A stretch of DNA of 64,000 nucleotides from Haloarcula salina. GTDB lineage: Archaea > Halobacteriota > Halobacteria > Halobacteriales > Haloarculaceae. Under the pieces are notes generated by a model, which searched no databases, was not told where the DNA came from, and saw nothing but the letters and a program-made list of their open reading frames with translations. The stretch lies in NCBI RefSeq assembly GCF_010119195.1, contig NZ_WRXL01000007.1, positions 62,001-126,000 of the forward strand, written 5' to 3'. This document shows, piece after piece, positions 1-64,000 of the stretch (positions within the stretch are counted from its first letter, which is position 1; each line of letters opens with the position of its first letter). The position numbers were made by a program, and so were the translations under genes.

Positions 1-93
1 GACGACCGGCAAATCGACGGTCTCGCCCGGTTCCCCGTTCCCACCCGGCCCGGCGCTCGTCGTCGCGACGGTTATCTGTTCGGTCTCTGCCAT
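1..93 (-). CDS. 5' end of an unidentified protein (partial, runs off window)
   Basis: The first 31 codons of a gene whose remainder lies left of the window. It starts at an ATG (complement of 91-93). The visible peptide has a Thr/Gly/Pro-rich stretch, then the segment GETVDLPVV. From memory this resembles the N-terminus of haloarchaeal HerA/DUF87-type ATPases, in which such a segment precedes the P-loop, but no P-loop is visible here, so the function stays open. It is transcribed away from the gene at 245. Confidence 0.45.
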   Translation of the reverse strand, partial: MAETEQITVATTSAGPGGNGEPGETVDLPVV

Positions 94-244
94 GCGTTTC
101 TGTCCAAAGGGAGACGCGCGCGGCCCATAACTCTCCGTCAGACGACAGTCAACAGGACAACAGGTCGCTGGACCGCCGCGACCGGGGGAACGGCTATTGC
201 CGTGGCACGCCTTGTCGTAGTCGAGTCGACGACTGGGGGAGCCT

Positions 245-592
245 ATGGATCGCTACGAAACGTTCGTTGAGGACGGGACCGTCTACGTCGGGAGCGACGA
301 CGGCCCGCTGGAAATCGCGTCGGTCGAGGACGTTCTCGACGCCGTGGGCGGCCCGGCGTGGACGGTTACCTACTCCGACGCCGAGAAGGAGCGCTACGCC
401 GGGATGGACACCAGCGACGAGGGGCTGGTGGTCGACGTGGTGGACATGCTCCACGCGATGACCCACAGCCAGCGGTTCGTCGACACGCTCGCGGCCCACC
501 CGACGGCCGTTCCGGCCGACGACACCATCTCGCCGCGGGCCGGCCTGTTCGTCGGGAAACTCCTGGAGAACCTCGAAAACGGCGTGTCCTGA
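245..592 (+). CDS. Conserved haloarchaeal hypothetical protein (115 aa)
   Basis: A 115-residue acidic protein with no signal peptide, no membrane segment and no Cys cluster. It looks like a compact alpha/beta cytosolic protein: a short beta-rich N-terminus, then helices around residues 65-115. I do not recognise a characterised family. It ends 36 bp before the stop codon of dinB on the opposite strand, so the two genes converge. Overlapping frames on both strands show low-complexity Arg-rich translations typical of shadows, which supports this frame as the coding one. Confidence 0.7.
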   Translation: MDRYETFVEDGTVYVGSDDGPLEIASVEDVLDAVGGPAWTVTYSDAEKERYAGMDTSDEGLVVDVVDMLHAMTHSQRFVDTLAAHPTAVPADDTISPRAGLFVGKLLENLENGVS

Positions 593-627
593 CCACGGCG
601 GGTCGTCGTCGGTCACCGCTCGCCCGG

Positions 628-1971
628 TCAGCGGAAATCCGCGAGCGTGGTCTGTCCCGCGGGGAGTGCGACCGCCCCAGCGTCGGCGCTCGTCCCATCG
701 ACATCGCCGCCGGTATCCTCGCCGCCGTCGTCGTCGGCCTCGTCCGCGAACGCGCCGAGGCCCGCTTGTCCGTCTTCGTCCGTCGCCTCAGCGTCGTCAG
801 TCCCGTCGGCTGTGTCGCCGGACTCGCCGCCGAAGCCCCCGAGGCTGGCCTGCTCGCCGGCCGAGAAGTCGAGGTTCGAGACGCGGACGCCGACCTTGCG
901 GACGCGCTCGCCCTCGAACTCCCCGAGCAAGTCGAGCGCGGTCCGGCGGACCAGCGACGGCTCGTCGATCGGCCCCGGGAGCGAGCGAGCGCGTGTGTGG
1001 ACGTCGAACGGCGGCGTCACGACCTTGATACCGATTGTCTGGTAGCGCGCGCCCTTCCGCCGGGCGCGGTCGGCGACGGCCGCCGCGAGGGTGTTCACCC
1101 GCCGGTACGTGGTCGCCGAGTCGTCGGTCGCCTCGGTGAACGCGGACTCCCGCGAGAGGCTCTTGGGGTCGCCTTTCGGCGTCACCGCGCGCTCGTCCTC
1201 GCCGCGAGCGTACCGGCGTATTTCGCGGCCGCGCTCGCCGAAGCGCCGGTCCAGTCGCTCCGGGTCCGCGGCCGCCAGGTCCCCCGCCGTCTCGATGCCC
1301 AGTTCGTCGAGTTCGCGGGCCGTCACCGGGCCGACGCCGTGAACGTCCTCCACGGGGAGGTCGGCGAAGAACTCGCGGACGGTCCCCGGTTCGACGACGA
1401 CGAGGCCGTCCGGCTTGTCTCGGTCGCTCGCCACCTTCGCCGCGCTCATCGTCGGCGCGACGCCGACGCTCGCCGCGACTCCGACCTCCGACTCGACGCT
1501 GGCTTTCAGGTCGTCCGCCCACGCTTCGACGCCGTCCCAGCCGACCCGGTCCGTCACGTCGAGGTACGCCTCGTCGATGCTCACCTCACGGACCACGTCC
1601 GCCTCCTCGCGGAGGATCGCCCGCACGTCGGCGGCCACGGACTCGTAGAACTCCATGTCGACGGGGCGGTAGAACCCCGCGTCGTCCACGTCCAGTTCGG
1701 GGTCGTCGACGGCGTCGACCTTGCGGGGCAGTCGCTCCAGCGCCTCGGAGATGGCCATCGCCGACTCGACGCCGTACTCTCGCGCTTCGTAGCTCGCCGT
1801 GGCGACGGCCCCGTGGGCGTCGCCGCTCTCGTAGCCCATTCCGACAACCAGCGGTTCGCCGTCGAGGGCCGGCTCCCGGCGCTGTTCGCAGGCCGCGTAG
1901 AAGCAGTCCATATCGACGTGCGCGACGACCTGCTCGGGCCGATTCGTCCCGGGGAGCCGCGCGGCGTCCAT
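628..1971 (-). CDS. dinB: DNA polymerase IV (Y-family translesion polymerase)
   Basis: Y-family polymerase that copies past damaged template bases. The palm motif VDMDCFY (Asp20) and the SIDEAYLDVT motif (Asp133, Glu134) supply the catalytic acidic residues. Helix-hairpin-helix-like segments (VEDVHGVGPVTARELDELG and following) and the little-finger domain come next. An acidic, Gly-rich linker of roughly 70 residues leads to a C-terminal PIP box, QTTLADF, for docking on the PCNA sliding clamp. The start is placed at the ATG before DAARLPG because an in-frame ATG 12 codons upstream would add an unconserved tail. The 447-aa length is typical of haloarchaeal DinB. No partner gene adjoins it in the same direction. 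Confidence 0.93.
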   Translation of the reverse strand: MDAARLPGTNRPEQVVAHVDMDCFYAACEQRREPALDGEPLVVGMGYESGDAHGAVATASYEAREYGVESAMAISEALERLPRKVDAVDDPELDVDDAGFYRPVDMEFYESVAADVRAILREEADVVREVSIDEAYLDVTDRVGWDGVEAWADDLKASVESEVGVAASVGVAPTMSAAKVASDRDKPDGLVVVEPGTVREFFADLPVEDVHGVGPVTARELDELGIETAGDLAAADPERLDRRFGERGREIRRYARGEDERAVTPKGDPKSLSRESAFTEATDDSATTYRRVNTLAAAVADRARRKGARYQTIGIKVVTPPFDVHTRARSLPGPIDEPSLVRRTALDLLGEFEGERVRKVGVRVSNLDFSAGEQASLGGFGGESGDTADGTDDAEATDEDGQAGLGAFADEADDDGGEDTGGDVDGTSADAGAVALPAGQTTLADFR

Positions 1972-2249
1972 ACCCGTCTCTACGCGTACTCGCAAAAAAA
2001 ACCCCACCGGCCCCGGCGAACGCGCGCGGACTCACCGGTCCCCGTCGACGACGTCTCCGCGCGACCGCCGTCTGTCGCTTGTGCAGAAAGGGTAGTGGGG
2101 GTGGCGGCGTCAGATGCTCCGGATCCGCCGTAGTTCGAATACGATGCCGCGGCCGACGGAGTGGCCATCGCTCCGCCGGCCGTGGTCGTCCGCCGATGCC
2201 AATCCCGGATGGTGCGACGGTGGTTCCCGCCGGGAGCGTCGGGGGCTCC

Positions 2250-2274
2250 GTGTTAACTTTAAACATGGTAACAC
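2250..2274. promoter_or_regulatory. AT-rich inverted repeat in the gap before the gene at 2356
   Basis: The 384-bp gap between dinB and the gene at 2356 holds no convincing gene. Its one notable element is an inverted repeat, GTGTTA (2250-2255) and TAACAC (2269-2274), around an AT-rich centre that contains TTTAAA. It lies about 80 bp upstream of the 2356 start codon. It could be a regulator site or a core promoter; the sequence does not decide. Confidence 0.35.
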
Positions 2275-2355
2275 TTCAATGTTGGGCAGCAGATCAGCCG
2301 CCCGCGTCGTCGTCGCTCGAAACCCTTTCGGTCCTCTCACCCCCACGACGGCACA

Positions 2356-2670
2356 ATGACGACGCTGACGGACTCGCTGCCGGATCGGCCGCTCTCGACG
2401 AACGAGATCTCCGCGCTGGAAGCCCAGCACGACGACTACGGCTTCGCCCCGGTGGGGTTCTTTCCCGACCTAGACGTGGTCGCGGCGTTCGTCGTCATCG
2501 TCGACGGCGAACGGGGCTACAGCCTCGGATTCGACCGCGACGACGAGGGCTGGGTCGTCGTGGAGTCCTTCGACGACGGCGAGGACTTCGCCGGCGTCAC
2601 CGACCGCCTCCAGGAGTGGCTTGGCGACGACTGGGCGGACTTCGAGGAAGGCACGGCCGAACCGGAGTGA
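2356..2670 (+). CDS. Conserved haloarchaeal hypothetical protein (104 aa)
   Basis: A small acidic cytosolic protein ending in an Asp/Glu-rich helix (EWLGDDWADFEEG). The middle has alternating hydrophobic strands (VVAAFVVIVDGERGYSLGF), suggesting a compact alpha/beta fold. No catalytic motif, metal site or membrane segment is visible, and I do not recognise the family. The ATG at 2356 directly follows the run CCACGACGGCACA and no Shine-Dalgarno sequence is evident. It is followed by the tRNA-Gly repeat region. Confidence 0.65.
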   Translation: MTTLTDSLPDRPLSTNEISALEAQHDDYGFAPVGFFPDLDVVAAFVVIVDGERGYSLGFDRDDEGWVVVESFDDGEDFAGVTDRLQEWLGDDWADFEEGTAEPE

Positions 2671-2759
2671 GTCGGTCGGAGTCGCTCGCGCCGCTCGCGA
2701 CGGCTGCGTGGCGTCGCTGGGTCGCACAGTTCGGACTCGTCGGTTGTTTCGACGCAGCG

Positions 2760-2785
2760 TGCGGCGGTCGGGATTTGAACCCGAC
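2760..2785 (-). repeat. tRNA-Gly 3'-end remnant (copy 1)
   Basis: Read on the minus strand this is a T-arm plus acceptor 3' strand ending CCGCCGCA, like the real tRNA-Gly at 2996-3066. One T-stem pair differs (U-A in place of C-G), and the change is compensated on both arms, so this copy probably came from a different functional tRNA-Gly. No anticodon arm or 5' acceptor follows, so it is not a tRNA gene. The pattern fits an attachment-site scar. Confidence 0.65.
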
Positions 2786-2828
2786 GGCGAGACTCGCTGC
2801 GCTCGTCTCGCGTGATTCAAATCCCGCT

Positions 2829-2887
2829 GTACAGCATCCGCTCGTCACGTCCGTTCCTCGCAGGATGCGGCGGCCGGGATTTGAACC
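2829..2887. repeat. 59-bp direct repeat, copy A
   Basis: An exact 59-bp direct repeat of 2959-3017, offset by 130 bp. It begins GTACAGCATCCG, contains an inverted pair GCATCC...GGATGC, and ends inside the T-arm-like segment GGGATTTGAACC. The repeat joins a spacer of unknown function to a tRNA-Gly 3' end, suggesting duplication or repeated insertion at the tRNA 3' end. Confidence 0.8.
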
Positions 2888-2889
2888 GG
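2866..2889 (-). repeat. tRNA-Gly 3'-end remnant (copy 2)
   Basis: A second fragment of a tRNA-Gly T-arm and 3' acceptor strand, identical to the real gene across the acceptor and T-loop but one base short in the T-stem, so the stem no longer pairs well. It lacks all upstream tRNA parts. It sits within the 59-bp direct repeat, 106 bp after remnant 1 and 130 bp before the tRNA 3' end. Confidence 0.65.
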
Positions 2890-2958
2890 ACCAAGACGGT
2901 TGTGCTCGCTCACTCCGTTCGCTGCGCGCACTGCGACTTGTAGGGTTCAAATCTCTCA

Positions 2959-3017
2959 GTACAGCATCCGCTCGTCACGTCCGTTCCTCGCAGGATGCGG
3001 CGGCCGGGATTTGAACC
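2959..3017. repeat. 59-bp direct repeat, copy B (overlaps tRNA-Gly 3' end)
   Basis: The second exact copy of the 59-bp repeat at 2829-2887. Its right part is the 3' end of the intact tRNA-Gly, so the repeat unit includes tRNA sequence. Between the copies lies an inverted T-loop-like sequence, GGGTTCAAATCTC, at about 2943-2955. Confidence 0.8.
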
Positions 3018-3066
3018 CGGGCCATGAGCTTGGAAGGCTCAGGTCCTACCACTAGACCACCGCCGC
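2996..3066 (-). tRNA. tRNA-Gly (anticodon TCC)
   Basis: A 71-nt cloverleaf on the minus strand. The acceptor stem pairs GCGGCGG with CCGCCGC and the discriminator base is A. The D-loop contains TAGTGGTAGGA. The anticodon stem TGAGC/GCTCA closes a CTTCCAA loop with anticodon TCC. The T-arm is CCGGG-TTCAAAT-CCCGG. The 3' CCA is not encoded, which is usual in haloarchaea. It reads GGA codons (and possibly GGG by wobble). Two 3'-end remnants lie just downstream of it. Confidence 0.95.
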
Positions 3067-3198
3067 TCATCGCTTCGCGTCTTCACGGCGGGCCTCGCGA
3101 TTCCTCCGGAATCGCTCACCACCGCCGCGCGCTCACTGTGTTCGCGCGCGGCGAGGATCGCCGGAGCGCGAACGTACTCCCCCATAGAGGGAAGGCGA

Positions 3199-3873
3199 TT
3201 AAGTGCGTTTCCCTTCCGGTTCGACGACGCCGTAGCAGTTGCCGCTGGAGAGTTCGACCGACACCAACCGCAGGTCGCTGGCGGCCACGTCGCGTTCGAA
3301 CTCGGCCGGCGCGTAGACGTGGTAGAACCGGGGAACCGTCTCGCCGCCGGGGAGCGTCCAGTCGACGGTTGTGTCGAAGCCGGTCTCTGCGTCGGCCTCG
3401 GCGTCGAAGCGGTCGTGGGCCGTGCTCCAGGCGCTGACGAGCGCGCGACCGTCCGGCGCGAGCACGCGAGCGAGGTCGTCCAGGCTGGCGCGGCGTGCGT
3501 CTCGCGAGGGGAGGTGATGCAACGTCGCGACGTACACCGCGAGGTCGATGCAGTCGTCGGCCAGCGGCAATTCGACCGCGTCGCCCTGGACGAGCGCGAC
3601 TTCGTCGCCGACGCGCTCGGTGGCGGCATTCAGGAGCGCGCGGCTGGCATCGAGGCCGACGACGCGGTCAGCGACGCCGGCCAGCAGTTCGGCGTGGCGG
3701 CCGTTGCCACAGCCGAGGTCGAGCGCCGTCCCGCAGTCCGTGAACGCGGCGACGAACGACTCGACCTCCGGCCAGGCGTACTCGCGGGTCTTCGAGAAGT
3801 GCGCGCCGATGTCTTCGTAGGTCCGGCGAACGGCCGCGCGCGAGCGGTCGGCGTCCGAGTCACGCTCCGGCAT
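3199..3873 (-). CDS. Class I SAM-dependent methyltransferase, Trm9-like
   Basis: A 224-aa Rossmann-fold methyltransferase. The N-terminus Y-E-D-I-G-A-H-F-S-K-T-R-x5-WP-x-V-x-x-F (about residues 19-40) is the signature of the Trm9/ALKBH8 family, which methylates modified wobble uridines in tRNA. The SAM-binding motif I is ALDLGCGNGRH. Then follow VGLDAS (acidic residue for the ribose), QGDAVELPL and the LHHLPS motif. The gene starts 10 bp after tyrS on the same strand, so the two are probably co-transcribed, and this supports a role in tRNA biology. The exact substrate is inferred, not shown; small-molecule methyltransferases share much of this fold. Confidence 0.8.
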   Translation of the reverse strand: MPERDSDADRSRAAVRRTYEDIGAHFSKTREYAWPEVESFVAAFTDCGTALDLGCGNGRHAELLAGVADRVVGLDASRALLNAATERVGDEVALVQGDAVELPLADDCIDLAVYVATLHHLPSRDARRASLDDLARVLAPDGRALVSAWSTAHDRFDAEADAETGFDTTVDWTLPGGETVPRFYHVYAPAEFERDVAASDLRLVSVELSSGNCYGVVEPEGKRT

Positions 3874-3883
3874 CCCTCCGCGG

Positions 3884-4924
3884 TCACTCCGCGCCGTACT
3901 TCTCGGGGTACGCCTCTGCGAGCAGGTCGCCCTCGTCGGCGAGGTGCTCGCGGACGGGGTCGATGACCTCCGAGATGGCGGCCCCGGCCGAGGGCTTGAG
4001 GTCGGCGGGGTGGAGTTCCCCGCTGACGAAGTCCGCCTCGACTTCCTCGTAGGTCTCGTAAGTCAGGTCGCCGCCGTACTCCTCGGGGCGCTCGACGACG
4101 AACGACTCGTCGCGCACGTCGAGCACCGGGAACACGAGGTGTTCGAGGTACTCGAGGACGCCGTTGCCTTCGACCTCGCCGGCCGGACAGAACGCCTGAC
4201 CGATCTTCTCTTCGACCGTCTCGGGATCGTCCGTGAGGTTGACCTTCGAGGCCTCGTCAGAGGCGCTCATCTTCCCGCCCGAGAGCCCCGAGAGGAGCGG
4301 GGCGAACAGGCAGACCGGCGACTCGCCGCCGTGGTCCGGGAGGACCTCGCGCGAGAGCATGTAGATGCCGCGCTGGTCGACGCCGCCGTAGGCGATGTCT
4401 GCGTCGAGCGCCTTCACGTCCAGCGTCTGCATCAGCGGGTAGATGAGCCCGCCGAGGTTCGGGCTGTCGGACTCGCGGACGACCTCGCTGGCCGCGCGCT
4501 GAGAGCGCGCGATGGTGGTCTCCGCGGCCATCCGGTACATCTCCAGCGTGTACTCCTCGCCGAGCTGGAAGTCCGTCCCGCGGACGAACTCCACGTCCTC
4601 GGGGTCGGCCCCGGCCGCCTCGATCATCCCCTCGATGGCCGTCTCGTAGTAGGCCGAACGGACGTCGAGCAGGTCGAACGGCGACTTGTTGTCGTCGAGG
4701 TGAGCGTGGAGGTCCGCGATGAGCACCGTCACCTCGACGCCGGCCCGCAGGAAGTCCGCGAGCTTTCGCATCGTCGTGAAGTGCCCGATGTGCATCTCGC
4801 CGGTCGGCGCGTAGCCGATGTACGCCGACGGGTCGCCGTCCTCGAACAGTGCCCGAAGCTCGTCCTCGGTGACGACCTCCTCGGTGTGTCGCGTCACCAG
4901 GTCGAGTCGCTCGGCCGTATCCAT
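3884..4924 (-). CDS. tyrS: Tyrosyl-tRNA synthetase
   Basis: A class I aminoacyl-tRNA synthetase that charges tRNA-Tyr. The HIGH motif appears in YAPTGEMHIGHFTT (about residue 46) and the signature loop in SGGKMSAS (about 220). The 346-aa length and the absence of a C-terminal S4 domain are typical of archaeal/eukaryotic-type TyrRS. The segment DVKALDADIAYGGVDQR is the tyrosine-site region of this subgroup. Its start codon is about 27 nt from a TATA-like element at 4947-4954, consistent with a leaderless mRNA. A Trm9-like methyltransferase follows 10 bp downstream. Confidence 0.96.
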   Translation of the reverse strand: MDTAERLDLVTRHTEEVVTEDELRALFEDGDPSAYIGYAPTGEMHIGHFTTMRKLADFLRAGVEVTVLIADLHAHLDDNKSPFDLLDVRSAYYETAIEGMIEAAGADPEDVEFVRGTDFQLGEEYTLEMYRMAAETTIARSQRAASEVVRESDSPNLGGLIYPLMQTLDVKALDADIAYGGVDQRGIYMLSREVLPDHGGESPVCLFAPLLSGLSGGKMSASDEASKVNLTDDPETVEEKIGQAFCPAGEVEGNGVLEYLEHLVFPVLDVRDESFVVERPEEYGGDLTYETYEEVEADFVSGELHPADLKPSAGAAISEVIDPVREHLADEGDLLAEAYPEKYGAE

Positions 4925-4946
4925 ACCGATGTGTCGCCGGTCCGCC

Positions 4947-4954
4947 GATTAAAA
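4947..4954 (-). promoter_or_regulatory. TATA-like element of tyrS
   Basis: The minus-strand sequence TTTTAATC is centred about 27 nt before the tyrS ATG, the spacing expected for an archaeal TATA box driving a leaderless transcript. Confidence 0.5.
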
Positions 4955-5140
4955 CGTTCCTGTCCGGTGCGACGCCCCCTCAACGCCGGGCGGTCGCGCC
5001 GTCACTCGGCGATTGCAGACAAACGCGGTTCGAATAGTCTCGGGGGTGTGAGCCGGCGACTGGACGCTAGAGAGCGTGATAATCGCAATGGGATCCTTCT
5101 CACAACACCTTCATAATGGCAGGGTTTCAATGAGTCACCG

Positions 5141-5503
5141 ATGACGGCGGCGTTGCACCGTCCGATCGCGGTCGTCGGATACCCCGCTATCGGCGTTCTC
5201 GTCCTCCTTCAGATAGTCGCTCCGTCGGCGATAGCTGGTCTCCCGGTTTCGACAGTCGTAGGGGCAACAATGACGATGTTTCTCGCGTGGGGAACCGTCG
5301 TCGGACTCGTCTATAGGGCTCGGTGGACGGCGACCGGATTCGGAGTGATGGCGATTGCATTCGCCATCCAGACCCTCTCCGGGCACGGGATTCAGAACCA
5401 GCTAGTGCTTTATTCCGTCGTTGGTATCGCGGCGCTGTTGATCGTCGTCGGTGGGCAGAAGGACGACCCGACACCGCCGCGTAGTCCACGCTCCAGCTAC
5501 TGA
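5141..5503 (+). CDS. Small membrane protein of unknown function (120 aa)
   Basis: Four hydrophobic stretches (about residues 9-30, 36-57, 64-83 and 89-105) point to a four-helix integral membrane protein, followed by a short Pro/Ser/Arg-rich cytoplasmic tail. No catalytic or binding motif is visible and I do not recognise a family. Its base composition is slightly less GC-rich than the neighbours, including weak-codon stretches. It is separated from tyrS by 216 bp that I could not assign beyond the tyrS promoter. Confidence 0.6.
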   Translation: MTAALHRPIAVVGYPAIGVLVLLQIVAPSAIAGLPVSTVVGATMTMFLAWGTVVGLVYRARWTATGFGVMAIAFAIQTLSGHGIQNQLVLYSVVGIAALLIVVGGQKDDPTPPRSPRSSY

Positions 5504-5586
5504 GCACTCACTCCAGCGGCTACCGATAAGACACGATACTGTGCGAGGGTCACACATTTAGGGGATAGGGGCAAAGACGGCGATAG

Positions 5587-7815
5587 ATGTCCCTCCTGTT
5601 CGACCACGTCATCGGGTCGTTCGACCTCGACGACGCCTCGCTGTGTGCCGTCGCGGAGGACGCCCTCGAGGACCGCGGCGACGCCGTCCCCGTGCGCCCC
5701 GTCGCGGAGTTCGCGAGCCACCACGACGAACTCGCCCATCCCGAGGAGGACTGGGTGTGCATCCCGCTACACGAACTCGACTCGGCGCGACTGACGGGGG
5801 AGTACGTCGCCTTCACCGACCACTCGCTGCACGGCCAGATCTTCGTCTTCGAGCGCGGCGGCGAGCGGGACTTCGTCGACGCCGACGCCTTCGGGACCAC
5901 GGCGCTCGCCGACCGACTCCGCTTCTGGCACTCGGACTACGTGCCCGAGAGGTACCCGCCCTCCTACGACTCGCCGATCGACGACAGCGAACCGCCGCGC
6001 AGTCCCGTGGACCCCGACGAACTGATCGAGGGCCTGCGCGACCACGTCGAGCGCGAGCGCGATGCGACCAGATCAGCGAACCGCGAGCGAGCCGCGGGGC
6101 GCACGCCGGCCGCGGTGTACGAGCGCGGCGGCGACGCGGTCCCCGAACTCTCTACGGCCGGACGAGACGACGGGCGCTTTCACTTCCGCGTGGACCCGCC
6201 CGCCGACGTGGCCGCCGAGTGGCGCGGCGACTGGGCCTTCGTCGTCGAGTCCGAGTTCGGCGTCCACCAGGGGAACGAGGTGCTGGTCCACCGCGACGAC
6301 GGCGCGAACGGGGACGACGGCCCGTTCCCGGTCCCCGCGACGGTCGAGCGCATCCGCGGGCGGAGCGTCTGGCTCGACGTGAACTGGGCGCGGGTCGACG
6401 GCGCGACGAGCCTCGGGAGCGCGCTGACCGACGGCGACGCCACCTACGGGCTGACGGCGCTGTTGAACCCCGTCCCGTTCGACCGCGAGCGCGAGGCGGT
6501 CGAGGCGCTGGCCGACCACCCGCTCCGGGGCGTGCTCGCCGGCGAGCGCCCGATCACGTTCTCGAACGGCGCGGCCGCTCGCAGCGACCGATTCGACGCG
6601 GAACTGAACCAGGAGCAGCGGCTCGCCGTCGAGCACGCGCTGCTGGCCGACGACCTGTTCTGCGTCCACGGCCCGCCGGGGACCGGCAAGACGCGGACGC
6701 TCGTCGAGATCGTCCGGCGGGCCGCGCAGGCCGGCGAGGACGTGCTCGTCTGCGCCGACTCGAACCAGGCCGTCGACAACCTCGTCGCTGGCTCCTCGAC
6801 GCGGGAGGCGGCGGACCCGCAGTCGCTGCACGCCTACGGCCAGCACGGCGACGGCGAGTTCGTGCTCGACCGCGTGAACGCGAGCCAGTCGGCCAACGAC
6901 GCGGTCCGGCGAGCCTACGCCGACGTGCCGGAGCGCGCGGACGTGGTCGCGGTCACGAACAACTCCGCCGCGACGCTCGCGCGGGACTTCGACCTCCTCG
7001 TGCTGGACGAGGCCACGCAGTCCACCTGCACGGCGTCGTGCATCCCGCTGGTCCGTGCCGAGCGCGTCGTCCTCGCCGGGGACCACCGACAGCTCCCGCC
7101 CTACAGCGCGAGCGACGGCCCGCCGGAGTCGAGCTACGGCCACTCCCTGTTCGAGCACCTCTACGCCGACGGCGGCGTCTACGCGGGCGTCGGCCTCCAG
7201 CTCCAGACCCAGTACCGGATGCACCGTGACATCGCCTACTTCCCGAACCGGCGGTTCTACGATCGGACGCTCCGGAACGGGCGGACCGTCGACCCCCTCC
7301 CGGACCGGCCGGCCGTCGAGGGGTACAACGTCGGCGGCTCCGTCGAGACGGTCGGCCACTCTAAGGCCAACCCCACCGAGGCCCGGCTGGTGGCCCACCT
7401 CGTCTCGGACCTTCTGTCGGACGTGCCCGCCGAGGAGATCGGCGTCATCACGCCCTACAGCGCACAGGTGCGCCGCATCCGCGAGACCCTCGCGGCCCAC
7501 ACCGACGCCGCCGAGGGCGTGACCGTCGACACCATCGACTCCTTTCAGGGGGGCGAGCGGACGGCTATCGTCCTCTCGCTCGTCCGGAGCAACGCCGACG
7601 GGACCGTGGGCTTCCTCGGGCGGCCGGTCGACGGCCCGCGGCGGCTGAACGTCGCGCTCACGCGGGCAAAGCGCTACTGCGCCGTCGTCGCCGACTGGCA
7701 CACGCTCCGCTACGACGCCGACGGGAAGTGCACGGACCTCTACGACGACTTCTACCAGTTCTTCGCCAACACGGACCGGCTGAGCGACGTCGACCCCGAG
7801 TTCATCCCCGTGTGA
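5587..7815 (+). CDS. UPF1/DNA2-type superfamily 1 helicase
   Basis: A 742-aa SF1 helicase. The N-terminal ~330 residues are unassigned and mostly acidic. The motor then shows a Q-motif (LNQEQRLAVE), Walker A GPPGTGKTRTL, the Ia-like ADSNQAVDNLV, Walker B LLVLDEATQ, motif III LAGDHRQLPP, QYRMH, motif V IDSFQGGERTAIVLS and motif VI RLNVALTRAKR. These are diagnostic of the UPF1/DNA2/SMUBP-2 branch, which unwinds RNA or DNA 5' to 3'. I see no Cys cluster for the DNA2 Fe-S nuclease, so it is likely a helicase only. The nucleic acid substrate is unknown. Confidence 0.9.
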   Translation: MSLLFDHVIGSFDLDDASLCAVAEDALEDRGDAVPVRPVAEFASHHDELAHPEEDWVCIPLHELDSARLTGEYVAFTDHSLHGQIFVFERGGERDFVDADAFGTTALADRLRFWHSDYVPERYPPSYDSPIDDSEPPRSPVDPDELIEGLRDHVERERDATRSANRERAAGRTPAAVYERGGDAVPELSTAGRDDGRFHFRVDPPADVAAEWRGDWAFVVESEFGVHQGNEVLVHRDDGANGDDGPFPVPATVERIRGRSVWLDVNWARVDGATSLGSALTDGDATYGLTALLNPVPFDREREAVEALADHPLRGVLAGERPITFSNGAAARSDRFDAELNQEQRLAVEHALLADDLFCVHGPPGTGKTRTLVEIVRRAAQAGEDVLVCADSNQAVDNLVAGSSTREAADPQSLHAYGQHGDGEFVLDRVNASQSANDAVRRAYADVPERADVVAVTNNSAATLARDFDLLVLDEATQSTCTASCIPLVRAERVVLAGDHRQLPPYSASDGPPESSYGHSLFEHLYADGGVYAGVGLQLQTQYRMHRDIAYFPNRRFYDRTLRNGRTVDPLPDRPAVEGYNVGGSVETVGHSKANPTEARLVAHLVSDLLSDVPAEEIGVITPYSAQVRRIRETLAAHTDAAEGVTVDTIDSFQGGERTAIVLSLVRSNADGTVGFLGRPVDGPRRLNVALTRAKRYCAVVADWHTLRYDADGKCTDLYDDFYQFFANTDRLSDVDPEFIPV

Positions 7816-7859
7816 GCCGCCGGCGACGGGTCCAAATACGTCCGGTCCAACTGTCTCAC

Positions 7860-8297
7860 ATGTACACCGGGAAGACGGAGAAGGCCTGCTGCCTCTGCGG
7901 GAATCCAGACATCCGAACCCGGATCGACCTGCCGCCGCGGGCCGTCCCGCTGTTGAAGCACGCCGAGGCCATCGCCTGGCGGGACATCGTCGGCGAAGTG
8001 TCCATCTACTTCTGTGAGTCGGACTGGCGGACGGTGCGCGACCTCGTCCTCGAAACCGGGATGAGTCCGCTGTCGCGCTGTAACGTCGCCCGCGCGTCGT
8101 TCGACCTCCGCGAGGACTTCGAGGCGCTGCTGAACGACGTCCGCGACGAACCGGACCACACGGACCTCGAACGAGAGATGCTGGCCGACGCCGAGGCGGC
8201 GCTCGAAAACCGCGACGATCCTTACGTCGAGGAGCGCGACCTCGTCGAGGCCCGCGTGATACAGTGGGCGTTCGAGGACACGGACCCGGCGCGATAA
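7860..8297 (+). CDS. Conserved haloarchaeal protein with a zinc-ribbon-like Cys pair (145 aa)
   Basis: The N-terminus holds CCLCG (about residues 10-14) and a further Cys in YFCESDW (about residue 52), a spacing compatible with a zinc-binding treble-clef or ribbon. The rest is helical and acidic. Start chosen at the ATG at 7860, 45 bp after the helicase stop, because the homologous-looking Cys motif follows at once; a longer frame would overlap the helicase. It may share a transcript with the helicase. Function unknown. Confidence 0.7.
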   Translation: MYTGKTEKACCLCGNPDIRTRIDLPPRAVPLLKHAEAIAWRDIVGEVSIYFCESDWRTVRDLVLETGMSPLSRCNVARASFDLREDFEALLNDVRDEPDHTDLEREMLADAEAALENRDDPYVEERDLVEARVIQWAFEDTDPAR

Positions 8298-8365
8298 TCC
8301 CACGAGGGCAGTCGGACCGCTCCGTATCCAAACTGTTTTGAACACCCACTGCCGTGTGTGAACCG

Positions 8366-9403
8366 ATGACTGTACGCGTAGGCGTTCTCGGCGCGACGGG
8401 CGCAGTCGGGCAACGGCTCATCCAACTGCTCGACCCCCACCCCGAGTTCGAAATCGCAGCATTGACCGCCAGCGCATCGAGCGCCGGCGAGACGTACAAG
8501 GACGCCGCCAAGTGGCGCGTCGACTCCCCGATCCCCGAGGACGTGGCCCAGACGGAAGTCCGGGCGACCGAGCCCGAGTCGGTCCCGGACGACGTGGATC
8601 TCATCTTCTCCTCGCTCCCGTCGAGCGTCGGCGCGGAGGTCGAACCGGAGTTCTGCGAGGACGGCTACGTCGTCTCCTCGAACTCCTCGAACGGCCGGAT
8701 GGACGAGGACGTGCCGCTCGTCATCCCCGAGGTCAACGCCGATCACGTCGACCTCATCGAGGTCCAGCGCGACGAGCGCGGCTGGGACGGCGCGCTCCTG
8801 AAGAACCCGAACTGCTCGACCATCACGATGGTCCCGCCGCTGGCCGCCCTCGACGGCGAGTTCGACCTGACCGACGTGCACGTCTCGACGCTGCAGGCCG
8901 TCTCCGGCGCGGGCTACTCCGGCGTCACCTCGATGGAGATCATCGACAACGCCATCCCGCACATCGGCGGCGAGGAGCAGAAGATGGAGAGCGAGTCCCG
9001 CAAGCTACTGGGCTCGTTCGACGGCGCGGAGGTCACGCTCAACGACGCGAGCGTCGCGGCCTCCTGTAACCGTATCGCCACGCTCGACGGCCACCTGGAG
9101 AACGTCTGGGCAGAGACCGCCGAGGACATCACGGTCGCCGACGCCGAGGACGCGATGGACACCGTCACCGGCATCGACCTGCCGTCGTCGCCCGAGAATC
9201 TCATCACGGTCTTCGACGAACCCGACCGCCCGCAGCCACGCCTCGACCGCAACATCGAGAACGGCATGGGCGTCGCCGTCGGCGGCTTCCGCGAGACGGA
9301 CGACGGCGTCCAGTTCAACTGCCTCGCTCACAACACCATGCGCGGCGCGGCCGGCGCGAGCGTGCTGAACGGCGAACTGCTGAGCCAGCGCGGCTACCTG
9401 TAG
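8366..9403 (+). CDS. asd: Aspartate-semialdehyde dehydrogenase
   Basis: Reduces aspartyl-phosphate to aspartate semialdehyde with NADPH, the branch point to lysine, threonine/isoleucine and methionine. The nucleotide-binding loop is GATGAVGQR (residues 9-17). The catalytic Cys150 lies in KNPNCST, and the C-terminal half has the usual substrate-binding residues. The length of 345 aa fits the archaeal/fungal-type enzymes. The ATG at 8366 is preferred to an in-frame codon four triplets upstream because the Rossmann strand starts immediately after it. Confidence 0.95.
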   Translation: MTVRVGVLGATGAVGQRLIQLLDPHPEFEIAALTASASSAGETYKDAAKWRVDSPIPEDVAQTEVRATEPESVPDDVDLIFSSLPSSVGAEVEPEFCEDGYVVSSNSSNGRMDEDVPLVIPEVNADHVDLIEVQRDERGWDGALLKNPNCSTITMVPPLAALDGEFDLTDVHVSTLQAVSGAGYSGVTSMEIIDNAIPHIGGEEQKMESESRKLLGSFDGAEVTLNDASVAASCNRIATLDGHLENVWAETAEDITVADAEDAMDTVTGIDLPSSPENLITVFDEPDRPQPRLDRNIENGMGVAVGGFRETDDGVQFNCLAHNTMRGAAGASVLNGELLSQRGYL

Positions 9404-9406
9404 CGC

Positions 9407-10387
9407 TCAGAGCTCGATCTGATTTTTCAGGCCGTCCCACTCGCCGGTGCGTTCGGCCCGTTCGACGTTCTCCGCGACGATGTCGGCCAGCCGCTCGTAG
9501 TAGCTCGGCGTGTGCCCGGCGTTGTGGGGCGTGATCAGCACGTTCTCGAAGTCCCACAGCGGGTGCTCGGGGGGGAGTGGCTCGGGGTCGGTCACGTCGA
9601 GCGCCGCGCCGCCGACGTGGTTTCGCCGGAGCGCGTCGACGAGCGCGTCGGTGTCGACGACCGGGCCGCGGGCGACGTTCGTCAGCACCGCGTCGGGATG
9701 CATCGTCCGGAACACCTCGTCGTCGAAGAGGTGTCGTGTCGCGTCGGTCAGCGGACAGGCGAGGCCGACGTACTCTGCATCGACGACCGCTTCGTGAATC
9801 TCGTCGAAGCCGTACACCTCGTCGGTCGGGCCGCCCTTCTCGGGCGAGTAGCGAACGCCCACCGTCTCCACGTCGAAGCCCTCCAGCCGGTCGACGATGG
9901 CTTCGCCGATGGCCCCCAGCCCGACGACGACGACGCGGCTGCCGGCGAAGTCCGACGTGTGAAACGACTGCCAGACGCTCTCGTGCTGCTGGCGACGGGC
10001 GGTGAAGAAGCCGCGCGCGAACGCCAGCCACGATCCGACGACGTTCTCGGCGACGTTGGGGCCGTGGACGCCCGAAGCCGTGGTGAGCGCCACTTCGTGT
10101 TCGGCGAATGTGTCGAGCGGGAGGTGGTCGTATCCAGCGTACGTCCCTGCAAACAGTCGCAGCGAGTCGGTCGTATCGAGCAGTTCGGACGACACGGTCT
10201 GTCCGGTCAGGACCGTCGCCCCTGCGACCAGTTCGCGCTCCGCGGCCGGCGTCTCGGCGACGGCCACCTCCCAGTCGGGCAGTCGCTCCCTGAGCGCGCT
10301 CGCGTACTGGTCGATTGGCATCCCGTGGACGTTGTACCGCGTCACGACGATGTCGGCCGTCGCGTCTCCGGTGGCTGTGGAGCTCAT
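9407..10387 (-). CDS. D-2-hydroxyacid dehydrogenase (NAD-dependent)
   Basis: A D-isomer-specific 2-hydroxyacid dehydrogenase. The NAD-binding motif is VVGLGAIGE. The catalytic Arg lies in TNVARGPVVDTDAL, the Glu in DVTDPEPLPPEHPLW, and the catalytic His in ITPHNAG. The N-terminal segment NVAENVVGSWLAFARG matches the dimerisation region of the family. Members reduce various 2-oxoacids (glyoxylate/hydroxypyruvate, phosphoglycerate and others), and the sequence alone does not fix the substrate. It lacks the C-terminal ACT/regulatory domain of long SerA. The gene converges on asd with stop codons 3 bp apart. The start is taken at the ATG before SSTATGD. Confidence 0.88.
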   Translation of the reverse strand: MSSTATGDATADIVVTRYNVHGMPIDQYASALRERLPDWEVAVAETPAAERELVAGATVLTGQTVSSELLDTTDSLRLFAGTYAGYDHLPLDTFAEHEVALTTASGVHGPNVAENVVGSWLAFARGFFTARRQQHESVWQSFHTSDFAGSRVVVVGLGAIGEAIVDRLEGFDVETVGVRYSPEKGGPTDEVYGFDEIHEAVVDAEYVGLACPLTDATRHLFDDEVFRTMHPDAVLTNVARGPVVDTDALVDALRRNHVGGAALDVTDPEPLPPEHPLWDFENVLITPHNAGHTPSYYERLADIVAENVERAERTGEWDGLKNQIEL

Positions 10388-10528
10388 GTCCGGTGGTCCG
10401 CTCGGTGGCCTCAAAACGCTGCCGGCGGGCGAGTGTCGACACCTCCGAGTCCGTTCGCGGCGCGGCTACGACCGCGCGAGAGGTGACAGCAAGAATTGCT
10501 AATATTCTAGTAATAGTCCGAGAATATC

Positions 10529-10541
10529 TAAGTATATTTGT
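10529..10541 (+). promoter_or_regulatory. AT-rich core promoter of the HalX response-regulator gene
   Basis: The region 10492-10541 is strikingly AT-rich against its surroundings and contains TAAGTATATTTG, a TATA-like box about 35 nt before the ATG at 10570. Two near-inverted AATATTC/GAATAT segments (10502-10531) lie just upstream and could bind a regulator. Confidence 0.45.
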
Positions 10542-10569
10542 ACGATGCCCTGCGTAGGGTCGTCTCGGA

Positions 10570-11091
10570 ATGGGGACATCGACGCGGGTGGCACTCGTGG
10601 ACGACGACAGCGACTACAGACAGCTGTATCGGCTGTGGTTGCCGGAGGGATACGACGTGATCGAGGCCGCAGACGGCCGCGAGGCGCTCGATCTGGTCGA
10701 CGACTCGGTCGACGTGGTGGTACTGGACCGCGAGATGCCGAACGCCGACGGCGAGACGGTCGCGGCCGAACTCCGCGAGCGCTCGGTCGACCCCGCGGTC
10801 GTGATGGTCAGCGGCGTCGAACCAGACGTCGATATTCTCGATATCCCCGTCGACTCGTATCTCACGAAGCCCGCCACTCGGGACGCGCTACTGTCAGTTA
10901 TCTCGACGGTCCGCTCGTGGCGCGAGTACGCGCCGGAGCGCCGGGACCTGCTCGGACTGGCCGCGAGAAAGGCGGCCGTCTCCGAGGCGAAACGGGCCGT
11001 CGCGCTCGCCGAGAGCGAGGCCTACCGACGCGCCGAGGAGCGGCTCGCGGACCACCAGCTCGATCCCATCGACCTGCCGATCGAGCGGTGA
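10570..11091 (+). CDS. Response regulator with C-terminal HalX domain
   Basis: A receiver (REC) domain spans residues 5-118: the acidic cluster at Asp11-13, the phospho-acceptor Asp53 in VLDREMP, and the conserved Lys in YLTKPA. The C-terminal ~50 helical, charged residues fit the haloarchaeal HalX domain, which follows receivers in this group. It has no recognisable DNA-binding domain. No histidine kinase is adjacent, so its partner is unknown. It has its own AT-rich promoter. Confidence 0.88.
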   Translation: MGTSTRVALVDDDSDYRQLYRLWLPEGYDVIEAADGREALDLVDDSVDVVVLDREMPNADGETVAAELRERSVDPAVVMVSGVEPDVDILDIPVDSYLTKPATRDALLSVISTVRSWREYAPERRDLLGLAARKAAVSEAKRAVALAESEAYRRAEERLADHQLDPIDLPIER

Positions 11092-11181
11092 GGACTGGCG
11101 TCTCCGTTCGCGTGAGCGCGTGAGACGGACGAACCGACCGAAGACAATAGGTTTTAGCGGGCGCGGGACACGGTAGCGGGT

Positions 11182-12540
11182 ATGGAACACGTAGACGTCG
11201 CCATCGTCGGCGGCGGCCCGGCCGGCTCGTCGGCAGCCCGGGCCGCGGCCGACCACGGGGCCGACGCCGTCCTCCTGGAGAAGGGCGTCCCCCGGGCCGA
11301 CCGCGAGGGGCGGGGGCCGGACTCGACGGACGCCGCCGGACTGCTGGACTACTGGTTCGAGATCATGGGCATCCCGCGCTCGGAGTTCCCTGAGGACGTG
11401 GTACTGAGCGAACTCGACGGCGCGAAGTTCTACGGCCCCTCGACCGAGATGACGCTCACCGAGACGGGCATCGACGCGGCCGCCGACACCTTCGGGGTCA
11501 CCTTCCATCGCGCCCGGTTCGACGACTGGCTCCGCGAGCGGGCGGAAGCGGCGGGCGCGGACTACCGCGTCGGCGTCAGCGTCACCGGCGTCGAGACGGA
11601 CCTGCACGGCTCGCCGCGCCACACCGTCCGCCTGGCCAACGGCGAAGATCTCGCCGCCGACTACGTCGTCCTCGCCGACGGCCCCCAGCGGACCGTCACC
11701 GGCGAGACGCTCGACCAGTTCCTCCCCGTGGGGCGGTCGATGGGCGACATCATGCCCTCGAACGAGGTGAACCACATCGCCTATCAGGAACACCGCCGGA
11801 TGCCCGAGGAGCTGTTCACCCCCGAGTTCATCGAGTTCTGGTGGGGCGTCATGCCCGGCCACACCGCCTACCCGTGGATCTTCCCGAACGACCCGCCGGT
11901 CGCCCGCATCGGGCTCACGATGCCCATCGGCCTGGACATCGACGACTACGACCGGAGCGAGTGGGACCTCCTCCGCGAGACCGACGAAGGCATTCCCCAG
12001 GGCCGCGAGTACGTCGAGCGCCTGCTCGAACGGGAGTTCCAGGCCTACGACCTCGACGACTTCCCGCTCGTCGAGGACCGCGGGAAAGCCCGCGGCACGG
12101 AGACGTACCCCATCTCCTCGACCCGCCCCATCGAGTCCCCGGTCGGAGCGGGCATCGCCGTCACCGGCGGCGCGATGGGCGCGACCTCCGCCTTCCACGA
12201 GGGCGGCGACCACGTCGCCGTCCGCACCGGCACGCTCGCCGGGCGACTCGCCGCGACGGATCGCCTCGAACGCTACAACGACGCCTGGCACCGCGCCATC
12301 GGCGACGAGATCCTCCGCAACGTCACGTTCGCCGACATGGTTCGCGACTGGGGACCGACCGACTGGGACCGGGCCTTCACGACCGCCAACGACCTCATGG
12401 ACGCCCGCGGAATCAAGGCCGACGCCGCGCTGCAGGGCGGCCTCCACGGCCTCGAACTGGTCGCCCGCTACAAGTGGGGGAAATTCGGCTACAGAAACGG
12501 CAAGTACGTCCAGCTACGCGAGGACGACTACGCGGTCTGA
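11182..12540 (+). CDS. Geranylgeranyl reductase family FAD-dependent oxidoreductase
   Basis: A 452-aa flavoprotein. The N-terminal dinucleotide-binding motif VAIVGGGPAGSSAARAA binds FAD ADP. The segments RARFDDWLRERAEAAGA and YVVLADGPQ (a DG-type motif) are typical of the geranylgeranyl reductase/PHBH-like group. The FAD-ribityl motif near the C-terminus reads GIAVTGGAMGAT, altered from the usual GDAAG. This family reduces isoprenoid chains of archaeal lipids or menaquinone, or acts in other pathways. Because the second FAD motif is divergent, the substrate is uncertain. A TATA-like AATAGGTTTTAG lies upstream. Confidence 0.82.
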   Translation: MEHVDVAIVGGGPAGSSAARAAADHGADAVLLEKGVPRADREGRGPDSTDAAGLLDYWFEIMGIPRSEFPEDVVLSELDGAKFYGPSTEMTLTETGIDAAADTFGVTFHRARFDDWLRERAEAAGADYRVGVSVTGVETDLHGSPRHTVRLANGEDLAADYVVLADGPQRTVTGETLDQFLPVGRSMGDIMPSNEVNHIAYQEHRRMPEELFTPEFIEFWWGVMPGHTAYPWIFPNDPPVARIGLTMPIGLDIDDYDRSEWDLLRETDEGIPQGREYVERLLEREFQAYDLDDFPLVEDRGKARGTETYPISSTRPIESPVGAGIAVTGGAMGATSAFHEGGDHVAVRTGTLAGRLAATDRLERYNDAWHRAIGDEILRNVTFADMVRDWGPTDWDRAFTTANDLMDARGIKADAALQGGLHGLELVARYKWGKFGYRNGKYVQLREDDYAV

Positions 12541-12950
12541 ACGTCAGCCTTAGGTGTCCGAGCGGCGAAGTTCGACTGCGTGCCTTCAATCCCCGGCCGA
12601 GGCCCGTCACCGGGACGATGACGATCCGGAGAACCCGGGCACGCGACATTCCGCGGGTAACACCGCACTTGCAGTCGGCGGTTGCACCGCAATCGCCCGC
12701 GCTCGCGGCTGACGCCGCTCGCGCATCTGGTCGTCTTCCGACGACCCGCCAGACGGTCTCGACCGCCTGGCCGTTCGGTGATTACGACGGAATCACCCGC
12801 CCGGCACGAGGGTTTGCCGGCTGACGTGGCACGCCGCCGAGGATGATGCCGGACGTTAGTGTTCCGGGCGCACATTCAGCGATTCGATAGCCGTCGCCGT
12901 GACGTACTTGGCGTCCGTGATCGTCGGACGGGACCGGATCGGCCGATCGG
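12541..12950. other. Intergenic region without a recognisable gene
   Basis: The 410 bp between the flavoprotein gene and the stop of the P1B-4 ATPase show no convincing coding frame, tRNA or repeat. Open frames in it are short and of shadow composition. Confidence 0.6.
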
Positions 12951-15128
12951 TCAGCCGCGAAAGCCGAGCAACCGAAGGCCGTTCAGCGAGACGATGACCG
13001 TCGAGCCCTCGTGACCGATCACTGCGAGCGGCAGCGGGATGCCCCGGAGGAGGATCGTGCCGACCATGAGTGCAATCGCACCGAACGCGATGGCGAGATT
13101 GACGGTGAGCGTCCGGCGGGTCCTCCGTCCGAGGCCGAGAACGTAGGGAATCTTGCTGAGGTCGTCGCCCATCAGGACCACGTCGGCAGTATCGAGGGCA
13201 ACGTCGGTCCCCGCGCCGCCCATCGCGATGCCGAGGGTCGCTGTGGCGAGGGCTGGCGCGTCGTTGACGCCGTCACCGACCATCGCGACGTTCTCGTGTC
13301 GTTCGACGAGGTCCTCGATGGTCGCCACTTTCTCCTCCGGCAGCAGTTCCGCCTGGACTTCGTCGATGCCGACCTCGTCGGCGATGCGCTGTGCGACGCG
13401 CTCGTTGTCGCCGGTCAGCATGACGATGTGTTCCACGCCGAGCGAGCGGAGGTCGTCGATCATCTCGGTCGCTTCGGGGCGAACGGTGTCGGTGAACGCG
13501 AGCCACCCCAGCACGGTGACGTCGCCGCCGCGCTCTCGGGCGACGAGGACGCTCGTTTTCCCCTCCGCCTCGATCGTTTTGAGGCGATCGAGACCGGGTT
13601 CGAGACCGTCGATCGCCACGTCTCCGAGAACGCTCTGGAAGTAACTCCGATTCCCGATGTGGAGCGTGCTGCCCTCGACGTCCGCGTGGACCCCTTTCCC
13701 GGCGACCGACTGAAACCGCTCCGTGTCGGGAACGTCGAGCGACCGGCTCTCTGCCGCCCGCACGGTCGCCCGAGCGAGGTGGTGCTCGGAGCGGGCCTGC
13801 ACCGCCGCCGCGATGGAGAGCAGGCCGTCTTCTGTCTGCGTGTCTGCCGTCTCGTCACTGACGACCACGTCGGTCAGCTGTGTGTCGCCCTGCGTGAGCG
13901 TCCCGGTCTTGTCGAAGGCGACAGCGTCGATGCGCGCCGCGGTCTCGACGTGTTCGCCGCCCTTGAACAGCACGCCTTGCCGCCCGCCGGAGGCGATCGC
14001 CGAGAGGACCGCCGCGGGCGTGGAGATGATGACCGCACACGGCGACGCGGCGACCATGAGCGTCATCGCCCGGTAGAACGTCCCCGTGAACTCGCTCCCG
14101 AGTGCGAGCGGGATCGCGATGGCCGCGACCGTCAGTCCGAACACGCCGAGGACGTACGGTTGTTCGAGACGGTCGATGAGCCGCTGTGTCGGGGCCTTCT
14201 CGCTCTGGGCTTCTTCGACCATGGTGATGAGGCGGCTGATCGCCGACTCGTGGGCCTGCCGCGTGACTTCGATTTCGAGGCTCCCGCTCTCGTTGATCGT
14301 CCCCCCGAACACCTCGTCGCCGAGGTCCTTTGGCACGGGGACGGACTCCCCGGTGAGCGAGGCCTGATCGACCGTTCCCTCACCGGACGCGACGACGCCA
14401 TCGAGCGGAATCTTGTCGCCCGGACGGACGACGAACACGTCACCGACGGCGACATCGTCGATGGGAACCGTGACCTCCTCACCGTCACGCAGAACCTGCG
14501 CTTCGTCCGGCCGCATCTCGACGAGCGACTTGATCGCTCGGCGCGAGCGGCCGATCGCGTAGTGTTGGAGCGTGTTCGACAGCGAGAACAGGAAGAGGAG
14601 CATCGCACCCTCGAACGGGGCCCCGATCGAGAGCGCGCCGAGCGCGGCGACGATCATCAACAGGTCGATGTCGACCGCGCGGTGGCGGAGCGTCTCGACG
14701 GCCCCCTTGAGGCCGTACCACCCGCCGAAGACGTACGCGACGCCGTAGCCGGCCCACATCAGGAGCGGCGGGCCGTCGAGCCATCCCGTCGCCAAGCCGG
14801 TCACCATGCCGACCAGCGTCAGTCCGACGAACACTGCCTCCCGCCTGAGTTCCGAGCGGGAGGTCACCTCGTCGGAATCAGTGTCGCGCTCGTCCCGGAT
14901 CGAGACGTCACGGTCGCGGACCGCGTCTCGAAGCCGTTCCTCTGAGGTGACACTCTCGTCGTAGGTGATCCGAGCGCTCCCCGTCCGGAACGAGACGTCG
15001 ACGTCGTGGACGCCGGGCGTATCACTGAGGTGTCGTTCGAGTGCGCGCGCTCCCGCGTCGCCGCGCCCGCCTCGTCGTTCGATCTGGACGGTACACGTCG
15101 ACAGCGGGGGTGATTCAGTAACGGTCAC
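12951..15128 (-). CDS. P1B-4-type heavy-metal-transporting ATPase (SPC/HEGST)
   Basis: A 725-aa P-type ATPase that exports a transition metal across the cytoplasmic membrane. It has the actuator TGES, the phosphorylated Asp406 in DKTGTL, the HP dipeptide position occupied by HH (SEHHLA), TGDNE and GDGVNDAP. The membrane metal site is SPC (362-364), and the last helix carries HEGST (706-710). SPC plus HEG is the signature of subclass P1B-4 (CoaT/CtpD/PfeT type), which moves Co, Fe, Ni or Zn. The N-terminal ~75 residues form an HMA-like fold but the CxxC metal site is lost. This is the distal gene of a same-strand metal island from 18650. Confidence 0.92.
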   Translation of the reverse strand: MTVTESPPLSTCTVQIERRGGRGDAGARALERHLSDTPGVHDVDVSFRTGSARITYDESVTSEERLRDAVRDRDVSIRDERDTDSDEVTSRSELRREAVFVGLTLVGMVTGLATGWLDGPPLLMWAGYGVAYVFGGWYGLKGAVETLRHRAVDIDLLMIVAALGALSIGAPFEGAMLLFLFSLSNTLQHYAIGRSRRAIKSLVEMRPDEAQVLRDGEEVTVPIDDVAVGDVFVVRPGDKIPLDGVVASGEGTVDQASLTGESVPVPKDLGDEVFGGTINESGSLEIEVTRQAHESAISRLITMVEEAQSEKAPTQRLIDRLEQPYVLGVFGLTVAAIAIPLALGSEFTGTFYRAMTLMVAASPCAVIISTPAAVLSAIASGGRQGVLFKGGEHVETAARIDAVAFDKTGTLTQGDTQLTDVVVSDETADTQTEDGLLSIAAAVQARSEHHLARATVRAAESRSLDVPDTERFQSVAGKGVHADVEGSTLHIGNRSYFQSVLGDVAIDGLEPGLDRLKTIEAEGKTSVLVARERGGDVTVLGWLAFTDTVRPEATEMIDDLRSLGVEHIVMLTGDNERVAQRIADEVGIDEVQAELLPEEKVATIEDLVERHENVAMVGDGVNDAPALATATLGIAMGGAGTDVALDTADVVLMGDDLSKIPYVLGLGRRTRRTLTVNLAIAFGAIALMVGTILLRGIPLPLAVIGHEGSTVIVSLNGLRLLGFRG

Positions 15129-15253
15129 GCTATCTCTCCATACGGTGTGTGTCGTTTTTGTATCGTCGGTCCGTCACCGCGTCCTCGTCGGCGCTCCTCC
15201 GGACGGGCGATCGACCCGCTGGAACACCCGCCCGTCCGTCCGGTCCGAACAAG

Positions 15254-15682
15254 TCAGCTGACAATCGTCACCGGGATTCGCGCTCGGCGGGCGACCGTCT
15301 CGGCGACGCTCCCGAGGAGCGTCCGGTCGATTCCAGAGCGGCCGTGACTGCCCATGACGATCTGATCGACATCGTGGTCACCAGCGTATTCGAGGATCGC
15401 TCGTGCCGGTTTGCCGACTTCGGTCACGGCGTCCAGTTCGCGGTCCCGTTCTGCCGCGAGGTCCGTGGCCATCGCGTGGATGGTGTCCGCTCGCTCTCTC
15501 GCGTTCTCCTCCCAGTCCTCGGCGACCGGTAAGCCGCCGGCCTCGATGTCGATGACCGAGTCGAAAGGGTTGATGACGTATATCGACGTGATGGACGCGT
15601 CCGGGAAGGTCTCGATGGCGTACGTGAGCGCGCGCTCCGAAAGCGGGGACCCGTCGAAGGCGACGAGGACAGTGGCAGGCAT
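15254..15682 (-). CDS. Universal stress protein, UspA family
   Basis: A 142-aa single USP domain. It starts with MPATVLVAFDGSPLSERAL and ends with the ATP-binding motif GSHGRSGIDRTLLGSVAETV (G-2x-G-9x-G-S/T type), so it probably binds ATP. The start is placed at the ATG at 15682, where the USP fold begins. An upstream extension in the same frame is Arg-rich and not USP-like. The gene lies between two metal ATPases in the same direction, 125 bp from the P1B-4 gene and 163 bp after the FmdE-like gene, so it could share their regulation. Confidence 0.9.
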   Translation of the reverse strand: MPATVLVAFDGSPLSERALTYAIETFPDASITSIYVINPFDSVIDIEAGGLPVAEDWEENARERADTIHAMATDLAAERDRELDAVTEVGKPARAILEYAGDHDVDQIVMGSHGRSGIDRTLLGSVAETVARRARIPVTIVS

Positions 15683-15845
15683 GCGAAGCGGTTCGTGGGG
15701 GAGTGAAATGAACGTACTCCTCCGCGGATAGCGCGCAGTGATTCGCGTCGGAAAGGCCTTCAGACGACTCGGGTCGGTGGAGACACGAACCTCGATTCGA
15801 CGGTTGGACGACGACCGCCCGGCAGTCACTTCCCTCGGTTCCCGG

Positions 15846-16487
15846 TCACTCCGCCTCCGTAATCGTGAACAGGTCGTCGTCGGTCAAGACCGCTCGAACC
15901 CGCCCGTGCCATGCCGCCGCGAAGGCCGTCCGCTCCTCGTCCGTCGCGGTCCCCTCGATCAGTGCGTCCAGATACTGTGAAGCGGGCCCGGCACCGGGGA
16001 CGTTCCCGACGTGGTAGGTGACTCGAACCGCGTCGTCCGTGTCCGTACGCTCGAACGTGAACGTGGGGTCGGCTTCGTCCGCACGGTCGAAGTGGAGGTG
16101 GTGTCTTCGGTCGCCGTAGCCGCCGGCGAGTCCGCCGAAGCCGTCCTCTTCGGCAGCACCCGTGACGTACGAGACGACCCGTGACATCACGCCGTAGGTC
16201 GCGTCGGACTTCGGCCCGCCGGCGGTCACCTCGATGTCGCCTCGAACGGGGCACTCGTCCGGGTAGAGTTCGGCGAGCGCGAGCTGGGTGAGCCGAAACG
16301 CGCCCGCCGCCGTCGGACAGGAGTGGCCGGCCGCCTTCACGACGTCCGCGTAGCTGATACCGAACGGCTCGCCCGGGCCCAGGACGGTCAGCGCCTCGGC
16401 GACCGGGTCGCGGATGCGGATCGGTTCGACGGTCTCGTATTCGACGTTCCAGTTCGTCAGGTCGCGCTGATTGGTCGTTTCGGTCAT
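15846..16487 (-). CDS. FmdE-like conserved protein with GHSCPT motif (213 aa)
   Basis: A soluble protein with the segment AGHSCPTAAGAF (His55, Cys57), which resembles the His/Cys metal site of the FmdE family (named after a gene next to formylmethanofuran dehydrogenase). A second cluster GDRRHHLHFDRAD (about residues 125-137) offers more metal ligands. The C-terminal half looks like an alpha/beta domain. It begins 33 bp after the CPG-type P1B ATPase stop codon on the same strand, so the two genes are very likely co-transcribed. That suggests metal binding or sensing. The family assignment is from memory of the motif, and no enzymatic activity is implied. Confidence 0.65.
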   Translation of the reverse strand: MTETTNQRDLTNWNVEYETVEPIRIRDPVAEALTVLGPGEPFGISYADVVKAAGHSCPTAAGAFRLTQLALAELYPDECPVRGDIEVTAGGPKSDATYGVMSRVVSYVTGAAEEDGFGGLAGGYGDRRHHLHFDRADEADPTFTFERTDTDDAVRVTYHVGNVPGAGPASQYLDALIEGTATDEERTAFAAAWHGRVRAVLTDDDLFTITEAE

Positions 16488-16520
16488 TGGTTGTGATCGG
16501 TTGCAGGGTGTGGTCGATAG

Positions 16521-18416
16521 CTACCACCGTCGCAGGCGCATTCCGTTGAGGATGACCAGCAGGACGCTGCCCTCGTGGACGAGCATTCCGCCGGCGAGGT
16601 GGACGTTACTTGTCAATACTCCCGCCAAGAGGACGGTCACCGTGAGGACCGCGATGCCGACGTTCTGGAGGACGTTCCGGCGCGTCGCCTTGCTCAGTCC
16701 GACCGCGTCCGGGATTCGTTCGAGGTCGTCGGCCATCAGCGCCATGTCCGCCGTCTCGATGGCGGTGTCGGTGCCCGCAGCGCCCATGGCGATCCCCACG
16801 TCGGCGGTCGCCAGCGAGGGCGCGTCGTTGATGCCGTCACCGACCATCGCCACGACGGAGCCCTCCTCGCGGAACGCCTCGATGGCGGCCTGCTTGTCCT
16901 CCGGCAGCAGTTCGGCTCGGTAGTCGTCGATGCCGACCCGCTCGGCGACGGCGCGGGCGGTCCGCTCGTTGTCGCCGGTAAGCATCACCGTCCGCACGCC
17001 CGCGTCCCTTAACGCCCGCACGACTCGGGGGGCGGTCTCGCGGAGTTCGTCGCGGAGCGCGATCACGCCGACGACGGTCCCGTCGCGGACGACGTGGACC
17101 GCCGTCTCGCCGGCTTCTTCGTGCTCACGGACGGACGCGGCGACCGGCTCGGGAACGGCGACGGCGCGCTCGTCGAGCAGCGCTCGGTTGCCGACGGCGA
17201 TCTCCCGGCCGTCGTAGCGGGCGACGACGCCCTTCCCGGCGAGAACTTCGAAGTCGTCCGGGTCCGGGACGCGGGCCGACCCGACGACGGGCGCTCCGTG
17301 GGCAGCGACGCTCTCCGGGACGTCGGCCTCTCGTGCCGCGTCGAGGATAGCGTCCGCGAGGTGGTGCTCGCTCTTCTTCTCGGCGATGCCGGCCAGGCGG
17401 AGCGTCTTCTCGGCGTCGCATTCGAATCCCTGGACGCTGGCAACGGTGGTCTCGCCCTTCGTGAGGGTCCCGGTCTTGTCGAACGCGACGAGGTCGATCC
17501 GCCCGGCGCGTTCGAGATGCTCGCCGCCCTTCATCAGGACGCCGTTGCGGGCGGCGTTCCCGATAGCCGAGACGACGCTGACCGGCGGGCCGATGACGAG
17601 CGCACCCGGACAGCCGATGACGAGCAGCGTGAGCGCCATGAGCACGTCACGGGTGACGACGAACGCACCGACGGCGAGCAGGACGATGGCGGGCGTGTAG
17701 TAGCGGGCGAAGCGGTCGATGAACTGCTCGGTCGGGGACTGGGCTTCCTGTGCCGCCTCGACACGGCGGATAATGCGCTGGAGCGTCGTGTCCGACCCTG
17801 TACCCGTCGCCACGACGTCGAGTGCCCCTTCTCGGTTCACCGTCCCCGCGAACACGTCGTCGCCGGCGGTCTTGTGGACGGGTACACTCTCGCCGGTGAC
17901 CGGTGCCTGGTTGACGGCGCTCTCGCCGGCGACGACTTCGCCGTCGACCGGAATCTTCGCCCCCGGCTTGACGATCACTGTCTCGCCCTCCTCGACCTCT
18001 CGAGCAGGAACTTCGACATCGTTGCCGTCGCGGCGGACGAGCGCCGTGGCGGGCGTCAGTTCGAGCAGTTCCTGCAGAGCGGTGCGCGTCTTGCGCATCG
18101 TCCGCCCCTCCAGGTAGCTCCCGAGACTGAACAGGAAGACGACCGCCGCGGCCTCCCAGTACTCGCCGATGGCGACGGCACCGACGGCAGCCAGAGTCAC
18201 GAGCGTCTTGATGCCGATCGTCCAGCTCCGGAGCTCGTAGTAGGCGTGCTTCGCGACGTCGTAGCCGCCGATGACGGCCGCGAAGACGAGGACGAGCGCG
18301 CTCGCGGTGTCGTATCCGGTGGCGTAGCCGAGGCTCCAACCCCCGGCGTACAGGAGGCCACTCGTCGCGGTGACGACGGCCGTGCGGTGCTTGCGGTAGT
18401 ACTCTCGGACGGTCAT
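16521..18416 (-). CDS. P1B-type metal ATPase with unusual CPG membrane motif
   Basis: A heavy-metal P-type ATPase of about 631 aa. It shows TGES, phosphorylated Asp313 in DKTGTLTKG, SEHH, TGDNE and GDGINDAP. The ion-site motif in the key membrane helix reads CPG (269-271, context VIGCPGALVIG) instead of CPC, SPC, CPH or TPC, and the last helix has HEGSV. There is no N-terminal HMA domain; a separate HMA protein is encoded directly upstream. The ATG at 18416 is chosen, but a GTG at 18434 abuts the upstream TAA and could serve by translational coupling. The ion is not predictable from the known subclass rules. It sits upstream of the FmdE-like gene and divergent from a Cys/His winged-helix regulator. 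Confidence 0.88.
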   Translation of the reverse strand: MTVREYYRKHRTAVVTATSGLLYAGGWSLGYATGYDTASALVLVFAAVIGGYDVAKHAYYELRSWTIGIKTLVTLAAVGAVAIGEYWEAAAVVFLFSLGSYLEGRTMRKTRTALQELLELTPATALVRRDGNDVEVPAREVEEGETVIVKPGAKIPVDGEVVAGESAVNQAPVTGESVPVHKTAGDDVFAGTVNREGALDVVATGTGSDTTLQRIIRRVEAAQEAQSPTEQFIDRFARYYTPAIVLLAVGAFVVTRDVLMALTLLVIGCPGALVIGPPVSVVSAIGNAARNGVLMKGGEHLERAGRIDLVAFDKTGTLTKGETTVASVQGFECDAEKTLRLAGIAEKKSEHHLADAILDAAREADVPESVAAHGAPVVGSARVPDPDDFEVLAGKGVVARYDGREIAVGNRALLDERAVAVPEPVAASVREHEEAGETAVHVVRDGTVVGVIALRDELRETAPRVVRALRDAGVRTVMLTGDNERTARAVAERVGIDDYRAELLPEDKQAAIEAFREEGSVVAMVGDGINDAPSLATADVGIAMGAAGTDTAIETADMALMADDLERIPDAVGLSKATRRNVLQNVGIAVLTVTVLLAGVLTSNVHLAGGMLVHEGSVLLVILNGMRLRRW

Positions 18417-18434
18417 GAACGTGGACTCTCCCAC

Positions 18435-18650
18435 TTACGTCACCTGGGGTGTGTACCCCTGGCTCTCGATGGCGGACTCGAAGTCGGCCGGGTCGGCCAC
18501 GGCCGGGTCGTACTCGATTTCGACGCGGCCGGTCGTGTAGTGGACCGCCACGTGCTCGACTCCGTCCGCCCGTCTCAGCACACGCTCGACGGTGCTCGCA
18601 CAGGTCGGACAGTCGAAGTCCCTGACGCGGAACTGGGTGCGTTCGGTCAT
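18435..18650 (-). CDS. Small HMA-domain metallochaperone
   Basis: A 71-aa single heavy-metal-associated domain with the metal site DCPTC (Cys14, Cys17). An Asp before the first Cys is seen in Zn/Cd/Pb-type HMA domains such as ZntA, while Cu domains usually have Met-x-Cys. Its stop codon touches the alternative GTG start of the CPG ATPase gene, so the pair looks translationally coupled, like a detached N-terminal domain of that pump. A Shine-Dalgarno-like GAGGAG lies 8 nt before the ATG at 18650. The start there, rather than 7 codons upstream, fits that site. Confidence 0.9.
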   Translation of the reverse strand: MTERTQFRVRDFDCPTCASTVERVLRRADGVEHVAVHYTTGRVEIEYDPAVADPADFESAIESQGYTPQVT

Positions 18651-18686
18651 CGTGGATCTCCTCACGCTCACCTACGCCCCGTGTCC

Positions 18687-18762
18687 GAATAAGTATTAAT
18701 AAAATGATATATTTGGGTCGTGGCCGGAGCCGTTGTACCGGTCCAACGACCCGTTTGAACGG
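18687..18762. promoter_or_regulatory. Divergent promoter with two palindromic putative operators
   Basis: The 159-bp region between the HMA gene and the regulator holds an AT-rich core (TTATTAATACTTATT on the minus strand, about 18687-18703). It also holds two dyads: CGTTGTACCGGTCCAACG at 18731-18748 (one mismatched pair) and CCGTTTGAACGG at 18751-18762 (arms CCGTT/AACGG). Their position between divergent regulator and effector genes is the usual site for autoregulated metal sensors. Confidence 0.6.
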
Positions 18763-18809
18763 TCACGCCAACCGTCCGTACTTTACGGTGCGCTCCAAAA
18801 TGTAGTCCG

Positions 18810-19349
18810 ATGAGTGCCTTCGAATCCGACGTTGAACTGGCTGACATCGTCGTCCGGGACACCGACGTGTCGAGCGCGGTCGACGAACCCGTTCGAGCGA
18901 TGATTCTCGACATGCTCGCGGAAGAGGCGATGACGGTCGAGGCGGTACACGAGGAACTCGGCGGCCGCGGTTTCGAGCGGACGGTGAACACGATCCGCCA
19001 CCACATTAACGAGCTTCGTAATGCCGGCCTCGTCGAAGTCGAGCGGATGGAGGAGCGCCGCGGTGGGACGCTGAAGTTCTATCGGGCGAACACCATCGTC
19101 CTCTCCTACTCGGTTCCGGACGGGTCCCGGGAGAAAGTCGCCGAGATGGCCGATTGGATGAGTCCTCGACTGGAGCCTCTTATCGGGGAACTGCGGGAGA
19201 GATACGAGGCAGACCTCACACGGATCGCCGACCAGATGGCGCCGTGCGAACACTGCACCACTCAGAAGTTCGAGACGTATCTCCTCCTCACCGTCCTCCG
19301 TCGTGGATTCGTCGATGCGTACGGAGGTCCGGAGCGCGGCGATCAGTGA
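18810..19349 (+). CDS. Winged-helix transcriptional regulator with CEHC motif (ArsR-like)
   Basis: A 179-aa protein with an ArsR-type winged helix at about residues 22-95 (VRAMILDMLAEEAMTVEAV, recognition helix around ERTVNTIRHHINELRNAGLV). The C-terminal helical part carries Cys146-Glu-His-Cys149, a likely metal-binding site. It is transcribed away from the HMA/CPG-ATPase genes across two palindromes, so it is most simply the metal-responsive regulator of that operon and of itself. Whether it represses or activates cannot be seen. Confidence 0.85.
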   Translation: MSAFESDVELADIVVRDTDVSSAVDEPVRAMILDMLAEEAMTVEAVHEELGGRGFERTVNTIRHHINELRNAGLVEVERMEERRGGTLKFYRANTIVLSYSVPDGSREKVAEMADWMSPRLEPLIGELRERYEADLTRIADQMAPCEHCTTQKFETYLLLTVLRRGFVDAYGGPERGDQ

Positions 19350-19605
19350 CGCACCGGTGCGGACGGACGCACTTTCGCCCCGTACCAGGGTGTCGCCTCC
19401 CGAATACAGCGCACGCGTCAGTCGGGAAGCGCGGGCGGCCGACGCGGATTTCCGTCGAATTTGGGTCTAAGTTTCAGCTGTTGTATGCGCTAGTTCGGCG
19501 AATCATTATCCGCCGCCTCCGGCAATGATACTGTGTGCGACCGGCCGAACCGCGTTCCGTTCGGATCACGAGACCGCAGTCGGCCACCGGCCAGCGACAC
19601 CAGCA

Positions 19606-20001
19606 ATGACGATACACAGCCACAACACCGGTTTCGGGGGCGCAGCGGACAACAAAACGGGGACTGGGACGGGACGAAGCGAATCGGAGAAGGCGGTCCG
19701 GCGCGTCCTCTGGTGGCTCATCGGCAGTTCGCGGGGCGGCGAGAACCGCCTCCGTATCATCCACGCCATCGAGGACCAGCCCCGAAACACCAATCAGCTC
19801 TCCGAGGACCTCGACCTGAACTACAAGACGGTCGAACACCATCTCGAGCGCCTCGTCGACCACGGCGTCTTGTTGGCGAACGGCGACGAGTACGGGACGA
19901 TGTACTTCCTCTCGGACCGGCTGGAAGCGAACCTCGACGTGTTGGACGAGGTCGTCGCCGCCGCTGAGATCGATGTCGGCAATGAGGACGCCGCTCGCTA
20001 A
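19606..20001 (+). CDS. Winged-helix DNA-binding protein
   Basis: A 131-aa protein with an ArsR-like winged helix (residues about 30-110): RLRIIHAIEDQPRNTNQLS, then the recognition helix NYKTVEHHLERLVDHGVL and a wing around DEYGTMYFL. The ATG at 19606 is chosen; an upstream in-frame ATG at 19525 would add an unconserved leader. Its 3' end overlaps the start of the following membrane-protein gene by 29 bp, so they form a coupled pair. Such wHTH and membrane-protein pairs recur in haloarchaea; the ligand or signal is unknown. Confidence 0.82.
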   Translation: MTIHSHNTGFGGAADNKTGTGTGRSESEKAVRRVLWWLIGSSRGGENRLRIIHAIEDQPRNTNQLSEDLDLNYKTVEHHLERLVDHGVLLANGDEYGTMYFLSDRLEANLDVLDEVVAAAEIDVGNEDAAR

Positions 20002-20401
20002 GACGCTCGGCGTCACGTTCGCCGGACTCGTCTGCGCTCTCCTCGGCGCCGTCTTCTTTCCCTGTCTCGATCCGGCTTTTGCATACGGACCGAAAGGCGG
20101 GCTCCCGCCGGCGCTGGCACTGGTGGTCAAGGCCAAACTGTTCGTCACGACGTTCAACCTCGTCGTGTTGCTCGCGCTCATGCGATCCTACTTGGCGATC
20201 TACCGCGGGCTGGCGAACAAGTACACCCGGAGCCTCATCGCGCTGAGCGTGCTGTTGGGTCTGTACGCCGCCACGAGCAACCCCTTGCTTCCGCTCCTGT
20301 TGGGACTGTCTCCGCGCCCCTCGTTCGGGGTGTTTCTCTTCCTGCCCGATCTGTTCGTCGGCCTCGCCATCGTCGTCCTGTACTACCAGAGCCAGACGTG
20401 A
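19973..20401 (+). CDS. Integral membrane protein paired with the wHTH regulator (142 aa)
   Basis: Four hydrophobic segments (about residues 10-30, 47-70, 83-106 and 118-138) with a Pro/Gly-rich loop after the first. No enzymatic motif is seen. Two start codons are possible, ATG at 19973 or 19982; both overlap the regulator's 3' end, so translation is probably coupled. It may sense a membrane signal for the regulator, which is inference from gene order only. Confidence 0.75.
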   Translation: MSAMRTPLAKTLGVTFAGLVCALLGAVFFPCLDPAFAYGPKGGLPPALALVVKAKLFVTTFNLVVLLALMRSYLAIYRGLANKYTRSLIALSVLLGLYAATSNPLLPLLLGLSPRPSFGVFLFLPDLFVGLAIVVLYYQSQT

Positions 20402-20606
20402 CGGCTGGTGCGGATGCCGCCGCGGTCGACTCGGCTATCGCGACGCTCAGCGAGCGCTACCCGACTGGTGAAATCGACGAGGAGTGTTCCAGCGGCGACG
20501 AGACCGATTTCAGTAGTCAGCGACGCGTCTGCGGGGATTTTCGGTCCAGAACACGGATCACTTCCCCACCCACTCTCGGAACGCTGGCGTTCCACTTCGG
20601 GGAGCA

Positions 20607-22253
20607 TCATGAGACAAGCGACAACTGGTCGTGCTCTCCGCGCCGGTCGAGTTCGTGGGTGAGCCACCGGGCCAGCAGTTCGACCGCGGTCTTCTCGTCG
20701 GTGCCGAACGGCTCGGACTGCGGCTCCCGGCCGACGAAACAGACGGCTCCGAAGCGGTCGCCGTCCGATTCGAGCGCAGCCCCGAGGTAGCACCCGAAGC
20801 CGTACGATTCCCGGGCCGACGCCTCGGTCCGGTCCGGGTCGTCGGCGTTGAACGCCGTCAAGAGGCCGTCCGACTCGACGGTCCGGCGGGCGTAGGCTGC
20901 GACGGCGGAGTCCGTACCCGGTTCGACGAGGGTCGGATCGGTGCTGGTCGCCAGAATCTCGTGGGAGCCGTCCGCCGGGTCGAGCGAGAGGAGACAGCCG
21001 TCTTCGAGACCCAAGTAGTCGACGCCCAGGTCGAGCACGTCGACGACGCGCCGTTCGAACGGACGCTCCGCGTCGGTCGTGAGCGCGTAGAGGTCCTCGC
21101 GGTAGCGCTCGGTGCGCGCCTGCCGGTGCTCGCGGTCGATCCGGTCGGAGATGTCCCTGGTCACGACCGCGAACCCGCGGAGGGCGTCGTCGTCACGGAG
21201 CGCCGTGATGGTCACGTCTGCCCAGTACGCGCTACCGTCCTTCCGAACGCGGAGTCCCTGATCGGTCGCCTGCCCGGCCTCGGCCGCCGCTTCGAGCAGA
21301 TCGTCGGCCAGCCCCGCCTCGATCTGCTCGGCCGTGTGAAAGGTCGAGAGCGGCTCGTCGACGACCTCGGCTTCTCCGTAGCCCGTGATGCGCTCGGCGC
21401 CGGCGTTCCACGATCGGATTCGCCCGTCAGGATCGAGAACGAACATCGCGTACTCCTCGACGGCGTCGACCAGCAGGCGGAACCGCTCGCGCTCGTGTCT
21501 GAGCTGCGTGTCGAGTTCCTCCCGTTCGGTCCGGTTCCGAAGGACGCACACTGCGCCGTCGCCGTCGATGTCCCCGACGGTGTGTTCGCCGACGAACTCC
21601 GTCCCGTCGGCGCGTCGGAGGCGCGTCTCGCCCGTCCACGTTCCGTTCTCGCGTACCGCGGGGAGGATCTCGTCCTCGACGACCTCCCGTCCGGCCTCGC
21701 TGTAGACCATCTGCCACGGACTCCCTTCCAGTTCTTCGCGGTCGTATCCGACGGTCTCCGCGTAGGATTCGTTGACGTACGTGAACCGTCCCTCGGCGTC
21801 GATCGTGCCGATACCGTCCCAGGCCGCGTCCATAGCGTGGTAGTCGCGGACGACCTGGCGCTCGTTCCGGCGCGCCTCGACGGCGTTTCGGATCCGATTG
21901 GCGAGGATGGCGTACTGGACTGTGCCCGTCTTCTTCTGGATGTAGTCCGTGACGCCGGCGGAGATGGCGTCGGCCGCGATCTCCTCGCTCCCTTTGCCCG
22001 TGTAGAGGATGAACGGGAGCTTCGGTGACCTGTCACGGACGGCTCTGAGGAACTCCAGCCCGTCCATCTCCGGCATGTCGTAGTCGCTGACGATGCAGTC
22101 GTAGCTGTCGTCGAGCGCGCGGTCGAGAACCGGGGCGGCCCGTGCCGCCGTCTCCACGTCGAACCGATCGTCGGTCCGCTGCAGGAACGTCGCCGTCACG
22201 TCCGCGAGATCGGGGTCGTCGTCGACGTGTAACACAGAGACTTCGTCGCCCAT
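20607..22253 (-). CDS. Receiver-PAS-PAS-GAF signalling protein without kinase domain
   Basis: A 548-aa sensor. An N-terminal receiver domain (1-120) has acidic residues DDD at 11-13 and phospho-acceptor Asp57 in VSDYDMP. Two PAS domains follow: about 147-265, with the sequence VNESYAETVGYDREELEG, and about 275-385, with WNAGAERITGYGEAEVVDEP and a PAC-like KDGSAYWADVTITAL. A GAF-like domain (about 400-540, YGFGCYLGAALESDGDRFGAVCFVG) is the last. No HisKA or HATPase follows, so it cannot phosphorylate by itself. It may be a hub receiving phosphate and small-molecule or redox cues. The ATG at 22253 begins right at the receiver domain. Confidence 0.88.
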   Translation of the reverse strand: MGDEVSVLHVDDDPDLADVTATFLQRTDDRFDVETAARAAPVLDRALDDSYDCIVSDYDMPEMDGLEFLRAVRDRSPKLPFILYTGKGSEEIAADAISAGVTDYIQKKTGTVQYAILANRIRNAVEARRNERQVVRDYHAMDAAWDGIGTIDAEGRFTYVNESYAETVGYDREELEGSPWQMVYSEAGREVVEDEILPAVRENGTWTGETRLRRADGTEFVGEHTVGDIDGDGAVCVLRNRTEREELDTQLRHERERFRLLVDAVEEYAMFVLDPDGRIRSWNAGAERITGYGEAEVVDEPLSTFHTAEQIEAGLADDLLEAAAEAGQATDQGLRVRKDGSAYWADVTITALRDDDALRGFAVVTRDISDRIDREHRQARTERYREDLYALTTDAERPFERRVVDVLDLGVDYLGLEDGCLLSLDPADGSHEILATSTDPTLVEPGTDSAVAAYARRTVESDGLLTAFNADDPDRTEASARESYGFGCYLGAALESDGDRFGAVCFVGREPQSEPFGTDEKTAVELLARWLTHELDRRGEHDQLSLVS

Positions 22254-22451
22254 CTCTGTCAACGTAACGTAAGGAAACGGAAAAGACATTTGTCAACTGA
22301 GAGGACTTTCCGCGGAGGGGTCGGAAATACCCGACGTAGCGACCCTCTCACAGCGAATCCACCATGACTGTTCAGGAGGGCTAGGAGACCAGTGCGACGC
22401 CCAGCCGTCAGTCGTCGCCGGTCGGCAAATCGGTTCGGCCGTCCGTCGGAG

Positions 22452-23306
22452 TCAGACCCCGACCCCGGGAGCGAGGGTCGCGGCACCTGCTGCCTCTAGC
22501 TGGTCGCTGTACTTGACGACGACGTAGAGCAGCGAGAACAGCGTCGCGTTGTACGCCCCGTGGATGAGCGACGGGACGACGATGTTGTCGGTGTACTCGT
22601 AGGCCGCACCGAGGACGAGCGAGGGGATGAGCAGTCCGCCGAGGGCGACGAGGTTCCCCGAGGCGGACCCGCCGGTCAGCGCGAAGTAGTGAATCCCGGC
22701 GAAGAAGACGCTCGCGGTGACGACGCTCGGAACCGGACCGAACACCTCGCGAATGCGCCCCTGCACGACGCCGCGGAACAGCAGTTCCTCGCCCGGCCCG
22801 ATGAGCAGGAACGACGCCGGAATCAGCAACAGGAGCACCTCGGGGTTCTCCATCCCGATCTCCGCCGCCTGATTCCGGCCGGGCTCCACGCCGAGCGCCG
22901 CGACGATGATAGAGATGACGATGGACGCGACGATCAGCCCGCCGATGGCCGTTCCGTAGCCGAGGACGACGACCCCGAGGTCGCGGAGATCCGGGACGTC
23001 GACACCGATGCTGAACTGCTGTCGGCCCGGTAGCGAGAGCTTTTCGTGGACGAACTCACCGATTGTCGGCCTGAGTTTGACGTACGCGAACGCGATCAGT
23101 GGAAAGGCGATCCCCTGCACGGTTATCAGTCCGAGCACGAGCGTCCGAACCGGAGTGATCGAGAAATCGAAACCGAGCACGAGCAGCAAGCCGACCAGGC
23201 CCGTCAGCGCGACCCCGAAGACGAGGCCGCCGACTCCGAGGAGGAGCGCCGAGACGAGCGCGAGGCCGGACTGGAGGACGTTGCGTTCGCGGGATGCCGT
23301 CGCCAT
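22452..23306 (-). CDS. CPBP family intramembrane glutamic protease
   Basis: A 284-aa polytopic membrane protein with about seven hydrophobic helices. The CPBP (CAAX protease and bacteriocin-processing, Rce1-like) motifs are present: EELLFRG in GPGEELLFRGVVQ (catalytic Glu pair and Arg), FFAGIHY (His) and SLIHGAYN (His and Asn). Such proteases process prenylated or other membrane substrates. The target here is unknown. It has no operon partner. Confidence 0.9.
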   Translation of the reverse strand: MATASRERNVLQSGLALVSALLLGVGGLVFGVALTGLVGLLLVLGFDFSITPVRTLVLGLITVQGIAFPLIAFAYVKLRPTIGEFVHEKLSLPGRQQFSIGVDVPDLRDLGVVVLGYGTAIGGLIVASIVISIIVAALGVEPGRNQAAEIGMENPEVLLLLIPASFLLIGPGEELLFRGVVQGRIREVFGPVPSVVTASVFFAGIHYFALTGGSASGNLVALGGLLIPSLVLGAAYEYTDNIVVPSLIHGAYNATLFSLLYVVVKYSDQLEAAGAATLAPGVGV

Positions 23307-23376
23307 ACGCTTCGTTGGTCGTGACGATGGGTAAACAGTTCGCTTGCCGCGGCGGTCGCCGCCGCTCGCGGGCCCC

Positions 23377-23922
23377 TCACTCGATCCGCTCGCCGGCGGT
23401 GACCGCCGTCTCCAGCCAGTTCGACTCCGGCGGGTAGGGGCAGGAGAAGGTGTCGCTGTAGGCGCAAAACGGCGAGTACGCGAGGTTGAAATCGAGCGTG
23501 ATCTCGTCGCCGTCTTCGAGGTCGCGGTCCGGCTCTAGCTCCATGTAGCGGCCGCCCTCGTAGGTCTGCTGGCCCGTCGTCTTGTCCCGGAAGGGGACGA
23601 ACAGCGTCCGCGACTCGTCGGCGGCCTGTCGGAAGCCGTGCAGTTCGCGGGCCTCGCCGTCGAGGTCGAACGACAGCGTCGCGACGTGCAGGTAGCGGAC
23701 CGTCCGGCCGTCGCTGGTCTCCATGTCGACGGAGTCGGGCGTCTCGTGGACGGCGACGGTCGCCTCGACGCGGTAGTCCGGGTCCGGGTCGAAGTACGCC
23801 AGGCCGTCGAAGTCCTCGCGTTCCTCCGGTGGGACGGGCGACTGCGGGTGTTCGGCGAAGAAGCGGTCCTTCTCGTCGCGGTTGGCTTCGAGGCGGTCGG
23901 TCCAGGCGTCGTCGGTGGTCAT
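23377..23922 (-). CDS. DUF1684 family protein
   Basis: A 181-aa soluble protein with the hallmark C-terminal motif NLAYSPFCAYSD, then CPYPPESNWL, and a preceding TTGQQTYEGGRY segment, which mark the DUF1684 family. The family has no established activity. The N-terminus is acidic and helical (RDEKDRFFAEHPQSP). It is divergent from the J-domain gene with 134 bp between the starts. Confidence 0.9.
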   Translation of the reverse strand: MTTDDAWTDRLEANRDEKDRFFAEHPQSPVPPEEREDFDGLAYFDPDPDYRVEATVAVHETPDSVDMETSDGRTVRYLHVATLSFDLDGEARELHGFRQAADESRTLFVPFRDKTTGQQTYEGGRYMELEPDRDLEDGDEITLDFNLAYSPFCAYSDTFSCPYPPESNWLETAVTAGERIE

Positions 23923-24010
23923 AGCGGAACAGAGGCGGTCGAGCAGTTTCAGTCCGGCGACTCGTGGTCCGCTGCGACCGGGGCCGTATCGCGCGCCGAA
24001 ACCGTGCCGG

Positions 24011-24059
24011 GTTTATTATACCCCGAGGATGAACGAAATCATACACAGGGGTGTGTATG
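24011..24059 (+). promoter_or_regulatory. Promoter and perfect 7-bp-arm palindrome over the J-domain gene start
   Basis: A TATA-like element, GTTTATTATA (24011-24020), is followed by the dyad CATACAC-AGGGGT-GTGTATG (24040-24059). The right arm contains the ATG start codon at 24057 and the left arm lies near the predicted transcription start. It could be an operator or an RNA hairpin that covers the start codon. Confidence 0.5.
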
Positions 24060-24743
24060 GAAGCGACGTTCTACGGCGTGCTGGGGGTCGGCCCCGACGC
24101 CGACGAGGAGACGGTAGTCCGCGCCTACCGGGAGCGCTCGAAGTCGGCGCACCCGGACGTGAGCGACGACCCTGACGCCGGCGAGCGCTTCAAGCGGCTC
24201 ACGACCGCGAAGGAGGTGCTCACCGACGAGACCGAGCGGGCCCGGTACGATCGGCTCGGCCACGAGACGTACGTGCGGCGGAATCTCGAAGGGATGTGCG
24301 TGGACGACGGTACAGACACGGGCGGCGTCAGCGAGGCCGCCCGGCAGTACGTAGCCGGTGGTGGCGCGAGCACCGGAAGCAGTGGCTCGGCGGCACGCGG
24401 CCGGAGCGGCCCGTCCGCGACAACGGCCCAGCGCCCGCGCCAGACCCGAGGTGGAGCCACCGGCTACGGGACCGCCGCGGACTACTACCGGCCCGGCCAG
24501 CGGGTCGGGTCGGCGGAGACGGCGGGGGCGGGGTCGGTTCTCGCGTCGTTCCGCCGGGTCGGCCCGTGGCTGTTCGTCCACCTCGCGCTGTTCGCATGCA
24601 CGGTGGCCGTGGCCCTCCTTCTCGCGGTCGGCGGCCTCACCGGCCGGTTCTCGCCGGTCGTGGCCGGCGTGATGGCGCTCTCGACGGTGAGCATCTCGCT
24701 CCTCGTCTCGGCGACCCACGTCCTCTCGCGGCTCTCGGCCTGA
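24057..24743 (+). CDS. J-domain (DnaJ-type) membrane protein
   Basis: Residues 1-66 form a J-domain with the essential HPD motif in SAHPDVSD (about residue 34) and the helix IV region AKEVLTDETERARYDRLG. A Gly/Ser/Arg-rich linker of about 80 residues leads to two hydrophobic segments (about residues 170-193 and 200-220). It is a membrane-tethered Hsp70 co-chaperone of DnaJ type III, since no Cys-rich zinc domain is present. The start at 24057 lies inside a palindrome. Confidence 0.88.
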   Translation: MEATFYGVLGVGPDADEETVVRAYRERSKSAHPDVSDDPDAGERFKRLTTAKEVLTDETERARYDRLGHETYVRRNLEGMCVDDGTDTGGVSEAARQYVAGGGASTGSSGSAARGRSGPSATTAQRPRQTRGGATGYGTAADYYRPGQRVGSAETAGAGSVLASFRRVGPWLFVHLALFACTVAVALLLAVGGLTGRFSPVVAGVMALSTVSISLLVSATHVLSRLSA

Positions 24744-24794
24744 CCGGCGGCGGGAAACCCAAACCCGTTTTTCCCCGCGCCTCGAACCGGACGT

Positions 24795-26066
24795 ATGAAC
24801 GTACGCACGGTCGCCGACCTGGCTCCGGAGGAGCGGGCGGCGCTGTTCGACCGCGACGCCGGCGTCGAGGCGGTCCGCGACGACGTGGCCGACATCGTCT
24901 CGTCCGTCGCCGAGGAGGGGGACGTGGCGCTTCGCCGCTTCGCCGAGGAGTTCGACCACGTCTCGGTGGGGAACATCGATATCACCGACGCCGCCGAGCG
25001 GGCCTACGAGGAGATCGACGATCCCGTCCGTGAGGCCATCGAGGACGCCGCCGCGAACATCCGCGCCTTCCACGAGCGGCAGGTCCCCGAGGACTGGCGC
25101 GCCGACTTCGAGGGCCGCGAACTCGGGCGGCGCTTCCGACCGCTGGACAGCGCCGGCGTCTACGCGCCCGGCGGCACGGCGGCGTACCCCTCGAGCGCTC
25201 TAATGGGGGTCATCCCGGCCAAGGTCGCCGGGGTCGAACACGTCGCGGTCGCGACGCCGCCCGCGGACGAGGTCAACCCCGTCACGCTGGCGGCGATCCA
25301 CGCCGCCGGCGCGGACGCGGTCTACCAGGTCGGCGGCGCGCAGGCCATCGCGGCGCTCGCCTACGGCACGGAGACGGTGACGGCCACCGACATCGTCGTC
25401 GGGCCGGGCAACCGCTGGGTCACCGCCGCGAAGGCCGAGGTGCGCGGCGACGTGGCCATCGACTTCCTCGCCGGCCCCTCGGAGATCATGGTCGTCGCCG
25501 ACGGGGACGCGGACCCCGGCCTGGTCGCCGCCGACCTCGTCGCGCAGGCCGAGCACGACGAGAACGCCTCCGTCGTCGCGGTCACCGACGACGAGGGCCT
25601 CGCCGAGGCCGTCGCGGCCGCCGTCGACGAGCAGGCCGCGGGCCGCGAGCGCGAGGCGGTCATCCGCGGCGCGCTCGAACACGACGCCTCCGGCGTGTTC
25701 CTCGCCCGCTCGATGAGCGAGGCCGTCCTGTTCGCCGAGGAGTACGCCGCCGAGCACCTCTCGATCCAGGCCGACGACGACGAGGCGCTCTTGGAGCGCA
25801 TCCCCTCCGCGGGATCGGTGTTCCTCGGCCCGTACAGCCCCGTCGCGGCCGGCGACTACGCCGCCGGGACGAACCACGTCCTTCCGACCGGGGGGAGCGC
25901 ACGCGTCACCGGCGGCCTCTCCGTCGACACCTTCGTCCGGTCGACGACGGTCCAGCGCCTCACCGAGGACTCGCTGGGAGACATCAGCGAGACGATAACG
26001 ACTCTCGCCGAAGCCGAGGGCCTCGAAGCACACGCCGAGAGCGTCCGCAAGCGGTTCGAGGACTGA
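24795..26066 (+). CDS. hisD: Histidinol dehydrogenase
   Basis: Catalyses the last two steps of histidine synthesis, oxidising L-histidinol to histidine with two NAD. The 423-aa length and family signatures fit: APGGTAAYPSSALM, VDKI-like region IVVGPGNRWVTAAK, DFLAGPSE, and zinc and catalytic residues in QAEHDENAS and in AEHLSIQ. The C-terminus has the conserved GxxSVDTFVRSTTVQ region. No other his gene adjoins, as is common in haloarchaea where his genes are scattered. Confidence 0.96.
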   Translation: MNVRTVADLAPEERAALFDRDAGVEAVRDDVADIVSSVAEEGDVALRRFAEEFDHVSVGNIDITDAAERAYEEIDDPVREAIEDAAANIRAFHERQVPEDWRADFEGRELGRRFRPLDSAGVYAPGGTAAYPSSALMGVIPAKVAGVEHVAVATPPADEVNPVTLAAIHAAGADAVYQVGGAQAIAALAYGTETVTATDIVVGPGNRWVTAAKAEVRGDVAIDFLAGPSEIMVVADGDADPGLVAADLVAQAEHDENASVVAVTDDEGLAEAVAAAVDEQAAGREREAVIRGALEHDASGVFLARSMSEAVLFAEEYAAEHLSIQADDDEALLERIPSAGSVFLGPYSPVAAGDYAAGTNHVLPTGGSARVTGGLSVDTFVRSTTVQRLTEDSLGDISETITTLAEAEGLEAHAESVRKRFED

Positions 26067-26128
26067 GCTGGATTGGCGTCGCTGTCGACGGCGTCACTGT
26101 TAACACGTTCGGGCTCCCACTTTTCGGT

Positions 26129-26503
26129 ATGAGTAGCACTGCGGACGACGGCGACCCCGATCTCGGCGGCGAGGACGTGGGCGTCACCGAGCAGGCGGCG
26201 GCGGAGGCACTGGACCTCCTCGAGAGCGAGGGGATGGACATAGAGGAGTCCGGGCTCCGCCTGTACGTCCAGCAGGGCGGCTGCGCCGGCCTCTCCTACG
26301 GAATGCGGTTCGAGCACGAACCGGAGCCCGACGACGAGATATTCGAGCGCCACGGACTCCGGGTGTTCGTCGACGACGCCAGCATCGACTACATCGAGGG
26401 CTCGGTGCTGGCCTACGAAGGCGGCCTGCAGGGGGCCGGCTTCCACGTCGAGAATCCGAACGTGGTCAGCGAGTGCGGCTGCGGCGAGTCGTTCCGGACG
26501 TAG
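26129..26503 (+). CDS. A-type iron-sulfur cluster carrier protein (ErpA/IscA family)
   Basis: A 124-aa HesB/IscA-fold protein. The three conserved Cys are in GGCAGLSY (about residue 51) and the C-terminal CGCGESF (about residues 117-119), which together bind or hand over Fe-S clusters. An acidic N-terminal extension of about 18 residues is the usual halophilic addition. It is read in the same direction as hisD, 62 bp downstream, but a functional link is not obvious. Confidence 0.92.
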   Translation: MSSTADDGDPDLGGEDVGVTEQAAAEALDLLESEGMDIEESGLRLYVQQGGCAGLSYGMRFEHEPEPDDEIFERHGLRVFVDDASIDYIEGSVLAYEGGLQGAGFHVENPNVVSECGCGESFRT

Positions 26504-26504
26504 C

Positions 26505-26705
26505 CTATTCTGCGAGTTCGAACGCCACGACCACCTCTGCCTGGTACTCGCGGCCCTCGACGCTCGCGATCTCGACGCCGAGTTCCTCCACCTCGACCCA
26601 TTTGACGTTGTCGAGCGTCGCCTCCGCGCGCTCGATGGCGTCGTCCGCGGCCTTGTCGAAGCTCTCCGAACTGGTCCCGATGAGCGTGATTTTCTTGAAA
26701 ACCAT
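26505..26705 (-). CDS. Dodecin (flavin-binding dodecamer subunit)
   Basis: A 66-aa protein closely similar in pattern to the Halobacterium salinarum dodecin: MVFKK start, [14 protein letters not shown], Trp36 in VKWVEV that stacks on the flavin, and YQAEV near the C-terminus whose Gln hydrogen-bonds the isoalloxazine. It forms a hollow dodecamer that stores riboflavin or lumichrome. It converges with the Fe-S carrier gene, stop to stop with a 1-bp gap. Confidence 0.93.
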
Positions 26706-26813
26706 GTGTATCTGTCGTTGATCCGGGCGCCCTCGTCGCGATGCGGGGCCGCCCTAGCTCCGCGTTCTCTCGGAGGGGTGATATAAGTTAGCAGGGGGCC
26801 CGGTGGCGTCGGC

Positions 26814-28103
26814 CTATCGCTGCACCGACGCGCCCAGCGAGTCGAGCACGTCGAAGAAGTCCGGGAAGGACACGTCGACGTGTTCCGCACCGGTCACGGT
26901 CGTCTCGCCGTCGGCCACGAGGCCGGCGACGGCCAGCGACATGATTATGCGGTGGTCCGCGCGCCCGTCGACGGTCGCGCCGGTGAGGTCGCTCTCCTCG
27001 CCGTAGACGACGAGTTCGTCACGCCGTTCCTCGACCTCGGCCCCCATCTTCGTCAGTTCCTCGGCCATCGCGCTCACGCGGTCGGTCTCCTTGTAGCGGA
27101 CGTGCTCGGCGTCGGTGATGTGCGTGACGCCGTCGGCGGCGGCCCCGAGCGTGGCGATGGTGGGCAGGAGGTCCGGCGTGTCCTTGACGCCGACCTCGAC
27201 GCCCGACAGCGCGGACTTCGAGACCTCGATTTCCCCGTTCTCGCGGTCCCAGTCGAGCGCGGCCCCCATCTCGTCGAGGACGTCGACGATGGCCGAGTCG
27301 CCCTGGGCGCTCGGGAACGCGGACGTGACCAGCAGGCCGTCCTCGGCGGCGAGCGCGCCGGCCGCGAGCAGGTAGCTCATCGACGAGAAGTCGCCGGGGA
27401 CGCTGTACTCGCCGCCCGTCGGCGCGTAGGACTGCCCGCCGGCGACGGTGAACCCCTCGGCGGTCCGCTCGGCGGCGACGCCGTAGTCGTCGAGCACCTC
27501 CAGCGTGATGTCGACGTACGGCGAGGACTTGAGGTCGGTCGTCAGGTCGATGTCGACGCCGTCGGGCGTGACGGCCCCCGCCATCAGCAGCGCGGTGATG
27601 TACTGCGAGGACACGTCGCCGGGAATCTCGACCGCGCCGCCGTCGACGCCGCCGCCGACGACCAGCGGGGCCTGTCCGTTCCGCCGGGTCGACTCGGCCT
27701 CGCCGTCAAGCTGTTCGACGGCGTCGAGCAGCGGCCCCTGCGGGCGCGAGCGGAGCGAGTCGTCGCCCGTCAGCACTGTCAGGTCGTCCTGCAGGGCGGC
27801 CGTCGCGGTGACCAGGCGCATCGTCGTGCCGCTGTTGGCGCAGTCGATCACGTCATCGGGCGTGTCCGGGCGGCCGTCGAAGCCGGTCACGTCCAGTTCG
27901 CGCTCGTCGGCCGAGAGCGAGACGGACCCGCCGTAGGCCTCGACGGCCCGCATCGTGGCCCTCGTGTCGGCGCTGACGAGCGGGTCGCGGACGACCGCGC
28001 CGTCGGCGTAGCCCGCGGCGAGAATCGCTCGGTGCGTGTAGCTCTTCGACGGCGGAGCCTGTGCGGTCCCCGAGACCGTCGACGGAGTAATGGTGACGTC
28101 CAT
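26814..28103 (-). CDS. aroA: 3-phosphoshikimate 1-carboxyvinyltransferase (EPSP synthase)
   Basis: Transfers the enolpyruvyl group of PEP to shikimate-3-phosphate in the shikimate pathway. The 429-aa protein has the substrate Lys/Ser region [10 protein letters not shown] (about residues 17-26), NSGTTMRL (about 88-95), and the late RYKETDR and LADGETTV-like signature segments. The start at 28103 ([12 protein letters not shown]) is fixed by the family's N-terminal strand. The same frame stays open upstream, but that stretch is antisense to the M24 peptidase gene and not AroA-like. It is divergent from the peptidase gene with 120 bp between the starts. Confidence 0.96.
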
Positions 28104-28223
28104 GCCCGGTCGGTTGCGGCCGCGCGACAAGAGGCTACCGCTCTCCGCGACCGCCGCCCGGTGCCGCGTTCGCCGACTGCCCCGAGGGAGACGTATTTGA
28201 GTCTCGCGGTCGGAGTGCCTCGC

Positions 28224-29399
28224 ATGAAACCCGATCTCTCCGCGCTCGACGCGTATCTCGATGAGGCCGGCGTCGACGGCTACCTGCTCGACGCGGACTC
28301 CGAGGCGTCCGACCAGTACTACCTCTCGGGCTTCGACGCGCCGGACCCGTTCGTCACGCTGTACGACGGGGAGACGCACCTGCTCTTCCCGCGGAGCCTG
28401 GAGTTCGGCCGCGCCAAGCGCGAGTCGCGGGCCGACACCGTCGAGCGCTACGTCGACTTCGACCACCAGTCGAAGATCGAGGAACACGGCACCGAGGACG
28501 CCGTCTCGTACGTCCTCGCTGACTTCCTCGGCTCGTACGACGTGGACAGCGTCGCCGTCCCGCCGCGGTTCCCGCTCCGGACCGCCGACGGCCTGCGAGC
28601 CCGCGGCGTCGAGGTGACGGCCGACACCGACGGCGTCGTCACGGAGATCCGCGCGACGAAGACCGACGCCGAAATCGAACACGTGCGGGCGGCACAGCGG
28701 GCGAACGAGGCGGCCATGCAGGCCGCCGAGGACTTGCTGGCTTCGGCGACGGTCGCCGCGGACGACACGCTCGAAGTCGACGGCGAGACGCTGACGAGCG
28801 AGCGCGTCAAGGAGGAGATCGAGGTGACGCTGCTGCGCCACGGCTGTTCGCTCGACGAGACCATCGTGGCCTGCGGCGCGGACGCGGCCGACCCGCACGA
28901 CCGCGGGAGCGGACCGCTGTCGGCCGCCGAGCCCATCATCGTCGACATCTTCCCGCGGGACAAGGCGACGAAGTACCACGCCGACATGACCCGGACGTTC
29001 TCGAAGGGGGAGCCGAGCGAGACGGTCCGGGAGTGGTACGACCTCACCGAGCGGGCGATGGACGCGGCCTTCGAGGCGCTCGAAGCGGGCGCGACCGGCG
29101 AGGGAGTCCACGACGCCGTCTGTGACGTGTACGAGGAGGCCGGTCAGCCGACCCTACGCGACGACGAGCGGACCGAGACGGGGTTCATCCACAGCACCGG
29201 CCACGGCGTCGGCCTGGACGTGCACGAACTCCCGCGCCTGTCGCCGACCGGCGGCGACCTCGAACCCGGACACGTCGTCACGGTCGAACCGGGCCTGTAC
29301 GACCCCGCCGTCGGCGGCGTCCGCATCGAGGACATCGTCGTCGTCACCGAGGACGGCTACGAGAACCTGACCGACTACGAGATGTCCCTGGTCGTCTGA
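28224..29399 (+). CDS. M24 family metallopeptidase (Xaa-Pro peptidase type)
   Basis: A 391-aa aminopeptidase P/prolidase-like enzyme. The N-terminal creatinase-like domain spans residues 1-140 and the pita-bread catalytic domain follows. Metal ligands and catalytic residues are seen in [34 protein letters not shown] and GVRIEDIV. It removes N-terminal residues next to proline or cleaves dipeptides; the exact specificity is not evident. The ATG at 28224 is the first in frame with family similarity. Confidence 0.92.
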
Positions 29400-29543
29400 G
29401 CGTGGCCCGCGACGGCGGCCGGGTTCCGTCTCCCGCCGGCCGCCCCGATCGATTCGGGCGTCGTGTGGTACCTCGTCACAGTATTTTTGCGCCACTACAT
29501 CATGAACATTTATTATGGATTGGTCGAAAGGTGGTGATACCCT

Positions 29544-29630
29544 ATGCTTGTACCCAAAGCACGCCGTTCGCTCGACTCGCACACGACACCGGCCGCCGAC
29601 CACACACCACCCACACGACCCCCAGGATGA
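29544..29630 (+). CDS. Putative 28-codon leader ORF overlapping the next small ORF
   Basis: An ATG 35 nt after a TATA-like CATTTATTATGG (29505-29516) opens a 28-codon frame rich in Thr, Pro, His and Arg. It ends with TGA that overlaps the ATG of the next small ORF in the ATGA configuration. This arrangement implies translational coupling. The peptide is not recognisable and may be only a leader. Confidence 0.35.
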   Translation: MLVPKARRSLDSHTTPAADHTPPTRPPG

Positions 29631-29797
29631 CGACACGAATCACGAACCCCACGGACGAGGAAGCGTACCCGACCACCATTCCGACCTTCGGCGACACGGA
29701 CGGCCGCTCGCGCAGTCGCGCCGCGCCGATGATGTTCTCCCCGACCAGCCAGTCGACGATGGGCCAGTTCGACACCGAGGCCACCGACCCTCGCTGA
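29627..29797 (+). CDS. Small ORF of unknown function (56 aa)
   Basis: A 56-aa frame rich in Thr, Ser, Asp and Pro with several Met residues, preceded by an AGG-containing CCCAGG and by an overlapping 28-codon ORF. It has no membrane segment or Cys. The acidic N-terminal half (NPTDEEAYPTTIP) fits haloarchaeal composition, which the other frames of this stretch do not. It lies 81 bp before the CopG-like gene. Real but unassigned, or a regulatory peptide. Confidence 0.4.
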   Translation: MTTRITNPTDEEAYPTTIPTFGDTDGRSRSRAAPMMFSPTSQSTMGQFDTEATDPR

Positions 29798-29878
29798 CGA
29801 GGCGACGCTTCGGCGACGGACCGGGCCGCGCTGGCGCGGGACACAACGCATTTCCCGCCCGACTGCCTCCGTGACGAC

Positions 29879-30088
29879 ATGGCCGATTACACGACGGTAT
29901 CCATCCCGAAAGACCTCGCAGAGCGCGTCGAGGACACCATCGAGGGGACCAGTTTCTCCAGCACGTCCGACCTCGTCCGGTTCCTGCTGCGGAGCATCGT
30001 CGTCCAGCACCAGCGCGAGGGCGAGCTGACGGAGGCGCAGTTCCAGGACATCGCCGACCAGCTCCGCGACCTGGGCTATCTGGAGTAG
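29879..30088 (+). CDS. Ribbon-helix-helix (CopG-like) DNA-binding protein
   Basis: A 69-aa protein with an N-terminal strand YTTVSIPKDLAERV, then a helix and turn FSSTSDLVRFLLRSIV characteristic of CopG/MetJ-type ribbon-helix-helix repressors. The C-terminal helical tail (LTEAQFQDIADQLRDLGYLE) could mediate dimerisation or partner binding. No toxin gene is adjacent on the same strand, so it is more likely a stand-alone regulator than an antitoxin. It converges with the gene at 30093. Confidence 0.85.
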   Translation: MADYTTVSIPKDLAERVEDTIEGTSFSSTSDLVRFLLRSIVVQHQREGELTEAQFQDIADQLRDLGYLE

Positions 30089-30092
30089 ACCG

Positions 30093-30503
30093 TTACTGCG
30101 GGTACTCCTCGGGCGGTTCCACGTCGAGTATGGCCACTTCTTTCGGCTGACCCGCTCGGTCGAAGGCCCCGAAGGAGTCGGTGTCCCACGGCGGGACGGC
30201 GACGAAGATCACCTCGTGGAGGTCGTCGGTCTTGTCGACGCCCATGTACCCCGAGGGGTGCGAGACGAACCGGCCCTGGGTTTGCCCGGCCGGCGTCCCG
30301 AGGTCCATCCCGAACACTGCCCTGACGGACGCGCCGGCGGAGGGGAGGTAGAAGTCGGTGAACACCGGCGTCTCGGGCGGCAGCTCGGCGTCGGGGATGT
30401 CCTCGGCCCGCGTGACGGCCAGCGAGATCGTCACGTCGTCCGGTTCGGCCTCTCTCGCCAGTCGCAACAGCGTCTCGACCAGTCCGCGGGTGACATATAC
30501 CAC
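30093..30503 (-). CDS. Conserved haloarchaeal protein (136 aa), possibly JAB/MPN-like
   Basis: Begins MVYVTRGLVETLLRLA and contains a conserved-looking core, FYLPSAGASVRAVFGMDLG and GRFVSHPSGYMGV. The layout (a helix followed by strands and a His-Pro loop) brings the Jab1/MPN fold to mind, but the metal ligands (E, HxH, D) are not all visible, so a catalytic role is doubtful. Function unknown. It converges with the RHH gene with 4 bp between stops. Confidence 0.65.
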   Translation of the reverse strand: MVYVTRGLVETLLRLAREAEPDDVTISLAVTRAEDIPDAELPPETPVFTDFYLPSAGASVRAVFGMDLGTPAGQTQGRFVSHPSGYMGVDKTDDLHEVIFVAVPPWDTDSFGAFDRAGQPKEVAILDVEPPEEYPQ

Positions 30504-30549
30504 GGTACTATTTCGCAGGGTGCGGGTAAAACACCGTCGCCGCCCCGGG

Positions 30550-31230
30550 TCAGTCGAACACGAACGACTTGAGGTTCTTCGCGTACAGGCCCGGCGTCCG
30601 GCCGCGGGACCCGCGCAGCGCGTAGGCGAGCGCCTCCGTCGCGTCGTCCATCACGCTCTCGCCGTGACCGACGAGGAGCCGGTCGGGGTCGAGCCGACCG
30701 AGCTTCTTCGGCGGGAGCAGGCGGAGCATCGGGTGGACGCCGAGACGCTCGTTCCCGGCGCGGAAGTACTCCGCCGTCCCGACCGCCTCGGTGACGACCA
30801 TCGTGTCGTCCGCGTCGCCGTAGATGGCTGCTTCCTTCCAGAACGGGTTCTCGACGACCGTGTGGACGCCGTAGTCCGTACCGGGGAGCTGTCGATGGAC
30901 CGTCTCCGTCGGCGCGTTGAGGTCGTCCGCGATGCCCGAGAGCGCCTCGGGGAGGTACACGGGAACGTCGTGGCGGTTCGCGACGGCGGCGCTGTCGCGC
31001 TTGTGGCGGTCCAGCAGGACGACGACGCCCGCGACCTCGCCGAACTCGGCGAACAGGTCGTCGACTCCCTCGGCGTCGACCGGATCGACGACGAACACGC
31101 CCGCGTCGGTCGCCAGTGCGTGACTCGCGCGCTGCATCCGTTCGTGTGGGTACGCGATCCAGCTCGCGCCGCGGTCCCAGCGGCCGCTCTCCGCCCAGCC
31201 GGTCGCCGCTCCCGAGCCTTTCATTGGCAT
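30550..31230 (-). CDS. Metallo-beta-lactamase-like protein with degenerate active site
   Basis: A 226-aa protein. The pattern VVVLLDRHKRDSAAVANRHDVPVYLPE resembles the HxHxDH region of the metallo-beta-lactamase fold, but reads DRHKRD, so metal binding is probably lost or altered. A later LLVGHGESVMDDATEAL matches the family's C-terminal His loop. The start is set at the ATG at 31230, though a second ATG two codons on (31224) is possible; the longer frame extends over the divergent promoter region and is not credible. It is divergent from the VOC gene. Confidence 0.65.
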   Translation of the reverse strand: MPMKGSGAATGWAESGRWDRGASWIAYPHERMQRASHALATDAGVFVVDPVDAEGVDDLFAEFGEVAGVVVLLDRHKRDSAAVANRHDVPVYLPEALSGIADDLNAPTETVHRQLPGTDYGVHTVVENPFWKEAAIYGDADDTMVVTEAVGTAEYFRAGNERLGVHPMLRLLPPKKLGRLDPDRLLVGHGESVMDDATEALAYALRGSRGRTPGLYAKNLKSFVFD

Positions 31231-31339
31231 ACCGCGCCGTAGGGGCCTGACCGGAATAAATGGTCGAGAAGCGGACACTCCCGTCCTCGGTACCGAGCGG
31301 TCCCCAGCGTCTTTGTCCGTCGCGGTCGAAGCCATCGGC

Positions 31340-32029
31340 ATGCTCTCCGCGCCCGCCTGGCTCACGCTGGAAGTGAAGTACCCGGACCGCGCGACGGCGT
31401 TCTACGACGCCTTCCTCGAACTCGACGTGGTGTCCGAGACAGAGGACGCGGCCGTGCTCGCGGTCGGCGACACGGAGCTCCGACTGCGGGCGCCCGGTCC
31501 CGTTCCGCGGGGCGGCCTGCACACCCACTACGCGATGACGATTCCCGAGCGGGAGTACGACGACTGGTACGACCGACTGGACGAGCGCTTCGACCTGGTC
31601 GAACACGCGTTCGGCGACGCCCGCTCGCTGTACTTCTACGACCCGGAGGGCAACTGCGTCGAACTCGGGGAGCGCAGCGTCGACGGGGACGGCGTGACCG
31701 GCCTGTTCGAACTCGTCCTCGAAGTCGAGGACCTGTCGTCGGCCGTCGAGTTCTACGGCGCGCTGGGCTTCGAGGTGGTCGACGACGGCCGCGAGGAAGG
31801 TCGCGTGCGGCTGTCGACCGGCGAACTGGACCTCGAACTGTGGTCGCCGCGACTGGGCATCGCCGACGCCCGCGGCGGCGTCCACGTCGACTTCGGCGTG
31901 GTCGCGGACTCGCCGAGATCGACGGCACGGGAAGTCGCCGACGACGCGCTCGCGGTCACGTCCGTGGAGGAGGGCGTGCGAGTCCGGGACCCCGACGGGC
32001 ACTACCTGACGCTGGTCTCGGACGGATAG
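31340..32029 (+). CDS. VOC family protein (glyoxalase/dioxygenase superfamily), two modules
   Basis: A 229-aa protein of two vicinal-oxygen-chelate modules. The first (about 1-112) ends in SLYFYDPEGNCVELGER and the second (about 120-228) begins LVLEVEDLSSAVEFYGALGFE and ends VRVRDPDGHYLTLVSD. The Glu in NCVEL and the His/Tyr in the second module are candidate metal ligands. Such folds cover glyoxalase I and extradiol dioxygenases; the substrate cannot be told. The start is chosen at ATG 31340 because it directly precedes the first strand. Confidence 0.85.
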   Translation: MLSAPAWLTLEVKYPDRATAFYDAFLELDVVSETEDAAVLAVGDTELRLRAPGPVPRGGLHTHYAMTIPEREYDDWYDRLDERFDLVEHAFGDARSLYFYDPEGNCVELGERSVDGDGVTGLFELVLEVEDLSSAVEFYGALGFEVVDDGREEGRVRLSTGELDLELWSPRLGIADARGGVHVDFGVVADSPRSTAREVADDALAVTSVEEGVRVRDPDGHYLTLVSDG

Positions 32030-32050
32030 GTCGCCCTCGCCGTCGGACGC

Positions 32051-32119
32051 GGTAAAGGAATATAATGAGTTACCGGGTGCTACTAGACCTATAGACCCCT
32101 CATAGGCCGATTCTTTACC
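32051..32119. promoter_or_regulatory. Nested inverted repeats upstream of the zinc-ribbon gene
   Basis: GGTAAAGGAAT (32051-32061) faces ATTCTTTACC (32110-32119), an inverted match with one unpaired base. Within it lies a shorter dyad, CCTAT...ATAGG (about 32088-32106). The TTCTTTACC arm is about 25-30 nt before the ATG at 32143, where a TATA-like box would be expected. Confidence 0.35.
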
Positions 32120-32142
32120 CGTCGAGCGCGTATCGTCGACCG

Positions 32143-32421
32143 ATGACAGCGACTGATCCAGGGGTGGATCCAGACCCGCCACCGAAGACGACCCTCTTCT
32201 GTCCGGACTGCGGGCATCGGAGCCGCTACGACGGCGACTGGCGCGTCGTCGAGAGCCGTCGCGGCGCTCGCTACCTGTGTCCGACGTGTCGAACCGAGAT
32301 CACCGTCCGTCGGCCCGATTCGGCGCGGTGTCCGCCGCGAGCCGGCGTCGATCCGTGGCGACAGTGGCGAACGGCCCTTCGCGCCTGGCAGGGGCTGTGG
32401 CGACGGTTCCTCGCGTCCTGA
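32143..32421 (+). CDS. Zinc-ribbon protein (92 aa)
   Basis: Two Cys pairs, CPDCGH (about residues 20-25) and CPTCRTE (about 46-52), form a zinc ribbon around the segment RYDGDWRVV. A basic, Trp-rich tail follows (WRQWRTALRAWQGLW). It resembles the small 63-aa ribbon protein encoded at 61126-61317 in the CPDC...WxVE...CPxC layout. Partner and role unknown. Confidence 0.78.
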   Translation: MTATDPGVDPDPPPKTTLFCPDCGHRSRYDGDWRVVESRRGARYLCPTCRTEITVRRPDSARCPPRAGVDPWRQWRTALRAWQGLWRRFLAS

Positions 32422-32472
32422 GCCGGACGCGTCTCGCGGGACACGGGCTTCCGTCTCGCTCCAGCGGCCGCT

Positions 32473-32775
32473 TTACTCGAGCAAGTCTGCGTCGATGCTG
32501 ACGCCCGGCGGCGTCACCACGAGGAAGCCCCGGAAGTGCATCAGTTCGCCCCCGGCCTCTTTGACCGGCCGGGCGAACCCGGCGGCGAGTTCGTTCAGGT
32601 CGCCGTCGACGTTGAGGACGAGCACCGACCCGTTCTCGATCGTCTCGATCCACTGGTCGGCCGGTTCGGAGCCGTCCAGGACGCCGAGAACGACGCGGTC
32701 GCTCCCGCTCCCGTCGCCACCGTCGTCCATCTGGTCCTCTACGGCCTGCAGGTCCAGTCCCTCGAAGTCGCTCAT
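32473..32775 (-). CDS. Conserved haloarchaeal protein (100 aa), DUF5779-like
   Basis: An acidic cytosolic protein. After an Asp/Gly-rich start it has a hydrophobic strand RVVLGVLDGSEPADQWIE and a C-terminal strand-rich part ending GGELMHFRGFLVVTPPGVSIDADLLE. I associate this pattern with the haloarchaeal DUF5779 family, from memory. No catalytic motif is evident. Its start is divergent from the leuA promoter. Confidence 0.65.
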   Translation of the reverse strand: MSDFEGLDLQAVEDQMDDGGDGSGSDRVVLGVLDGSEPADQWIETIENGSVLVLNVDGDLNELAAGFARPVKEAGGELMHFRGFLVVTPPGVSIDADLLE

Positions 32776-32869
32776 GGGCTACCCATGCGCGTCCACCGCA
32801 AAAACCCTGTCTCCCCGTCTGACGCGCGGCAGTCGCGCGCCGGAACCGCACGGCACCGGGCGTGTGCCG

Positions 32870-32907
32870 TGTCCACGTGCCACCGGTTTCATGGACAACT
32901 ATAAATA
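32870..32907 (+). promoter_or_regulatory. leuA promoter: inverted repeat plus TATA box
   Basis: TATAAATA at 32900-32907 is centred about 30 nt before the ATG at 32934, as expected for a leaderless mRNA. An inverted repeat, TGTCCA (32870-32875) and TGGACA (32892-32897), flanks the BRE position just upstream and may bind a regulator. This promoter supports 32934 as the intended start of leuA. Confidence 0.6.
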
Positions 32908-32933
32908 TCGGAAGCGTCCAGATACAGGTGCTT

Positions 32934-34152
32934 ATGTCCAACAACGAGGGCACGTCGGGATCTCCGGCGGATCGAGTTCTTCCAGGGCACACTGGATTCC
33001 ACGTCTGAGATAACAGACGCACGGATTTTCGACACCACGCTGCGCGACGGTGAGCAGTCACCACGCACGTCGTTCAACTACGAGGACAAGCGCGAGATAG
33101 CCGCGCTGCTCGACGAGATGGGCACCCACGTCATCGAGGCCGGGTTCCCCGTCAACTCCGACGCGGAGTTCGAGGCAGTGCGCGACATCGCCGAGTCCAC
33201 GAAAGTGACGACATGCGGGCTGGCGCGCGTGGTCGAGAAAGACATCGAGGCGGCTCTGGATTCGGGTGTGGACATGGTCCACACCTTCGTCTCGACGTCG
33301 GACGTACAGTTGCAGGATTCCATGCACGCGACCCGTCAGGAGGCGCTCGACACCGCCGTCGAGTGCGTCGAGATGATCAAAGAGGCGGGCGTCGAGTGCA
33401 TGTTCTCGCCGATGGACGCCACGAGGACCGACGAGGACTTCCTCGTCGAGGTCATCGAGGCCACGTCCGAGGCGGGTGCGGACTGGATCAACATCCCGGA
33501 CACCTGCGGGGTGGCGACGCCGCGGCGCTTCTACGACCTCATCGAGATCGTGGACGACAGCACCGACGCCTACATCGACGTGCACGCGCACGACGACTTC
33601 GGGCTGGCGGCGGCCAACGCCATCTCCGGCTTCGAGGCCGGTGCGAGCCAGGCGCAGGTGTCGGTCAACGGCATCGGCGAGCGGGCCGGCAACGCGGCCT
33701 ACGAGGAGGTCGTGATGGCGCTGGAGTCGCTGTACGACGTCGACACCGGAATCGACACGACCCGGATCACCGAGCTCTCCCGCATCGTCGAGGAGAAGTC
33801 CGACATCCCGGTGCCGGCGAACAAGCCCGTCGTCGGGCGCAACGCCTTCTCCCACGAGAGCGGCATCCACGCCGCGGGCGTCATCGAGAACTCCGACACG
33901 TTCGAACCGGGCGTCATGACGCCGGAGATGGTGGGTGCCGAGCGCGAACTGGTGCTCGGGAAACACACCGGCGCGCACTCGGTACGCGAGCGCCTCGTCG
34001 ACGCGGGCTACGACCCGACCGACGCCGAGGTCCGGGAGGTGACCCGCCGCGTCAAGGAGTACGGCGCGGAGGAACAGGTCACCATGAGCGTGCTGGAACG
34101 GTTCGCCGAGGAGGTCGGCGTGACCGAGGAGACCGAGGAGGTCCGCGCGTAG
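32934..34152 (+). CDS. leuA: 2-isopropylmalate synthase (or (R)-citramalate synthase), frameshifted near the 5' end
   Basis: Condenses acetyl-CoA with 2-oxoisovalerate (or pyruvate) in leucine synthesis. The HMGL-like catalytic barrel begins IEFFQGTLDS and has the metal-binding and catalytic signature FDTTLRDGEQSPR (33022-33066), the HAHDDFG motif and NGIGERAGNA. The C-terminal leucine-regulatory domain is absent. Frame +1 carrying the catalytic motif is open from 32905 but has no ATG, GTG or TTG before 33118. The promoter-proximal ATG at 32934 reads 24 codons and stops at 33006. A 5-bp contraction of GGATC at about 32969-32974 would restore the frame. Starting at 33118 would delete the catalytic motif. 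Either a true mutation, a sequencing error, or programmed frameshifting; about 407 aa if repaired. Confidence 0.85.
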
Positions 34153-34247
34153 GCCGATGTCCTCGTCTCCGGTCGACACCGTGAGCCGCCAGCGGCGGGT
34201 GAGCACGGACTCCCCCCGCGTCGCCCGTCAGCAGCTATCACAGAACG

Positions 34248-34256
34248 TTTATTATC
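34248..34256 (+). promoter_or_regulatory. TATA-like element of the ilvB transcript
   Basis: TTTATTATC lies about 95 nt after the leuA stop codon and about 235 nt before ilvB. If it is the core promoter, the ilvB mRNA has an unusually long 5' leader of about 215 nt for an organism that mostly uses leaderless mRNAs. Confidence 0.4.
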
Positions 34257-34354
34257 GGGGACGAACAGCTATCGGACGTGATGCCCGCGAGCGCTGGATC
34301 GGCGGTTCGCTCCTCCGACAGCGCCGCGTTCGCTATTCTCGGCACGGGTATTGT

Positions 34355-34372
34355 AGGGGCCGTATAGCCCCT
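34355..34372 (+). promoter_or_regulatory. Hairpin AGGGGC/GCCCCT in the ilvB leader
   Basis: A perfect 6-bp inverted repeat, AGGGGC (34355-34360) and GCCCCT (34367-34372), with a 6-nt loop CGTATA, about 60 nt before the leader ORF. It is followed by a pyrimidine-rich tract that includes ATTTTC. It may be an attenuator-like hairpin or a palindromic operator; the sequence alone does not tell. Confidence 0.45.
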
Positions 34373-34432
34373 CACTTCCCATTTTCACCCCCGGTCGAAC
34401 CGTTTCGCAACAACACCACAGAGTCACGAGTC

Positions 34433-34495
34433 ATGCATACAGCACACACCGCACCGACGTATCGAACGCGAACGCAGGGAGGGACGAACGCATGA
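34433..34495 (+). CDS. Putative 20-aa leader peptide overlapping ilvB start
   Basis: An ATG at 34433 opens a 20-codon frame ending with TGA, which overlaps the ATG of ilvB in an ATGA junction. Six of the 20 residues are Thr, and none is Ile, Leu or Val. Threonine is the precursor of isoleucine, so a leader responding to threonine supply is conceivable. It may only couple translation to ilvB. No homologue is recalled. Confidence 0.4.
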   Translation: MHTAHTAPTYRTRTQGGTNA

Positions 34496-36252
34496 GCGAG
34501 CGTGCGTCCGTTCCGAAAGAGGACGAAGAATCGACCGAGTCGACCGACGAGCAGTCTCCCGTCACGACGGGGGCGCAGTCGGTCATCCGGGCGCTCGAAA
34601 ACGCTGGCGCGGACTACGTCTTCGGCGTCCAGGGCGGGGCCATCATGCCGGTCTACGACGCGCTGTACGACTCCGATATCACGCACGTGACGATGGCCCA
34701 CGAACAGGGGGCCTCGCACGCTGCTGACGCCTACGGAATCGTCACCGGCGACCCGGGTATCTGTTTCGCCACCTCCGGACCGGGCGCGACGAACCTCGTG
34801 ACCGGCATCGCCGACGCCAACATGGACTCCGATCCGGTCATCGCGCTGACCGGCCAGGTCCCCACCGAATTCGTCGGTAACGACGCCTTCCAGGAGACAG
34901 ACACGGTGGGCATCACCCAGCCCATCACGAAGGAGAGCTACTTCGCCGCCGACTCCGATACCGTCGGCGACAACGTGAGCGAGGCCTTCGCGCTGGCCAA
35001 CGCCGGCCGGCAGGGCCCGACGCTCGTCGACCTGCCCAAGGACGTGACGCAGGGCGGCACCGAGGTCGAACCGAAGGCACCCCAGACGCCGGACACGTAC
35101 GACGTGCCCGAGGAGGCCGACGACGCGGCCGTCCAGGAGGCCGCAGACGCGGTGGCCGCGGCGGACCGCCCGGTCATCCTCGCCGGCGGCGGCGTCATCA
35201 AGGCCAACGCCTCGAACGCGCTGCGGGAGTTCGCGATGGAGTACGAGGTCCCGGTCGTCACGACGATGCCCGGCATCGGGAGCTTCCCCGAGGACCACGA
35301 ACTCTCGCTGGAGTGGGCGGGGATGCACGGCACGGGCTACGCCAACATGGCCATCACGAACACCGACTGCCTGCTGGCGGTCGGGACGCGCTTCGACGAC
35401 CGCCTGACCGGCGGCGTCGACTCCTTCGCGCCCGACGCGGAGGTCGTTCACGTCGACATCGACCCCGCGGAGATCAGCAAGAACATCTACGCCGACTACC
35501 CGCTTGTCGGCGACGCCCGCGAGGTGCTCCGCCAACTGTTCGACGCGATGCCGAGCGCGCCCGACGCCGACGAGTGGCGCGACCAGTGCCAGGCGTGGAA
35601 GTCGGAGTACCCGATGAGCTACGACACGCCCGACGACGAGCCGCTGAAGCCCCAGTACGTCGTCGAGACGTTCTCCGACGTGACGCCGGACGACACCATC
35701 GTCTGTACCGGCGTCGGCCAGCACCAGATGTGGGCGTCCCAGTTCTGGGAGTTCACCGAGCCCCGGACGTGGGTCTCCTCCCACGGCCTGGGGACCATGG
35801 GCTACGGCGTGCCGGCCGCCATCGGCGCGAAGCTCGCCGCCCCGGACCAGGAGGTCGTCTGCTTCGACGGCGACGGCTCCTTCCTGATGACCGTCCAGGG
35901 CCTCTCGGTCGCCGTCCGCGAGCAACTGGACATCACCTACGTCGTCCTCAACAACGAGGCCGTCGGGATGGTCCGCCAGTGGCAGGACGGCTTCTACGAG
36001 GGCCGCCGGATGGCCTCGGAGTACCCGTGGATCCCGCAGTTCGACAAGCTCGCCGAGGCCTTCGGCGCTCGCGGGTTCACGCTGGAGTCCTACGAGAACG
36101 TCGAGGAGACGATTCAGGAAGCGCGCGACTACGACGGCCCGAGCGTCATCGACGCCCACATCGACCCCGGGGAGAACGTCTTCCCGATGGTCCCCAGCGG
36201 CGGTGACAACGGCCTGTTCGCGCTCGAAGAAGACCATCTGGACATGATCTAA
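34492..36252 (+). CDS. ilvB: Acetolactate synthase, large (catalytic) subunit
   Basis: ThDP-dependent enzyme condensing two pyruvates, or pyruvate with 2-oxobutyrate, as the first common step of Val, Leu and Ile synthesis. The 586-aa protein has an N-terminal ThDP-pyrimidine domain with the catalytic Glu in HEQGASHAADAYG, a central FAD-type domain, and the C-terminal ThDP motif GDGSFLMTVQGLS...LNNEAVGMV. An acidic Ser/Thr/Glu-rich N-terminal tail of about 25 residues is a haloarchaeal addition. It heads the ilvB-ilvN-ilvC-orf-leuC-leuD run and ends 2 bp before ilvN. Confidence 0.96.
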   Translation: MSERASVPKEDEESTESTDEQSPVTTGAQSVIRALENAGADYVFGVQGGAIMPVYDALYDSDITHVTMAHEQGASHAADAYGIVTGDPGICFATSGPGATNLVTGIADANMDSDPVIALTGQVPTEFVGNDAFQETDTVGITQPITKESYFAADSDTVGDNVSEAFALANAGRQGPTLVDLPKDVTQGGTEVEPKAPQTPDTYDVPEEADDAAVQEAADAVAAADRPVILAGGGVIKANASNALREFAMEYEVPVVTTMPGIGSFPEDHELSLEWAGMHGTGYANMAITNTDCLLAVGTRFDDRLTGGVDSFAPDAEVVHVDIDPAEISKNIYADYPLVGDAREVLRQLFDAMPSAPDADEWRDQCQAWKSEYPMSYDTPDDEPLKPQYVVETFSDVTPDDTIVCTGVGQHQMWASQFWEFTEPRTWVSSHGLGTMGYGVPAAIGAKLAAPDQEVVCFDGDGSFLMTVQGLSVAVREQLDITYVVLNNEAVGMVRQWQDGFYEGRRMASEYPWIPQFDKLAEAFGARGFTLESYENVEETIQEARDYDGPSVIDAHIDPGENVFPMVPSGGDNGLFALEEDHLDMI

Positions 36253-36254
36253 CT

Positions 36255-36854
36255 ATGACAGGAGGAATGCCAGGCCCCGCGCCGGACGAACGGATGCGCC
36301 CCGCGGGCCGACGCAACACGCAGGGTATCCGCGTCGACCCCGAGGCAGAAGTGACTCACGAGCCCCGACAGGCGGTGCTCTCGGCGCTGGTCAAGCACCG
36401 ACCCGGGGTCCTCTCGGAGGTGTCGGCGCTGTTCAGTCGCCGGCAGTTCAACATCGAAAGCCTCACCGTCGGCCCGACTGTCGACGAGGACATAGCCCGG
36501 ATGACGATCCTCATCGAGGAACCGGAACCGGGAATCGACCAGGCGAAGAAACAACTGCGAAAGCTCGTGCCCGTCATCTCGGTCACCGAACTCGAAGGCG
36601 AGTCGGTGCGGCGCGAACTCGCGCTGGTGAAGGTCAGCGGCGAGAAGCCCGACGACGTCAACGCCGTCGCCGACATGTACGACGGTCAGGCCGTCGACGC
36701 GTCGACCGACTCCGTCACCGTCGAGATCACGGGCAGCAAACAGAAGATCGACGCTGCCGTCGAGGCGTTTGAGCAGTTCGACGTGCAGGAGATCGTGCGG
36801 ACCGGGGCCGCCGCACTGGAACGCGGCCCCACGACACTCGATAAAGATGTCTGA
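36255..36854 (+). CDS. ilvN: Acetolactate synthase, small (regulatory) subunit
   Basis: A 199-aa regulatory partner of IlvB. The ACT domain (about residues 35-115) includes [26 protein letters not shown], which binds valine for feedback control. A C-terminal domain follows with [20 protein letters not shown], as in the longer IlvN/IlvH proteins. It starts 2 bp after the ilvB stop codon and its end overlaps ilvC by 8 bp, consistent with one operon. Confidence 0.95.
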
Positions 36855-37878
36855 CGAATTCACCACCACCGTCTACTACGACGACGACGCCGACGTATCG
36901 ACACTCGACGACGAGACCGTAGCCGTGCTGGGCTACGGGTCACAGGGCCACGCTCACTCGCTGAACCTCCACGAATCCGGCGTGGACGTTGTCGTCGGGC
37001 TCCGCGAGGATTCCTCCTCGCGCGACGCCGCGGAAGAGGCCGGTCTGCGCGTCGAGACGCCCGACGTGGCGGCCCGAGAGGCCGCCCGCGTCGTCATGCT
37101 CGTCCCCGACACGGTCCAGCCCGCTGTGTACGAGGCCATCGAGGACGAACTCGACGCCGGCGACACGCTCCAGTTCGCGCACGGCTTCAACATCCACTAC
37201 GGCCAGATCGAGCCGCCGGAGGACGTGGACGTGACGATGGTCGCGCCGAAGTCGCCCGGCCACCTCGTGCGCCGGACCTACGAGCGCGGCGAGGGGACGC
37301 CCGGCCTCATCGCGATCTACCAGGACGCGACCGGCGACGCGAAAGAGGAGTCGCTGGCCTACGCGAAGGGCGTCGGCTGCACCCGCGCCGGCGTCATCGA
37401 GACGACCTTCCAGGAGGAGGTCGAGACGGACCTCTTCGGCGAGCAGGCCGTCCTCTGTGGCGGCGTCACCGAGATGGTCAAGGCCGGCTTCGAGACGCTG
37501 GTCGACGCCGGTTACGCGCCGGAGATGGCCTACTTCGAGTGCCTGAACGAACTCAAGCTCATCGTCGACCTGATGTACGAGGGCGGCCACATGGAGATGT
37601 GGAACTCCGTCTCCGACACCGCCGAGTACGGCGGCCTGACCCGCGGTGAGGACGTCATCGACCGCGAAGGGATGGACAAGATCCTCGAAGAGGTCCAGAA
37701 CGGCGAGTTCGCCCGCGAGTGGATCAACGAGAACCAGGCCAACCGGCCCGCCTACAAGCAGTACCGAGACGCCGAACAGACCCACCAGATCGAGGAGGTC
37801 GGCGGTCGTCTGCGCGAACTGTTCGCGTGGGGCGAGCAGGCCGACCAGCAGAAAGAGGAAGCACCAGCAGATGACTGA
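36847..37878 (+). CDS. ilvC: Ketol-acid reductoisomerase
   Basis: NADPH-dependent isomerisation and reduction of acetolactate to 2,3-dihydroxyisovalerate. It is a class I (short) KARI of 343 aa. The N-terminal Rossmann motif is [14 protein letters not shown]. The C-terminal knotted domain carries Mg ligands in [12 protein letters not shown] and [16 protein letters not shown]. The ATG at 36847, which overlaps ilvN by 8 bp, gives the proper start; a longer frame inside ilvN is unlikely. The C-terminus is short, acidic and Gln/Lys-rich. Confidence 0.96.
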
Positions 37879-38095
37879 CGACGACACACACGAGACGATG
37901 CGAAGCGTCGACCACACCCACCCGGAGACGAACGCCACCTTCGGCGCGGCGTTCCGGCGCGGCCCGGTCGTGGCCGCCGACGGAGGCGACCCCGAGGCCG
38001 ACGAGACGATGGAAGACGTAGACCACGAAGCGCCCGGCGAGGGCGTCACCCGCGCCTACGAGCGCGGGACCGAGGGACGGGACGAGACAGTATGA
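37871..38095 (+). CDS. Small conserved haloarchaeal protein between ilvC and leuC (74 aa)
   Basis: A 74-aa very acidic protein (many Asp, Glu, Thr and His) with the near-repeat ETMRSVDH and ETMEDVDH (residues 8-15 and 45-52). It overlaps ilvC by 8 bp, and its end overlaps leuC by 4 bp (ATGA), so it is fully embedded in the branched-chain operon and translationally coupled. There is no known domain. Its position suggests a subunit or accessory role in the pathway, which is inference. Confidence 0.75.
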
Positions 38096-39513
38096 GTCGA
38101 GGCACCCTGTACGACAAGGTCTGGGATCGGCACAAAGTCACCACCCTGCCCAACGGCCAGGACCAACTCTTCGTCGGGCTCCACCTCATCCACGAGGTCA
38201 CCAGCCCGCAGGCGTTCGGGATGCTCCAGGAGCGCGGTCTCGAGGTCGCGCGACCGGACCTGACCCACGCGACGGTCGACCACATCGTTCCGACGGCGAA
38301 CCAGGACCGGCCGTACGCGGACGACGCGGCCGAGCGCATGATGGCCGAACTGGAAGAGAACGTCCGCGACGCGGGCATCCAGTTCTCGGACCCGACGACG
38401 GGCGATCAGGGAATCGTCCACGTCATCGGGCCGGAGCAGGGCATCACCCAGCCCGGCAAGACCATCGTCTGTGGCGACAGCCACACCTCCACCCACGGCG
38501 CGTTCGGCGCGCTCGCGTTCGGGATCGGGACGAGCCAGATTCGCGACGTGCTGGCCACCCAGACCATCGCGATGGAGAAACAGAAGGTCCGCAAGATCGA
38601 GGTCACCGGCGAACTCGACGAGGGCGTCGAGGCCAAGGACATCATCCTCGAGATAATCCGCCGGCTCGGCACCGAGGGCGGCGTCGGCTACGTCTACGAG
38701 TACGCCGGCGAGACCATCGAGAACCTCGACATGGAGGGACGGATGTCCATCTGTAACATGTCCATCGAGGGCGGCGCTCGCGCGGGCTACGTCAACCCCG
38801 ACGAGACCACCTACGAGTGGCTGGAGGGGACCGACTACTTCCAGGAACATCCCGAGAAATTCGAGGACCTCAAGCCGTACTGGGAGTCCATCCGCTCGGA
38901 CGACGACGCCGAGTACGACGACGTGGTCGAGATCGACGCGAGCGAACTCGACCCGGTCGTCACCTGGGGGACCACCCCGGGCCAGGGCATCGGCATCGAC
39001 GACCCGATTCCGGCCCCCGAGGACCTGCCCGAAGACAAGCAGGACACGGCGCGACGCGCCCAGGAGCACATGCGCGTCGAGCCCGGCCAGAGCATGGAAG
39101 GGTACGACATCGACGTGGCCTTCCTCGGCTCGTGTACGAACGCTCGGATGCCCGACCTGCGACGGGCGGCCCGCATCGTCAAGGGCCGACAGGTCGCCGA
39201 CGACGTGCGCGCGTTCGTCGTCCCCGGCAGCCAGCGCGTCCAGCGCGCCGCCGAGGAGGAGGGCCTGAAGGACATCTTCGAGGAAGCCGGCTTCGAGTGG
39301 CGCAACGCCGGCTGTTCGATGTGTCTGGGCATGAACGAGGACCAACTGGAGGGCGACGAGGCCTGTGCCTCCTCCTCGAACCGGAACTTCGTCGGCCGGC
39401 AGGGGAGCAAGGACGGCCGCACCGTCCTGATGAACCCCCGGATGGTCGCCGCCGCGGCGATCACCGGCGAGGTCGCTGACGTGCGCGACCTGAAGGAGGT
39501 GGCGCTGCAATGA
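38092..39513 (+). CDS. leuC: 3-isopropylmalate dehydratase, large subunit
   Basis: The aconitase-family subunit that isomerises 2- to 3-isopropylmalate. The 4Fe-4S ligands are visible in GSCTNARM (Cys at about residue 347) and CSMCLGMN (two Cys at about 407-410). The 473-aa length fits the bacterial LeuC type, whose small subunit is separate (leuD, overlapping by 4 bp). The N-terminal [11 protein letters not shown] and [20 protein letters not shown] are family hallmarks. An ATGA overlap with the preceding small ORF implies coupled translation. Confidence 0.96.
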
Positions 39514-40154
39514 GCGACGCGACCGAGGACATCCCCGAGGTCGATTACGTCGAGGGGACCGGCATCCCCATCCGCGGGAACGACATCGACACGGACCAGA
39601 TCATCCCCGCGCGGTTCATGAAGGTCGTCACCTTCGACGGCCTGGGCGAGTTCGCGTTCTTCGACGTCCGCTTCGACGACGACGACAACCAGAAGGACCA
39701 CCCGATGAACGAGGAGCGCTTCCAGGACGCCAACGTCATGGTGGTCAACAACAACTTCGGCTGTGGCTCCTCGCGCGAGCACGCGCCCCAGGCGCTCATG
39801 CGCTGGGGCATCGACGCCATCATCGGCGAGGGCTTCGCCGAAATCTTCGCCGGGAACTGCCTGGCGCTGGGCATCCCGACCGTCACGGCCGACCACGAGA
39901 CGATCAACGCGCTCCAGCAGTGGGTCGACGACAACCCCAGCAAGGAAATCGAAGTCGACGTGGCGGCCGAGACGGTTCGCTACGGCGGCAACGAAGCCAA
40001 CGTCTCCGTGGACGACGCCCAGCGTCAGGCCCTCGTCGAGGGCATCTGGGACACGACCGCGCTGATGAAGGCCAACCGCAACGCCATCGAGGAGACGGCC
40101 GCGCAGTTGCCGTATCTCGACCAGACGCGGTCGGACATCGAAGCGGACGATTAG
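39510..40154 (+). CDS. leuD: 3-isopropylmalate dehydratase, small subunit
   Basis: The 214-aa swivelling subunit that completes the LeuCD active site. The substrate-loop motif [14 protein letters not shown] is intact, as is the starting [21 protein letters not shown]. The gene overlaps leuC by 4 bp and ends the tightly packed ilvB-leuD run; leuB lies 1.3 kb further on, behind a regulator gene. Confidence 0.96.
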
Positions 40155-40318
40155 CTGCGGAGAGTGTTATCTCTCCGGCGTAAGCATCTGGTTCGCAGAA
40201 GCGGACGAGTAGCCGCGAGACATACATTTTCGAGCCGTGAGCGGTCGACCCACGAGCGGCGGCCGGGTCGTCCCGCGAGATGCCAAGAGCAATGCGCCTG
40301 CGCGTCGCGTCATGGCGC

Positions 40319-41059
40319 ATGGAAGAGATACGGGAGATCCACATCGCGCCGCTCGGCCACGAGCGCGACCGTATCGCCGAGCCGATACGCACGCACAACG
40401 CCGACGAGGTGTACCTGCTCTCCGAGAGGGCTGAGCCGGCGCGCCTGACGCCCTACCAGCAGGCGCTGATCGAGGACCTCGACGCGGACGGCGTCACGGT
40501 GGAGATGCGCCGGACGGACCTCCACGACCTCTACGACGTGCTGGCGGTCGTCACGACGCTCACCGCCGACCACCCCCAGGACATCGTGCGGGTCAACGTC
40601 TCCAGCGGGCCGAAGGTGGCCGCCATCGGGAGCGCAATCGCGTGCATGGCGACGCCGGCGACCGCCTACTACGTCCACCCGGAGCGCCACGTTCCGGCGG
40701 TGTCAGAGGAACCGCTTACCAGCGGGATGGACGAGGCGGAGGTCCTCCCGTCGTACCCCATCGAAGCCATCTCCCGCGATCAGGTGGCCGTCCTCGACTA
40801 CCTGAAGCGGACCAACAGCGAGCGCTACACCGCGAAGAAGTCCGACCTCATCGAGTTCGCCGAGGACGCGGGCCTGGCGTTCATCGACGACGTGGACCCG
40901 GCCAACGACAAGGCGAAGTTCGCGCTGTTGAACGCGAACGTCGTCGACCCGCTGGTCGAAGACGGCTACATCACCGTCCGGGACGTGGGCCGAACGAAGC
41001 AGGTGGAACTGACCGAAACCGGCGAGAACGTGCTCCACGCCTTCCGGCACAAGCTCTGA
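40319..41059 (+). CDS. HFX_2341-type (DUF6293) CARF-like transcriptional regulator
   Basis: A 246-aa protein. The N-terminal ~130 residues form a Rossmann-like module beginning IREIHIAPLGHERDR and containing VNVSSGPKVAAIGSAIACM, as in CARF/Csa3-type domains. The C-terminal part (about residues 165-246) is a winged helix: DLIEFAEDAGLA and VQV-like RTKQVELTETGENVLHAF. It matches the haloarchaeal family first named from Haloferax HFX_2341. No CRISPR genes are near. It sits between leuD and leuB, so it may regulate the leucine genes or simply be a neighbour. The ATG at 40319 starts the Rossmann strand. Confidence 0.82.
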   Translation: MEEIREIHIAPLGHERDRIAEPIRTHNADEVYLLSERAEPARLTPYQQALIEDLDADGVTVEMRRTDLHDLYDVLAVVTTLTADHPQDIVRVNVSSGPKVAAIGSAIACMATPATAYYVHPERHVPAVSEEPLTSGMDEAEVLPSYPIEAISRDQVAVLDYLKRTNSERYTAKKSDLIEFAEDAGLAFIDDVDPANDKAKFALLNANVVDPLVEDGYITVRDVGRTKQVELTETGENVLHAFRHKL

Positions 41060-41110
41060 ACGACGAGCGACCCGTGCCAGTTACCTGATTCTCGACTGTC
41101 CCTTCGGTTG

Positions 41111-41190
41111 CGATAGCGTACGCTGTGTCGATAGTATAGATTGTTTTGATAGTATCTTCGGTATCGATAGTAACGTGATAGTAGCTACAT
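41111..41190. repeat. 18-bp periodic GATAG repeat, AT-rich
   Basis: Five GATAG cores start at 41112, 41130, 41148, 41166 and 41177, giving spacings of 18, 18, 18 and 11 bp. The units are degenerate (CGATAGTATAGATTGTTT, TGATAGTATCTTCGGTAT and so on). The tract is AT-rich in a GC-rich setting and ends near the TACATATCAA element. It is the only structure I see in the 368-bp gap between the regulator and leuB. It may be a protein-binding array or a slippage product. Confidence 0.65.
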
Positions 41191-41427
41191 ATCAACCCCC
41201 GAAATACTCGGGTGCGCACGGTCCCCGGCGACGCGTCGCTGCCCTCCCCCGCTTCGGCCCTCCATCGAGTCGACGCCGTCGTCGCGGCCCGTGCCATCTT
41301 GCTGTCGTCCCTGACGTTTCCGGGGCGACCCCGCGGTCCCCCCGTTCGAGACGGTCCCCGCTGACGCTGTTCGAACGCGCGACGGCGAACCGAACCACTT
41401 TCACCGGCCGCCCACGTCCCTCCCGCC

Positions 41428-42411
41428 ATGACACACGAGATAGCCGTCATCCCCGGCGACGGGATCGGACAGGAGGTCACGCCCGCCGCCGTCGAGGTAC
41501 TGGAGGCGCTCGACGCCGTCGACTTCGACTTCGTCGAGGGCGAGGCCGGCGACGCCGTCGAAGCGGAGACGGGCGAGGCGCTCCCGCAGGAGACGCGCGA
41601 CCTGGCGGCCGACGCCGACGCGACGCTGTTCGGCGCGGCCGGCGAGACCGCCGCCGACGTGATCCTGCCGCTCCGGCAGGTCGTCGGCTCGTTCGCCAAC
41701 GTCCGCCCGGCGCGGTCGTATCCCGGCCTGGACGCCGTCCAGCCGGACACCGACATCGTGTTCATCCGCGAGAACACCGAGGGCGTCTACAAGGGCATCG
41801 AGAGCGAGATCGCCGACGGCGTCACGACCTGCACGCGGGTCATCACCGAGGACGCCTCGGAGAAGATCGCCGAGTACGGCTTCGATTACGCGAAGCGAAA
41901 CGGCTACGACGACGTGACCATCGCCCACAAGGCAAACGTCATGCGCACCACCGACGGCCTGTTCCTCGACACCGCGGAGGCCGTGGGCCAGGACCGCGGC
42001 GCTGACTACGACACGGCGCTGATGGACGCGCTCGCGATGCACCTCGTCATGTCGCCCGAGGACTACGGCGTCGTCGTCTGCCCGAACCTCGCCGGGGACA
42101 TGCTGTCGGACCTCGCCGCCGGCCTCGTCGGCGGCCTCGGCCTGCTCCCGTCGGCGAACGTCGGCGAGGACAACGCGCTGTTCGAACCGGTCCACGGCTC
42201 CGCGCCCGACATCGCCGGCGAGGGCATCGCCAACCCCTCCGCGATGATTCTCTCGGCCGCGATGTTGCTCGATCACCTCGGCTACGACGAGCAGGGCGAC
42301 GCCGTCCGAGCGGCCGTCGAACAGGTCCTCGACGACGGACCCCGAACCCCTGACCTCGGCGGCGACGCCTCCACCGGGGACGTGACGGCCGCCGTCATCG
42401 ACGAACTGTAA
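41428..42411 (+). CDS. leuB: 3-isopropylmalate dehydrogenase
   Basis: NAD-dependent oxidative decarboxylation of 3-isopropylmalate to 2-oxoisocaproate. The 327-aa protein has [11 protein letters not shown] at the N-terminus, the Arg pair around [25 protein letters not shown], and the metal-site region [22 protein letters not shown] with [10 protein letters not shown]. The family is the isocitrate/isopropylmalate dehydrogenase group. The preceding leucine motif-type evidence and the leuCD locus make LeuB far more likely than isocitrate dehydrogenase. Confidence 0.95.
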
Positions 42412-42498
42412 CGGTTTCTCTCCTCGACTTCGAGCAGAAACAAGCATCTTCTCGATAGAAAGAGGTAAATCCGAAGCGAAACAATCACGAGCGAGAGA

Positions 42499-43260
42499 AT
42501 GCTCCCGGCCGAGCGAAAGCGCACTATCGTCGAGTTGGTGACAGAGCGGGACGGCTGTTCGGTGTCGGAACTGGCCGCTGAACTCGAGTTCTCCAAGGCG
42601 ACGATCCGACGGGATCTCCGCGATCTGGAGGCCGAGGGCCGCATCGAGCGGTCTCACGGCGGTGCGGTGCCGGCCACCTCGGTCGGGACCGAGCGCCCCT
42701 ACGGGCAGCGCGAGGTCGAACAGCTCGCGGAGAAGCAGGCCATCGCCGACCGGGCCGCAGAGGAGGTCCGCGAGGGGCAGGTCGTCTTCTTCGACGCCGG
42801 CTCGACGACGATGGAGGTCGCGCGCGCCATCACGGACACCGACTACGTCGCGGCCACGAACATGCCCGAACTGGCCACCGAACTGGCCGACCGGGACGTG
42901 AAGACGAAGCTCACCGGCGGGAGCTTCCGGCCGCGGACCCGCGCGCTCGTCGGCCCGACCGCGGAGCGGTTCATCGAGCGGACGAACTTCGACCTGCTCT
43001 TTCTGGGGACCAACGCGCTCGACGGCGTCGCCGGGCTGTCGACCCCCAACGAGGGCGAGGCGTCGATCAAGGAGCTGATGGTCGAGCAGGCGAGCCGCGT
43101 CGTGCTCGTCGCCGACGCGACGAAATTCGGCGAGCGCAGTTTCATGACCTTCGCGGACCTGTCGGCCGTCGACCTGCTCGTCACCGACGCCCGCCCGTCC
43201 GAGTCCCTGTCCGCGGCCCTCGAAGAGGCAGACGTCACCGTCGCAGGAGTCATCCCATGA
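42499..43260 (+). CDS. glpR: DeoR-family sugar-metabolism regulator GlpR
   Basis: A 253-aa DeoR/GlpR repressor. The N-terminal wHTH (ERKRTIVELVTERDGCSVSEL, recognition helix KATIRRDLRDLEAEGRI) is followed by the DeoR sensor domain with FFDAGSTTMEVARAI and GGSFRPRTRALVGP. Its ATG precedes pfkB by a 4-bp overlap. In Haloferax volcanii the GlpR next to pfkB represses fructose and glucose catabolic genes, and this gene has the same neighbour. The inducer is thought to be a phosphorylated sugar. Confidence 0.93.
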   Translation: MLPAERKRTIVELVTERDGCSVSELAAELEFSKATIRRDLRDLEAEGRIERSHGGAVPATSVGTERPYGQREVEQLAEKQAIADRAAEEVREGQVVFFDAGSTTMEVARAITDTDYVAATNMPELATELADRDVKTKLTGGSFRPRTRALVGPTAERFIERTNFDLLFLGTNALDGVAGLSTPNEGEASIKELMVEQASRVVLVADATKFGERSFMTFADLSAVDLLVTDARPSESLSAALEEADVTVAGVIP

Positions 43261-44165
43261 TCGTCACAGTCACCTACAACCCAGCAGTCGACCAGACCGT
43301 CCAGTTCGACGAGCCGATGGCCCCCGACCGCGTGCTGCGCGCGACCGACGCGCACTTCGACGCCGGCGGCAAGGGGATCAACGCCGCCCAGTTGCTCACA
43401 GCCATGGACCGCCCGTGCGTCGCGACCGGCCTGCTCGGGGGCTTCACCGGTGCGTTCATCCGCGACGAACTCCGGGCCGACGGCGTCGAGACGGCGTTCG
43501 CCGACGTGGGCGGGACGACGCGGCTCAACACGACCGCCATCGCCGACGCCGAGGAGTACAAGCTGAACCAGTCCGGCCCAGCGGTCGACGCGTCCGTCGT
43601 CGACGCCCTGCTCGACCGCGTCGCGGCCCAGGACCCCGACCGCGTGCTCGTCGGTGGGAGCCTGCCGCCGGGGCTGTCCGCCGACGCCATCGACCGAATC
43701 GCCGCGGGCGGCGACTGGGAGACTGTCGTCGACACCGGCGGCGACCTCCTTCGCGAACTCGACGCCCACTACGGCCTGTGCAAACCGAACCGCGAGGAAC
43801 TCGGCGAGGCCACCGGCGCGGACGTCTCGAGCGTGGAGGGCTGTGCCCGCGCGGCCGACCGGTTCAGAGCCCGCGGCTTCGACCGCGTGCTGGCTTCGAT
43901 GGGCGGCGACGGCGCGGTGCTCGCGAGCGAGGACGGCCTGCTGTTCGCCCGCGCGCTCGACGTGGACGTGGTCGACACCGTCGGCGCGGGTGACGCGCTG
44001 CTCGCCGGTGTGCTCGGCGCGTGGGAGGCCGGCGCGGACGACGAGACCGCGCTCAGGACCGGCGTCGCCGTCTCCTCGCAGGTCGTTCAGCAGGCCGGGA
44101 CGGCGGTCCCCGACCTGAGCGAAATCGAGTCGGTGCGAGAGCGCGTGTCGGTCGAACGGCTGTAG
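43257..44165 (+). CDS. pfkB: 1-Phosphofructokinase (PfkB family)
   Basis: Phosphorylates fructose 1-phosphate to fructose 1,6-bisphosphate. The ribokinase fold shows the N-terminal NPAVDQTV and GGKGINAAQLL, an AND Gly-Gly core GGSLPPGL, and the catalytic DTVGAGDALLAG (the GAGD anion hole and base). GGDGAVL precedes it. The 302-aa length is normal. The ATGA overlap with glpR means a two-gene operon, and the gene order matches Haloferax glpR-pfkB. The final 1-PFK specificity is by homology to that locus. Confidence 0.92.
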   Translation: MIVTVTYNPAVDQTVQFDEPMAPDRVLRATDAHFDAGGKGINAAQLLTAMDRPCVATGLLGGFTGAFIRDELRADGVETAFADVGGTTRLNTTAIADAEEYKLNQSGPAVDASVVDALLDRVAAQDPDRVLVGGSLPPGLSADAIDRIAAGGDWETVVDTGGDLLRELDAHYGLCKPNREELGEATGADVSSVEGCARAADRFRARGFDRVLASMGGDGAVLASEDGLLFARALDVDVVDTVGAGDALLAGVLGAWEAGADDETALRTGVAVSSQVVQQAGTAVPDLSEIESVRERVSVERL

Positions 44166-44231
44166 ACAGTCAATTTTGGAGCGCGGCGTCGAAAACAGGC
44201 GAGCGCCTCGACCCGCGCGAGCGCCGTTCGC

Positions 44232-45347
44232 TCAGAACTTCTCGATATAGTCGTCGACGAACGCACGAACGTCCGCCAGCGACGGCTGGTCGGCCGTGCG
44301 GACGAAGTAGCCCGCGACGGCGTTGCCGACGACGACGGCGGCGGCGGGCGAGAGCCCCGCGACGAGCGCGAGGCCGAGACCGGCGTTGAAGTGGTCGCCG
44401 GAACTGGTCGTCAGTTCGGGGTCCGACACGGCGGGCACGGCCACGCTGTCAGTTCCATCGCCGGAGACGACGACGGAGCGCTCGACGCCGTGACCGACGA
44501 ACCACGTCGGGTCGAGCGCCTCGGCGACGGCTTCGGCGGCCGCCTCGAAGGAGCGCTCGGCCTCGCCGGCGTAGGCGTCCGCGAGCACGTCCGTCTCGGC
44601 GCGGTTCGAGGAGACCACCACGTCGGTCACCTCGTCCAGCCGACCGATGGCTTCGCGGCCGGCGCGCAGGCGGTCGGCGTCGAGCTTCCGCACGTCGCCG
44701 GGGTCGACCAGCACGCGTTCGGGCGGGTCGTCGATGGCTCCCCAGAGGTCACACAGGCCGTCGAAGACCGTCGGCAGGTCGGGCGTCTCCGACCAGTAGC
44801 CCGTCCCGAGCAGGCGCGCGCCGTCCAGTTTTTCGGCCAGCCGGTCGTGGCCGAACGCGTCGTCCAGCGCCGCCCAGTCCAGCGACATGGTGTCGCCGAT
44901 CTCGGTCAGCATGAGCTTGCCGTCGTCGAACTCGACGGCGTCGGTGACGCCCGGGTCGCCCAGCGAGTGGAGGTCGTACGCGCCGAACTCCGCCTCGAAG
45001 GCCTCGTGGACCGGGTCGCCGTACATGCCGATCATGACGGGGTCGAACGACCAGACGCCGAAGGCGCGCGCGAGGTGGCTGGTGTGGCCGCCGGTGCGGT
45101 TGCCGTCCTGCAGCCACTCGAAGGAGAGCGAGCTGTCGGCGGCCACGGAGCGCTCGATGCGGTCGCCGAAGCCGGCGAGCGTGTCGAGCCGGTCGTAGTG
45201 CTCCGGGTCGCTCCGGTCGGCGACGACCTCGCGCACGCGGTCGAGGTAGCCGTCGAAGCCGAAGACGACCCGGCCGCGGGCGAACTCGTCCGTCGCCGGC
45301 AACTGCTCGGCGGCGGCGTCGACGGCTCGGCGCGTCTCCTCGTCCAT
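44232..45347 (-). CDS. PfkB-fold sugar kinase (candidate ketohexokinase)
   Basis: A 371-aa ribokinase-fold protein, longer and more divergent than PfkB. A GG-type region TGGHTSHLARAFG near residue 95, and the C-terminal SSGDHFNAGLGLALVAG, in which SGDHFNAG replaces the usual GAGD, define the active site. It begins 3 bp after the class I aldolase stop codon, so the two are one operon. Haloarchaea phosphorylate fructose at C1 with an unusual ketohexokinase, proposed in the literature to be an aldolase-linked PfkB protein. This gene is a good candidate, but that is inference. Confidence 0.72.
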   Translation of the reverse strand: MDEETRRAVDAAAEQLPATDEFARGRVVFGFDGYLDRVREVVADRSDPEHYDRLDTLAGFGDRIERSVAADSSLSFEWLQDGNRTGGHTSHLARAFGVWSFDPVMIGMYGDPVHEAFEAEFGAYDLHSLGDPGVTDAVEFDDGKLMLTEIGDTMSLDWAALDDAFGHDRLAEKLDGARLLGTGYWSETPDLPTVFDGLCDLWGAIDDPPERVLVDPGDVRKLDADRLRAGREAIGRLDEVTDVVVSSNRAETDVLADAYAGEAERSFEAAAEAVAEALDPTWFVGHGVERSVVVSGDGTDSVAVPAVSDPELTTSSGDHFNAGLGLALVAGLSPAAAVVVGNAVAGYFVRTADQPSLADVRAFVDDYIEKF

Positions 45348-45349
45348 GC

Positions 45350-46132
45350 CTACAGCACGTCGTCGGCCGTCGCGTCCTCGAAGATGACGCCCTCGAGCTT
45401 GTCGAGGATGTCGTAGGGATCGTCGCGCTGCCAGACGTTGCGGCCGACGGCGAGGCCGGCCACGCCCACGTCCATGCAGTCCTCGACGAGTTCGAGGAAG
45501 TCGCGGTCGGAGGTCTTCGACCCGCCCGAGAGCAGGACGCGGTTGTCGGCGGCCGAGCGGACGGCGTGGGCCATCGCCTCCTTGTCTCGGGGGTACTTCA
45601 CCTTCGTGAAGTCAGCGCCGAGTTCGAGTCCGATGCGGGCGGCGTAGGCGATAGTCGAGGGGCTGCGGTGCTCCTTGATGGCCTGTCCGCGCGGGTACGA
45701 CCACATGGCGATCGGGAGGTCGTGGTCGCGGGCGTTCTCCTGGACCGGGCGGAAGTCCTCGAACATGTCCGTCTCGCGGTTGACTCCGGGGTAGATCGTG
45801 TAGCCGATGGCGTCGGCACCGAGTTCCGCGGCGTACTCGACCGACCAGTTCTGGGGCGAGTACGGGTCGCCCATCCAGAGGTCCGACCCGCCGTTGAGCT
45901 TCGCCAGCAGGTTCACGTCGTCCTCGTAGCTCGGGTAGTACGTCTCGGCGAGGCCCTTGCCGACGGCCAGCGCCGTCACGGCGTCGTGGGTCGCCATCTC
46001 GAACACCTCGCGCGGGTCGAGGCGCTCCTCGACGCCGCTGAACTGCTTGGGGCCGTGTTCCAGCCCGTGATCGTGGGCCAGGACGAGCGTCTTGTCGTTC
46101 CGTACGAGCGGTGAGTCACCCAGTGGTCGCAT
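45350..46132 (-). CDS. fba: Class I fructose-bisphosphate aldolase, archaeal type
   Basis: A 260-aa DhnA/FbaB-type aldolase that splits fructose 1,6-bisphosphate. The Schiff-base lysine is in ADFTKVKYPRDKE (about residue 178). The signatures LAHDHGLEHGPKQF (N-terminus) and LLSGGSKTSDRDF (phosphate-binding loop) and GLAVGRNVWQR support the family. A candidate operator with 10-bp arms lies just upstream. The PfkB-fold kinase gene follows 2 bp downstream. Confidence 0.92.
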   Translation of the reverse strand: MRPLGDSPLVRNDKTLVLAHDHGLEHGPKQFSGVEERLDPREVFEMATHDAVTALAVGKGLAETYYPSYEDDVNLLAKLNGGSDLWMGDPYSPQNWSVEYAAELGADAIGYTIYPGVNRETDMFEDFRPVQENARDHDLPIAMWSYPRGQAIKEHRSPSTIAYAARIGLELGADFTKVKYPRDKEAMAHAVRSAADNRVLLSGGSKTSDRDFLELVEDCMDVGVAGLAVGRNVWQRDDPYDILDKLEGVIFEDATADDVL

Positions 46133-46143
46133 GTGGTGTTGGT

Positions 46144-46172
46144 ACCGAGAACGACCATTAACCGTTTTCGGT
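46144..46172 (-). promoter_or_regulatory. Inverted repeat in the fba promoter
   Basis: ACCGAGAACG (46144-46153) and CGTTTTCGGT (46163-46172) match as an inverted repeat in 9 of 10 positions, with a 9-bp ACCATTAAC spacer. It begins 12 bp upstream of the fba start codon (46132), an overlap position suited to repression. GlpR is encoded 2.9 kb away and is one candidate binder. Confidence 0.5.
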
Positions 46173-46249
46173 TTTGATTTGTTACTACTGTTCGTGTTCG
46201 CTTTTGATCGGGGATGGGGATTAAGTGCGTCCCACGGGAACGTCCGGGC

Positions 46250-46399
46250 ATGTCATCGATCGAACTCGACGACGAGACAATCGAGCGACTCGACGAGCTC
46301 CGTGTCGAAGACGAGTCCTACGACGAGATCGTCACCGAACTCATCAACATCTACGAGGCAGAGGAGCTAACGCTGTTTCACGGTGGCGACGAGTACTAG
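46250..46399 (+). CDS. Small ribbon-helix-helix-like protein (49 aa)
   Basis: A 49-aa acidic protein with the pattern IELDDETIERLDELRVEDESYDEIVTELI, a strand followed by two helices resembling VapB-type antitoxins and the haloarchaeal DUF7557 family (assigned from memory). No toxin follows on this strand; a convergent gene overlaps its stop by 4 bp. The ATG at 46250 is preferred over an upstream in-frame ATG at 46214 because the conserved strand starts there. Confidence 0.6.
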   Translation: MSSIELDDETIERLDELRVEDESYDEIVTELINIYEAEELTLFHGGDEY

Positions 46400-46842
46400 G
46401 ACTGGGCCTGCTCGCGAATCGTGTCCCAGCGGCCGTTGGACTCCAGTTTCTCCTGAAGCTTCTCCGCGTACGCCTGTGCGAGCTTCGCCGCTTCCTCCTC
46501 TTTCTGTTTGTCGCCGCCGCCGGAGCCCCCGAGCCCCAGCGCGTCTTTGACGCCCGAGAGGAGTCCGCCGGAGCCGCCCGAGCTGTCGCCGCCCGGACCG
46601 CCCATCGGGCTCTGATTCGCCACGCGTTCCATCTCCGGCATGACGCTGGAGAGCTTCGACGTGTCGGCGACGATGTGTGCCTCCTCGGGGTCGTCGGGGT
46701 CCTCGATCTCGAACTCCACGGCCGTCATGACGAGGCCCCACTGCTGGCTCGAGAACGACGACGCCTGCACTTGGTCGTTGAACAGTTGATCGACCGCCAT
46801 CCGCTCGCCGGCGATGCGGTCGGTCCAGTTTGAATCGCTCAT
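46396..46842 (-). CDS. Conserved haloarchaeal protein, DUF5799-like (148 aa)
   Basis: An acidic protein starting MSDSNWTDRIAGERMAVDQLF with a central QWGLVMTAVEFEIEDPDDP, a Gly/Ser-rich linker at about residues 78-110 and a Lys/Glu-rich helical C-terminus. I link this to DUF5799 from memory. There is no catalytic motif. The C-terminal helix (EEEAAKLAQAYAEKLQEKLE) is amphipathic and could form a coiled coil. Confidence 0.68.
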   Translation of the reverse strand: MSDSNWTDRIAGERMAVDQLFNDQVQASSFSSQQWGLVMTAVEFEIEDPDDPEEAHIVADTSKLSSVMPEMERVANQSPMGGPGGDSSGGSGGLLSGVKDALGLGGSGGGDKQKEEEAAKLAQAYAEKLQEKLESNGRWDTIREQAQS

Positions 46843-46926
46843 GGCGGGACGTTAGCGGGCCTGATGTATGAGCGTTTCCCGGCGCGGCCGGTCGCCGGCG
46901 GCCGATGACCGTCCGCCGGTCCCGAA

Positions 46927-47322
46927 TCAGACGCCGGACTCGATCGTGATCTCGGCGTGGAGTTCCTCGCGCAGCGCCGAGTGGACGTGACAGATGTCCT
47001 CGCCCAGTTCGACGATGTCCCAGGCGTCGTCGCCGAGGCTCTCCTCGACCTCGATGTGGAAGTCGATGGCTTCCAGGTCGTCGTCCTCGTCCAGGTCCGC
47101 GGCGACCTCGACCGTGACCTCGCCGATGTCGTCGTAGCCGTGTTTGTCCGCCGCGACGCGGAACGCCGGGATGTAACAGGACGCGTAGTCGGCCGCGAGG
47201 ACCTCGTTCGCCGACGGCCCCTCCTCGCTCAGGGCGTCGACGACGAGTTGCCACTCGCCGTTGATGATGCTCTCTACTGTGTAGCCTTCCTCGCAAGTGC
47301 TCTCGACTTCGATATCTGCCAT
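46927..47322 (-). CDS. OsmC family protein
   Basis: A 131-aa OsmC/Ohr-fold protein. The family Cys in ADYASCYIPAFRVAADKHG (about residue 49) is present, and the second Cys is in GEDICHVHSALRE (about residue 112), the usual pair for a peroxiredoxin-like organic hydroperoxide reductase. The start at 47322 (MADIEVEST) excludes an upstream basic extension that does not look haloarchaeal. Its substrate is uncertain. Confidence 0.88.
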   Translation of the reverse strand: MADIEVESTCEEGYTVESIINGEWQLVVDALSEEGPSANEVLAADYASCYIPAFRVAADKHGYDDIGEVTVEVAADLDEDDDLEAIDFHIEVEESLGDDAWDIVELGEDICHVHSALREELHAEITIESGV

Positions 47323-47406
47323 AGCGTTCCGGCTGTCTCGGCGCTCCCTCCTAAACGTTTCTCGACCGACCAATAAGTGCGATGTCGGAAAGTCCGCGCC
47401 CGCGGC

Positions 47407-48126
47407 TCAGAGTTCGAACGTCTCGTCGCCGTCGAGGACGTGGACTTCGGTGTCGCTCCCGGCCGCCTTGACCTCCTTGACGAAGTCCTCCGTCTCGATC
47501 TCGATCGGCGGGAACGTGTCGTAGTGCATCGGGAATGCGTGGTCCACGTCGAGCCAGTCCACGGCGATGGCGGCCTGCATCGGTCCCATCGTGAAGTGAT
47601 CGCCGACCGGGACGGCGGCCGCGTCCGGTTCGAGGTACGGCCCGATGACCTCGCGCATCTCGGTCATGAGGCCGGTGTCGCCTGCGTGATAGAACGTCGT
47701 CGACTCGGCGTCGCTGACCTGCGTCGGCTTCGTGTCCGAGATGACGAAGCCCGCTGGCATCCCGCCGCTCGTACCGTAGGTGGTGTCGATCCCGTTGGTG
47801 TGGTCCGCCCGGTGCATCGTGACGAAGGCGTCGCCGATCTCGACGGTGCCGCCGAGGTTCATCCCCATGCCGCCGACGGCGTCGAACTCTCCGAAGTTGT
47901 CCTCGCAGTACTCGACGAGTTCGGGGGTCGCGACCAGGCCGGCCCCCTCGTAGCGGTCCACGTCGCCGATGTGGTCGGCGTGGCCGTGGGTCAACAGCAC
48001 GTAGTCGGGATCGAGTTCCTCGGGGTCGGTGTCCGTGTGCGGGTTGTCGAAGAACGGATCGATGAGCAACTCTGTGTCGTCGACCGTGACGTGCCACGTC
48101 GAGTGGCCGTGCCAAGTGAGTTCCAT
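47407..48126 (-). CDS. UPF0173 metal-dependent hydrolase (metallo-beta-lactamase fold)
   Basis: A 239-aa enzyme with an intact metallo-beta-lactamase site: [11 protein letters not shown] (HxHxDH), then the bridging YHAGDTGLM and [10 protein letters not shown]. The start HGHSTWHV and the layout match the UPF0173/YtkL-like group, a hydrolase of unknown substrate. Gene order does not reveal a pathway. The ATG at 48126 follows AT-poor sequence with no clear SD. Confidence 0.93.
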
Positions 48127-48188
48127 GCCGGCACTCGCTACTCGCGGGCGCTACTTAATACCTCACTGAGAGGAAGCCGAACCGCCGC

Positions 48189-50771
<2,583 letters not shown>

Positions 50772-50794
50772 TGACGAAGCTAGGCCGCCCCGTC

Positions 50795-50870
50795 TTATTA
50801 ATTCGACTGTTAGAATAGCCCGTCGAAATGGGACTGATTAATAAAGAATCTGGATTGAGTTATTAATTCA
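50795..50870. promoter_or_regulatory. Three TTATTAAT elements upstream of the P1B-2 ATPase
   Basis: TTATTAATTC occurs at 50795-50804 and 50860-50869, and the inverted ATTAATAA at 50837-50844. Read on the minus strand, the first lies about 28 nt before the ATPase start at 50771, the expected TATA-box position. The others lie 40 and 65 bp further upstream. They may be alternative promoters or regulator sites. The same TTATTAAT string is in the HMA/CPG-ATPase promoter (about 18696-18703). Confidence 0.5.
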
Positions 50871-50907
50871 GCCGCTCATCGCGAGCCGATACCACGACGG
50901 AGCGCGT

Positions 50908-51171
50908 TCAGTCGAACGGCGTGTGCTGGGTCGGCTTGCCCTGCGCGTAGCGGATCCAGCGGCGCACGTGTCGCCCCATCGCCCAGAAGAGGACGACCGT
51001 CATCGCGAGCAGCGCGGCCAGCAGCACGATTCCGAGCCGGAGCGGCTCCTCGGCCGGCAGGCCCACGAGGAGGATGATCGTTCCGACCAGCGCCATCTCG
51101 ACGCCGCAGCGCAGGCCGGGCAACAGGAACCCCGGCGTCGGCGGCTTCGAACTGGACCGTTCCTCGGACAT
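50908..51171 (-). CDS. Small membrane protein of unknown function (87 aa)
   Basis: Two hydrophobic helices (about residues 20-40 and 46-68) with a Ser/Pro-rich N-terminus and a basic C-terminal tail (RHVRRWIRYAQGK). The ATG at 51171 is chosen because the longer upstream frame is very Arg-rich and shadow-like. No domain is recognised. It ends about 140 bp before the P1B-2 ATPase start and points toward it. Confidence 0.6.
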   Translation of the reverse strand: MSEERSSSKPPTPGFLLPGLRCGVEMALVGTIILLVGLPAEEPLRLGIVLLAALLAMTVVLFWAMGRHVRRWIRYAQGKPTQHTPFD

Positions 51172-51312
51172 TGGCCGGCGTACGACGCCGAGACGATTGA
51201 ATGTTGTGCCCGCTCGGCGACGCGGAGCGGTGGGCGAAACGGTCAGGGCGTCCCGAGGGCGATGCCGCCGGCCGCGCGCCACATTGATGGCGTGGCTGTC
51301 TGTACTGTGGCT

Positions 51313-51828
51313 ATGAGCACGTTGTCACTCGCCGTCGTCGGGGGCGGAGCGCTCGTCGTCCTGCTCTGTCTGAGCGCGTTCTTCTCGAGTTCGGAGACGG
51401 CCGTCTTCTCGCTCCCGAGAGGGTGGATCGACGAACAGGCCGCGACGGGCGACCGTCGGGCCCGCCTGTTGAAAGAGCTATCCGACGATCCCCACCGACT
51501 CCTCGTCACGCTCCTCGCCGGCAACAACGTCGTGAACATCGCGATTTCCAGCATCGTGACCGTTATCGTGACCACCTACCTCCCCGCCGGCCCGGCCGTC
51601 GTCGCGACGACGCTGTTCACCAGTTTCCTCATCCTCGTCTTCGGGGAGATCGTCCCGAAGGCCTTCGGCCTCGGCAACGCGAAGTACTGGGCGCTCACCG
51701 TTTCGACACCCATTCGCCTGACCGAGCGGCTCCTCTCGCCTGTCATCTCGCTCCTCGACGGCATCACGCGTCGAATCAGCGTCGTCCTCACCGTCGAGAG
51801 CGACATCGAGAAGCCGTACGTGGACTGA
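51313..51828 (+). CDS. Standalone CNNM (DUF21) transmembrane domain protein
   Basis: A 171-aa protein that consists of the CNNM/DUF21 membrane domain: FFSSSETAVFSLPRG (with the conserved Ser-rich stretch), NNVVNIAISSI, and FGEIVPKAFGLGNA. Related CorC/HlyC and CNNM proteins are about 400 aa long, with CBS and CorC domains after this one. Here the frame ends after the membrane part, at TGA 51826-51828, and the next gene starts 72 bp later. A Mg or Na transport role is known for full-length members; for the short form it is unclear. Confidence 0.8.
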   Translation: MSTLSLAVVGGGALVVLLCLSAFFSSSETAVFSLPRGWIDEQAATGDRRARLLKELSDDPHRLLVTLLAGNNVVNIAISSIVTVIVTTYLPAGPAVVATTLFTSFLILVFGEIVPKAFGLGNAKYWALTVSTPIRLTERLLSPVISLLDGITRRISVVLTVESDIEKPYVD

Positions 51829-51899
51829 TCAGCGGCCACCAGTCGCCGGGCGGGTGTTCGGAACCGTGGCTTTTTCGCCGGCAGGGGCGACGGTCCGGT

Positions 51900-53000
51900 A
51901 TGAAGCAGTCACTCACGCGCCGGCGACTCCTCGGCGCGTTCGGCGGAGCCGTCGCCGCCACGGCGGGCTGTCAGGCCCCCGGGTCACCGGCCGAGTCGTC
52001 CGCCGGCGATCAGGCGACCAACGCGGACCAGTCGCCGTCGGCCGGCGAATCGACGCAGCCGGAAAGCGCTTACACGGCCGTCTACGAACAGGTCGTGGAC
52101 GCCGTGGCCTCGATCAGGGTCTACACCGACGCCGGGAGCGCCAGCCAGGGCAGCGGCTTTCTCGTCGACGGCGAGCACATCGTGACGAACCAGCACGTCG
52201 TCGCCGGCGGCTCGGAGGTCTCCGTCCGCTTTTCGGACACCGGCTGGCGGTCCGTCTCCGTCGTCGGCGCGGACGTGTACAGCGACCTCGCCGTCCTACG
52301 GATCGACGCGCCGCCGGCGGGAGTGACGCCCCTCTCGTTCGTCGAGACGGAACCGCCCGTCGGGACCGAAGTCGTCGCCATCGGGAATCCGTTCGGCCTC
52401 TCGGGCTCGGTGACCGCCGGCATCGTCAGCGGCGTCGACCGGACGCTCGAAGGCGCGAACAACTTCTCCATCGCCGACACGGTCCAGACGGACGCGCCGG
52501 TCAACCCCGGCAACAGCGGCGGCCCGCTCGTCACGCTCGACGGCGAAGTCGTCGGCGTCATCAACGCCGGCGGCGGCGACAACGTCGCGTTCGCCATCTC
52601 CGCGCCGCTGACACAGCGCGTCGTTCCGGCGCTCATCACGAGCGGCGACTACGATCACTCCTACATGGGCGTCGGCCTCCGGAGCGTCTCGCCGCTCGTC
52701 GCCCGGGCGAACGACCTCGACCCCGCGTCGGGCGTCTATATCGACCGCGTGGTCGAGGGCGGTCCCTCTGACGGCGTCTTGCGGGGCTCCAGTGGCACCG
52801 AACTCGTCTCGGAGACGAGCGTCCCAGTCGGCGGTGACGTGGTCCGCCGGCTCGGCGACACGCCGACGCCCACCCGACAGGCGCTCGCCAGCTTCCTCGC
52901 GCTCTCGACCAGCCCGGGCGACACCATCGACGTGCTCGTCGAGCGCGACGGCGCGGAGCGGACGGTCGAACTCACGCTCGGCTCGCGACCGGAGCCGTGA
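51900..53000 (+). CDS. HtrA/DegP-type serine protease, Tat-exported lipoprotein
   Basis: A 366-aa S1C protease. The N-terminus has twin arginines in LTRRRLLGAFGG and a lipobox ending at Cys24 (ATAGC), so it is a Tat-exported lipoprotein anchored on the outer face of the cell membrane. The triad is His99 (TNQHV), Asp129 (YSDLAVL) and Ser206 (GNSGGP). A PDZ domain occupies about residues 270-360 (GVYIDRVVEGGPSDGVLRG). A Ser/Gln/Asp-rich linker (25-57) follows the lipobox. It likely degrades misfolded extracellular proteins. Confidence 0.95.
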   Translation: MKQSLTRRRLLGAFGGAVAATAGCQAPGSPAESSAGDQATNADQSPSAGESTQPESAYTAVYEQVVDAVASIRVYTDAGSASQGSGFLVDGEHIVTNQHVVAGGSEVSVRFSDTGWRSVSVVGADVYSDLAVLRIDAPPAGVTPLSFVETEPPVGTEVVAIGNPFGLSGSVTAGIVSGVDRTLEGANNFSIADTVQTDAPVNPGNSGGPLVTLDGEVVGVINAGGGDNVAFAISAPLTQRVVPALITSGDYDHSYMGVGLRSVSPLVARANDLDPASGVYIDRVVEGGPSDGVLRGSSGTELVSETSVPVGGDVVRRLGDTPTPTRQALASFLALSTSPGDTIDVLVERDGAERTVELTLGSRPEP

Positions 53001-53010
53001 GACGCTCGGG

Positions 53011-53439
53011 TCAGGTTCCGAATCCGCGCCGACTGTCGCGGTCGCGGCCGGCCACGAGGTAGCCGACGACGGCGGCGAGCACCACCGTCACGGGCAGTCC
53101 CGCCACCAGCAGACCGATGCCGATGCTGTCGCTCGCGACGACGTAGAGGCCGACGCCGGCGGCGGCGACGGCGAGGAAGTCGGCGACGGCCGCCAGCGCG
53201 GCCGCTCGCAGTCGGACCGCGCGCCCGGAAACCGCGCCCGCCGCCGTCCGGTCCCGATACCACAGCAGGACGGAGCCGGCGAAGAACGCGGTCAGACCGG
53301 CGGTGACGCCCATCGGGAGCCCGATGAGCAGCGAGAACTCGATCTGTGGTTCGAAACCGGCCGTCACCGCGACGGTCGTGACGACGAACGCAACCACGCC
53401 GAGGGCCAGACTGACCAAGACACGGAGGTACCTGTTCAT
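53011..53439 (-). CDS. Integral membrane protein of unknown function (142 aa)
   Basis: Four hydrophobic segments (about residues 5-27, 35-58, 78-98 and 106-130) with a WYRDR loop between helices 2 and 3 and a basic C-terminus. No motif suggests a function. It follows the lipoprotein gene at 53530 in the same direction, 90 bp away, and converges with the protease gene. Confidence 0.65.
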   Translation of the reverse strand: MNRYLRVLVSLALGVVAFVVTTVAVTAGFEPQIEFSLLIGLPMGVTAGLTAFFAGSVLLWYRDRTAAGAVSGRAVRLRAAALAAVADFLAVAAAGVGLYVVASDSIGIGLLVAGLPVTVVLAAVVGYLVAGRDRDSRRGFGT

Positions 53440-53529
53440 ACCGACGGGTATGTCAAGCGAGGATAAGAAACTGGACGCCGTTCCGTCACGGGCGGGAGGC
53501 GGGAGCCGTTCGCTGGACCCGTGTCGCTG

Positions 53530-54705
53530 TCAGCGGCCGAGGCTGGTCGAGAACAGTTCCCCGCCGTCCGGCGCGCGAACGGTGACCGTCACCACCGGTC
53601 CCAGTTCGCGGGCGGCGGTCGAGTCGGGCCGGTCGGCCGTCGCCCGGAGTTCGCCGTCGGCGTCGACCCAGAGGTACAGCGTGTCGCCGCGGAACGGGTC
53701 GTCCAGCGTGGCCTCGTACAGCGTCCCGTTGGAGACGACCGTGACGATCGAGCCGGCGGGCGCGGCGTCGCCGTAGGTGTGGACCAGTTCGACGCTGGTC
53801 TCGTCGAAGCCGAACACGTCCATCCCCACGTCGAGCGAGGCGCTCGGCGGGACGGCGTCCAGCCAGGCGGGTCGCTCCGGGGGCTCCGAGCCGACCTGTT
53901 CGACCGCGTAGTACGTGTGATAGACGTTTCCGGTGCCGTAGTTCACCTCCGTCTCCGCGTCCCTGATGACGCCGTTCTCGTCGATTCGGAGCGTCGAGGT
54001 CGTGTCGTCGATGTCGTCGCCGGCCACCCGGTCGATCGACGCCTCCAGCGTGACGACGCGCACGCCGTCTCGCCGGTCGACGCTCGTCACCTCGTACTCG
54101 TCGGCGGCGAACTGGATGTCGCGCTGGAGCCCGCTGTACCAGATGAGCGACTCCGGCGGGTAGAGACGCGGCTGGACCCGGTAGGTCGTGGTCCCGGCCT
54201 TGACGTGTCTCGTGACCATCGATGTCGTGTTCAGCCACACGGCGTTGCCGGTGACGCTCTCGTTGCCGTCGAAGTCGTACCCGTAGGACGTGCCGTTCTG
54301 GTAGGCAATCTCGCCGCCCGGCCCCGCGGTGGTGTGGACGACGAGTCGGTTGCTGACGGACCCGTTGTACGTGCTGACGACGGTCTGATTGATCTCGTAG
54401 CCCGCGGCGAGCAGTTCGCGCTGGTGCGCGCTCATCAGTTCGACGGGGTTGACGATGCCGTCGCGCGTGATGCCCGGCGCGAGCCGTTGATCGCCGCTCG
54501 GAGAGTCAGTTTCCGGTACCGTCCCTTGCGGCGTCTGCGTCGGACTCGGTGTCGCCGTCGCCGCCGCTGTCTCGGTCTCCGCCGGCGGGACGCCCCCCGA
54601 CGCCGTCTCGGACGGAGTCGCTGTCTCCGTCGTCTCTCCGAAGAACCCGGAGCACCCAGCGAGGACTACGACGGCGGCGAGTACCACCGTTCGAACCGCG
54701 CTCAT
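53530..54705 (-). CDS. Secreted lipoprotein, DUF7537-like (391 aa)
   Basis: The N-terminal signal VVLAAVVVLAGCSG has a lipobox (Cys18), followed by a Thr/Pro/Glu-rich linker to about residue 80. The mature part is beta-rich with many N-glycosylation sequons (NQT, NGS, NGT, NES, NTT), consistent with an S-layer-side location. The repeated features match the haloarchaeal DUF7537 lipoprotein family, which I recall but have not verified. The function is unknown. It shares direction with the membrane-protein gene downstream. Confidence 0.8.
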   Translation of the reverse strand: MSAVRTVVLAAVVVLAGCSGFFGETTETATPSETASGGVPPAETETAAATATPSPTQTPQGTVPETDSPSGDQRLAPGITRDGIVNPVELMSAHQRELLAAGYEINQTVVSTYNGSVSNRLVVHTTAGPGGEIAYQNGTSYGYDFDGNESVTGNAVWLNTTSMVTRHVKAGTTTYRVQPRLYPPESLIWYSGLQRDIQFAADEYEVTSVDRRDGVRVVTLEASIDRVAGDDIDDTTSTLRIDENGVIRDAETEVNYGTGNVYHTYYAVEQVGSEPPERPAWLDAVPPSASLDVGMDVFGFDETSVELVHTYGDAAPAGSIVTVVSNGTLYEATLDDPFRGDTLYLWVDADGELRATADRPDSTAARELGPVVTVTVRAPDGGELFSTSLGR

Positions 54706-54819
54706 GATACTGACGTAATATAATTTGCACTACATTATAGCTGACGCTGCCCGCTACTGTCGGATCTCACGGCGAGCTCTGTCGGATCGTGAAAACGGAC
54801 TGAAGCGTTCGCAGACGGC

Positions 54820-55764
54820 CTATTCCAGTGGTTCGGCGGCGTCACGCTCGACCAGCGGGTCGGCGTTGTCGGCCGGCAGCGTCACCACGTCGTCGGCCGA
54901 GAGGTCGTACTCGCGCTGGTCGACGCCGAAGATCTCGCCGACGTCGTCGGTGATGCGGACGGTCTTTCGCTCGATGGCGTCGGGCGTCCCGCCGGCGGCG
55001 TCCTTCGGTGGGGCAGCGTCCGGGTCCTCGGGCGGTGGTGGCGGTGGCGCTTCGGCTGTCCCGGTGGCTGCCGCCCCTTCCTCGGCCGGTCGGGCCGGGT
55101 CCTGTTCGGACGGGTGGGTCGCCGAGTCAGATTCAGTGGGATCGCCGGCGGTGTCGGCCGCTCGACCGTCGCCGCCGCCCATGATATCGGCGGCGTCCAC
55201 GTTCGGTTCCGGACTCGTCGTAGTCCCGTCTCTCGATTCGGGTTCCGGCACCGCGTCCGGCATCTGGTCGGGAGTCGGGTCCGCGGTTCGGTCGCCGGAC
55301 TGGTCCGCAGTCGGCGTCTGGTCGCTCGCGGCGTCGTCGGTCGTCGACTCCCCGTCGCCCACCGCACCGGTCGGGGCCTCGCCGGCGATCACGTCGAGGA
55401 CGTGCGAGCGGTTGGACTCGATGGCGGTGACCATCGTCTCGAACAGGTCGCGCTCCTCCCGCGTGAGCCCGTCGTCCTCGGTGGGCATGTCCGCCGCGGC
55501 CAGCGACGCCATCTTGACGATCTTGCCGACGCGGCGCTCGTAGACCGCCTCGACGGTCTGCTCGGCGGTCTTGATGTCGTCGGTCAGGCGGTTGACCTCG
55601 GGCGAGTCGAAGGGGTCGTCGGCGCGCTCGGCCGCGCGCTCGCGTTCGTCGCGGAGCTGCTGGATGAACTGCCCCGCCTCCTCGTAAAACGTCGCGCGCA
55701 GCTGCTGGAGCTGGTCGGTCTGGCGCTCTCTCGACTGGACGGACTGCAGTTCGTCTAGATTCAT
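54820..55764 (-). CDS. GINS complex subunit (archaeal replication)
   Basis: A 314-aa archaeal GINS protein. Residues 1-120 form the helical A-domain (LQSVQSRERQTDQLQQLRATFYEEA, then NRLTDDIKTAEQTVEAVYERRVGKIVKMA). About 145 residues of acidic, Pro-rich linker follow, including a run of six Pro. The C-terminal B-domain (TVRITDDVGEIFGVDQREYDLSADDVVTLP) closes the protein. GINS joins MCM and Cdc45/GAN to form the replicative helicase. Its start overlaps the primase stop by 4 bp (ATGA), a conserved archaeal priS-GINS pairing. Confidence 0.9.
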   Translation of the reverse strand: MNLDELQSVQSRERQTDQLQQLRATFYEEAGQFIQQLRDERERAAERADDPFDSPEVNRLTDDIKTAEQTVEAVYERRVGKIVKMASLAAADMPTEDDGLTREERDLFETMVTAIESNRSHVLDVIAGEAPTGAVGDGESTTDDAASDQTPTADQSGDRTADPTPDQMPDAVPEPESRDGTTTSPEPNVDAADIMGGGDGRAADTAGDPTESDSATHPSEQDPARPAEEGAAATGTAEAPPPPPPEDPDAAPPKDAAGGTPDAIERKTVRITDDVGEIFGVDQREYDLSADDVVTLPADNADPLVERDAAEPLE

Positions 55765-56939
55765 TCCTTCCCCTTCTCCGCTCGACCGCGAGCCATCAGG
55801 AACACGCCCACGTGCTCTGGTACGGTTTGATTACCCGCCTCCAGTGTAAAACTATCGCCGCCGAGTTCGACCGGACCGCCGTCGGTGACCTCGACGGCGA
55901 TCTCGTGGCCCCGGAACGTCTCCGGGACCGCGTCGGTCAGCGGGTCGAACGCGTCGAGCTTGTCGCGCTCGATGCGCTGGACTTCGAGCCCGCTTCCGCC
56001 GTGGAGCGATCCGGGGAGCCGGATGAGGCGGTTCGTGTCGGTCGTCACCGGCTCGTCGATCGGAGCGTTGTCGGCGGCCACGACCTCGTGGACGACGACC
56101 TGCGCGAGCTGGTAGACGGCCGGGTGCACGTCGATGTTGCCGGCCGCCAGCTGCTCGTAGTTCGAGCGCGCCGCGTTCAGCGCCGCCGTCGCCTTCCCCT
56201 CGCCGATGCCGTCGTAGGACTGGAGCCGCTCGAGTGCGTCGTCCTCCTCCATGTCGAGCAGGTCGTCGACGAACGAGAGCAGGTGTCGGTGGGCGCGGGC
56301 GCTCCAGCCGCCCTCCGTGGTCAGCGTCCGCTTCTGCGCCGGGCTGGAGCGGCCGGCCGTGCCGGCGACGGACTCCTCGTCGACGAGCTCGTCGAACTCC
56401 AGGCCGATGCCGCGCACGTAGTCGACGACTTCACGGCGGGCGTCCCGCTCCAGGTGGCGGATCCGCTCGTCGCGGACGTGGACGTGGTAGCCGCGACCGC
56501 CCGAGAAGACGACGGTCATGTCGTCGAAGCCGAAGTCGTCTTCGAGGAAATCGAGGAGTCGCAACAGCGCGTCCTTGCACTTCGCGAGCATCTCCGCGTA
56601 GCTGTCCTCGCCGAGCACGACGCTCGGCAGGTGATCGGCGTCGAGGTCGAAGACGAGGTCCGAGGAGCGCCAGCCCTTCTCGGCCATCGTCGAGGCGCTC
56701 GGGTCGTCGTAGCGGCCCGCGGAGAAGTAGACGTGTCGGGGCTTCTTCCGTCCGAGGAAGTCCTCGATCTCGCCGAGGTCCAGCAGCGACCGGTGACGGA
56801 CCATCGTCTCGCCGGGGCCCTCGGTCCACGGGATGAACCCCCACTCGCGTTCGTTTGCGGCCGGCGGCGGCGTCACCGACGCCCGCCGGTAGTGGTCGCC
56901 GAACCGGCCGCGGAGGTACGCGCGGGTCCGCTCTTCCAT
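55761..56939 (-). CDS. priS: DNA primase small (catalytic) subunit
   Basis: The archaeal/eukaryotic-type primase polymerase of 392 aa. Catalytic Asp98 and Asp100 are in SDLVFDLDADH. The nucleotide-binding SGGRGYHVHV and the late LPGSLHGGSGL region are also diagnostic. It synthesises RNA or DNA primers with PriL, which is not in this window. It overlaps the GINS gene by 4 bp, an arrangement seen in other archaea. Confidence 0.95.
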   Translation of the reverse strand: MEERTRAYLRGRFGDHYRRASVTPPPAANEREWGFIPWTEGPGETMVRHRSLLDLGEIEDFLGRKKPRHVYFSAGRYDDPSASTMAEKGWRSSDLVFDLDADHLPSVVLGEDSYAEMLAKCKDALLRLLDFLEDDFGFDDMTVVFSGGRGYHVHVRDERIRHLERDARREVVDYVRGIGLEFDELVDEESVAGTAGRSSPAQKRTLTTEGGWSARAHRHLLSFVDDLLDMEEDDALERLQSYDGIGEGKATAALNAARSNYEQLAAGNIDVHPAVYQLAQVVVHEVVAADNAPIDEPVTTDTNRLIRLPGSLHGGSGLEVQRIERDKLDAFDPLTDAVPETFRGHEIAVEVTDGGPVELGGDSFTLEAGNQTVPEHVGVFLMARGRAEKGKE

Positions 56940-57015
56940 CGGCTACCTCGTTTGTGGCTACCCGTGAAAAGCGTTCCTTGTCGGGACGCCGGAGGGGGAC
57001 GGAGTGCTGCCCCTT

Positions 57016-57495
57016 TCAGCCGGGCAGGTACTTCGAGAGCTTGTCCTTGATCGAGTCCTCGCCCAGTTTCAGGTAGTAGGCGTCGCCGCCGTCCTCGTAG
57101 TAGTTGTCGATGCGGCGGCGGATCTCGAAGCCGATGTGCTGGTAGAACCCGAGCGCCTCGCGGTTCGTCGCCCGGGCGTGGCAGGTAACGCTCCCGTAGT
57201 CCTCGGCGACGCGTGCGACGAGGCGCTTGCCAAAGCCGTGGCCGCGGTACTCCTCGTCGACGGCGAGAAAGAGGATGTAGCCGTCGCGACGCACGGCCGC
57301 GAATCCGACGAGCCGGTCGCTCGACCGGTCGGTGTAGAGGTAGGTGGTCGACCGTCGGTAGGCGTCGCGAAAGAACCCCCGTCGCTGGCGCAGCACCCCG
57401 TCGGACTCTCGGATCTTCTCCTTGAGGTCCCACGCCTCGCCGACGTGCTCGTCGCTGCCCCGGTCGACGATTTTTGTTTCGATGTTGACGCTCAC
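57016..57495 (-). CDS. GNAT-family N-acetyltransferase, RimI-like
   Basis: A 159-aa GNAT protein. The acetyl-CoA motif A is VDEEYRGHGFGKRLV (Q/RxxGxG/A type), followed by HARATNREALGFYQHIGFEIRRRI and a Tyr-rich YYEDGGDAYYLKLG. It resembles RimI/NAT-type protein acetyltransferases of archaea. A GTG start at 57495 is chosen: a TATA-like box inside the dyad at 57517-57532 lies about 29 nt upstream and would give a leaderless mRNA. The ATG at 57543 lies before that box. It follows priS on the same strand. Confidence 0.85.
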   Translation of the reverse strand: MSVNIETKIVDRGSDEHVGEAWDLKEKIRESDGVLRQRRGFFRDAYRRSTTYLYTDRSSDRLVGFAAVRRDGYILFLAVDEEYRGHGFGKRLVARVAEDYGSVTCHARATNREALGFYQHIGFEIRRRIDNYYEDGGDAYYLKLGEDSIKDKLSKYLPG

Positions 57496-57516
57496 TGCCG
57501 TAGGATTAGCGGGGGC

Positions 57517-57532
57517 GTGGATATAATTCCAC
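57517..57532. promoter_or_regulatory. TATA-containing palindrome between GNAT and DUF502 genes
   Basis: GTGGATATAATTCCAC has arms GTGGA and TCCAC around TATAAT. It lies 22-37 nt upstream of the GTG start at 57495 on the minus strand and about 53 nt before the ATG at 57585. It is the likely TATA region of the GNAT gene, and its symmetry could let a repressor block it. Confidence 0.5.
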
Positions 57533-57584
57533 CGCCTGTGCAAGGGGTACAGCTTTTTCCGACACCGGAATAGTTGACTGTTGC

Positions 57585-58511
57585 ATGAGCGACGCGCGTG
57601 ACCGGGTCTCCACCGACACCGTCAGAACCTCCGTCCGCCAGTCGATGGTCAGCGGGTTCGCCCTGACGATTCCCCTGCTCGTCACCGTGCTCGTGGTCGG
57701 AGTCGTCGTCAACACGCTCTCCGGCGTGCTCGACCCGGTCGTCCGGTTTCTCGTGAGCCTGTCCGGTGCGGACCCCGCACAGACCTCGACGGCGCTCCTG
57801 AAACTCGTCGCGTTCCTCGTCCTGCTCTGTGGGGTGTTCGCGGTGGGGTTCGTCGCCGAGCGCCGGTCCGGCCCCGGCCGCATCGAACTGTTCCTCGAAT
57901 CGACGGTGAAGCGACTGCCCGCCATCGGGTCGCTGTACACCAGCTTCGACAAGATGAGCGAGATGGTGCTCGACAGCGACACGCAGAGCTTTCAGGAAGT
58001 GGTCCTCGTCGAGTACCCGACACCGGGGTCCTACACCATCGCGTTCGTCACGGCGAACACGCCGGAGACCATCCGCTCGGCGACCGGCAACAGCGAGATG
58101 GTCACCCTGTTCATGCCGATGGCTCCCAACCCCGTGATGGGCGGGTACGTCATCCACGTCTCGAACGAGCGGGTCTACGACGTGGACATGTCCGTCGAGG
58201 AGGGCGTCCAGTCCATCGTCACGAGCGGCGTCGCGATCGGCGAGGGGAGCGTCGAGCGTCCCATCGGGACCTCGCGGTCCTCGGTGACCGCCGACCACCC
58301 CGACGAAGCGACCTTCGACCGGGACCCGTCTGGCCGAGAGCCGACAGCCCACGCCGACCCCGACGACCGCTGGGCGGCGTACATCGATCAGGTGGACCCG
58401 GAGCACGCGGAGACGCCGGACGCCGTCAGCAGGCGCGAGGGCGACGGCGAGACGCTCGGCGACGACACGGACACGCCGTCGGACCTGCGGCGCGAAGACG
58501 AACAGGATTAG
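57585..58511 (+). CDS. DUF502 family membrane protein
   Basis: A 308-aa protein with two transmembrane helices (about residues 22-45 and 66-90) and the hallmark segments GFALTIPLLVTVLVV, FVAERRSGPGRIELF, LPAIGSLYTSFDKMSEM and MPMAPNPVMGGYVIHV of DUF502. The C-terminal 100 residues are acidic and disordered, a haloarchaeal extension. Members elsewhere are stomatin-associated or envelope proteins of unclear function. Confidence 0.9.
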   Translation: MSDARDRVSTDTVRTSVRQSMVSGFALTIPLLVTVLVVGVVVNTLSGVLDPVVRFLVSLSGADPAQTSTALLKLVAFLVLLCGVFAVGFVAERRSGPGRIELFLESTVKRLPAIGSLYTSFDKMSEMVLDSDTQSFQEVVLVEYPTPGSYTIAFVTANTPETIRSATGNSEMVTLFMPMAPNPVMGGYVIHVSNERVYDVDMSVEEGVQSIVTSGVAIGEGSVERPIGTSRSSVTADHPDEATFDRDPSGREPTAHADPDDRWAAYIDQVDPEHAETPDAVSRREGDGETLGDDTDTPSDLRREDEQD

Positions 58512-58535
58512 CGTCTCCGACGCGAATCATCAGGT

Positions 58536-59630
58536 ATGGATCGCCGCTCGCTGGTCACCGCAGGCACCGCCACACTCGCGCTGACGCTCGGTCCCGCGAC
58601 CGCGTCGGCACACGTCGATTACGTGACGGACGGCCCCGGCGCGGCGCTCGACGCGCTGGCCTTCTTCCTGTCCGTCCTCGCGAATCCGGTGAACGCGGCC
58701 ATCGTCGGCGTCTCGGGACTCGCGACGGTCGCCGGTCTCGCGGTGTACCTCCGGGTACGACCCACGGTCGAAGACATCGTCGTCCTCCGTGACACCCTCG
58801 TCGGTTACGCCGACCTCGTCCCGTGGATGCTCCGGCTCAGCGTGGGTCTGCCCCTCGTCGGAGCCGGCTTCCAGGGGTACCTGTTCGCCCCGACCGTGAC
58901 GTTCGACACCGCCACGCACCCCGCCCTTCGAGTCCTGTTCATCGGGCTCGGATTCCTGCTCCTGTTCGGACTGGCGACCCGTATCGTCACGACCGTCGCC
59001 CTCCTGACGTTCGCGTGGGCGCTGACCGTCGACGTCGGGGTCGTCCTGGCGATGGAGTACGTCCCGGCGTTTCTCGCGCTGCTGGTCCTCGGGGGCGGCC
59101 GGCCCAGCGCCGACCACATCCTCCAGCGCGTCGCGAGCACCGACGGGACGTACTACGGCCGCGTCGACCCGATTCACCACCTGAAGTCGTTCCTCGACGC
59201 GGCGACCGAACCGTACCGACGATACGTCCCGGTCGTCGTCCGGGTCGGCATGGGCGTGACGTTCGTCTACCTGGGGCTGTTCCAGAAGCTCGCCGAACCC
59301 GGCCAGGCGCTGCTCGTCGTCGAGAAGTACGATCTCACCGCGGTCGTCCCGGTCGATCCGGGGCTGTGGGTGGTCGGAGCGGGGCTCACCGAAATGCTCG
59401 TCGGTGTGGCGCTGATCGCCGGGTTCCTCACGCGCGGTGCCGCCGCCACCTCGTTCGTGCTGTTCACGACGACCCTGTTCGGGCTTCCGGACGACCCCGT
59501 CCTGGCGCACGTCACGCTGTTCGGAATGGCCTCCGCCGTGTTCACGATGGGGGCCGGGCCGCTCTCGTTCGATCAGTGGTTCGGTCGGCCGGCAGACAGC
59601 GACGCTGAGTCGGCCGTCACCGCCGACTGA
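58536..59630 (+). CDS. DoxX family membrane protein
   Basis: A 364-aa protein with a signal-like N-terminus (RRSLVTAGTATLALTLGPATASA, a twin-Arg-free pattern) and about eight or nine membrane helices. The C-terminal half fits DoxX: RVGMGVTFVYLGLFQKLAEP and TEMLVGVALIAGFLTRGAA. DoxX proteins associate with thiosulfate or sulfite oxidation and quinone-linked redox in archaea. A specific role here is not shown. It starts 25 bp after the DUF502 stop on the same strand. Confidence 0.85.
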   Translation: MDRRSLVTAGTATLALTLGPATASAHVDYVTDGPGAALDALAFFLSVLANPVNAAIVGVSGLATVAGLAVYLRVRPTVEDIVVLRDTLVGYADLVPWMLRLSVGLPLVGAGFQGYLFAPTVTFDTATHPALRVLFIGLGFLLLFGLATRIVTTVALLTFAWALTVDVGVVLAMEYVPAFLALLVLGGGRPSADHILQRVASTDGTYYGRVDPIHHLKSFLDAATEPYRRYVPVVVRVGMGVTFVYLGLFQKLAEPGQALLVVEKYDLTAVVPVDPGLWVVGAGLTEMLVGVALIAGFLTRGAAATSFVLFTTTLFGLPDDPVLAHVTLFGMASAVFTMGAGPLSFDQWFGRPADSDAESAVTAD

Positions 59631-59645
59631 CGCGGCCCGCCGTGG

Positions 59646-60080
59646 TCAGTTCGCGCCCGACCACTGGTCGAGCTGCGTGCGGTTCTGGCTCCCGCTCGCG
59701 TTGTAGTAGATCGTGACCGTGTCGCGAGCGCTTACTCGGCTACCGTAGGCGTTGCCGCTACTCAACTGTGCCAGGTCCCCGGGACCGATCATCGCGCTCG
59801 GTTCTCGGTTGGCGAGTTCGGCCCAGGTCACCGTCGCCGCGGGGCCTTCGAGTTCGAGGTCGCCCGCCGGGAATTCGTCGCCGCGCTGGTGCGTGACGAT
59901 GAGCAACTCGTTCTGGCTGACGTAGTCGTAGGTGAAGTTGGCCTGTGGTCCGCCGGTGTCGTCGTCGATGACGAGGACGTTCAGCCCGACGATGGCCGTC
60001 ACCAGCAGCGTCAGTCCGATGAGCGCCGCGACGCCGATGTTCTCGGACATCCCCGCCGTGTCAGTGCTGAACCGTCCCAT
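59646..60080 (-). CDS. Type IV pilin-like (archaeal pilin/archaellin-type N-terminus) protein
   Basis: A 144-aa protein. After a short basic/polar leader comes GMSENIGVAALIGLTLLVTAIVGLNVLVI, a hydrophobic N-terminal helix of the haloarchaeal pilin N-terminal family (processed by PibD). The remainder is a beta-rich ectodomain with a possible sequon NAS. The ATG at 60080 is chosen, since the upstream one adds only six residues. It is transcribed away from the eIF2B-like gene. Confidence 0.82.
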   Translation of the reverse strand: MGRFSTDTAGMSENIGVAALIGLTLLVTAIVGLNVLVIDDDTGGPQANFTYDYVSQNELLIVTHQRGDEFPAGDLELEGPAATVTWAELANREPSAMIGPGDLAQLSSGNAYGSRVSARDTVTIYYNASGSQNRTQLDQWSGAN

Positions 60081-60177
60081 GGCCGTGTGTCGCCCCAACG
60101 TGAGACGGCGTTAAATGTCATTCGGCGGCGCGACGGCGAGGGGAAGACACATGCCGGTTCGGGTCACAGCCACCCAC

Positions 60178-61029
60178 ATGATAGACGAGACTGTCGAGGA
60201 GATCTCGGAGATGCAGACGCACAGTTCCTCCGTGGTCGCGGTCAAGGCCGCGCGGGCGCTCCGTGTGCTGACCGACCGAGAGTACCCGACCGTCGAGGAC
60301 TACCTCCGCTCGCTCGACCGCAACAGCAGCGCGCTCCGCCGGGCGAACCCGTCGCACGCCTCCCTGTACACGACCCAGGTCGAGATCGTCGAGACGGTCT
60401 CGGACGCCGACCCGACCGACGTCGCCGCCGCGAAGGAACTGACGCTCGACGCCATCGACGCAGTCATCGAGGCGGTGGAGTCGGCGAAGGACCGCGCGGC
60501 CGAGCGGGCGGCCTCGGTCATCGCCGACGACGGGGCGCTGCTGACCCACGACTTCTCCTCGACCGTCCTCGCCACCATCGACAACGCAGTGGCGGCGGGC
60601 CACTCCTTCGACGTGTACGTCACCGAGTCCCGGCCGCGGTTCATCGGCCGGAAGATGGCGCGCCACCTCTCCGAACGCGAGGGGGTCGACGTGACGCTCC
60701 TCGTCGACAGCGCGGCCGGCCACTTCATGTCCGAGGTCGACCGCGTCCTGGTCGGGATGGACTGCATCGTCGACGAGACGCTGTACAACCGCGTCGGGAC
60801 GTACCCCATCGCCGCGACGGCCGCCGACAACGACGTGCCGGTGACGGTCGTCGGCTCGGCCGCCAAGTACGTCGAGGGAGCCTTCGGGTTCGAGAACGAG
60901 TACCGCTCGCCGTCGGAGGTCCTCAGAGAGCCGGCCGAGGGGTTCGACGTGGCCAATCCGGCCTACGACGCCACCCCGACGCGCCTCCTCGACACGGTCG
61001 TCACCGACGCGGCGACGCACGAGTACTGA
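60178..61029 (+). CDS. Translation initiation factor eIF2B-like / ribose-1,5-bisphosphate isomerase-family protein
   Basis: A 283-aa protein of the IF-2B family. It starts with IDETVEEISEMQTHSSSVVAVKAA. The core ALLTHDFSSTVLATIDNA, VTESRPRFIGRKMA, VLVGMDCIVDETLYNRVGTYPIA and VVGSAAKYVEGAFG is the fold of eIF2B alpha/beta/delta and R15P isomerase. Haloarchaea use R15P isomerases in nucleoside degradation, so either a translation role or the isomerase role is open. The ATG at 60178 is favoured; an ATG at 60151 would add nine residues. Confidence 0.82.
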   Translation: MIDETVEEISEMQTHSSSVVAVKAARALRVLTDREYPTVEDYLRSLDRNSSALRRANPSHASLYTTQVEIVETVSDADPTDVAAAKELTLDAIDAVIEAVESAKDRAAERAASVIADDGALLTHDFSSTVLATIDNAVAAGHSFDVYVTESRPRFIGRKMARHLSEREGVDVTLLVDSAAGHFMSEVDRVLVGMDCIVDETLYNRVGTYPIAATAADNDVPVTVVGSAAKYVEGAFGFENEYRSPSEVLREPAEGFDVANPAYDATPTRLLDTVVTDAATHEY

Positions 61030-61125
61030 CGACACCGGGCTTTTCGGATGCTACGCTCGCGAGGACAGTGAAAATCCGCCGGAAGAAGCGGTGTGACTGG
61101 AAGGGCGCTCGGGGACTGGACGCCG

Positions 61126-61317
61126 CTATCGGTGCTGCACGTCGGTTCCGCAGTTCGGACAGCGAACCGTCCGATCTCCGTCGGACTGCTCGACGGTCCA
61201 CCCGTCGATCGGGCCCTCGTATTCGCAGTCGGGACAGAACAGTGCGGACTTCGAGCGCGTCCGGGACGGGGGGTCCGCCTCGACCGCGCCGCAGGCGTAG
61301 ATTTCGGTGGAAGTCAT
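61126..61317 (-). CDS. Small zinc-ribbon protein (63 aa)
   Basis: Two Cys pairs, FCPDCEYEG (about residues 27-33) and RCPNCGTDV (about 52-59), around IDGWTVEQSDGD. It is a zinc ribbon like that at 32143-32421. The N-terminus is short and polar. Small ribbon proteins of this kind are common in haloarchaea and usually of unknown role. Confidence 0.8.
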   Translation of the reverse strand: MTSTEIYACGAVEADPPSRTRSKSALFCPDCEYEGPIDGWTVEQSDGDRTVRCPNCGTDVQHR

Positions 61318-61442
61318 TGGAGAAAAGAACGCACCGGCGACGGAAAAATGTGTCGGCAGACTGTTTGATTATTCACGCACATTCGCGAGATACTGTGGTG
61401 ATAGACCGTGCCAAACTGGATGTTCGGTTCATTACCCGTTCT

Positions 61443-62189
61443 TCACATGTACATGCGGTCATCTGGCATGCTATCCGTTGCCTCCGCTTCGAGGCGCTCG
61501 GCCAGCGCCTGGTAGTGCGCCTCGACGTTGGCGGCGAACGCCTCCAGCGGCCCGGTATCGACAGCGATGTCGTGAGTCGCTCTCAGCGCCTTGACCAGCC
61601 TGATCGCGGCGGCGGCGTCGGGCGCTTGCGGGTGTGCCGGCGTGGTGAACACGCCGGTCGCGAGGCTGTCGTCGCTGATGCCGCGCGTGACCAGCTCGGC
61701 GCTCAGGCCCTCCAGAAAGCCGTTCCCCATCGACCTGATGTCCGTCTCCGAGAGGAACGCCGCCTGATAGTCTTCGGTCGCGATGTAGAAGGGGACGTGG
61801 TCCTCGGGACCGTGGGCCACGGGTACGCCCGTGAGCATGGTGACGTTCGAGACGCCGAGGTCCTCGCCGGTCGAGAGCACCGCCTCGGCTACGTCTTCGA
61901 CGAGGGGCGGGGCGACGAACCGCTCGCCGACCAGCACGGCCAGCGACTCGTCCTCGTCGGCGTACAGCCGCGTGTGGTGCCGCGGCGTCCCGTCGCGGAA
62001 CGGCGCGATAGAGGGCGGGCCGCCTCCGCGGAGGTGACCGACCTGCCGCATCGAGCGCTGGTCGGCGAGGTAGTCGACCGCCGTGAGGCCGGCCAGTCCG
62101 TACTCGGAGATACCGACGACGAGCGTCTCGACGGGCGGGCACTCGTCGGTCAACGCTATCTTGACTCGCTGTGTCTCGTCCGACGACAT
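61443..62189 (-). CDS. PAC2 family protein (proteasome-assembly-chaperone-like)
   Basis: A 248-aa protein with the PAC2/ATP-grasp-like fold signatures LVVGISEYGLAGLTAVDYLADQ, TRLYADEDESLAVLVGERF and GNGFLEGLSAELV. PAC2 proteins assist 20S proteasome assembly in eukaryotes and have unknown activity in archaea. The C-terminus is helical and acidic with Met-rich residues at the very end. It is divergent from the MscS gene. Confidence 0.88.
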   Translation of the reverse strand: MSSDETQRVKIALTDECPPVETLVVGISEYGLAGLTAVDYLADQRSMRQVGHLRGGGPPSIAPFRDGTPRHHTRLYADEDESLAVLVGERFVAPPLVEDVAEAVLSTGEDLGVSNVTMLTGVPVAHGPEDHVPFYIATEDYQAAFLSETDIRSMGNGFLEGLSAELVTRGISDDSLATGVFTTPAHPQAPDAAAAIRLVKALRATHDIAVDTGPLEAFAANVEAHYQALAERLEAEATDSMPDDRMYM

Positions 62190-62266
62190 GGCGGACCAGA
62201 CGGCCGCCGGCGGCTAAGCGTTTTGGGAGGGGAACCCTTTTCTCACGGCGGCGTCGAACGTGTGCC

Positions 62267-63298
62267 ATGCGTTCCGGTCCCGTCTGGCCCTTACAGACCT
62301 CGTCACCCACGCCGACCGAGGCGGCGACGGCGACCGCCACGGACGTCGCGACCGACATCGGCGGTCTCCTCCCCTTCGAGATTCCGATGTGGGCCGCGAA
62401 CATCGGGCGCTCGCTCGTCGTCATCGCGCTGGCGATCGTGGTGTCTCGCGTCCTCGTTCGGCTCCTCGGCCGGCGAGTGGCACAGCGGTTTCGCCGGCCC
62501 AGCCTGACCCGGACGGCGCTCCGGGGCATCCGCGTCAGCGTGTACGTCTTCGCGCTGTTGACCGTCCTGAACATCTACGGGCTCCGGCTCTCGGAAATCG
62601 GGCTCTCCGTCGCGATCTTCTCGGCCGTGGTGGGTGTCGTCCTTGCCCCCATCGTCGGAAGCATCGTCTCCGGCGTGTTCCTGCTTGCCGATCAGCCGTA
62701 CGAGATCGGCGACATGGTCGAACTCGCCGACCGGGGCCAGCGCGGCTTCGTCGAGGACATCACGCTGCGACACACCAAGATGTTCACGCTCGACAACACC
62801 TTCCTCGTCATCCCCAACGGCGAGATGCGCCAGCGCGACGTGGTCAACTACTCGGCTGAGGACTCCCGGACGCGGCTCTCGCTCGACATCATCGTCACCT
62901 ACGAGAGCGACATCCCGGCCGCGCGGAAGCTGATCGAGGACGCCGCACGCGAGGTGGACAACGTCATCGGCGGCGGCCCGAACATCCGCGTCGGCGCGGC
63001 CCGGTATCCGGCCGCACCGACGGTGTACATCAACGAGTTCGCCGACCACGGCGTCCTGCTGACGCTGCGCTACTGGGTGACCGAACCGTACAAGCTCCTC
63101 ACCGCCCGCTCGCGCGTCCAGACGAACGTCTGGCGACGGCTCGAAGAGGCCGACGTGGAGATCGCCTACCCGCACTCGCACCTGTACTTCGACGAGACCA
63201 GCGGCGAGATGAACGTCTCGCTCACCGGGGGGAACGGCGTCGAGAACCTCGATCCGACGGACCCGCTCGACCGCGACGGCCCGCTCTCGGACAGTTAG
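62267..63298 (+). CDS. MscS family mechanosensitive ion channel
   Basis: A 343-aa channel of the small-conductance mechanosensitive family. A Ser/Thr/Pro-rich N-terminus of about 40 residues is followed by two outer helices, then the pore helix region SVAIFSAVVGVVLAPIVGSIVSGVFLLADQPYEIGDMVEL. The beta domain follows with RHTKMFTLDNTFLVIPNGEM, then the C-terminal cytoplasmic cage. The ATG at 62267 is the first in frame after the antisense PAC2 start. The gene protects against osmotic downshock by opening on membrane tension. Confidence 0.92.
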   Translation: MRSGPVWPLQTSSPTPTEAATATATDVATDIGGLLPFEIPMWAANIGRSLVVIALAIVVSRVLVRLLGRRVAQRFRRPSLTRTALRGIRVSVYVFALLTVLNIYGLRLSEIGLSVAIFSAVVGVVLAPIVGSIVSGVFLLADQPYEIGDMVELADRGQRGFVEDITLRHTKMFTLDNTFLVIPNGEMRQRDVVNYSAEDSRTRLSLDIIVTYESDIPAARKLIEDAAREVDNVIGGGPNIRVGAARYPAAPTVYINEFADHGVLLTLRYWVTEPYKLLTARSRVQTNVWRRLEEADVEIAYPHSHLYFDETSGEMNVSLTGGNGVENLDPTDPLDRDGPLSDS

Positions 63299-63738
63299 GA
63301 CTCCGAGGAGCCCGTCGACTGCTGTGTCGGCGCGTCCTCCGGCGTGACGGTGACGATCTCGCAGTCCAGTTCCTCGCGCAGATACTGTTCCACGTCGGGG
63401 TCGCTGACGAGCCGGCGGATCATCTCCCGCCAGCGGCTCACCTGCTTGCTCCCGATGACGACGACGTCGGCCTCCTGTGCGGCGACCTCGTCCAGGATCG
63501 TCTCCTCGACCAGCATCCCCGAGCGGACGACGTACCGCGTCCGCGGGAGGTGGCCGAACGCCTCCTCCACGGCGCGCTTGAGTTCCGTCCGCTTGACGCG
63601 GTGGCTGTTCTGATAGAGGTTGACGTGGAGCACCGTGAGGTCAGCGTCCTCCGCCTCGGCGAGCTGGATGGCTTTCCCGAGCGTGGCGCGGGAGTTCTCG
63701 GAGAGCGGGTACCTGACCGGGACGACGACCTGTGGCAT
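63295..63738 (-). CDS. Universal stress protein, UspA family
   Basis: A 147-aa USP domain with the beginning VVVPVRYPLSENSRATLGKA and the middle EADVVVIGSKQVSRWREMIRRLV. The ATP-type GxxGxG...GS/T loop is altered (IGSKQVSRWREMI), so ATP binding is uncertain. It overlaps the MscS 3' end by 4 bp on the opposite strand, so the genes converge. Confidence 0.85.
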   Translation of the reverse strand: MPQVVVPVRYPLSENSRATLGKAIQLAEAEDADLTVLHVNLYQNSHRVKRTELKRAVEEAFGHLPRTRYVVRSGMLVEETILDEVAAQEADVVVIGSKQVSRWREMIRRLVSDPDVEQYLREELDCEIVTVTPEDAPTQQSTGSSES

Positions 63739-63770
63739 CGACGAGTGATTCGACGGCGAGGGTTAAATCG

Positions 63771-64000
63771 CTAGCGACAGCGGACCCGACCGTCGACGGG
63801 AGCGTCGACCCCGTTGGCCCTGACGTAGTCGGTGAGCGCCTCGTACTGGACCGACGCGACCTCGACCCGGTGAGACTCGGTCAGGACGGGGAACTCCTGG
63901 GTCGTGTAGTAGAGGTAGTTGCTCGTCGCGAGGGTGTAGGTCTCGTCGTCGCGCACCGGCCGGCCGTCGACGGCCAGCCGCTCGACCGTGTCGGTTTCGT
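63771..64000 (-). CDS. 5'-nucleotidase/UshA-type phosphoesterase, C-terminal part (partial)
   Basis: The 3' end of a gene that continues beyond the window. The last ~76 residues contain the typical C-terminal substrate-domain pattern ETDTVERLAVDGRPV, then TYTLATSNYLYYTTQEFPVL, of the 5'-nucleotidase/2',3'-cyclic phosphodiesterase family. That domain selects the nucleotide or sugar. The catalytic metallophosphatase domain would lie outside the window. Confidence 0.75.
   Translation of the reverse strand, partial: ETDTVERLAVDGRPVRDDETYTLATSNYLYYTTQEFPVLTESHRVEVASVQYEALTDYVRANGVDAPVDGRVRCR

Follow-up and report, generated by a model that had tools for sequence, protein, structure and literature searches.

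The 64,000-nucleotide stretch of Haloarcula salina DNA analysed here (hereafter the window) probably carries, behind its tRNA-Gly(TCC) gene, two tandem members of a haloarchaeal family of miniature, gene-less and non-autonomous integrative elements, and not random scars. The units of this family have a common architecture and a broad distribution, pair with their own tRNA, are precisely gained and lost, and occupy the same site as integrase-bearing elements, one of which, at tRNA-Tyr, shares its right end with a unit. A site-specific integrative element fits best because gains and losses are precise, the tails are att-like, the arrays are ordered and integrase elements occur at the same place; the small and uniform size makes the elements miniature, and the tRNA-Tyr case ties them to tyrosine recombinases.

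The tRNA-Gly(TCC) locus and the anatomy of its units

The original prediction had recorded two copies of the tRNA-Gly 3' end beside tRNA-Gly(TCC), together with a 59-bp exact direct repeat of 130-bp period. Both are present (Table 1): the 22-nt tail copies lie 130 nt (0 mismatches) and 236 nt (1 mismatch) downstream of the gene, and the exact repeat is nested in a 72-nt repeat of 96% identity. The compensated T-stem change seen in the distal copy (GTCGGG-TTCAAAT-CCCGAC) also stands; another tRNA as its donor, which had been suggested, is not needed, as 21 of the 22 letters are those of the tRNA-Gly tail itself. Between the copies, the inverted T-loop-like pieces, for which no explanation had been offered, form hairpins with the copied T-arms, each piece supplying the 5' arm and each T-arm the 3' arm.

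Every unit follows the same order, from a 5' stem with tandem G.A motifs through an inverted (anti) T-arm and a covarying stem with a GA-rich tip to the copy of the tail. Both window hairpins fold better than their shuffles (z -2.5 and -5.3), and the 5' stem of Unit 1 alone gives an MFE hairpin that is not significant (z -0.38). A known RNA family was considered as well; in an Rfam search of window 2400-3300, tRNA alone reaches the gathering score. Matches to R1, a covariance model of the unit hairpin, are listed in Table 1.

Table 1. Features of the tRNA-Gly(TCC) locus in window coordinates
Feature	Position	Strand	Remark
tRNA-Gly(TCC), host gene	2996-3066	-	Rfam RF00005, 71.4 bits
Copied tail, last 22 nt of tRNA-Gly (tRNA positions 52-73)	2996-3017	-	
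Unit 1, tRNA-proximal, 130 bp, interior type B	2866-2995	-	R1 match 2866-2954, 62.3 bits
Unit 1 5' stem, tandem G.A motifs (TCCTGCGAGGAACGGACGTGACGAGCGGATGC)	2964-2995	-	read from sequence
Unit 1 anti-T arm (AGATTTGAA)	2946-2954	-	complements copied T-loop
Unit 1 tail copy	2866-2887	-	22/22 identical to tRNA-Gly positions 52-73
Unit 2, distal, 106 bp, interior type A	2760-2865	-	R1 match 2760-2824, 75.9 bits
Unit 2 5' stem	2834-2865	-	equals Unit 1 5' stem; inside 59-bp exact repeat
Unit 2 anti-T arm (GGATTTGAA)	2816-2824	-	
Unit 2 tail copy	2760-2781	-	21/22 identical, extended T-stem
59-bp exact direct repeat	copy 1 2829-2887, copy 2 2959-3017	.	

Named by eye from the ORF list, a SAM-methyltransferase-like ORF (window 3199-3873, minus strand) adjoins the tRNA-Gly gene, and a tyrosyl/tryptophanyl-tRNA-synthetase-like ORF (3884-4924, minus strand) lies near it.

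All fetched loci together yielded 203 distinct units at 36 tRNA types, taken at 80-180 bp and mostly 100-140 bp long, a set in which units are over-represented, as unit searches supplied many of the loci. Among 60 sampled units, 59 hairpins fall below z -2 against shuffles; the first 40 nt alone do so in only 10 of 60. In an alignment of 28 hairpins, pairing holds in 86% of cells, against 78% in shuffles, and 37 cells show double changes (9.1 when shuffled), in a test whose structure was partly read from the same sequences and in which two inner pairs are mis-registered. Several interior types, among them A, B and C, are found at more than one tRNA: the nearest relative of a unit body lies at the same tRNA in 116 of 201 cases and at another tRNA in 85, and 2 of the 203 have no match. 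An inversion of the interior was considered as well; the search pattern also complements normal units and therefore discriminates little, and the matches compared by strand are in normal orientation. At the tRNA-Ala loci L225 and L181, a short stretch behind some copies ends in a further CCCGGCGAGTCC motif, which suggests decayed units.

Cognate pairing and strand bias

The anti-T arm, present in 178 of the 203 units, follows the tRNA at which the unit resides. Compared with tRNA position 57 under a neutral rule, 181 of 186 units match (131 as A/T and 50 as G/C) and 5 mismatch. The extension into the T-stem forms 3.32 of 6 pairs with the unit's own tail, against 2.85 of 6 (sd 0.07) with the tails of other tRNAs, the excess residing mainly at positions 62-64. 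The pairing is also asymmetric with respect to strand. Non-canonical pairs comprise 51 G-U against 19 A-C, or 42 against 19 once identical combinations are collapsed per tRNA (p 0.004, a value that is indicative only, since p values on units treat related sequences as independent), and the sense strand folds better than the antisense strand in 131 of 178 units. Together, these asymmetries point to a structure on the tRNA-sense strand, be it RNA or single-stranded DNA.

An RNA role is the main rival to the integrative-element reading, although we consider it rather improbable. The unit would be transcribed behind the tRNA, and its hairpin, with a 3' arm that mimics the T-arm of the tRNA, would control pre-tRNA folding, termination or 3' processing, with the anti-T arm free to pair with either the real or the copied T-arm. 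The sense-strand signal speaks for such a host device, as do the cognate fit of the anti-T arm to each tRNA and the nearly invariable placement of units downstream on the same strand. On the other hand, the units are patchy, being found at about half of the tRNAs in sets that differ between genomes, and they are precisely gained and lost; the unpaired acceptor part and the discriminator are copied just as exactly, which base pairing does not require; and no Rfam family corresponds to them. Should the RNA reading be true, it would describe a widespread tRNA-specific 3' trailer device, likewise undescribed in the open-licence literature searched.

Occurrence, gain and loss of units

The integrative-element reading draws on how units are distributed among tRNA genes and genomes. 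Within the window's genome (3.79 Mb), all 42 RF00005 matches were scanned, each with its own last 22 nt as the tail. A cognate tail copy (at most 6 mismatches, within 350 nt) lies downstream of 18 of the 42 genes and upstream of 0 of 42. The downstream copy is free of mismatches at nine tRNAs and has 1 mismatch at four, whereas the best upstream match among the 42 has 8 mismatches in the same 350 nt, which puts the downstream copies beyond chance. The distance from the tRNA to the end of the copy is 100-137 nt, with one case at 292 nt. At the 16 loci with at most 3 mismatches, the edges of identity are sharp, at nt 73 (the last base of the tRNA) and at nt 52.

Beyond this genome, R1 matches 89 of 98 relatives and 70 of the 72 of good quality, up to 37 times per genome. 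In an even sample of the phylum (294 genomes), 51 genomes of the same order match, mostly many times, and two genomes of the order are listed without a match. Outside the order, 11 genomes have a single match each, near E 1e-4; these are probably tRNAs, and tRNA-Gly itself scores 24.7 bits with R1. The three genomes G002, G056 and G094, each from a different family, have 98 of their 112 matches less than 600 nt downstream of a tRNA and on its strand, giving units at 62 of 130 tRNAs in arrays of up to four in tandem; the other 14 are mostly matches at unlisted tRNAs, antisense palindrome readings or units displaced by an inserted element. Across the haloarchaeal genomes surveyed, units stand behind close to half of the tRNA genes. 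It had been argued at the outset that the same arrangement in distant relatives, with no mobile element ever found there, would speak against insertion; the arrangement is indeed order-wide, yet mobile elements are found there too.

Gain and loss were followed across the tRNA loci of the window's genome (G000, 42 loci) and of G005, G011 and G004 (40 loci each); 2, 4 and 4 further RF00005 matches of the latter three, and a tRNA cluster on contig C50 of G005, were left aside. Copies with at most 6 mismatches occur at 18 loci in G000, 25 in G005, 20 in G011 and 16 in G004, and precise empty sites are found in relatives for Tyr, Ile and Gly. The tRNA-Tyr unit is present in G005 alone, and the flank behind its copy abuts the tRNA directly in G004 (38/40 nt) and G000 (36/40 nt), values that compare with a maximum of 32/40 for different tRNAs paired at random. 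Because the same flank directly follows the tRNA in both genomes, the G005 unit is, as judged from these flanks, a precise gain. In G011, a different sequence follows tRNA-Tyr, and the exact Tyr tail occurs at one of its integrase loci. The tRNA-Ile unit is likewise confined to G005, with G011 empty and bearing the same flank (38/40), a probable gain. The tRNA-Gly(TCC) locus, whose inspection in relatives had been proposed as a check, is occupied by units in G000, G005 and G004 and empty in G011 (33/40 of the flank), which by sequence comparison is a precise loss.

Other features of these genomes deserve mention. A tandem duplicate of tRNA-Asp(GTC), with a period of ~124 nt, is present in G005 (L249/L250), G011 (L291/L292) and G004 (L328/L329), and a single gene is listed in the window's genome. 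Many tRNA-like RF00005 matches crowd one strand of ~4.6 kb in G005 (C50:23127-27759), perhaps a tRNA array of viral or plasmid origin. Downstream of the G005 tRNA-Ile, at a distance of 570-716 nt, lies a 147-bp stretch (C23:55589-55735; L239:135-281) that occurs in 22 of 195 genomes of the order, counting G005; identity in the remaining genomes is 70-90%.

The arrays are ordered. Of 41 arrays of at least 2 units, 28 have fewer mismatches in the proximal copy, 4 have more there and 9 have an equal number. In CRISPR arrays and casposon targets, by analogy, the youngest copies are also proximal. A transposase or a Cas1-like integrase cutting at nt 51/52 and nt 73 could leave a 22-nt copy that merely duplicates the tRNA struck; sharp and always cognate 22-nt copies, with the tRNA-proximal ones youngest, are what it would produce. 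We hold this to be very unlikely all the same, since the inserted DNA already bears an anti-T arm that fits the tRNA struck, in the recent Ile case as well, and duplication leaves this fit unexplained; moreover, the enzymes seen at the site are tyrosine recombinases and not Cas1.

Against mobility it must be said that the four genomes give just one clean and one probable gain, that many units are old and inherited (a mutation of the Val-CAC copy, GGTGAGAATCC, is common to several Haloarcula genomes), and that the anti-T loop of the gained Tyr unit of G005 is incomplete.

Integrase elements at the same site and comparison with known systems

Units contain no integrase gene of their own, and at 80-180 bp they are too short for one; integrases reside only in separate larger elements. 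Such elements lie between the tRNA and its units at Tyr in G056 (4.7 kb) and at Val-CAC in G002 (7 kb), each with a tyrosine recombinase that starts beside the distal copy, the two integrases being 47% identical. Further integrase elements occupy the tail site at Tyr in G011 and elsewhere, and relatives of the integrase are found in 33 of 41 genomes. When 30 fetched integrase loci were compared with 58 tails, 9 of them proved to have a match with 0-4 mismatches, located 86-258 nt before the integrase match and in the opposite reading direction. We also considered that the copies might act as decoys diverting integrases from the tRNA and rejected the idea: at loci with both, the element sits between the tRNA and the units, so it had entered at the tRNA. 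At tRNA-Arg(TCG) of G002 (C1:2504000-2506500; L182), a ~0.9-1-kb vapBC-like module with VapB/VapC-like ORFs, named by eye, lies between the tRNA and its units and is bounded by a 13-nt tail copy, forming a toxin-antitoxin-like cassette at the tail site.

At its right end, the G056 Tyr element agrees with the unit behind it over 102 nt (96% identity) and with the Tyr unit of G005 over 62 nt (92% identity), and 14 nt are identical at its left end. Compared by eye, the Ala, Val and Phe elements share no ends with units, and their integrase end gives no R1 match. In several integrase elements, the stretch shared with the tRNA is just ~13 nt long (positions 61-73) and not 22. Given this shorter sharing and the missing R1 hairpin, the link between units and integrases rests mainly on tRNA-Tyr.

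The original prediction had read the locus as the product of repeated insertion or excision, and this survives insofar as the copies are att-like (tRNA positions 52-73) and relatives carry tyrosine-recombinase elements at this very site. Its second half, scars with no remaining element, is not supported: the DNA between the copies is a uniform, structured unit of ~110-130 bp at 36 tRNA types, and hence the unit itself is the entity and not debris. One could still regard the units as immobile remnants of ordinary integrative elements that underwent an internal deletion or excised only in part, a view that we find quite doubtful. The right end and the 14 left-end nucleotides shared by the full Tyr element and the unit behind it are in its favour, as are the repeat-mediated deletion and the 22- and 43-bp partial tRNA duplications at prophages of Haloquadratum reported in the available portion of PMC3119063. 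It does not account for covarying stems, for units alike in size and in module order across 36 tRNA types, or for interior types that cross between tRNAs, and none of the full elements observed combines a standard 5' stem at one terminus with a standard hairpin at the opposite one.

How an integrative unit might move can be sketched as follows. The unit would enter exactly at the 3' end of the tRNA; because element and target would share the tail (positions 52-73), the tRNA would stay intact and a tail would flank the unit on both sides, and a direct repeat of the tRNA 3' end is present at both unit borders. New units would tend to enter beside the tRNA and push older ones outward, and units would be lost by recombination between identical tails. 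The recombinase was probably supplied in trans by the tyrosine-recombinase elements of the same site, and the recombining form may be the sense-strand hairpin, in which a single strand would rebuild a double-stranded T-loop as the recombination site. If so, the need to rebuild this T-loop would account for the required match between anti-T arm and tRNA.

We speculate, as an unlikely prospect, that tRNA genes act as integron-like platforms, at which a tyrosine recombinase inserts folded single-stranded DNA cassettes with the newest unit first. The covariation and the sense-strand bias fit a strand-specific, folded, attC-like site, and they fit an RNA equally. No integron-type integrase was found next to an array, and the two integrases tested match XerC/XerD/XerA-type models far below their cut-offs.

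Carriers of units were sought in several ways. No excised or circular unit was found, and no virus or plasmid carrying one, which had been suggested as a place to look. Viral contigs gave 0 matches to exact patterns that represent two interior types and the 5' stem of the Gly units; two of these patterns match 31 and 59 of 362 fetched loci. BLAST of the 401-bp locus returned one SSV record (the tRNA part) and partial matches in three haloarchaeal plasmids, and BLAST of Unit 2 alone returned no match.

If our reading is true, the units would be the smallest integrative elements known to us, adapted to dozens of tRNA types; they would explain many partial tRNA copies in haloarchaeal genomes, preserve the order in which insertions at tRNA genes took place and offer a test case for folded-single-strand recombination outside integrons and filamentous phages. 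As judged by titles and the beginnings of abstracts, the open-licence PubMed Central literature holds no description of such units that we could find. Partial tRNA copies left by element integration are described for Thermococcaceae, with a remark on other taxa (PMC9897764, in part), and partial tRNA duplications of 22 and 43 bp together with repeat-mediated deletion for Haloquadratum (PMC3119063, in part); the accessible parts of both sources contain no mention of small units.

Several known systems resemble the units in part. Among them are the integrative elements of tRNA 3' ends and their cis-mobilizable derivatives (CIMEs), which are likewise flanked on either side by att copies of the tRNA 3' end, accrete in tandem and have integrase-bearing relatives at the same site. 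CIMEs are kilobase deletion derivatives, whereas the units are gene-less at ~110-130 bp, have a uniform hairpin architecture and occur at close to half of the tRNA genes surveyed. The MITEs, PATEs and SMR elements of haloarchaea are, like the units, short and non-autonomous. They depend on a transposase and make short target duplications; the units lie at tRNA 3' ends with 22-nt tail copies instead. In Escherichia coli, the tyrT repeats, like the units, stand in tandem behind a tRNA, each with a tRNA 3' end, but they belong to one bacterial locus, whereas the units are found at dozens of tRNA types across an order and carry an inverted T-arm hairpin. These 178-bp repeats are associated with the rtT RNA. 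The attC site of integrons is an imperfect hairpin with a variable tip, one strand of which rebuilds a double-stranded core site, and cassettes are inserted at one fixed site with the newest nearest; phage CTX is an analogue of such folded-strand recombination. The units resemble attC cassettes in the imperfect, variable-tipped hairpin that could rebuild a core site on one strand, in the fixed site and in having the newest nearest. They differ in that they use a tRNA gene as the target, carry no gene, and possess a tRNA-adapted site and a 22-nt copy.

Follow-up and report, generated by a model that had tools for sequence, protein, structure and literature searches.

A P1B-type ATPase of Haloarcula salina carrying a Cys-Pro-Gly (CPG) triplet in membrane helix M4 is probably (at a probability of roughly 0.6) an efflux pump that belongs to a separate branch of CPG proteins and would receive its ion from a separate HMA-domain protein, hold it at a site made of Cys269, His614 and Ser617, and export a divalent transition metal (Fe2+, or else Zn2+, Cd2+ or Co2+) and not Cu+. 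The cargo of P1B-ATPases is usually predicted from the M4 triplet, and among the haloarchaeal and Bacillota genomes that were sampled, 15–19% encode a member of the CPG branch.

The ATPase gene and its catalytic motifs

The gene lies in the window, that is, the whole stretch of 64,000 nucleotides that was analysed. An alternative GTG start at 18434 would lengthen the product to 637 amino acids, and the protein has no N-terminal metal-binding domain. Its main features are the following:

16521–18416, minus strand: P1B-type ATPase with CPG in M4, an open frame of 631 amino acids with its ATG at 18416
17604–17612 (read 17612–17604), minus strand: the CPG motif, residues C269, P270 and G271, codons TGT CCG GGT
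16563–16577 (read 16577–16563), minus strand: HEGSV in the last helix (M6), residues H614, E615, G616, S617 and V618

Codons and translation confirm what an earlier note on this DNA had read, namely CPG at residues 269–271 and HEGSV in the last helix. The same note held that all catalytic motifs are intact. This stands for TGES (174), DKTGT (313), TGD (480) and GDGIND (526), but not for the His-Pro of the N-domain, which is replaced by His-His (SEHH, residues 349–352); the first His is retained, and SEHH is also found in the haloarchaeal SPC paralogue. The protein scores 584 bits against NCBIfam TIGR01525 (heavy-metal P-type ATPase; cut-off 346) and carries TGES, DKTGT and GDGxND, which places it among the P1B-type (heavy metal) ATPases. 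Its AlphaFold model (mean pLDDT 83, pTM 0.74) has P1B structures as its best structural matches and shows the M4 helix interrupted at residues 268–270.

The window also encodes a P1B-4-like paralogue (12951–15128, minus strand; SPC, HEGST), whose N-terminal HMA-like domain is without its CxxC pair, and a P1B-2-like paralogue (48189–50771, minus strand) with CPC, DAG in M6 and two N-terminal HMA domains (MDCPSC and MDCASC). Together with the CPG pump this makes three P1B pumps in the window, each of another kind. Elsewhere, a P1B-like protein of Halorubrum (locus L050, 9–2726, minus strand) reads TPW at the position of the metal triplet in M4.

Conservation and spread of the CPG triplet

A genome scan with the ATPase returned 75 loci, mostly haloarchaeal and 68–80% identical, and every full haloarchaeal relative found contains LLVIGCPG[AT]LVIGPPVS. 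Cys and Gly at residue 271 differ by a single base (TGT against GGT), and an assembly error, or a gene that is a decaying and inactive copy, might be supposed. We give this reading almost no weight: some 70 haloarchaeal loci conserve Gly271, as do relatives in other phyla, and the catalytic motifs are undamaged. The sequencing error at 17604–17612 that the earlier note had named as a possible refutation is ruled out, as is chance, because all full haloarchaeal relatives and those from several bacterial phyla keep the Gly. CPG is thus a real, conserved feature and the pump, judged by its motifs, is apparently active.

Bacterial relatives (41–54% identity) occur both on plasmids and in genomes. 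They include proteins from Cellulomonas, Microbacterium and Corynebacterium; from Chelativorans, Paracoccus and Rhizobium; from Latilactobacillus, Ligilactobacillus, Enterococcus and Staphylococcus; and from Limnochordales and Trueperaceae, so that Actinomycetota, Alphaproteobacteria and Deinococcota are represented besides haloarchaea and Bacillota. A DNA pattern encoding CPG-A-L-V-I, run on samples of 98 haloarchaeal and 299 Bacillota genomes, matched 19 of the former and 46 of the latter. A gene unique to one genome is ruled out by these haloarchaeal, Bacillota and other bacterial relatives, and any suggestion that CPG is peculiar to H. salina gives way to a widespread group, whose members are named in databases simply as 'heavy metal' or 'cation-translocating' ATPases.

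Place among the P1B subclasses

All 25 CPG proteins in a 56-row tree form one group (SH-aLRT 99), and a 38-row tree with 18 CPG rows recovers their clade at 80/88. In the latter tree P1B-2 and P1B-4, including E. coli ZntA and sCoaT, form a clade at 100/99 without any CPG protein, and CopA, CupF and a candidate Nia (TPC) are placed further out. Forcing sister groups gave AU p-values of 0.078 for CPG with P1B-4, 0.057 for CPG with the ZntA type and 0.042 for CPG with Nia. The Nia reference is a TPC pump of S. meliloti pSymA with a long C-terminal extension (locus L119, 17293–19785, plus strand), assigned from motif and replicon in a record that carries no annotation. The phylogeny proposed in the earlier note, as a check for placement inside a characterised subclass, therefore puts the CPG proteins outside the references used (P1B-1, P1B-2, P1B-4 and P1B-5). 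As judged from these alignments they appear to be a branch of their own with respect to these four subclasses, with sister-group tests that are weak.

The subclass motifs were compared as well. The P1B-1 signature (CPC in M4, YN in M5, MxxSS in M6) is absent. From the P1B-2 set (CPC, an M5 Lys and DxG in M6), the C, K and D are replaced by G271, V593 and H614 in 18 of 18 aligned CPG rows. The SPC of P1B-4 reads CPG, and its HEGxT reads HEGSV in this protein, with only H and S invariant across the clade; the TPC of P1B-5 also reads CPG, and the proteins do not group with Nia.

It could be argued that the CPG branch is a P1B-4 variant, derived from or sister to the SPC/HEGST pumps, which would move the same ions (Co2+, Zn2+, Cd2+, Fe2+) through the same site, the triplet having its Cys in first instead of third place. 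HEGSV (HxxS) in M6 and a Glu in M2 are common to both, sCoaT, a P1B-4 pump, is the nearest PDB sequence, and the forced sister group is not rejected. We nevertheless regard this as unlikely, given that the tree joins P1B-4 with P1B-2 and leaves CPG outside, that the Glu and Gly of HEG vary among CPG proteins, and that the M3–M4 loop is shorter in the CPG pump.

Two further subgroups, P1B-6 and P1B-7, were reportedly defined by Smith et al. in 2014. In one review P1B-6 is paired with Fe(II) and P1B-7 is entered as unknown; CPG could be either. The literature searched, a comparison that does not extend to the paper defining these two subgroups, yielded no description of a CPG motif in P1B pumps, and the branch may be a variant that is already numbered. 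ZccE, a P1B pump presented as 'novel', carries SPC; a search for CzcP in the C. metallidurans pMOL30 stretch found only a P1B-1 pump there; and a review on metal genes in Halobacterium (YvgX, ZntA), consulted for a characterised haloarchaeal orthologue, gives no sequence to match and hence no ion that could be transferred. Tentatively, the CPG pumps might constitute a separate and functionally uncharacterised P1B subclass of archaea and bacteria, with a single-thiol site (the CPG Cys plus His-x-x-Ser), a dedicated CPxC HMA carrier, an ion preference beyond the CPC/SPC/TPC rules and a tie to iron or redox stress.

The predicted membrane metal site

We collected 109 distinct CPG proteins, 99 of them with a readable C-terminus, and H-x-x-S is present in the last helix of all 99. 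At the second place of the motif 87 proteins have Glu, 6 have Gln and 6 have Ile; within HEGSV, the E and the G are thus not fixed across the clade. Invariant are C269-P-G271 in M4, H614 and S617 in M6, and E88 in M2. Work on the P1B-4 pump sCoaT assigns its ion site to SPC and HEGxT: the Glu of the latter motif is proposed to take up and let go of the ion, its His acts as an internal counter-ion, and the exit is lined by an M2 Glu (eLife 73124).

By alignment, the metal site of the CPG pump is predicted to consist of C269, H614 and S617, and on the best reading it would resemble the single-cysteine site of P1B-4. It may also differ from that site, as 12 of the 99 proteins have Gln or Ile at the position of E615, the equivalent of the Glu proposed to bind metal in sCoaT. 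Such a site would reveal metal selection by one Cys, one His and one Ser.

The haloarchaeal cassette

The pump gene is embedded in a small cluster:

18435–18671, minus strand: stand-alone HMA-domain protein with DFDCPTCA, 78-amino-acid ORF
15846–16487, minus strand: FmdE-like protein, 213 amino acids, beginning 33 bases after the ATPase, with conserved GHSCP, H159 and H194
18810–19349, plus strand: divergent ArsR-like winged-helix regulator, 179 amino acids, with a conserved C-terminal PCEHC (CxHC tail)
18731–18748: near-perfect palindrome CGTTGTACCGGTCCAACG between the regulator and the HMA gene, a candidate operator

Comparison with orthologues suggests that the HMA protein starts at an ATG near 18650; its gene ends 18 bases before the ATG of the ATPase. 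The order of divergent ArsR-like regulator, HMA protein, ATPase and FmdE-like protein is conserved in haloarchaea, at locus counts that are non-independent, many being near-identical plasmid copies; Haloarcula marismortui, for example, carries the cassette on pNG600. The regulator was found at 63 loci (C146, H148 and C149 of its PCEHC tail each in 61 of the 63), and the HMA protein, with DF[DS]CP[TS]CA, at 64. This bears out the pairing with a separate DCPTC HMA protein that the earlier note had put forward, since the HMA gene adjoins the ATPase at these 64 loci. The FmdE-like protein, a constant neighbour of the CPG pump in haloarchaea, occurs at 62 loci with H55 and C57 of GHSCP invariant, and gave no useful match in the PDB. 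No clear conserved operator emerged from the aligned intergenic regions, since these come mostly from plasmid copies that hardly differ.

Bacterial neighbourhoods

In Bacillota the HMA partner adjoins the ATPase at 29 of 40 loci, and it is also present at plasmid loci; the bacterial motif is CP[ST]C or CPDC. Regulators of the Crp/Fnr cluster, mostly with Cys-rich N-termini, lie nearby at 20 of the 40 loci, and 15 encode a protein related to RIC, a family that repairs iron-sulfur clusters (TIGR03652; E about 1e-13, yet far below the family's cut-off). This RIC-related protein (loci L158–L197) has about 100 amino acids, lies directly upstream of the pumps and aligns with just a section of the RIC profile. 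Dps or ferritin-like genes are found near CPG pumps in Lactobacillales and Staphylococcus, and the plasmid loci have genes for Dps, ferritin-like, cupin, oxidoreductase and hexameric tyrosine-coordinated heme proteins as neighbours.

These neighbours fit iron or redox stress. Many metals damage Fe-S clusters, and for this reason the link to Fe2+ through Fnr, RIC and Dps is indirect. A multicopper oxidase at one Staphylococcus locus and cadmium-resistance genes at one Enterococcus locus make the context suggestive of several metals.

Probable cargo and proposed transport

The HMA partner and the Staphylococcus oxidase bear on another reading, in which the protein would, in spite of its CPG, transport copper(I) and be served by a CopZ-like chaperone. 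CxxC HMA proteins often carry Cu+, and here one adjoins the ATPase at most loci. Yet the pump lacks the second CPC cysteine and, from the P1B-1 signature in M5 and M6, the Tyr-Asn and the Met, which argues against Cu+ as cargo; in the trees it lies far away from CopA and CupF and also from the P1B-1 pumps of its own genome; and an Asp precedes the first Cys of the haloarchaeal HMA protein, as in E. coli ZntA. Copper transport is accordingly improbable in our view.

For the CPG-branch pump with its HMA carrier, the cargo is most likely divalent. By analogy with ZntA, the DCxxC of the haloarchaeal HMA protein fits Zn, Cd or Pb; the bacterial neighbours, in another direction, fit iron or redox stress. 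Fe2+ and the group of Zn2+, Cd2+ and Pb2+ are both possible at similar, rather low odds, Co2+ or Ni2+ is doubtful, and the remainder falls to Cu+, Hg2+ or others. Nothing points to a metal complex, which had also been suggested as cargo.

Mechanistically, the HMA protein would carry the ion in trans to the pump, where C269, H614 and S617 would hold it in the membrane, assisted by E615 where present. Phosphorylation by ATP at D313 would then power outward release past E88, as in P1B-4 pumps, while the CxHC tail of the ArsR-like regulator would sense the metal and so derepress the operon. The conserved HMA chaperone and the regulators make the ion directly testable.

Comparison with known systems

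Among P1B-5 pumps, Nia has a short M3–M4 loop like the CPG pump, and both offer hints of iron: a RIC-like neighbour at the Bacillota CPG loci, and in the candidate Nia a C-terminal tail that we take to be hemerythrin-like. Nia differs in having TPC where the CPG pump has CPG, and the two are not grouped in the tree, their forced sister group being weakly rejected.

The P1B-2 pumps, represented by E. coli ZntA and the paralogue at 48189–50771, likewise have a CP in M4, and their HMA domains carry a DCxxC like that of the haloarchaeal HMA partner. Where these pumps complete CPC with a second Cys and have Lys in M5 and Asp in M6, the CPG pump has Gly, Val and His, and its HMA is a separate protein.

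P1B-4 pumps include, according to the literature, the Fe2+ pumps PmtA, PfeT and FrvA. sCoaT (7QBZ), the closest PDB sequence, shares with the CPG pump the P1B fold, the His and Ser of HEGxT in M6 and the M2 Glu. P1B-4 departs from it in its SPC and in its separate branch of the tree, the Glu and Gly of HEG are not conserved among CPG proteins, and the external HMA partner is a feature of the CPG pump that sets it apart from P1B-4.
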